23,487 bases of DNA from Candidatus Bathyarchaeota archaeon (lineage in GTDB: Archaea > Thermoproteota > Bathyarchaeia > 40CM-2-53-6), in contig VBBQ01000033.1 in NCBI GenBank assembly GCA_005888755.1, positions 79,377 through 102,863 of the forward strand. Direction: 5' to 3'. Positions 1 through 23,487 of the stretch are shown here, piece by piece (the stretch's first letter is position 1; every line of letters starts with the position of its first letter). The notes beneath the pieces were generated by a model. That model worked only from the letters and a program-made list of their open reading frames with translations. It ran no database searches and was not told the DNA's origin. A program made the translations under genes and the position numbers.

Positions 1-93
1 AGCAGCTGTGTCCGAGAAGAAACACGACTCACTCTGCTCCGTGTCACCAAGCCAATTGAAACCGTACGCTCAGTCGGGGATACTAATGGTTAG
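1..93 (+). CDS. 3' end of an upstream hypothetical gene (partial)
   Basis: Frame 1 is open from the first base to a TAG at 91-93 and encodes about 30 residues, ending in ...ETVRSVGDTNG. The start lies outside the window. The residues are mixed charged and hydrophobic with no recognisable motif, so no function can be given. The stop overlaps the GTG of the next possible ORF (TAGTG), an arrangement often seen in coupled genes, but a 30-codon open frame is weak evidence on its own. The stop also lies inside a short perfect inverted repeat, ACTAA/TTAGT, at 82-94. Confidence 0.3.
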   Translation, partial: SSCVREETRLTLLRVTKPIETVRSVGDTNG

Positions 94-302
94 TGTCTAA
101 AACTTCTTCGACTTACCCCTTGGATGAGATTTTCAACATTCTCGTCGAGCTGGCTAAGTCTTCTTGCGTAGCAGGTTCGCCTGTTTTTCAGCCTGTTCTC
201 GGATCCGAGCTGGCGATTTTCAACCAGCCCATTTTCCGCGCTCGTCCCCAGCGGATTCTGCGGGAGGTTGGATGTGACCGAAAAAACCATTGTCTTATGT
301 AA
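93..302 (+). CDS. Doubtful small hypothetical protein, 69 aa
   Basis: A GTG-started ORF that overlaps the preceding stop by one base. The first 30 residues (SKTSSTYPLDEIFNILVELA then KSS) look like a short amphipathic helix. The rest is rich in Arg, Pro and Phe with no motif. There is no clear ribosome site or TATA box, and the opposite strand is open over the same bases, so this may be non-coding. It is listed because the TAGTG overlap with the upstream frame could mean translational coupling. No function is proposed. Confidence 0.25.
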   Translation: MSKTSSTYPLDEIFNILVELAKSSCVAGSPVFQPVLGSELAIFNQPIFRARPQRILREVGCDRKNHCLM

Positions 303-701
303 CGTTTCTTTTTCCGTAACTATTTTTTCCTGTAACTATTCTCTCGCGCTAACTATTGTGTGACCCCCCGGGTGGTCGGTTTTCCCGTGCCGCGCCCTTC
401 ACGAAAACGTCCAAAATCGGCGCAAGAAGGGAACGATCTGGAAAAGGGGGTCTTACGCAGGTAATCTCGTGACGCAAGAATGCCACGATGCCCCGCCTTC
501 TACCTGTGTGGATCTTGCATCTTCGTTGGAACACCAGAATAAAATAGAGCCCGGCAGGGGTGCCTCGTACTGGTAGGACCTTGCAGAAGCCGATACGAGG
601 GGATGGAGGGGGGGGGTCCTGCTTTCTCACCTAACTGTTAAAGGGTCATTTCGCGGAATCACAGTCAGGCTTGAGTCGTGTATTCCTATAGGGTCTAGTC
701 C
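303..701. other. Intergenic stretch with no convincing gene
   Basis: About 400 bases before the large membrane protein. The minus-strand frame open at 349-630 is Arg/Pro-rich and looks like a chance ORF. The only structure seen is a set of three TAACTATT direct repeats at 317-357 and a G-run near 607-616. No TATA box at the usual distance was found for the gene starting at 702. Confidence 0.5.
317..357. repeat. Three spaced TAACTATT direct repeats
   Basis: TAACTATT occurs at 317-324, 333-340 and 350-357, with starts 16 and 17 bases apart. The first two copies extend to GTAACTATT. The near-constant spacing of about one and a half helical turns suggests stacked binding sites for a regulator, but no gene begins close downstream: the next start is 345 bases away on the plus strand. 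Confidence 0.45.
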
Positions 702-3014
702 ATGATTGTTCCGATCAGTCGTATTTCTCACCTCCTTAGGACACGTGCAAGTCAATTCTTCGGTCTGAACCAGGAGCCCTCCGCACAGGCGGGAAGGGGG
801 ACGAGAATAGGGCTGTTCGTTTCAGGGGCCTTCTTAGTAGCCGTGGGTCTGCTTATCGTTCTCATCTCCAGCCTCTTCGTCGTTCTAGCGATTCCTGTGT
901 TCCTTTTTGGCGCGTACAACTTGGTGAATTCAAGGAGGAAAATATTGTCGCTTAGCAGGTCGAACCTGCTATCTCTGTCAGGACATCTCTGCGCCACTGT
1001 GGTGCTGTACCTACTCTTCACCAGAATCCTCTGGGTCACCTACATGACCGACAGCATCGTCGGCTCGTACATGGGAGTCCTCAAGGTGCTAGCATTACAG
1101 AACCCGTACGGCTATTCAATCAAACCCTTTCTAGACCACTTCAGCTTTCCCCCGTCCTTCTACACCCCCAGAATAGACGGCTCGTTCGAGTTCCACCTCA
1201 ACTACCCGGCCCTCAACTTTCTGACTCTCCTCCCCCTCTACGCCGCAGGACTACACGACCTTCGCGACGGAGTATTCATCTTCCACATACTATCAGTGCT
1301 CCTAATCTTCGGGCTCGTTCCTTCTCGCCAGAAAGCACTCAGTCTCGCCCCCTTCGTGTTCTTTCCAGCGTTCGTTGCGGCAAGCTGGACCGATAGCGTC
1401 TGGGCCTTCTTCCTAGTCGGAGGCGCCATCCTTTGGTATAGAAACAGGAACCTTGGTCTCCTGATGGTAGGTTTTGCCGGAGCCACAAAACAGATTGCCC
1501 TCATCGCTGCCCCGTTTCTCCTTATTCGTCTCTGGCAGGAATCTCCCGGCTCAAAGTTGAGAAACACCCTCGTAGGCGCCGGTGCCATAGCCACGGGCTT
1601 CCTAGGCCCAAACATTCCGTTCATGCTATCCTCCCCATCCCAATGGTGGGCGGCCACCATCGCGCCGTACTTCCCTGGCGGTGCAGCTCAGGTTCCCGGA
1701 GGAGTCGGGCTCTCCGGGGTACTGTTGGACCTAGGAGTTGTCCCTCCTCCTCTGTTTTTTGTCGCACTCATGAGCCTTGTAGGCGTCGGAGCGCTCTATC
1801 TCTACTCGACCCGCTTCTCCAAGTCAAGATACTTCGTCTGGATCTTCCCGATCATGATCATGTTCTTCTATTATCGATCCTTTCCCAACTACATCTTCTA
1901 CTGGGCTTTCCCCCTCGCCTATGAATTCTTCAACAGCAGGCCCGCGTTATCGATCTGGCATTTTTCTCCATTCCACACATTACCCTGGCACCCTTCAGTG
2001 GGGCCCACCCTTCGCTCCGTCCGAAGCAGATTGAGGGTCCCCTTGCTTGCCGGCTTGTTGCTCACCACAGTATTTGTCGGAGCCTTCGGAACCTATGTCT
2101 CAAATTCGCCGCCCTCGAGGGTAGACGTGCAAATCAACTCAATAGTTGATCCTGACGGAATAGGCGCATCAACACTGCTCAACGTGACGCTGGACAACCT
2201 GACTCCCCGACCCATCGTCCCGTCGTTTTTCGTTAAATGGAGCTACCTCCCATACCTCTGGGCCTCGGACTCAAATCAGAGCCTCGCGCCATCTTCAAGC
2301 GCTTCGTATCTCGTGAGTGCTACCGACGGTCTAGCGGCAGTGCCCCGATCAACAAGCTTCCGCGTCTATGTCTTTGATGCCGGAACCCGAAACCTTGTGG
2401 GCCAATCTCTACCATTCCGCATCGATTCCCCTCTCCCAACCATAGAGAACCCGCACTTCAGATGGTGGACGCTCGATGTCGGAGCAGGAGCCAAAGTCCC
2501 ATTCAGTTGGAAGCTGACCAAAGCCAACATAGATTCGCTCACACCAGTAATCCAAGGCCTCGACCATAACCAGACATCAGGGATAAGCCTTCGGCTCAAC
2601 TACACGAGCCCGGCAATCAATGTTGAGAAGATAATGCTGTCTCAGAAAATTTTCCTCAACTCTACAACCATGAACCTCTCCCTGTTCGATCCTGCAGCAA
2701 CAAGCACTGGCAATCGAGCCGTCCTCGGGGTAACCCTGACGGATGGCGCTCACGAACTATCCTACATCTTCTCCAATACCACCGCTAAGTCGACACTTTT
2801 CACTTCCAGCTATAACATCACAAACGTAGTTCCCGTCGCAGCTTCTGCCTGGACTACTGTATTCATTGACGCAAACCAGGCTTGGCTTGCCCAGGGCTGG
2901 GCCGTTCCTAACCAGGTGACGTTTACGATCTTTCTGCAAGCCAACAGTGCAGGTCTCTACTCGGCAAGCATCCGAGACCTATCATACCCCGTCTCTGGCC
3001 AAGTAAGTTTGTAG
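702..3014 (+). CDS. GT-C-type membrane glycosyltransferase with extracytoplasmic C-terminal domain, 770 aa
   Basis: Integral membrane protein that probably transfers a sugar from a polyprenol-phosphate donor outside the membrane. Seen: a basic N-terminus (1-35), a hydrophobic pair at about 36-75, a TM near 95-112, then an outer loop (about 112-165) with TDS, NPYGYS and FHLNYPALNF, followed by many TM segments to about residue 466. The large first outer loop with an acidic residue and an NPY motif is typical of the GT-C superfamily (ArnT/PMT/GT87-like). SWTDSVW and ATKQ in later segments also fit, but the exact family is not fixed. Residues 467-770 form a beta-rich outer region with many N-x-S/T sequons, perhaps an acceptor-binding or surface domain. 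ATG start; no clear TATA box. It stands alone on this strand; nearby secreted proteins are possible substrates (inference). Confidence 0.75.
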   Translation: MIVPISRISHLLRTRASQFFGLNQEPSAQAGRGTRIGLFVSGAFLVAVGLLIVLISSLFVVLAIPVFLFGAYNLVNSRRKILSLSRSNLLSLSGHLCATVVLYLLFTRILWVTYMTDSIVGSYMGVLKVLALQNPYGYSIKPFLDHFSFPPSFYTPRIDGSFEFHLNYPALNFLTLLPLYAAGLHDLRDGVFIFHILSVLLIFGLVPSRQKALSLAPFVFFPAFVAASWTDSVWAFFLVGGAILWYRNRNLGLLMVGFAGATKQIALIAAPFLLIRLWQESPGSKLRNTLVGAGAIATGFLGPNIPFMLSSPSQWWAATIAPYFPGGAAQVPGGVGLSGVLLDLGVVPPPLFFVALMSLVGVGALYLYSTRFSKSRYFVWIFPIMIMFFYYRSFPNYIFYWAFPLAYEFFNSRPALSIWHFSPFHTLPWHPSVGPTLRSVRSRLRVPLLAGLLLTTVFVGAFGTYVSNSPPSRVDVQINSIVDPDGIGASTLLNVTLDNLTPRPIVPSFFVKWSYLPYLWASDSNQSLAPSSSASYLVSATDGLAAVPRSTSFRVYVFDAGTRNLVGQSLPFRIDSPLPTIENPHFRWWTLDVGAGAKVPFSWKLTKANIDSLTPVIQGLDHNQTSGISLRLNYTSPAINVEKIMLSQKIFLNSTTMNLSLFDPAATSTGNRAVLGVTLTDGAHELSYIFSNTTAKSTLFTSSYNITNVVPVAASAWTTVFIDANQAWLAQGWAVPNQVTFTIFLQANSAGLYSASIRDLSYPVSGQVSL

Positions 3015-3052
3015 ATGCCGGTCCAACTCTGTTCCTCCTAAGACCCGACTAG

Positions 3053-3078
3053 AACTCCGTTGGAGCATCGTCGGAGTT
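3053..3078. terminator. Perfect inverted repeat after the glycosyltransferase gene
   Basis: AACTCCG (3053-3059) pairs with CGGAGTT (3072-3078) around a 12-base loop, about 40 bases after the stop at 3014. It also abuts the stop codon (3077-3079, minus strand) of the Ig-domain remnant. A hairpin shared by two converging frames fits a transcript end; there is no strong T-run, so the terminator role is inferred. Confidence 0.4.
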
Positions 3079-3359
3079 ACTGCACGGTAAAGGTAATCGA
3101 CAGAGAGTGGGAGAAGGTCCCGCTGGTCGCCAAGACAAATATCGTGTAGCCTCTCCGCGGCGTCATTCCAGACGTTGAGACGGAGAGCAGTGCGTTTGCA
3201 GTTCTCCCAGATGTCAGAGACACCTTCGTCGTTCCGTGTCGCAATCGGTCCGTTGGCGAGGATCGGCGAGACTGTTGCGGTGAGGTTTACTATTCCTGAG
3301 AATCCGCTCACGCTTGAGATTGGTAGGCTGGCGGTCGCGGAGGAACCCCCGCGAAAGGG
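3077..3359 (-). pseudogene. Frameshifted remnant of a COG1470-like Ig domain
   Basis: Two minus-strand frames together read as one Ig-like domain of the type found in the large secreted proteins of this window. The upstream part reads GSSATASLPISSVSGFSG and continues through VNLTATVSP and ANGPIAT. The frame then changes near 3215 and continues as VSLTSGRTANALLSV, GYTIFVLATSG and HSLSITFTVQ, ending at TAA 3077-3079. The same order (GFxGxVxLT, VSPxxANGP, GxYxxxVxATSG, ThSxxxTxxV) is seen in the first Ig repeat of the protein at 17315-20995. A stop lies just upstream (3360-3362) and there is no start or signal peptide, so this is a relic. A single sequencing indel could explain the internal shift but not the missing 5' end. 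Confidence 0.65.
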
Positions 3360-3657
3360 TCAACCCTTGCGAGCGATAATGCTCGACCCGGCATGACCTT
3401 ACCCATTCCTAGCATGGACTCTCGCGAAACAGTGTGACTTCGGCTGTCGCTCTCCGGAGAAAAGATTCTCGATAGACATTTGACCCAACCTCCAAGCTTG
3501 AATTGTATACCTAGAGGTATCGTAATGTCGCAAAAGGTTAGTCGGTGTATGATGCGAGCGCTCGGCCTTATATGGCGCCCGACTGCTCTTGCGGAGTTGA
3601 GGTTCTGGCAGATATTAACGGCAGTGTTCGCAGGGGGTTACCGATTCGTCTAAGTTC

Positions 3658-3897
3658 ATGCAGTCTCTGGGAGACTCCGCGTACACGAAGCTACGAAAAA
3701 TCGCTGCCGATAGGGACATTACAGTGCAGGAATTGATTAGAGCTATAGTCATTCCCGACTGGTTGAAGATGGATGAGAAGCACAATGGAGGAGACAGTTC
3801 ATCATCAGAGAGACATCGGAAACGGATTTCAAGGTCGAGGACGCGATCACAAACGCTTTCCATAGCGGCGATGCCGAAACCGAAGAAAAAACAATAA
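3658..3897 (+). CDS. Small ribbon-helix-helix-like protein, 79 aa
   Basis: Residues 1-37 (MQSLGDSAYTKLRKIAADRD, then TVQELIRAIVIPDWLKM) resemble the small archaeal CopG/ribbon-helix-helix-like proteins: a beta strand, a helix with KLRKIA, then a second helix with QELIRA. That family binds operator DNA as dimers. After residue 40 the protein turns basic and Ser/Arg-rich and ends PKPKKKQ, which may be a disordered DNA-contact tail. The +1 frame over the same tail is also open and more acidic (SETDFKVEDAITNAF), so a frameshift near 3780 is possible. ATG chosen because the frame upstream has no other start before a stop. The N-terminal half is convincing; the tail is less so. Confidence 0.5.
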   Translation: MQSLGDSAYTKLRKIAADRDITVQELIRAIVIPDWLKMDEKHNGGDSSSSERHRKRISRSRTRSQTLSIAAMPKPKKKQ

Positions 3898-4121
3898 CCG
3901 GTTCGCGCGGAACACTTCCTGAAACCGGGCGACTACGGGCCGATATGTCGAGCATGGGTTGGACTCATCCGTGCGATTCCCCCAATTCGTGATGACGCAC
4001 ACTATTGTCCGCGAGAATTCAGAATCCGTCTCAATGACTTCCACACCGCAACGTCCAGTAGGTATTCTTACGTGAGGTGTTGGGTAACTATACGCTAAAG
4101 AGGATATTCTAACGAGCTACA

Positions 4122-4373
4122 ATGTCAGCAATGTCCGACACGAGGGCGAGCAAAGACTGGGCCCCCTTCTCCAAGCAGATCAAACTAGACGAAAGTGACT
4201 GGGCCATAGTTGACGCGCTCTACGAAGACCATCGCAATCGCGAAGGAGTCATCTCAAAAGCAGACTTTATCCGAAAACTGTTTCTGACAGGTGCACGATC
4301 CCAACTCTTGTATCTCCGTCAACACTCGCCAGCCTCCCTTTCGCGAGTGGCAAGAACCAGCGGCACCAATTAG
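4122..4373 (+). CDS. Small hypothetical protein, possibly DNA-binding, 83 aa
   Basis: ATG-started ORF with a possible TATA element (TAACTATAC, 4085-4093) about 33 nt upstream and no strong ribosome site, which suits a short-leader archaeal transcript. The core, FSKQIKLDESDWAIVDALYE followed by a helical stretch with SKADFIRKLFLTGA, has a strand-helix-helix look reminiscent of ribbon-helix-helix proteins, but I do not recognise a family. The last 20 residues are Ser/Arg-rich. It converges with the secreted-protein gene at 4506-5654, with a hairpin between them. Confidence 0.55.
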   Translation: MSAMSDTRASKDWAPFSKQIKLDESDWAIVDALYEDHRNREGVISKADFIRKLFLTGARSQLLYLRQHSPASLSRVARTSGTN

Positions 4374-4422
4374 CGCGCAGCCACACGCAATCGGTTTTTG
4401 AGACACTTCATTTTCTGGATTG

Positions 4423-4448
4423 AGAACGGGATTCCACAAAACCGTTCT
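4423..4448. terminator. Perfect inverted repeat between convergent genes
   Basis: AGAACGG (4423-4429) and CCGTTCT (4442-4448) form a 7-bp stem around 12 bases, located between the stops of the genes at 4122-4373 and 4506-5654. A T-run (GGTTTTTG) lies at 4393-4400 before the stem. It may serve as a shared transcript end; inferred from position and symmetry only. Confidence 0.4.
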
Positions 4449-4505
4449 GGGTCGGACAGTCCGAGTCAGGATCAAACAATCTGCGGAAAGAGCCCTCTGG
4501 TTTTA

Positions 4506-5654
4506 CTAGGCTGCAACCGTGAACGTGAACTGGCTGTTCAGTTTCGTGGTGACGGTAATTAGGTAAGTATGACCAACAAGGAATTGCTGGAAGAGCAAGG
4601 GTACTCCATTGTAAACGCACATGTTACAATTGGTACCGATCAATATTACTGCTGAACTGACGTTCCCCGGTGAAATGGTAGGCCCTGTCCAATTAGAAAG
4701 GATCCAAACATCTTTCGAGAGGTCGGATACGCTGTAGGATTGGAGCGTTATCGGAGTATTACCTTCATTGAGTAGAGATAGGGTCATACTGGTGGGAGAG
4801 GTAAGAGAGAATGTTGACATGGTCAATGATTCAGGAGTCGGGTCCACGACGATGATTGTTAGGATACATGAGTGACTGACACTTCCACTTGACCCGGTTA
4901 TCGTGATATTGTACTTTCCTGGTATGGTCGACATGGTTGTTGATACTTGTATGCTGGTATTGGTTATGGCTCCTGGAGCTAGGGTTACCGGGTTTTGGCC
5001 TCCCATTACGCCCAGAAATCCGAAAGGCACGATTGCAGAGAGAGTTATAGATCCATCAAAACCGTTCTTGCTGTCTAGGATAATGCTCGTGGAATTTGCG
5101 AATCCAGCGACAACGGTAATTGAGTATGGGTTGGCGTACACTCCAAAATCGGCTTGGGAGCTAACCGTGGTTGTCAACAGGGCTGAGCTGCTAAGAACCT
5201 TCTTTCCAGCTAAAGCCGTCCCAGTTACAATAATACTGTACGTTCCCATAGAAGCGTTCTTAGCGGCTTGTACGGTGGTTATCGAGGTCGCGGTGCCTCC
5301 AGCTTGTACATTGACTCCGCGTGGGTTGAAAATGACCGCGATTCCACTAGTAACCTGTGCAGTAAGCGCCACCGTTCCAGTGAAACCCTGAGTGCTTAGA
5401 ATGGTGACAGTCGAACTGGCGTTCTTGCCTTGGGGGACGGTGATTACGGACGGGCTGATTGTCATTAGGAAGCTACCTGTGGTCTTGTGGGCATCACTAA
5501 TCGCGATGGGGAGTACGGTTCCGCTAACGGTGAAAGAGCCGAATGCGAAGATGAGAAGTAGAAGTAGGGCTTTGAGAGGGACCCGCTTCTTGGATAGAGT
5601 CGTGACGCATTCCTCCGAACTCAACCCTTGAAGTATCCTTCGTCGGTCCGCCAC
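4506..5654 (-). CDS. Secreted protein with two COG1470-like Ig domains, 382 aa
   Basis: Exported protein of unknown role. The N-terminus has basic residues (KKRVPLK) before a hydrophobic core, LLLLLIFAFGSFTVSG (about 30-46), a Sec-type signal peptide or anchor. Two Ig-like beta-sandwich repeats follow (about 57-155 and 158-256), each with the pattern P-x-S-I-T-V, GFxGxVxLT, P-G-x-Y-x-I-x-V-T-G and a closing TxxV. A third, different C-terminal domain (about 258-382) contains LSLLNEGNTPITLQSYSVSD, typical of archaeal surface or pilin-like beta domains, plus a CNMC pair. There is no C-terminal TM. The GTG at 5654 is the longest start; a TTG about 10 codons later is possible and no ATG lies before the hydrophobic core. 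Three ACGTGAG repeats lie just upstream. Confidence 0.75.
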   Translation of the reverse strand: MADRRRILQGLSSEECVTTLSKKRVPLKALLLLLIFAFGSFTVSGTVLPIAISDAHKTTGSFLMTISPSVITVPQGKNASSTVTILSTQGFTGTVALTAQVTSGIAVIFNPRGVNVQAGGTATSITTVQAAKNASMGTYSIIVTGTALAGKKVLSSSALLTTTVSSQADFGVYANPYSITVVAGFANSTSIILDSKNGFDGSITLSAIVPFGFLGVMGGQNPVTLAPGAITNTSIQVSTTMSTIPGKYNITITGSSGSVSHSCILTIIVVDPTPESLTMSTFSLTSPTSMTLSLLNEGNTPITLQSYSVSDLSKDVWILSNWTGPTISPGNVSSAVILIGTNCNMCVYNGVPLLFQQFLVGHTYLITVTTKLNSQFTFTVAA

Positions 5655-5704
5655 CTTACGGGTCCTGTAACCAGACCCAAGAGGCTTGGCGTCTAGGTAC
5701 GGCT

Positions 5705-5742
5705 CTCACGTGGGCCTTGCGCTCACGTCTGGGCCCTCACGT
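5705..5742 (-). repeat. Three CTCACGT (ACGTGAG) repeats upstream of the secreted-protein gene
   Basis: CTCACGT occurs at 5705-5711, 5722-5728 and 5736-5742. The first two copies are followed by TGGGCC after zero or two extra bases, so the repeat unit is longer than the core. They lie 50-90 bases before the GTG at 5654, where a regulator of that gene would bind. No TATA box is visible there, and the last copy overlaps the stop of the small upstream gene. Confidence 0.4.
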
Positions 5743-5904
5743 CGTTATGGTCTTCGGCCAGATGCACATCTTGCCTTCAGTATCCTTGTGGCCGTGGTAT
5801 CGATAAGAAGTCTGTTGGTAACCTTTGAGCTCGCAACGCGCATCATGTTTTGAGCAAATGGAGTCGCACTGGAGTAGTTCTTCGGCCGTTCTGCTTTTTT
5901 CCAT
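5737..5904 (-). CDS. Small Cys/His-rich, probably zinc-binding protein, 55 aa
   Basis: An ATG-to-TGA ORF. It begins MEKSRTAEELLQCDSICSKH and contains C13-x3-C17-x2-H20-x3-C24, then an aromatic stretch, H37-x-H39, and a final C47 in GKMCIWPK. Four Cys and three His in 55 residues suggest metal binding, most likely structural zinc; I do not recognise a named family. A possible TATA-like stretch (CTAACTA, near 5945) is about 41 nt before the ATG. It lies between the DedA-family gene and the secreted-protein gene on the same strand and may be co-transcribed with the latter. The ordered Cys/His spacing argues against a chance ORF. Confidence 0.6.
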   Translation of the reverse strand: MEKSRTAEELLQCDSICSKHDARCELKGYQQTSYRYHGHKDTEGKMCIWPKTITT

Positions 5905-6091
5905 TGTTAGAGGCAGCTCACGACATCTAGCCCGATGTTGTAGTTAGGTCTATCCACCTGGAAACATGGTTTCCTCTCCGGGGCTCGGTGTGACAAACCT
6001 CACCGACATATGAGCGTTGTCTCTGGAAACAAGCAAAATAGGGAATCGCTTCCCCTTGAACGATTCAAACCGTAAGGTTAGCTGTCCACGC

Positions 6092-6736
6092 CTAAGTCGC
6101 GAGTTTTCCCTCGTCTGGGGATTCCTTCTTTCGGGTCTTTCTTGAGAAAAACAAGAGGACCAGGATTAGTCCCACTATTGCCGCGTATCCAATCGACGGC
6201 AGAATTGCGTCCAGGGTGCTGATGATCGAACTAGCATTTTGTCCCGCGAGAACTCCGAGGTAGATGAGTATGATATCCCAGATGACTATGCCCACGGTTG
6301 AGTAGGCTAGGAACTTTCCAATCTTCATCTTGGCGATCCCCGCTGGAAACGCGATCACGGTTCGAAGAAGGGGGACAAACCTTGCGAGCAAGACGGCCAC
6401 GCTGCCATATTTTGCAAACCATCCTTCTGCGACGATCAGATGATGCTCCCTGAGCCGGATTTTCCTGCCGAACCGTAGTACAGCAGGTCTTCCCAAGTAG
6501 TATCCGACACCAAAGTCGACAATTGTTCCTACAAGACTTCCCAGGGTTGCCGCCGCCACCGCTGCCCAAAATTCGAGGCGACCCTGGTATACCAGGTAAC
6601 CGGTTAGCGGCAGAACGATTTCGCTAGGAACGGGAAGCGTCGCGCCCTCAAGGGTCATCAACAGGAAGACTCCTGTATAGCCCCATTGAGATAGCAGGTT
6701 TAGCGCGATATTGAATATCGTGTCGTTCAGGCTCAA
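6092..6736 (-). CDS. DedA-family (SNARE-associated/VTT domain) membrane protein, 214 aa
   Basis: Polytopic membrane protein of the DedA/VTT superfamily, thought in bacteria to act in lipid carrier recycling, proton-driven transport and envelope homeostasis. Diagnostic segments: LEGATLPVPSEIVLPLTGYL (about 28-47, the E-x-x-x-P-x-P-x-E re-entrant loop), a GTIVDFGVGYYLGR helix (about 71-84), and RFVPLLRTVIAFPAGIAKM (about 118-136, the R-x-x-P-x-x-R motif with G and M), followed by a final TM and a basic tail. Length is normal for the family and both key arginines are present. TTG start; an A/T-rich box (CCTAAAAGAT, minus strand, 6771-6780) is centred 39 nt upstream. Divergent from the tiny membrane protein at 6889. 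An archaeal role in recycling polyprenol carriers would suit a surface-glycoprotein locus, but that is inference. Confidence 0.9.
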   Translation of the reverse strand: MSLNDTIFNIALNLLSQWGYTGVFLLMTLEGATLPVPSEIVLPLTGYLVYQGRLEFWAAVAAATLGSLVGTIVDFGVGYYLGRPAVLRFGRKIRLREHHLIVAEGWFAKYGSVAVLLARFVPLLRTVIAFPAGIAKMKIGKFLAYSTVGIVIWDIILIYLGVLAGQNASSIISTLDAILPSIGYAAIVGLILVLLFFSRKTRKKESPDEGKLAT

Positions 6737-6770
6737 GATGCTCTGTTGTCAGCGATTCAGGGTCTTTCAA

Positions 6771-6780
6771 ATCTTTTAGG
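6771..6780 (-). promoter_or_regulatory. TATA-like box of the DedA-family gene
   Basis: The minus strand reads CCTAAAAGAT, centred 39 nt before the TTG at 6736. The distance matches several other genes in the window and implies a leader of about 13 nt. It supports the TTG start. Confidence 0.5.
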
Positions 6781-6888
6781 CTCAGGAGAGAGCTAACAAG
6801 AGAGACTCGGTCAAGGCCAGCACCATTTCTCTCGTGATTATACTGGGTAATTGTTTTTTAGCGCCCTTTTAGTCTGTGCTATTTAGCG

Positions 6889-7023
6889 ATGTCTCGGCGA
6901 GAGCATCAAGAAGGCGTGTCCGGCAAGATCATACTGTTCGTAGTGTTGGGAGTCTTCCCCGTGATTTTCATGTTGATAGTTTTCATATTTGGCCCGATGC
7001 TCGGGCTCCGGTTCGGGGCTTGA
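6889..7023 (+). CDS. Tiny single-pass membrane protein, 44 aa
   Basis: ATG to TGA. The N-terminus MSRREHQEGVSGK is charged and is followed by one long hydrophobic helix, IILFVVLGVFPVIFMLIVFI (about 14-33), ending FGPMLGLRFGA. The charge pattern predicts the N-terminus inside. An A/T-rich box (GTTTTTTAG, about 6853-6860) is centred roughly 33 nt upstream. The gene is divergent from the DedA-family gene, with about 150 bases between the starts. No family is recognised, but the clean charge/hydrophobic layout and promoter support a real gene. Confidence 0.55.
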   Translation: MSRREHQEGVSGKIILFVVLGVFPVIFMLIVFIFGPMLGLRFGA

Positions 7024-7125
7024 ATTCCATTCCATGGCCGAACCAGACCACGTAGTTTGGAGGATCGGGAAGCCTAATGAGTCCTACTCGGCGTTGGCGT
7101 AAAGAGTTAATCGAACACAATAGTC

Positions 7126-7482
7126 TCAGCCAAGTTGCATGACAGCGGCTGCGTTCGGGTTCGGATAGTACCTTTTGATGTCGGACGACCCGTACTTTCC
7201 CTTGAACAACTCGATAACTTCGTCAACTTGTTTTTTCTGAGTTATCGCGTGGAGTCTGCCCTCGAAGGTTTGCTGGCTTGCGCGGAGCTTTACCTGAGAG
7301 TTCCGCAGGACGTTCTTGTACCACTGGGAATCAGTGCCTGTAACGGGCAGTAGCAACAGCTCCGTCCCTCTCAGCACGAACCATACTGGACGAGGAATCG
7401 GTTTCCCGCTCTTTCGACCCGTAACAATCAACTCGATCTCCTTGTCTTTCTTTAGAGCAGTCAGTAAGCTATCCGATTTCAA
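7126..7482 (-). CDS. Split-barrel flavin/F420-binding protein (nitroreductase-type, DUF385-like), 118 aa
   Basis: Small protein of the FMN/F420-binding split-barrel class, likely an F420H2- or flavin-dependent reductase. Seen: an N-terminal helix, ELIVTGRKSGKPIPRPVWFV (about 17-36), which matches the family's TxGRKSGxxxxxPVW strand pair, then ELLLLPVTGTDSQWYKN and VLRNSQVKLRA, matching the WxxNLxxxPxVxL element that contacts the cofactor phosphate. A helix with EVIELFKGKYGSS and the C-terminal NPNAAAVMQLG follow. Length is close to the family norm. Starts at TTG with no ATG nearby; a TTTCATAAAG box is centred about 34 nt upstream. Divergent from the zinc-ribbon gene at 7599. Substrate unknown. 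Confidence 0.7.
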   Translation of the reverse strand: MKSDSLLTALKKDKEIELIVTGRKSGKPIPRPVWFVLRGTELLLLPVTGTDSQWYKNVLRNSQVKLRASQQTFEGRLHAITQKKQVDEVIELFKGKYGSSDIKRYYPNPNAAAVMQLG

Positions 7483-7598
7483 CTTGGGATCGCCGAGGCA
7501 AAGGTTTTCCTTTATGAAAGGCTTTGCTGATTCCGGAATCCTCCCACGCCCAGAAGGAACAGAAAAGCTAAGGCTTCCAACTTCGAATGTGATCGCGT

Positions 7599-8600
7599 AT
7601 GAAGTGCCCGGTATGCCACGGGGAGCTGCAGGCTTCTAGTAGCTTCTGCCCATACTGTGGGACAAGGCTTGACTGGACAGGCTCCACTCGACCAAGGCCC
7701 TCTTCATCGAAACATATCGGAACCGCGATAGGCCTAATCGCCCTCCTTGTGGCCGGGAGCCTCCTTGCCACAGGAGTCCTGGTTCCCGCTGTGACGCGGC
7801 TGTACGATGATGCGAGAAATGTTCTGCGGAATCTGACCTGCCTTACCCCATCCCTGTGCACAAACTCCACGTTCCCAACAACTCCAGGGAAGGCCACGTA
7901 TGACCAACAGGTGTCTTTGATCTTCACGCAAGACTTCAGCGCGTTAAACTACAATGTAACTGCTGTGCCCCAGACCGACTCGTCCGGCTATGGTCCAGCT
8001 TACCTTCTCAATGGCTTTTCTAACGCGGGTTATTGGTACCAGGTAGGGCTAGCCTACAACTGGCCCTTTGCTTCCGGGAACGGCTATGACTCAGGATTCC
8101 ACTTGATCTGGGAAGTTTTCACACCAAATGGGACAACAAATAATCCAGTCCTGTCGAGAATCCCGGACAACGTCAACCCGGGTGACACTGTAGGGCTCAG
8201 CCTATCGTTTTCCGGTGGCCCCGACATGGTTACGATGTATGCAGTCGATTACAACACGGGCGCGTATTCCTCTCACAGCTACAAGGCTGGGGGCGGGACG
8301 ATTTTTGCAGGCTCCTCAAGCTCCTCTAGCACTCGTACACCTACGAGTTTGATGACCGAGTGGTACCATCCGAGCCCATCCGACACATCGATGAAACAAG
8401 TCACGTATTCAGAGTCCAGCTTCCCAGTATCCAGAGCATGGATCTGCATCGGCGAATACGTGCCCCCTAACCCAAACTCGTTGATCTATGCTCAGTGCAC
8501 TGGCTCCCCGCTGACGTTGACTAGTCAGTTGCAACAATACTCCTATCACGGGCTCAACACTTACGTTAGCCAGTACGAGTTCCAGACAGGACCCTCTTGA
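7599..8600 (+). CDS. Zinc-ribbon membrane protein with large extracytoplasmic domain, 333 aa
   Basis: N-terminal zinc ribbon: C3-P-V-C6 and C17-P-Y-C20 (MKCPVCHGELQASSSFCPYC). A Pro/Ser/Arg linker and one TM at about 40-66 (IGTAIGLIALLVAGSLLATG) follow, then about 265 residues outside. The outer domain is beta-rich with many aromatics: SNAGYWYQVGLAYNW, GFHLIWEVFTPNG, VGLSLSFSGG, a Ser-rich GSSSSSSTRTPTSLMTEWYH, and VSRAWICIGEYVPP. A lectin-like (concanavalin-type) fold, such as in the G1/A4 glutamic peptidases, is possible, but no catalytic pair can be assigned. The ribbon would sit in the cytoplasm, so the protein could link outside binding to an inner partner (inference). ATG start; an A/T-rich box is about 33 nt upstream. 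Confidence 0.7.
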   Translation: MKCPVCHGELQASSSFCPYCGTRLDWTGSTRPRPSSSKHIGTAIGLIALLVAGSLLATGVLVPAVTRLYDDARNVLRNLTCLTPSLCTNSTFPTTPGKATYDQQVSLIFTQDFSALNYNVTAVPQTDSSGYGPAYLLNGFSNAGYWYQVGLAYNWPFASGNGYDSGFHLIWEVFTPNGTTNNPVLSRIPDNVNPGDTVGLSLSFSGGPDMVTMYAVDYNTGAYSSHSYKAGGGTIFAGSSSSSSTRTPTSLMTEWYHPSPSDTSMKQVTYSESSFPVSRAWICIGEYVPPNPNSLIYAQCTGSPLTLTSQLQQYSYHGLNTYVSQYEFQTGPS

Positions 8601-8632
8601 TCTGATGTGTCTCCGCCCGAAGGAAAACCCTG

Positions 8633-8664
8633 AACCGATAACTTGGATCGTCATGGAATCGGTT
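8633..8664. terminator. Inverted repeat downstream of the zinc-ribbon gene
   Basis: AACCGAT (8633-8639) and ATCGGTT (8658-8664) form a perfect 7-bp stem around 18 bases, some 30 bases after the stop at 8600. It may be a transcript-end hairpin; position and symmetry are the only evidence. Confidence 0.3.
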
Positions 8665-8713
8665 ACTTCACGCTTAAGCTAGAGAGGGACCACGTTGCCC
8701 CGAGTGAGCGGCC

Positions 8714-9019
8714 ATGCGACAGATCGCAACTCGTTCCGATGTGACGGATCTACCTAGAGCAAAGCCGGCACTAGATCTTGCAAGTCACAAGCCCTTTCAG
8801 GAATTTCGAGTTGCGACCTTGGATGAGCTTGTGAAACAGCTGGAAACATCCGGTCAGGGGATCGACGTTCTCGCAATTAAAGGGGTTCCTCACCTGGTCT
8901 GTGGAAAACTTCTTGCCAACATTCTGGTTCAGACTGATGCGGTCAAGCACGTGCCAGGGGATCTGTTGGCAATCTACCAGTATTGCGAGGGTTGCAAAGT
9001 AGCCGTCAGAGTCCTCTAG
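8714..9019 (+). CDS. Hypothetical cytoplasmic protein, 101 aa
   Basis: Soluble protein with no recognised family. After a variable first 25 residues, the segment FQEFRVATLDELVKQLETSG (about 30-49) looks like a strand and helix, followed by DVLAIKGVPHLVCGKLLANI and a C-terminal YQYCEGCKVAVRVL with a C-x2-C-like pair (CEGC). An in-frame stop lies just before the ATG, so this start is the first possible; CTTAAG at 8673-8678 is centred 38 nt upstream, the spacing typical of this window. Codon use resembles neighbouring genes. Its stop overlaps by two bases the stop of a minus-strand ORF at 9016-9192. Confidence 0.6.
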   Translation: MRQIATRSDVTDLPRAKPALDLASHKPFQEFRVATLDELVKQLETSGQGIDVLAIKGVPHLVCGKLLANILVQTDAVKHVPGDLLAIYQYCEGCKVAVRVL

Positions 9020-9192
9020 TCGGGCAACATCTGCCCAAGTCCTTCAGGTGGGCTTTTAGGAGAGAGTTCTAAGCCCAAGCCCGGTCCTTGCACGTTCTTT
9101 ACGTTCAAGGGATCCAGACTACTATTGCTGCCAACACCGTAGAGGCGGCAGGATGAGAGGGGGAGCTCCACATAGTTGGAAGTACCAGACAC
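9016..9192 (-). CDS. Possible small hypothetical protein, 58 aa
   Basis: GTG-started minus-strand ORF filling the gap between the genes at 8714 and 9258. It begins with VSGTSNYVELPLSSC and continues RLYGVGSNSSLDPL, then LGLELSPKSPPEGLG. Composition is protein-like, and a TTATCTC box lies about 32 nt upstream on this strand, but there is no ribosome site and no recognised motif. Its TAG (9016-9018) overlaps the TAG of the convergent gene (9017-9019). Confidence 0.35.
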   Translation of the reverse strand: MSGTSNYVELPLSSCRLYGVGSNSSLDPLNVKNVQGPGLGLELSPKSPPEGLGQMLPD

Positions 9193-9257
9193 TGGGGGCT
9201 AGCGTTCCACGATTTTGAGATAAGACATTCTTCCTTCTCTAGACCAGTAGGTCAGCC

Positions 9258-9683
9258 ATGGTTCGGGCGGTTGGACGCTCTTGGGGAAGCGTTTCTTTGT
9301 ACGTAAAGGCTGTCTTGGTACTGCAAGCGGCGATAATTGTTGGCTTGTCTGTCTGGATGTACAACGAATATGTGAGTAATCCGTATCTTCAGACATATCT
9401 CTTCGGCCTCTTTCAAGGGAAAGGTTCGCTGATCGCTGTTCTCGGTTTCGGTGGGCTCCTCGGAACAGTCCTATTCGGAATCCTCCTTAAGGCGGGGAGT
9501 ATTCTTGGAGAGATTGAACATCTTTCAGAGAAGGTCGAGAATACGAATGTAGTCAAGGCTGGTCTAGAAAAGTCAATGACCATGCCTGTTCTCAAAGTCG
9601 TGGACCAAGAGCCTGCTGACGAGATTGGCCGATTACATCGTTCTCTGCGCAGATGGAATGAATGGTCGAAGAATAAGGAATAG
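9258..9683 (+). CDS. Two-TM membrane protein with C-terminal TMPVLK motif, 141 aa (paralogue 1)
   Basis: Unrecognised membrane protein that is clearly paralogous to the one at 10189-10728. Layout: a short basic N-terminus, TM1 at about 16-35, an outer loop of about 20 residues with EYVSNPYLQTYLFGLFQGKG, TM2 from GSLIAVL to about 78, then an inner tail with a short coiled stretch (ILGEIEHLSEKVENT), the motif TMPVLK at 108-113, and a charged end with RLHRSLRRWNEW. Positive charges place both ends inside. Both the loop pattern E-Y-x-x-N-x-Y-L-Q-x-Y and the TMPVLK motif are shared with the paralogue. ATG start with a possible GATAAGA box 36 nt upstream. The gene converges with 9694-9918, with a hairpin across both stops. 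Function unknown; a signalling or scaffold role is only a guess. Confidence 0.65.
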   Translation: MVRAVGRSWGSVSLYVKAVLVLQAAIIVGLSVWMYNEYVSNPYLQTYLFGLFQGKGSLIAVLGFGGLLGTVLFGILLKAGSILGEIEHLSEKVENTNVVKAGLEKSMTMPVLKVVDQEPADEIGRLHRSLRRWNEWSKNKE

Positions 9684-9699
9684 CCTCGTGAAGCTATTC
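9678..9699. terminator. Hairpin spanning two convergent stop codons
   Basis: GAATAGC (9678-9684) and GCTATTC (9693-9699) make a perfect 7-bp stem with an 8-base loop, followed by TTT on the plus strand. Each stem arm contains one stop codon: TAG 9681-9683 (plus) and TAG 9694-9696 (minus). It probably acts as a compact bidirectional transcript end. Confidence 0.55.
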
Positions 9700-9918
9700 T
9701 TTGAGTTCGAGCTCTCTGAGTAGTTTCCGGTAGTGAGCGTTTATGATCTCCCAGAGTCTCTCCCGATTTTCCCCGGTCACCGTCTCTCGCTCGAAGGTGA
9801 TCTCCAAAGCCTGATCTGGGAGCTTGAAGCCGTCAATTCTGATCTCTGGAAGCCTCGCTTTCAGTAGGTCTTCGTTTATGATCTCTTGGAGCTCGATAAG
9901 CTTCTTGGGGGTCGGCAT
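9694..9918 (-). CDS. Small charged helical protein, 74 aa
   Basis: Cytoplasmic protein of unknown function. It begins MPTPKKLIELQEIINEDLLK, has a central strand-rich part (IRIDGFKLPDQALEITFERE) and ends with a helix, LWEIINAHYRKLLRELELKE. The frame also opens 12 codons earlier at 9954, but the A/T-rich box TTAAATATG covers that ATG. Transcription from it would begin near 9932, downstream of the first ATG, so the ATG at 9918, centred 39 nt from the box, is the better start. The gene sits between the two paralogous two-TM proteins and may belong with them. Confidence 0.6.
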   Translation of the reverse strand: MPTPKKLIELQEIINEDLLKARLPEIRIDGFKLPDQALEITFERETVTGENRERLWEIINAHYRKLLRELELKE

Positions 9919-9951
9919 TTCGCAGTAACCGAGAATCCCGGCTTGATGTTT

Positions 9952-9962
9952 CATATTTAACT
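9952..9962 (-). promoter_or_regulatory. TATA-like box deciding the start of the 74-aa gene
   Basis: The minus strand reads AGTTAAATATG. Its centre is 39 nt before the ATG at 9918, and the earlier ATG at 9954 lies inside it. This is the basis for the shorter gene model. Confidence 0.5.
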
Positions 9963-10103
9963 CTCTGAGGTGTCGAGGGAAGGTTTCATGTGACGGGTCT
10001 TCGAGTTTTCAGGAATCTTCGCAAGGGCACGCCGAAGAGGGTTTCCGTAAGAGCCTGTTAGCGTCAAATAGGTACCGGGCTTGGGGACCCTCTGTTTCAC
10101 CAC
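9957..10103 (-). CDS. Possible small basic protein, 48 aa
   Basis: GTG-started ORF with GGAGG about 11 nt upstream. The product reads VVKQRVPKPGTYLTLTGSYG followed by NPLRRALAKIPENSKTRHM and ends TSES. The frame is open a further 22 codons upstream without another start. It ends immediately before the 74-aa gene on the same strand, so its stop overlaps the putative promoter of that gene. No family is recognised. The residue pattern is protein-like, but the evidence is limited to an open frame plus a ribosome site. Confidence 0.35.
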   Translation of the reverse strand: MVKQRVPKPGTYLTLTGSYGNPLRRALAKIPENSKTRHMKPSLDTSES

Positions 10104-10188
10104 TTTGACATAGTCCTCCGACCCTTTTCGAGAATGAGAGAGAACACGGTCAGGGGTATGTGATACGTCTCAAGGTGCCGATTTTGGC

Positions 10189-10728
10189 GTGGGAAGGACG
10201 GTTCCAGGTTTTGCTAAGGTCATAATGCTGTTGCAGATGCTGGTGATCATCCTCCTATCCTCTTGGATCGTTGAGGAATATCTGAACAATATCTATTTGC
10301 AAGCCTACGTTAACGACCTAATTCAGGCTGACGGCTCGCTAATCGCTATACTCGTCATCATTTGCGGTTTAGGCATGGCGTTCGGACTTCTGAAGGTTCT
10401 AAAATCGACTCACAGGGAAATTGGAGCTCTCGTCAGTCAGCCCCAAGCTCCGACGTCAGCCCCATTCGCGTCGAGTTCTAAGCCGGCGCTCGACTTGCAT
10501 CCAATGGTAGCTGCTCTTAGGGCAGATATGGCGCACCAAGCATCCATGCAGCCTCTTCCGCCGCTCGAGGTCAAAGAGGCACCTCCACGCGCGCCCGTGC
10601 AAGTCCCGCCAAGTCCAGCCCCAGCGAGGACTTTGACTGATACTCCTTCTACCGTTATCACTGGAACCATGCCGGTTCTGAAGAGAGTAAGTCCTGATCA
10701 GGATCGAAACCAGAACTCTAACCAGTAG
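10189..10728 (+). CDS. Two-TM membrane protein with Pro-rich tail and TMPVLK motif, 179 aa (paralogue 2)
   Basis: Paralogue of the protein at 9258-9683. Layout: GTG start, TM1 at about 10-28, outer loop EEYLNNIYLQAYVNDLIQAD (29-48), then GSLIAIL and TM2 to about 70, a short basic stretch (KVLKSTHREI), and a long Pro/Ala-rich linker (about 83-155, containing APPRAPVQVPPSPAPA) leading to TMPVLK at 160-165 and a short polar end. Compared with its partner, the loop, TM2 entry and terminal motif are kept, while the linker is about 45 residues longer and disordered. Such a layout is typical of a membrane anchor presenting a peptide motif to a cytoplasmic partner (inference). No enzyme motif seen. 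Confidence 0.65.
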   Translation: MGRTVPGFAKVIMLLQMLVIILLSSWIVEEYLNNIYLQAYVNDLIQADGSLIAILVIICGLGMAFGLLKVLKSTHREIGALVSQPQAPTSAPFASSSKPALDLHPMVAALRADMAHQASMQPLPPLEVKEAPPRAPVQVPPSPAPARTLTDTPSTVITGTMPVLKRVSPDQDRNQNSNQ

Positions 10729-10779
10729 CTAGTAGTCGGTTTTTCTCAGGCTTACTGGTCGTCGGTCTGCTCAGCTGTC

Positions 10780-11118
10780 TCAGCTTGCTCTCTCGCCGCA
10801 GAACGGACACGCGAACAGGCCGAATGAGTTGACGCGGCCGCATTTCTTGCACGTGACCTGTCCGGTCGGAGTTGTGGTCGTCGTACTCGAGGGAGGCCGA
10901 GGCCGAGCGTAGGGCTCAGGCATTATCACGCCTACCAGACATGTGATTATTCCTGTTACAAAGAGGGCTCCGCCGCCGATGAAGACGGGCAGGTCGTTGG
11001 CGCAGGCGAATATGTTACCCGAGAGTATTGTGAATAGACAGGAGCTCGCCGCCGCGGCTGTGAGGACCGGACCTATGACAACCATCATTATGCCGAGAAT
11101 GAAGATGTCAGATCTCAA
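10780..11118 (-). CDS. Two-TM protein with C-terminal zinc ribbon, 112 aa
   Basis: Small membrane protein: TM1 at about 5-30 (ILGIMMVVIGPVLTAAAA), a short loop with two Cys, TM2 at about 43-66 (PVFIGGGALFVTGIITCLVG), a Pro/Ser/Thr linker (PPSSTTTTTPTG), then a zinc ribbon C90-K-K-C93 ... C104-P-F-C107. The ribbon is cytoplasmic by the positive-inside rule. This mirrors in reverse order the zinc-ribbon-first protein at 7599. TTG start supported by GGTGAGAG about 4 nt upstream, complementary to the archaeal 16S rRNA tail. Archaea carry many such zinc-ribbon membrane proteins of unknown role. Convergent with 10189-10728. Confidence 0.7.
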   Translation of the reverse strand: MRSDIFILGIMMVVIGPVLTAAAASSCLFTILSGNIFACANDLPVFIGGGALFVTGIITCLVGVIMPEPYARPRPPSSTTTTTPTGQVTCKKCGRVNSFGLFACPFCGERAS

Positions 11119-11366
11119 TTACTCTCACCCTTAGGCACCCTACTTTCCGGCGAGATGGGACGGCTGGGAGGTTTTCTAAGCCTCTGTTACTATCTTCTCA
11201 CTATCAGGGATATCCTTGAAGGAGGGTCTCCTCTCTTACGCCTTTGTCCGGTCCGGCCGAAAGATTCTCTAGCACAGAGCTAGTCTAGATCTGGCGTAGC
11301 GTCTTTCCGGAAGTAGCCGTTCCGTCGGGCTAGAGCGACCAGTCCAACGGCCGCTCCTAATCGGAG

Positions 11367-13856
11367 TTAGTCAGATGGAGTGATTTTTCCGACATACGTG
11401 CCCCAGTTGGCGAATGTGGTTCTGGAGGTGGAGGGGATGTACTCTGTTGCGATCCATACCTGGCCTGCGTTGTCGCCAACGGCTGCGCTGTAGTCTCCCC
11501 ATCTGGCGATCCCGTTGCCGCCGGTTTCGGGGTATGCTGAGAACCCGTCCTCGGGGGCTGATCCGAGAGCGGCGACGTGTATGCCATCGGTTCCATGTGT
11601 CGTGAGTATGGCGTAGGCGGCGCTAGGATAGTAGTTTGGCCCGACCAGCGTGAACACGATTACGGCGTTCCCGTCGGAGGTGACGCCAATTGAAGGGAAG
11701 ATGACGCTTTCACCCTGTGGCGCAATATAGCCTTGGTTGAAGATTGTTCCCGAGACACTATTTGGAGAGGTCATTCTCGGAGATATGCTGAAGTATGCTA
11801 TTCCCACAGTATCAACATCTTCCCTAGTAATGTCGGTATTTACCGCGGACCATAAGAGACCGTTTGAATAGACCACCTGGTTCATTCTGTCATCGTTGCT
11901 GTCGATTAGTGCGAGAGGCTCAGTGAGACTCGTTGCGAGAGGTGCAGGACCATCCTTCTGCGCCAAAGGATTCGGCAAGCCGTACAACTCACTCGGTATG
12001 ATCTGGAGCGACAAATAGACAGTGGGAGACGCTTTGGCCAGGCTTCGAGTATTGGTGAGCGCCCATACGGCTAAGCGGTTATCGACTGTCCCGTTGAAGT
12101 CGAGCGAACTCAGGAAATATTCTGTGCCGCCGAAACTTGAGGCGTAGTTATCGCCGGCCGGGGTGGTCGCAGGTTGGATGGAGGAGCATAATGCCCCCAT
12201 GGCTGCGTCGCGCGGGGGCGTTGGAATCGATCCTGTGTCGATGTGTACGATTGTTGGGAGTATGCCGTTGGCAAGCGCGCGCTTGGACATCGCGTATATC
12301 TGCGCCCCGTTGTAGAACGCTCCAGGCGGGTAGAGACTGAACTCGTTTGTGCTGATGTAGAACCCGTTCGAGTCTGCGCCGATCAATGGCTGGTCGCCGA
12401 AGCAAGGGCATCCGAGGTGGTTCTGAGTCCCATTGTTGCCATCGTCTGTCACGTCTATGGAGTACAGGTGCCATCGGTCCCTCGGGTCCGGTGTTTTGCT
12501 GACAGCGATCTCTAAGTGGGCTCTGCCGAGGGGTCTACCGGACCCGGCTACGTCGATCTGGAGTACCGTGAGGAAGAATCGGCCGGTCTGTCTGTCATAG
12601 TAGCATCGCGGGTCGCTTACGATGTCGTTGAGAACCCGCGGGGGACCCGGCACGACCTCCGGAGGAAGTCCGAAGAATTGTGTCAGCGGTGTGGCCGGCG
12701 TCAATGATATCCCATTCTTGTCGAAAATCTGGATCACTGTGTTGACAGCCTCGATGATGAACCTGCCCCCGACACATAGGGCTTGGTCGGGTGGTTCGTG
12801 GCTGAACTGTGTGTTGTTGTATGAACCCGTGCCAGCGAGTCGCTGGTCAATGTTGTCGAGCCCGTTGAAGCCGAGATCCATTCCCGGAGTACCTGGGAGG
12901 ATAGGGGTTGGAGGTGGGTTCGGGGGGGATGTGCTGTTGCTGATCACGACGATACTTGTTTCACCGGTTCGAAAGACCAAGCCCGCTTTACCTGTCACGG
13001 TGACCGTGTAGTTTCCGGGGGGCGTGAACGCTGATGTCTCGAGTTCAAAGAGCATGGTTGTTGACGTGTCAGGAAGCAACAACACCGTGCCGGTTATGTA
13101 AGGGAGCGCGATGGGCCCTTGTCTCTTTAGTGGAGAAATCGTGAAGGACAAGCTCATCGATCCAAAGAATCCGTTTAGGCTTTGAATGCGGATCTGTCCG
13201 AAGACCCGGGCATTCAGCCCGATGGCGGGGCAGCAGAGATCGGCGATAATGCTGAAGTCGCCGGGTGCGCCTGTGCTCTCTTGCACGGTTTCCTTGTTCA
13301 ACGTGTAGCCGTTGACGACGGTTACGCAGTAGTTTGAGCTCGTGCTTGTGCCGGAACAGCCGGTCTGGAAGCCGACGACCACGCTTGGCGTGGTGCTGGT
13401 GACGTTGAAGATGATGCTGAACAATCTGCCTGTAGTCGGTGCGGTAGTAATGAATCCAAGTGCGACAGCTGCAACTCTGATAGTACCTGGTCCGTTCTGG
13501 CCTGTGGTACATCCATAGCCGGTGTTGCCTGTGCACTTTGCGACGGCGAAAATGCTTGGTCCGAGAACGCTGTCAGTTAGGTTTACCTCGACACTGGTAA
13601 GGATGCTCGGGTCTGCTTTGACGAAAATATCGAACCCGTTGATCGAATCAGAACCGTCGATATTCACTGCGATCTGAAGCTGTGTTCCATTCAAGGCCGA
13701 AATTGCCAGGGGTGTGGAAGGACAAGAGGTGGAGAAGGGGTCGGCTATGCAGACCGTTCCGGTCAACTGCCCATGAACGCGAGGAAACATTCCCTGGCCT
13801 CCGAGGAAGGCGAGAATTATCAGGAAAAAGCTGGAGAGGAACCGTCGGCGTTTCAT
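11367..13856 (-). CDS. Secreted multidomain protein: cohesin-like, Ig-like and propeller-like regions, 829 aa
   Basis: Exported protein with signal peptide MKRRRFLSSFFLIILAFLGG ending near VHG (29). Residues about 48-185 resemble a cohesin-type beta-sandwich (LQIAVNIDGSDSINGFDIFV, GTIRVAAVALG, SIIFNVT), about 200-307 form an Ig-like COG1470 repeat (GFFGSMSLSFTI, GNYTVTVTG), a Pro-rich linker spans 309-320, and 325-829 is a large region with EPPDQALCVGGRFIIEAVN, DPRCYYDRQTGRFFLTVLQI and GDQPLIGADSNGFYISTNEF, the style of secreted sialidase-like or beta-propeller proteins. No catalytic residues can be named. The frame opens at 13901, but the ATG at 13856 has GAGGTG 6 nt upstream and starts the signal peptide directly. 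No C-terminal anchor; function probably adhesion or polymer binding. Confidence 0.75.
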   Translation of the reverse strand: MKRRRFLSSFFLIILAFLGGQGMFPRVHGQLTGTVCIADPFSTSCPSTPLAISALNGTQLQIAVNIDGSDSINGFDIFVKADPSILTSVEVNLTDSVLGPSIFAVAKCTGNTGYGCTTGQNGPGTIRVAAVALGFITTAPTTGRLFSIIFNVTSTTPSVVVGFQTGCSGTSTSSNYCVTVVNGYTLNKETVQESTGAPGDFSIIADLCCPAIGLNARVFGQIRIQSLNGFFGSMSLSFTISPLKRQGPIALPYITGTVLLLPDTSTTMLFELETSAFTPPGNYTVTVTGKAGLVFRTGETSIVVISNSTSPPNPPPTPILPGTPGMDLGFNGLDNIDQRLAGTGSYNNTQFSHEPPDQALCVGGRFIIEAVNTVIQIFDKNGISLTPATPLTQFFGLPPEVVPGPPRVLNDIVSDPRCYYDRQTGRFFLTVLQIDVAGSGRPLGRAHLEIAVSKTPDPRDRWHLYSIDVTDDGNNGTQNHLGCPCFGDQPLIGADSNGFYISTNEFSLYPPGAFYNGAQIYAMSKRALANGILPTIVHIDTGSIPTPPRDAAMGALCSSIQPATTPAGDNYASSFGGTEYFLSSLDFNGTVDNRLAVWALTNTRSLAKASPTVYLSLQIIPSELYGLPNPLAQKDGPAPLATSLTEPLALIDSNDDRMNQVVYSNGLLWSAVNTDITREDVDTVGIAYFSISPRMTSPNSVSGTIFNQGYIAPQGESVIFPSIGVTSDGNAVIVFTLVGPNYYPSAAYAILTTHGTDGIHVAALGSAPEDGFSAYPETGGNGIARWGDYSAAVGDNAGQVWIATEYIPSTSRTTFANWGTYVGKITPSD

Positions 13857-13880
13857 TTCTCGCACCTCGCGAGCGGGCCT

Positions 13881-13901
13881 ATGGAGGAATACCTCCTCCA
13901 T
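13881..13901 (-). promoter_or_regulatory. Perfect hairpin in the leader of the 829-aa secreted protein
   Basis: ATGGAGGA (13881-13888) and TCCTCCAT (13894-13901) form a perfect 8-bp stem with a 5-base loop. It lies 25-45 bases before the ATG at 13856, and its stem contains a GGAGG and an alternative ATG on the mRNA strand. It could be an RNA hairpin controlling ribosome access or a dimeric-regulator operator. Confidence 0.5.
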
Positions 13902-14238
13902 GCCGAACAGATGAAGCGCTGAGCTCGGCCATTCGTGGTCTTTGGGGATGTTCTGCTCCCAGTTCTTTCAAGCCCCTCCTAGGGACAGCTAGGTAGCAGC
14001 CGGACCTCGCTTAACAGCTTATCCGAAGGCTATCCACATATTAGGCAACAGGAAGAAATGACAGGTTATTCCGGAAGTCTCTAGTCCGAGCGAGTCGAAC
14101 TCAACGAATTCTACCCCGGGCAGGAGAATGAACCGGATCACGAAGTTGACGATTAGGCACTAGTCATGTAGCCTTTCCTTGCGATCAGTAGCCATTAATC
14201 ATTAATCCGACCTCAGCAATTCTCGTTGGGAGTCACAG
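13902..14238. other. Intergenic stretch, no convincing gene
   Basis: About 340 bases between two divergent genes. Short minus-strand frames are open but have no promoter, ribosome site or motif. A CATTAATCATTAATCC stretch at 14192-14207 is a likely TATA element for the plus-strand gene starting at 14239, centred about 40 nt upstream. Nothing else is seen. Confidence 0.45.
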
Positions 14239-14430
14239 TTGCGCTTCTGGCAGAACCTGATCGGGTCTATGATGCGAATCTCAGGCGTGATAGTGGCTCT
14301 ATTCGGTGTCAGTTCGAGCGCGTTTGGGGTCCCGATAATCGTCGGAATACCAATTGTGATATCCGGAGTTGTACTGTATCTTCTCGGCCGAAAATTCATG
14401 ATTTCAGCCCGGTCTGATCCACATGGATGA
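14239..14430 (+). CDS. Small two-TM membrane protein, 63 aa
   Basis: TTG start with GGGAG 6 nt upstream (14228-14232) and an ATTAAT-rich TATA element about 40 nt upstream. The product begins MRFWQNLIGSMMRISG, has a helix ISGVIVALFGVSSSAFG and a second helix IIVGIPIVISGVVLYLLG, and ends in a basic tail (RKFMISARS). This is a hairpin of two TMs with a Gly/Ser turn, length normal for small archaeal membrane proteins. The opposite strand is also open here, but that frame continues from the FIMAH-like remnant and loses protein character in this part. Function unknown. Confidence 0.55.
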   Translation: MRFWQNLIGSMMRISGVIVALFGVSSSAFGVPIIVGIPIVISGVVLYLLGRKFMISARSDPHG

Positions 14431-14618
14431 ACCGCAACGTCGCCAATCGGGCTTGGTCCGGGCCCAGGTCTTCCTGCTAGTGCGTTCAGCTGGTTGGAGA
14501 GGGCGTTGAGAGCATCGAGACTCTGATTCTTGGCCAGCTGGTCTTGCGCGGTTTCAACTTTCACTGTCAGGGCGCTCTTGATTCCGGCATTGTCAAGGCC
14601 AGAGTCTCTGATGAGGCT
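14427..14618 (-). pseudogene. FIMAH-like domain remnant of a secreted protein
   Basis: Minus-strand frame between an in-frame stop (14619-14621) and the Pro-rich sequence GRPGPGPSP. It reads SLIRDSGLDNAGIKSALTVK and continues VETAQDQLAKNQSLDALNAL then SNQLNALAG. This matches the usual pattern of the FIMAH-type helical domain found near the C-termini of secreted bacterial and archaeal proteins (GIxxxLxxKxxxAxxxLxxGxxxxAxNxLxxFxxxVNA). No signal peptide or preceding domain is in frame, so it is probably the tail of a deleted gene. The frame stays open to 14202, beneath the small plus-strand membrane protein. Confidence 0.5.
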
Positions 14619-14897
14619 CTACTCCCCTTCGAACCGCGCTACTCGGATAAGTACCAGTTGGACCATAGCTGATCCAAATTACACCCGGGGAAATGCAAGG
14701 ATACCTAGAGATATCGTCCTCAGCATGGCAGAAAAAGGGTCGTCTCATTGGTCGGCGCGTCTAATAAGGGACTTGGGTTTTGATGGCCTTGGCGAATATA
14801 TTGGGCTGAAATGTGATCTGTCAAGGGATAGTGGTTTCAAGCAATTTCATGCTAATTCTGTCGGGCGCTGAATCTCTTCCTTGTAGGTTCTCTGCAA

Positions 14898-15284
14898 ATG
14901 ACTCTCTTAGAAGTCAATGGGCAGACGCCAAGCCTTAGTCATGTTTGTGATGTTTGTAGGCACAAAGAAGCTATGCCCTCCACAGGGAGAGTTAACTGGG
15001 ATGCTGCGGTTAGGAAGATTCGTTCCGTTGGCTTGAGGAGGCGGGGTCGTCTTTGGCCAAGATTTGGAGGAGGAAAAGAAGACCCGCGCAGAACGGGGTG
15101 CAAGCAATCTTTTCGAGTGGGAGTCAGGGAAGAGGTAGGACTCACGCTAGGTTTGCGTCCGATGAGTTCGAAGACGATATCGAACCAAGCGGTCGTCCAG
15201 ATCATGTGTCTTCAAGATCACCGAATCTCTCGAAAAGCCACGGAAAGCGTTCGCCTGTGCACCTCTCCAAGATCCTTACGGTAA
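14898..15284 (+). CDS. Doubtful ORF with a CxxC pair, 128 aa
   Basis: ATG-started ORF whose first 45 residues (MTLLEVNGQTPSLSHVCDVC then RHKEAMPSTGRVNWDAAVRK) look protein-like and include C-x2-C. After that it becomes Arg-rich and overlaps, in another frame, the N-terminal part of the secreted protein called at 15053. It may be a small cytoplasmic gene whose true end was lost by a frameshift near 15035, or a chance ORF. No function is proposed. Confidence 0.25.
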   Translation: MTLLEVNGQTPSLSHVCDVCRHKEAMPSTGRVNWDAAVRKIRSVGLRRRGRLWPRFGGGKEDPRRTGCKQSFRVGVREEVGLTLGLRPMSSKTISNQAVVQIMCLQDHRISRKATESVRLCTSPRSLR

Positions 15285-16099
15285 CGGTCCTAGCGATGAT
15301 CATGCTGACGACTGTCGTAGGCTTCAGCGAGATCAACCCGAATGTTCAACATCATACCGACAAGAGCTCTAACGGTACGGGAACGAGTCCACCTGTCAGA
15401 ACTCTTAGGACCCTAGCTCCAAGTTTCTACACAGTCTCCAACGTACCGGAGGCAATGGTTTCAAGCAACGAGAGTTACACGGGGATGATCGCGACCAACT
15501 CGAATGACTTCATCATAGTGCAGATCGCTTATTCTCAAGGAACCGGGGGAAATCTTCCAGACATTGCCAAAGTCACAGACACCCAATCCAGCAATTACAC
15601 GAGAACCGCTAGTGCCTCCCCGGGGGTTGCAGAAAATTTCTGGGAACAAGTCTGGACCGGCAGAGCTTCTCTAACAAGTTCTACGAACATAACCGCAAGC
15701 CCTGACTGGTTTACCTGTCAGAAGCCATGCGTAGCCTCGATAATAATCACGATGACCATCGGCCGGTATAGAGGGGTCGCAGGGGTAGGCTCCTCGACCA
15801 GCATAGCACCGAGTACCTCTTCCACTTCTCAATCGGTGAACGTAACTCCGACTCAGGCTGACTCGATGCTTGTCGAGTTGCTCAGTCACGGTGCCTACAG
15901 CGGCTGTGGAATAGATGCCCCGCAACCGGATGCTGGGCAGACCTCAAGAAATTGTTTCACCGCGACGACTGAAAGAACAGAACTCTTCGATCATTCCGTA
16001 TCAGCTACCCAAACGTACACCGAATCGTACTCTTGGGCTCAGGTCGAGGTCCAGAGAGGCATTTACCTCGAACTCAAGGGTAACATCGTTAGCGCCTGA
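15053..16099 (+). CDS. Secreted or N-anchored surface protein, 348 aa
   Basis: Exported protein with a basic N-terminus, one hydrophobic segment ILTVTVLAMIMLTTVVGF (about 74-91 from this start), then about 255 outer residues. The outer part is beta-rich with many sequons: NDFIIVQIAYSQGTGGNLPD, VTDTQSSNYTRTAS, ENFWEQVWTGRASLTSSTNI, and QADSMLVELLSHGAYSGCG. The pattern resembles secreted jelly-roll-like domains carrying V-T-D-x-x-x-N-x-Y-T strands, but no enzyme motif is seen. C225 and C229 (TCQKPC), C291 and C303 could form disulfides. The TTG at 15053 has GGAGG 12 nt upstream; GTG at 15206 or 15257 would give a more usual signal peptide, and 15257 puts the hydrophobic core right at the N-terminus. 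The start is therefore uncertain. Confidence 0.65.
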   Translation: MAKIWRRKRRPAQNGVQAIFSSGSQGRGRTHARFASDEFEDDIEPSGRPDHVSSRSPNLSKSHGKRSPVHLSKILTVTVLAMIMLTTVVGFSEINPNVQHHTDKSSNGTGTSPPVRTLRTLAPSFYTVSNVPEAMVSSNESYTGMIATNSNDFIIVQIAYSQGTGGNLPDIAKVTDTQSSNYTRTASASPGVAENFWEQVWTGRASLTSSTNITASPDWFTCQKPCVASIIITMTIGRYRGVAGVGSSTSIAPSTSSTSQSVNVTPTQADSMLVELLSHGAYSGCGIDAPQPDAGQTSRNCFTATTERTELFDHSVSATQTYTESYSWAQVEVQRGIYLELKGNIVSA

Positions 16100-16186
16100 T
16101 CACGGCTGGCTTGTCTTCCTATGTCTCTCTGGAGTTGGAGGAGATACCCCTAATAGCTGCATCATGGCTCCTGTATGGTGAGAACG

Positions 16187-16492
16187 ATGAGGATTACACC
16201 GATCGATTTCTCGCAAAATCTCCTCTTGGGCGCTTTCAAGAATCCTATAGCCAGAGTCCTCGAAGAGGCGAGGATGGGTGGAAACATGGAGCAGACCGTG
16301 TCCATGCTCTCCGAAGCCACCAAACTCGATTACCCAACCGTTGAATCCGCACTACAAGACCTAACAAAGCTCGGCCTAGCGCATCCGACCCGGAAGATTG
16401 GAAACGTGCAAGCCTACAAGTTCAACCTTGAGAACGGGCTTCGCTCGCTCCTAGGCCGAACAGACCAACTGCAACTCGGCAAACGAAAGTAG
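16187..16492 (+). CDS. Winged-helix transcription regulator, 101 aa
   Basis: Small archaeal wHTH protein, probably a DNA-binding repressor. The fold reads: helix PIARVLEEARMGGNMEQTVS, helix-turn-helix MLSEATKLDYPTVESALQDL with the recognition helix at PTVESALQDLTKLG, then a wing with LAHPTRKIGNVQAYKFNLEN. This order resembles MarR/ArsR-like archaeal regulators. The start at 16187 is preferred over the ATG at 16175 because GGTGAG lies 5 nt before it; a CTAATAG box about 36 nt upstream agrees. It follows the secreted-protein gene by about 90 bases and may control it (inference). Confidence 0.7.
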   Translation: MRITPIDFSQNLLLGAFKNPIARVLEEARMGGNMEQTVSMLSEATKLDYPTVESALQDLTKLGLAHPTRKIGNVQAYKFNLENGLRSLLGRTDQLQLGKRK

Positions 16493-16494
16493 GA

Positions 16495-16656
16495 CTAGTC
16501 CAACCCGGAACATCGGAATGATCTAGCAAACGCCTCCGCCCAATTCCGAAAGGCGGGCGATTGTCTCGGTTCCTCGATGATCGTTCCGGTTACGTCTTTA
16601 TCTGGAATGAAATCTTTCTCGATCTGAGGCTCGTTGCCGGATCCAGTTGGGCTCAA
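16495..16656 (-). CDS. Possible small hypothetical protein, 53 aa
   Basis: Minus-strand TTG-started ORF reading LSPTGSGNEPQIEKDFIPDK and continuing DVTGTIIEEPRQSPAFRNWA then EAFARSFRC. The acidic middle and amphipathic end look protein-like, and its stop lies three bases beyond the stop of the convergent wHTH gene. There is no TATA box or ribosome site, and the plus strand over the same bases is also open, so the strand is not certain. It is an alternative to calling this stretch the 5' part of the TolB-like remnant. Confidence 0.3.
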   Translation of the reverse strand: MSPTGSGNEPQIEKDFIPDKDVTGTIIEEPRQSPAFRNWAEAFARSFRCSGLD

Positions 16657-17076
16657 GGGCTGGCTCAGAGGACCTATCGGTCCAAGCGAGAAGACGAAGA
16701 GAGCCCCCGTTGAGGCTGGACAGGCGTAGGATAGCTGTTCTGCCGTTCTCGAACATGAGCCCGGATCCTAACGACGAATATTTTGCTGACGGGTTTACTG
16801 AGGGGTTGATTGCAACCATATCGAAGATCCGAGAGGTCGGCGTGGTTTCTCGTACCTCTGTGATGCAGTATCGGAAGAATCCGAAGCCGATCCGGGATGT
16901 GGCTGAGGAGCTCCACGGGCTCGATTCTTGAAGGGAGTGTCCGAAAGGCCTGTAACAAGGTGCGCGTCACGATTCAACTAGTAGACGCAGAGCAGGACAA
17001 ACATGAATGGACCGAGAGCTATGATAGCAGTCTCGCCGACATTTTCGCGATCCAGAGCGCCCTCTATGGGTGCTAA
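16647..17076 (+). pseudogene. Frameshifted TolB-N / adenylate-cyclase-type domain fragment
   Basis: Two plus-strand frames join into the TolB-N-like module found at the C-terminal side of many class III adenylate cyclase and TPR regulators. The first part reads RRRIAVLPFSNMSPDPNDEY, then FADGFTEGLIATISKIREV, VVSRTSVMQYRKNPKPI and RDVAEELHG, and hits a stop at 16929-16931. Moving one frame at about 16920 continues the same family sequence: SILEGSVRKACNKVRVTIQL, VDAEQDKHEWTESYDSSLAD and IFAIQSA, until TAA 17074-17076. The expected wording across the joint is xELxVGxILEGSVRK, so a net indel sits there. No cyclase domain precedes it and no TPR repeats follow. A broken gene or recent transfer relic; the internal shift alone could be a sequencing error. 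Confidence 0.75.
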
Positions 17077-17272
17077 CTCGAAAGGGAATAGATCTGCTGC
17101 CATTATTGATTCAATGGGTGGCTTATTGGTCGAAATGCGACGCAGCTCGGCTCTCTTCAGACGGCCGACCACGCACTCTAAAAGAGATCTATCCCGTGAC
17201 AGTCCACGTCTAGTGCGAGCGTGTAGACTTGGTAGCGCAAGCGGTCACCGCCATAGTGAATATCACGTTTTT

Positions 17273-17295
17273 CCTGGTTAACGTGGCTTACCAGG
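17273..17295. terminator. Inverted repeat just downstream of the Hint protein gene
   Basis: CCTGGT (17273-17278) and ACCAGG (17290-17295) form a 6-bp stem with an 11-base loop, about 20 bases beyond the minus-strand stop at 17315. A transcript-end role is plausible but unproven: no T-run follows on the minus strand. Confidence 0.3.
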
Positions 17296-17314
17296 ATTAT
17301 GCTGGGGGATAATT

Positions 17315-20300
17315 CTACATCTTCAATGGATCGAGGTAGCCATTCGCGATATAGTTTCCAGGCGCTGTTGTGTAAATGTCGTACATCAGGTGGTTCCCAC
17401 CGTTCTCATAGTGGATACTTGTTATCGGAACCCAAGTTTGTGATATGGCATCGAAGAGGTCGTAGCCCACCTTGACATCGGTTACGGACATTAAAGTCAC
17501 CGTGCCATCTGGCATTTTCACGTAGAGCTTCTGGGCCGGATTCTGATCAACTATCAATGGCTTGCCCGTGGAAGTGCCGATGACCATCTGGTTGTGAGTC
17601 ATCACGGCAACGAACTTCGTGATCGTCGTGATCACGTACTGGTGTGTAGTCATGTCGTACGAGAGGAGCTGCATGCCAACATGCAATGATTGAACAGGGA
17701 CTTGGGTCCCGTCGGCTAGAGTTATCAGTGTGCCAGCGGAGACGCTGCCGCCTCCACCACACCCGCAACTGATGCCAACATAGACTGAGGCTGTGTGGGA
17801 TTGTGATGGCGAAACGCATAGACCAGAGGAGCAGGTGCCTGTGATAGTCACCGTGCCACTGCCACTCCCACCCGTTATCGTGACTGTCACAGTCGCCTGA
17901 CCACCAGGAGAAAGCGTTACGCTTGACGAACTTAGTGAGACCGTTTGACCTCCGCCAGAGTAGGAGAGGCTAATGGTGCCAGAGAACCCTAGGCTTGTTA
18001 CTGTAAGGGTGTCCTGAACAGTGTATCCAGGAGTGAGCGCATAGCTACACCCCGGGGACCCGCAGCTCAGTGAGACGCCGAAGTCTGCCACTCTAAGCAA
18101 AAATACACTTCCCTCTCCCCACTGGCCTGAGTTTCCCTGTAAGCTGATGGTGTATGTTCCTGGAACGGTGCTACTTGCTACGTTGAGAGTGAGCGTTGAG
18201 GAAATGCTACCTCCAGATGGGATCGTCATTGTTTGCGGGTTGAAGCTGAATGTGACCCCCGAGGGCAGGCCTCCGGTGATGTACAGTGACACTGGACCCG
18301 AGTAGCTGTTGTCGCTGTAAGCGGTCACGGTCACTGAGCCAGAGCCACCTGGGGCGATAGTAACCGATGGGGAGACTCCTATGTGGAAATTGCCAACCTC
18401 AACCGTAACGGTTGTCGTATAGGAAAGTGAACCGCTAACGGCCGTCACGGTGACGATGTAGTTACCGATTGGAGTGTTCCAAGGCACGCTCGTGGTCAGT
18501 TGACTGGAGCCTGTGCCGCCCGAACTTAGGTTGACGGTTGTCGTGCTCAGCGATCCGGTGACTCCGGATTGCCCTGTAGCGGATAGAGAAACCGCGCCGG
18601 CGAAATGAACGCTTGCCAAGTTTATGGTGCTGCTACCCGATGCGGGTTGCTGGTAAGCACCGGACTGTTGGAGGCTGACAATGCTCGGGCTCGAAGAGAC
18701 GCTGAAACTAGGTCCAATTGTTAGAGGGACGTTGACTGTGCGAGTGAGGCCCCCACCTGTTGCGGTCACTGTGACGCTGTACGAGCCTGATGAGACTGAG
18801 TTCGGAATCGACATCGCTAGGGCAGAGTTGACCGTTCCGTCTGCGGAGAGGGTGACGCTGGCTGGAGTGAGAGTTGCTGTTATGCCGGAAGGTGCGGCAG
18901 CGGAGAGTGACAGAGTGCCGCTGAACCCGCCGGTGCTTGTCGCCGTAATCGTGGTGGAAGCCGAGTCACCGTTCACACTGACGGAAGCAGGGTTGGCAGA
19001 GATGGTGAAGTCGGGGATCCGCACGACGAGAGTGATCGTGACGCTGTGGGTGCGCACTGGGGGATTACCGCTTAAGGCTGTAACGGTAACCGAATATGTG
19101 CCGGCAACACTGCCGGAGCTAATCGCGAGATTAGTAGAAGCCTGCCCCATCGACGAAAGTCGGTAGAACCCTTCGGGGGGTTGGCTGAGCGAGGCGACCG
19201 GCCCGTTAGCCACGGATGGTGAAACATTCGAGGTCAGCGAGACTTTTCCGTAGAATCCGCTCCCGGCGTTGAGGCTTATGCCACAGTTCCCTTGGTATCC
19301 TCCGACTTGGAGAGAGAGAGTGTTGCAACCTGATGAGATGCCAAAGTCTCCCTCCGGACCGAGGTTCAGAGTGACGCTCGTATCTTTCCAAGCGGTGCCG
19401 GGCGAGGAGAGAGATCCGCCAGTTTGTGCACTGTATGTGATTTTGAGTGTAGGCGAGACGGGGTCGTTGTGGGGAACGTCCCATTCAACAATGTCAAAGG
19501 TGGATGTGTCAACCGCACACGTGGGGCCTCCTGGAAAGCCGGTTGGGGTTTGGTTAGCGGGACTGCAATTGTGACTTTCGTCTTGGACGGGAGTCTCGAC
19601 GAAGCCATCCATAGTCCCCGACAGCATATCTTTCCATTGGAATGTAGGGGGAGCAATCCGTTGGGGAGTGAGAGCCTTGATCAGGCTCTCGATGCAATGG
19701 CACACCCGCTCTGCAAGGGCAACCCCTGATCCGATGGCGAAACAGACCAGGACTGACGGTGGATCAACCAAGCACAGGCCTGTCACAACGAGAGATTCGG
19801 TAAAGTCAGCGACTAGGCTGACGCTCGTATCAGGGCTCTGGCGTGGAACAGTTGTTTGAATATTGTATCCGTAAAGGTGGTTGGCTGCAGGATGGAACCA
19901 AGCACTCGCAGTATCGGAGGGAGAAGTCTTCTGGACACTGATTTTCGCATCTGTAAGATACGCAGATCCATAGTTCGGCTCATCCATCCGCACGCCATGG
20001 TCGGAAGTAAGTCCGCCCGTTGAAGGACATGTAGAGACCCCGCAAACAGCCATGTCACGATTAGGTGAGAGAGATAGCATCCCAGACGGATCGTCCAGGC
20101 CGACTGTTTCTCGCCTGTTCCATGGATCTGCGAATTCAAGCCCGTGATATCCAAACTCTATAGTGTTCTCCGTTTTTGACTGAAAGACGAGGAAGCTGAA
20201 CGAGTTAGTGCACCAATCCATGTGACAAAGTCCAGTTGATCCCTGGGTGAATATGTCATCCCAGATGACGCCGAAGTAGTTGGACTGACAAGAGTTCGGA

Positions 20301-20995
20301 TTACATACACCTGTTGGAGGTTTGTAGAACCTTATCTTGCCGACAGGATTCGCAGAGGGATCCAGAGGTTTCGCAAGCGGGGCTATGATGCTCTCCGGGA
20401 CATCGTGAAAGACCCCGTTCGAATCTACAGTGTCTTGTGCAGGTATGCTCGGATTTATGGGACAGTTGTCCATCGTACCATTGTACGAGAATGCTGCCCA
20501 ACCGTTGGAGCATACGAAAATCCTAGTGTAGGGTCGACCCCAGAAGAAAAATGGGAATGTAAAATCAACCCATGTTCCCTGATTTCTGGCCGTGAGCCCT
20601 GAATCCGTGCAGGGATTTATCGAGTTGCAATGGTCCGGGTCGCCTATATAGTAGGCAGCGTAGTTGGTGACGGTGTAGCTGTGTGGGAGACGGCTTGATG
20701 CTCCGCCCATTATTCGAAGAACGTATCGGTCATTGTCATTTCCGTCCCAGTTTCTGGTGAAGGAATAGACCTCTACCCCTAATGATAATTGTGCATCGTT
20801 CGACGCAGTTCCGCCGATGTAAGTGTTGGACAGTGTTACTGGTCCAGCGGTTCCCTGTCGATACTCGAAGGTTCCTGTTGGACGGCCTGCGGTCCAGGAT
20901 GTGTCGGCAAACACGGGGGTTATCGAGACTAGAACAGACACTGTTATGACCAGTATCGATAACGTGATCTTTTCCGGTCTTCTCCACGAGTTCAA
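17315..20995 (-). CDS. Large secreted protein with five Ig-like repeats and a C-terminal Hint domain, 1226 aa
   Basis: Exported surface protein. Signal peptide 1-30 (hydrophobic core LSILVITVSVLVSITPVFA, then D31). The N-terminal part (about 31-375) is Cys-rich and contains FPFFFWGRPYTRIFVCSNGW, like the F-x-F-x-G-x-x-Y-x-x-x-x-V-x-S-N-G core of adhesion proteins. A hydrophobic patch (LVCFAIGSGVALAERVC) lies around 420. Five COG1470-like Ig repeats follow at about 549-659, 660-760, 761-868, 869-969 and 970-1074, then CGCGGGG and a Hint domain at about 1084-1226. Hint domains come from the intein/hedgehog self-processing family. Here the first residue is Ser (SVSAGTLITLADG) rather than Cys. 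The block-B His is not evident (VDQNPAQ), and the end reads GNYIANGYLDPLKM with no final Asn. TTG start with GGGAGGTG upstream. Confidence 0.85.
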   Translation of the reverse strand: MNSWRRPEKITLSILVITVSVLVSITPVFADTSWTAGRPTGTFEYRQGTAGPVTLSNTYIGGTASNDAQLSLGVEVYSFTRNWDGNDNDRYVLRIMGGASSRLPHSYTVTNYAAYYIGDPDHCNSINPCTDSGLTARNQGTWVDFTFPFFFWGRPYTRIFVCSNGWAAFSYNGTMDNCPINPSIPAQDTVDSNGVFHDVPESIIAPLAKPLDPSANPVGKIRFYKPPTGVCNPNSCQSNYFGVIWDDIFTQGSTGLCHMDWCTNSFSFLVFQSKTENTIEFGYHGLEFADPWNRRETVGLDDPSGMLSLSPNRDMAVCGVSTCPSTGGLTSDHGVRMDEPNYGSAYLTDAKISVQKTSPSDTASAWFHPAANHLYGYNIQTTVPRQSPDTSVSLVADFTESLVVTGLCLVDPPSVLVCFAIGSGVALAERVCHCIESLIKALTPQRIAPPTFQWKDMLSGTMDGFVETPVQDESHNCSPANQTPTGFPGGPTCAVDTSTFDIVEWDVPHNDPVSPTLKITYSAQTGGSLSSPGTAWKDTSVTLNLGPEGDFGISSGCNTLSLQVGGYQGNCGISLNAGSGFYGKVSLTSNVSPSVANGPVASLSQPPEGFYRLSSMGQASTNLAISSGSVAGTYSVTVTALSGNPPVRTHSVTITLVVRIPDFTISANPASVSVNGDSASTTITATSTGGFSGTLSLSAAAPSGITATLTPASVTLSADGTVNSALAMSIPNSVSSGSYSVTVTATGGGLTRTVNVPLTIGPSFSVSSSPSIVSLQQSGAYQQPASGSSTINLASVHFAGAVSLSATGQSGVTGSLSTTTVNLSSGGTGSSQLTTSVPWNTPIGNYIVTVTAVSGSLSYTTTVTVEVGNFHIGVSPSVTIAPGGSGSVTVTAYSDNSYSGPVSLYITGGLPSGVTFSFNPQTMTIPSGGSISSTLTLNVASSTVPGTYTISLQGNSGQWGEGSVFLLRVADFGVSLSCGSPGCSYALTPGYTVQDTLTVTSLGFSGTISLSYSGGGQTVSLSSSSVTLSPGGQATVTVTITGGSGSGTVTITGTCSSGLCVSPSQSHTASVYVGISCGCGGGGSVSAGTLITLADGTQVPVQSLHVGMQLLSYDMTTHQYVITTITKFVAVMTHNQMVIGTSTGKPLIVDQNPAQKLYVKMPDGTVTLMSVTDVKVGYDLFDAISQTWVPITSIHYENGGNHLMYDIYTTAPGNYIANGYLDPLKM

Positions 20996-21147
20996 GGTGA
21001 GCTTACACCTCCCAATTGACTCCTGGCATTATGCAGTTTAGTGTGAGAGAAAGCAGAATGTCTGAATTCGTATTCCTCCTTTAAGAATAATCTTGTTGTT
21101 GCAATGGCGACACTTAGGAAGTGTGCACATTGTTGCGAGGTACGCAT
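20992..21147 (-). CDS. Possible 51-codon leader ORF overlapping the Hint protein start
   Basis: A minus-strand ATG-to-TGA frame whose TGA (20992-20994) overlaps the TTG start (20993-20995) of the 1226-aa gene as TTGA. The product begins MRTSQQCAHFLSVAIATTRL and is otherwise unremarkable. It contains AAAGGAGG internally and the GGGAGGTG ribosome site of the next gene. Overlapping stop/start pairs can couple translation, but the product has no motif and its own start lacks a clear signal, so it may be chance. Confidence 0.25.
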   Translation of the reverse strand: MRTSQQCAHFLSVAIATTRLFLKEEYEFRHSAFSHTKLHNARSQLGGVSSP

Positions 21148-21211
21148 AAGGCCGGGGGCTTGTTGCTGAATTGGATATTAGGGGTTTGAAAAATTGTTCT
21201 GTGCTATTGTT

Positions 21212-21553
21212 CTATGACAAAGCTCTGTGAACGTCCTCTTTGAATCGTGCTTTAGCGGTGGCTGGGGGTTTGAGGGTTCCCTGAATCGTGTGCGGAGAGG
21301 GTCGTCCGTCCATTAGCGCCATCGCGGTCTCATAGGCGCGAAGCGCTTGCAATCCCTGCGCAGTTGTTCGGACGAATTTTCTTCTCTCGTCAATCTCATA
21401 CTCAACTAGGTTGGAGCTGGAGAGATGGTCGAGACTGGGCTTCAGGATCTTGTAAGAGAGGTTTTGGAATGCGAGTAGCTGGCTTATCGTGAGCCCGTTG
21501 TAGACGCAGGACTTCAGGATACCTGCCATTATCTGGAATCTGTCTCTGCGCAA
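21212..21553 (-). CDS. Archaeal winged-helix regulator (HTH_45-like), 113 aa
   Basis: DNA-binding regulator of the small archaeal HTH_45 type. From the TTG at 21553 it begins MRRDRFQIMAGILKSCVYNG (first codon TTG), the typical family start. It continues with LTISQLLAFQNLSYKILKPS, in which the recognition helix is near SYKILKPSLDHL, and a wing with LVEYEIDERRKFVRTTAQG, then a C-terminal helix for dimerisation (GLQALRAYETAMALM). The frame is open 49 codons further up to 21700, but a CTTTATC box (21588-21594) centred about 38 nt before this TTG, plus AAGGT about 8 nt upstream, supports the shorter model. Located between the Hint protein and the anchored surface protein, same strand; it may regulate either. 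Confidence 0.75.
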   Translation of the reverse strand: MRRDRFQIMAGILKSCVYNGLTISQLLAFQNLSYKILKPSLDHLSSSNLVEYEIDERRKFVRTTAQGLQALRAYETAMALMDGRPSPHTIQGTLKPPATAKARFKEDVHRALS

Positions 21554-21587
21554 GAAGTTGACCTTGTGGAAAACACAAACGTGTCGA

Positions 21588-21594
21588 GATAAAG
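21588..21594 (-). promoter_or_regulatory. TATA-like box of the HTH_45-like regulator
   Basis: The minus strand reads CTTTATC, centred about 38 nt before the TTG at 21553. It lies inside the longer version of the frame and is the main reason for preferring the short gene model. Confidence 0.45.
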
Positions 21595-21690
21595 TGGATC
21601 GGATTTTTTCTACTAGAAAAAGTACGTTTCGCATAGCCCGCCATTCCGGCATGATTGGGTTATGGGTCGTAGCCTGTGTGGAAGCTGCCG

Positions 21691-21816
21691 TCAGGACCAT
21701 GTACCCCGGAAGAGATTGTCTTCTTCTCCGTAATAGTACGTGCCCGTGTTTTGGAGGGCATAGAGATAGAGTGCGAGTTTGTAGGCTTGGTAGATTCGGT
21801 GTTCAGAGACGGCCGT
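21691..21816 (-). pseudogene. Start-less 41-codon frame, possible gene remnant
   Basis: Between a TGA (21817-21819) and a TGA (21691-21693) the minus strand reads TAVSEHRIYQAYKLALYLYA then LQNTGTYYYGEEDNLFRGTW S. The Tyr-rich amphipathic text looks much more like protein than the other frames do, yet there is no ATG, GTG or TTG. It could be the tail of a decayed gene between the anchored surface protein and the regulator. The plus strand is open here too, so this is tentative. Confidence 0.3.
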
Positions 21817-21891
21817 TCAGGGGTGCATTGTTGGAGAGGTTCGGGTCGGTGGGTAGGAATGGGCTGGTGGAGCGGGTGTTGCTGGCCGGCT

Positions 21892-23028
21892 CTAAGTGGT
21901 AGTCGTTGTTGTCGTGGTTTTCTCTCGCGGCTCCGATCTCGATCTCGGGACCAGATACGCGCCGGTTGCTGCCATGATGAGTATGACTATTCCGATTGTT
22001 GCGTAGAACGCTATTGGTGCTAGGCCGAGGATGGTTGCGGGGGCGTCGGGTGTTTGGCTGGGTGCCGGGGTCACTATCATTGTGGTTGTCGTCGTATGGG
22101 TGGTGGGGCCGCTGGTTGCGGTTATTGTTACATTGTATGAGCCTGGGATTGTTGAGCTGCAGGATAGACTGGCTGTTCCATAACCTGGGAGACTGCCAGG
22201 GCTGATTGGATTACATGTGAGACCCGAGGGAACTGTATCTGTCAGGGTGACTGTTTCGCTGAATCCCTTGATTGCCGTTACGGTAATTGTGGATGTAGTT
22301 GACGTGCTGCTGGTCACAGACGCGGGACTCGAGGATGTGACGGCGAAGCCTGGGGAGTTCGGATTGGAGAAGATGTTTGTCGATTGTACCTTGACATCTG
22401 TATACTCTACGTAGCCACCGTCCGGGGTCGTGTCGGGGTAGAGGTTCAGGAGCCTAAACTGAAGAGCGATGCCGCTTGTCTGATCCCAGACGTATTCTAG
22501 GCTGTGGACAATGTTACTGTGACCGAATGGGGTGCTGTAGGTTGTGTTGTAGATGTTGACTGTTCTTGACACGCCGAGATAGGTCATTGAGACTGTCTGG
22601 TTGATCCTTGGTGTATACAGCGCATACGGCCCGGCCCAGAGATGGTCTCCGGACGACAATCCTCCAGCAATAAGCCCGAAGGTCAAGTTTCCTGCCCCGT
22701 TCATCAGGTCGCCGTTACGAATCTCGGTCTTGGTTGTGAAATTCTTGTACTGGGCGACGGATTGGACAGTAACGTTTGTCGACGAGTAAAACTGTTTGAT
22801 TGTGGCCGTTAACTGCGCTGTCGCATTCAGGTCTTTGATCTGCTGGGGCACAGGGGCAAAGGAACTCGTTCCGTGATAGGTTACGTTGACCGGTGCATAA
22901 CTTGCCCATTGACCCACCGTGACCCCGGCGCTGTAGACGGGACTGGCATGTGCTGGCGGGACAGCCGGGGACAACATCGCGAGGACCAGCATAAAGACTA
23001 GGATTTCGCAGGAGGACAGCCCTTTCAA
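21892..23028 (-). CDS. Membrane-anchored surface protein with an Ig-like domain and poly-Thr tail, 378 aa
   Basis: Exported protein anchored at its C-terminus. Signal peptide: LKGLSSCEILVFMLVLAMLS then PAVPPAHA. The N-terminal outer domain (about 30-220) is beta-rich with many sequons (NVTYHGTSSF, NATAQLTATI, NQTVSMTYLG, NIYNTTYSTPFG). A COG1470-like Ig repeat spans about 224-318 (GFAVTSSSPASVT, GFSETVTLTD, GSYNVTITATSG). A spacer, one TM (APIAFYATIGIVILIMAATG, about 337-359) and a basic cytoplasmic tail, PRSRSEPREK plus eight Thr, end the protein. TTG at 23028 is chosen because CCATATATG is centred about 39 nt upstream and the signal peptide begins at once. The frame is open through the window edge, so a much longer protein cannot be excluded. 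Confidence 0.7.
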   Translation of the reverse strand: MKGLSSCEILVFMLVLAMLSPAVPPAHASPVYSAGVTVGQWASYAPVNVTYHGTSSFAPVPQQIKDLNATAQLTATIKQFYSSTNVTVQSVAQYKNFTTKTEIRNGDLMNGAGNLTFGLIAGGLSSGDHLWAGPYALYTPRINQTVSMTYLGVSRTVNIYNTTYSTPFGHSNIVHSLEYVWDQTSGIALQFRLLNLYPDTTPDGGYVEYTDVKVQSTNIFSNPNSPGFAVTSSSPASVTSSTSTTSTITVTAIKGFSETVTLTDTVPSGLTCNPISPGSLPGYGTASLSCSSTIPGSYNVTITATSGPTTHTTTTTMIVTPAPSQTPDAPATILGLAPIAFYATIGIVILIMAATGAYLVPRSRSEPREKTTTTTTTT

Positions 23029-23062
23029 GGGAAGATACGCACCGAACGCTGTCGCATCCCCC

Positions 23063-23071
23063 CATATATGG
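23063..23071 (-). promoter_or_regulatory. TATA-like box of the anchored surface protein
   Basis: The minus strand reads CCATATATG, centred 39 nt before the TTG at 23028, giving a leader of about 14 nt. It matches the spacing at the DedA-family, 74-aa and HTH_45-like genes and supports the TTG start. Confidence 0.5.
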
Positions 23072-23110
23072 AATCTAGAAAATGGACTGTCCGTAGGCCG
23101 GCACGATTGG

Positions 23111-23287
23111 TTATTCTTCTTTGGAGAATCGGACTCCCGCTTGGCGAAGAAGCTCACTGACATCTTTGCTAACTGTCTCGAGGCTGGTAACGCACTTGAA
23201 GAAAGACCAGTCTTGTCCTTTTGCGTAGCCTTCCGGGTCCCGGTCGCGTTCACATGTGTGGTGTTTGAATGTGGGATGATGTAACAT
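23111..23287 (-). CDS. Small hypothetical protein, 58 aa
   Basis: ATG-to-TAA ORF upstream of the anchored surface protein. It begins MLHHPTFKHHTCERDRDPEG, continues YAKGQDWSFFKCVTSLETVS and ends KDVSELLRQAGVRFSKEE. Four His and a C-x20-C pair (C12, C32) could bind metal, and the C-terminal helix is amphipathic. The product is hydrophilic and reads like a real cytoplasmic protein, better than the other frames here. No family is recognised and no TATA box is obvious, so it may be co-transcribed with a gene beyond the window edge. Confidence 0.45.
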   Translation of the reverse strand: MLHHPTFKHHTCERDRDPEGYAKGQDWSFFKCVTSLETVSKDVSELLRQAGVRFSKEE

Positions 23288-23487
23288 TTGTAGTGCTTGC
23301 TTTGGAGGATTGATGCAGTTGGCTTGTGCTCATAGCGGGCCCAGTCTCTCTTGAGAGCATAGTAGCGAGGGGTCTTGGTCGCCCACCAGATCTCGCGGAA
23401 ATCGGTTAAGAGGGCAACTATCAGGACGTTTGTGGCGAAGACGAGTCCACACTGGACCTGAGGTCCTTTCTCCGATAATGTGACGGC
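23288..23487 (-). other. Open minus-strand frame running off the window edge
   Basis: A minus-strand frame is open from the edge and reads ...CGLVFATNVLIVALLTDFRE then IWWATKTPRYYALKRDWARY. This has the look of coding sequence and could be part of an upstream gene, but it shares its frame with the anchored surface protein and has no stop of its own in the window. Either a long fusion exists or the upstream gene ended in another frame. It cannot be resolved here. Confidence 0.3.

Follow-up and report, generated by a model that had tools for sequence, protein, structure and literature searches.

Hint domains of described function

The block-B His has been described as the most conserved residue of inteins, and Arth_1007, a natural intein that lacks it, is an inactive pseudogene (PMC3196547). 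The Tko CDC21-1 intein is an exception, in which a Lys compensates for this His (PMC7765530). In the Ssp DnaB intein a bulky residue at position -1 can stand in for the block-B His, whereas Gly cannot (PMC6333167), and in the Ser1 intein PolB16 the block-B His is dispensable but the His of the NX motif is required (PMC10189870).

The Hint domain studied here ends an exported protein of a Candidatus Bathyarchaeota archaeon (source assembly of 2.0 Mb, 95% complete), the gene of which lies in a stretch of 23,487 nucleotides that was analysed as a whole and is referred to as the window. The family to which it belongs resembles each of the described systems in part. With the B-type BIL domains it shares a Hint fold of about 143 residues, variable exported hosts and the lack of both a terminal His-Asn and a C-extein nucleophile; unlike them it is archaeal, has Ser1 instead of Cys1, lacks the block-B Thr and His, and is usually the last domain of its protein. 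The missing terminal His-Asn also distinguishes it from the A-type BIL domains, in contrast to a Roseibium Hint domain that has TPGH and VHN. It differs as well from the BIL2 domain of the Tetrahymena BUBL1 locus, which conjugates ubiquitin-like domains and retains Cys1, the catalytic His69 and Asn143. Like the Hog/Hint domain of hedgehog (1at0), it is found at the C-terminus of an exported protein behind Gly-1, but the equivalents of C258, T326, H329 and D303 and the sterol-recognition region are missing. Ser1 and the block-F Asp are shared with class 1 Ser1 inteins such as PolB16, whereas the NX His, the Thr, HN and the +1 nucleophile of those inteins are not. Finally, YD/RHS repeats and nuclease-like tips occur in some members, as they do around the PT-HINT domain of polymorphic toxins (PF07591); the Bathyarchaeial domain, however, is located inside the YD array and not just upstream of a toxin, it misses the catalytic residues, and most members are toxin-free.

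We give roughly even chances to the interpretation that this is a lineage-specific, non-canonical Hint domain, domesticated in soil Bathyarchaeia to serve on exported proteins as a cassette for surface attachment or display. A candidate surface-attachment module could thereby be named for the Bathyarchaeia, a widespread uncultured group with a cell surface about which little is known.

An exported protein with a C-terminal Hint domain

The open reading frame at 17315-20995, reported in the preliminary description as a surface protein with five Ig repeats, was confirmed and could be placed on the minus strand, as are all its features given below; it has a TTG start and encodes 1226 amino acids, stop codon included in the coordinates. 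The host is indeed an archaeon. The protein starts with a signal-peptide-like segment that, judged from the sequence, indicates export (residues 1-30, MNSWRRPEKITLSILVITVSVLVSITPVFA; 20906-20995), followed by a region in which the Pfam search found no family (residues 31-555; 19331-20905) and by five Ig-like repeats with matches to Ig_VWA7 and NPCBM_assoc (approximately residues 556-1075; 17771-19330). A hinge, SCGCGGGG (residues 1076-1083; 17747-17770), the last Gly of which (Gly-1) is invariant in the family alignment, leads to the 143 residues of the Hint domain (residues 1084-1226, from SVSAGTL to ANGYLDPLKM; 17318-17746). The hinge had been considered well suited to self-processing. It turned out not to be specific: GGGGG also precedes an Ig domain without Hint in the same genome (L097), and since a scan for Gly runs found Gly5 outside Hint proteins as well, the Gly hinge is not diagnostic.

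The assignment of the tail to the Hint fold had been made from motif order, with structure prediction and comparison to hedgehog and intein folds proposed as a check. By itself, the Hint sequence of the window has a best Pfam E-value of 0.016, which is below the cut-off, and as its sequence search of the PDB gave no match, the evidence for the fold comes from profile and model comparison. In Pfam, members of the family match PT-HINT (to 3e-6), Hint_2 and Hom_end_hint. The family profile was aligned by hhalign to four archaeal mini-inteins with a probability of 98.6% (E 1e-15), and in genome scans it recovered true inteins of other Bathyarchaeia (E 1e-6 to 1e-3). An AF2 model built from 18 sequences, with a pLDDT of about 90 in the core and about 50-60 in the tail from D139 onward, matches BIL, intein and hedgehog structures with VIA Z 16-19 and an rmsd of about 2 A. 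The top match is Tetrahymena BIL2 (6y75, 6tmm; Z 18.8, 140 aligned residues, rmsd 1.9, 18% identity), and further matches are the C. thermocellum BIL domain (CthBIL; Z 17.4), the Ssp DnaB intein (17.4) and hedgehog (1at0; 16.5). In these comparisons Ser1 (model residue 20) superposes on residue 1 of the inteins and on residue 258 of hedgehog. The C-terminal 143 residues are a true Hint domain, homologous to inteins and BIL domains.

Residues kept and lost

The reading of position 1 as Ser holds (codon AGC; 17744-17746), and its invariance in homologues, set beforehand as a test, was found: a nucleophile-type residue is present as Ser in 17/17 full-length members, each with Gly at position -1. 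All members encode Ser1 by AGY, a single step away from the Cys codon TGY, and a divergent relative, L021 (G017), carries Cys1 (PPPPGGG/CVAQGTP, with TATNQP replacing TxxH). On account of these two observations a Cys1 ancestor of the family seems likely. L021 possibly links ordinary Hint domains to the Bathyarchaeial family.

The block-B residues had a different fate. In the profile alignment to mini-inteins TxxH falls on N69-P-A-Q72 (17531-17542), so that the His is, as had been suggested, replaced within VDQNPAQ; the segment itself is not invariant. Position 69, equivalent to the Thr, is occupied by N (14), A (2) or S (1), and position 72, equivalent to the His, by Q (10), M (3), L (2), F or E, with His in 0/17. 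Given such variable replacements, no general acid/base has been retained. Of the BIL-type motifs, A and F are thus accompanied by a motif B that has neither T nor H. If C258, T326, H329 and D303 of hedgehog are taken to correspond to S1, N69, Q72 and V46, none of the four hedgehog residues is kept. No conserved His was found in the 17 members at positions 42-52, which we take to be the NX region (also 44-50) from our own alignment to Pol inteins. A His is present at position 119 (17390-17392) in 15/17 members, with Phe or Tyr in two related ones; as it precedes Asp123 by four residues on the same strand, it is probably located outside the active site.

At the C-terminus, ANGYLDPLKM (17318-17347) replaces the splicing motif NG..(V)HN. 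The chain ends in YLDPLKM and has no C-extein, and the terminal His-Asn and the +1 Cys/Ser/Thr are absent in the window protein and in the family alike. The preliminary description was right on the missing Asn and extein, although NG is followed by 7 residues and not 8. Protein splicing, which it had called impossible, is indeed excluded, there being no terminal Asn, no C-extein and no TxxH.

Codon parsimony over 142 columns of the 17 full-length members gave 981 synonymous versus 855 amino-acid-changing events. Fifteen columns have no amino-acid change at all: Gly-1, Ser1, Gly5, Gly24, Tyr30, Thr58, Asp67 (17546-17548), Thr89, Gly94, Trp105, Gly117, Asp123 (the block-F Asp; 17378-17380), Ala134, Gly136 and Asp139. 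The canonical catalytic set has been lost save for residue 1 and the block-F Asp, and the domain is under purifying selection. That the losses are specific to this family, and do not reflect the genome as a whole, is shown by an Lhr-like helicase of the same genome (L066; G000:C25:144540-144800), the intein of which bears an endonuclease and is canonical, with C1, VTPNH and THN-C.

The loss of catalytic residues, together with the existence of truncated copies, could also be expected of a decaying intein or BIL relic that has no present function. This reading is disfavoured, and we regard it as very improbable: 17 full-length copies are in open frames, neutrality predicts roughly 3x more changing than silent events, the 15 columns remain without any change, and the domain has repeatedly recombined onto new proteins. 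The truncated copies themselves (L014, L017, L022 and L023) are Hint fragments that lack the N-terminal part, which suggests a rapid turnover of the cassette.

Cleavage at the Gly-Ser bond

The family has been selected over a long divergence in which the block-B His and Thr were dropped and Ser1 and Gly-1 were never lost. Hence, either the Hint domain has been reused as a purely structural or attachment module, or there is a new mode of Ser1 activation. Self-processing at Gly/Ser1 by an altered chemistry is the main rival of the attachment reading, though the less probable of the two. Ser1 would attack the carbonyl of Gly-1 in an N-O acyl shift, aided by Asp67 and Asp123 or by strain instead of the block-B His, and the ester would then be hydrolysed, so that the stalk is released, or be passed to a nucleophile of the envelope, so that the stalk becomes attached; hedgehog and Tetrahymena BIL2 are comparable cases. 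What speaks positively for such a self-cleavage, which is possible, is conservation: zero changes at Gly-1, Ser1, Asp67 and Asp123 versus 855 over the domain. The Cys1 relative and the AGY codons, the C-terminal placement behind a Gly hinge and, in the model, the position of Ser1 on that of the nucleophile in solved Hint domains would fit as well. Moreover, BIL2, to which the model is structurally closest, couples the partner on its N-terminal side to amines (PMC8616854), and PolB16 tolerates the functional loss of the block-B His (PMC10189870).

Other observations count against it. The block-B Thr and His have been exchanged for non-catalytic residues in all members, and Arth_1007, which has no block-B His, is inactive (PMC3196547). 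The residue at -1 is in all members Gly, the very one that does not rescue the loss of His in Ssp DnaB. The tested Ser1 inteins depend on the NX His, which is missing here from the region presumed to be equivalent in our alignment; the counterpart of hedgehog D303 is missing too. In three members, cleavage would cut the surrounding YD shell. Canonical hedgehog-type processing was rejected, for want of equivalents of T326, H329 and D303 and of a sterol region, the protein stopping with the Hint domain. There is therefore no support for cleavage by one of the known Hint mechanisms, although selection on Ser1 and Gly-1 is clear. The hedgehog-like cleavage before Ser1 proposed earlier stays hypothetical: the absence of His and Thr throughout the family weakens it, and the retention of Ser1 and Gly-1 keeps it in play. 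A more specific form of it, in which a Ser1-Asp centre without catalytic His cuts the invariant Gly/Ser bond and joins the Gly to a lipid, sugar or protein of the archaeal envelope, seems improbable to us. If true, it would amount to an enzyme-free, hedgehog-like surface anchoring of many exported archaeal proteins.

Distribution of the family

The genome of the window carries three copies, and the Hint family is present in 13/21 genomes of the same archaeal family (leaving out G018, the match of which is an intein). Within the class (256 genomes) it is confined to that one archaeal family, four other matches being intein-bearing genes. The named relatives are soil archaeal MAGs: Candidatus Bathyarchaeota 'BA' isolates, 'Crenarchaeota 13_1_40CM_3_52_17' and 'archaeon 13_2_20CM_2_53_6'. 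The scan of contigs outside the lineage used one short pattern, which relatives without the YIANGYLDP motif could escape. The family was absent from the viral contigs searched, and the phage and plasmid records searched yielded ordinary Hint domains alone, with 22-27% identity. Pairwise identity among the 17 full-length members is 34-82%, with a median of 44%. In the open-access literature we found the Hint family of soil Bathyarchaeia undescribed.

Proteins to which the Hint domain is attached

In 14/17 full-length members the Hint domain comes last in the chain. The exported proteins that carry it there are unrelated to one another and comprise Ig stalks, BNR-like propellers (L030, L031), a matrixin (L027; PF00413, E 2e-7) and others without a family (L026, L032). 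Homologous propellers of the same archaeal family show which domains can take the C-terminal slot. Hint is found there in L102 and L103, two orthologous neighbours of each other that are the sole Hint-bearing members of the comparison; an Ig domain with a hydrophobic helix, called transmembrane by hydropathy alone, and a basic tail in L104, L106, L107, L108, L111 and L112; and a dockerin in L105, L110 and L113, with 2/3 matches just below the Pfam cut-off. In L109 the slot is empty.

In the remaining 3/17 members the domain is internal to YD-repeat proteins, hundreds of residues of YD repeats separating it from the C-terminus. One loop of these proteins is an insertion hotspot, which contains Hint in L068, L071 and L073, an Ig domain in L069, and no insert in L070, L072, L075, L076 and L077. 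The YD-repeat members that are long enough to show it, L029 and L033, have nuclease-like, polymorphic-toxin-like C-terminal regions, for which a Pfam match was obtained in L029 alone (LHH, PF14411). For the window protein a polymorphic-toxin HINT was rejected, as no toxin domain lies downstream of its Hint domain.

From the exchange in both slot and loop it follows that Hint and Gly hinge make up a mobile cassette, in a position equivalent to that of anchors, docking and display domains. If the domain indeed serves attachment, the flexible, Gly-rich hinge would join the cassette to the exported protein and the Hint would be a folded domain that binds an envelope partner. It would thus hold an Ig stalk, propeller, metalloprotease or YD shell at the cell surface, presumably with no canonical self-cleavage, and Gly-1, Ser1, Asp67 and Asp123 may be a structural or ligand-contacting remnant of the active site. 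In favour of attachment are the exchange, in a small sample, with anchors of the transmembrane type, with dockerins and with Ig domains, and the fact that a domain otherwise conserved has lost the block-B T and H in all full-length members. Against it counts that the conservation of Ser1 and Gly-1, unchanged over 17 divergent members, exceeds what a purely structural role would lead one to expect.

The presence of a C-terminal cassette behind a Gly-rich hinge on many unrelated exported proteins is also what a recognition domain would look like, read by a separate protease or transpeptidase that cuts or transfers at the hinge, in the manner of sortase-type sorting signals. We hold this to be quite improbable, as no recurrent neighbour gene was found at the Hint loci, the Gly hinge occurs without Hint (L097), the member L002 has no long Gly run, and three members are internal.

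Ordinary anchoring is represented in the window as well. Near the Hint protein, 21892-23253 (minus strand) encodes an exported protein that carries a hydrophobic helix at the C-terminus and a tail of poly-Thr, which is an ordinary anchor type. Furthermore, an exported protein of 844 amino acids (11367-13901, minus strand) has a weak Cohesin match that is below the cut-off (PF00963, E 8e-4), and in the genome of the window about six ORFs have a dockerin that passes the cut-off; a cohesin-dockerin system in the Bathyarchaeia is possible.
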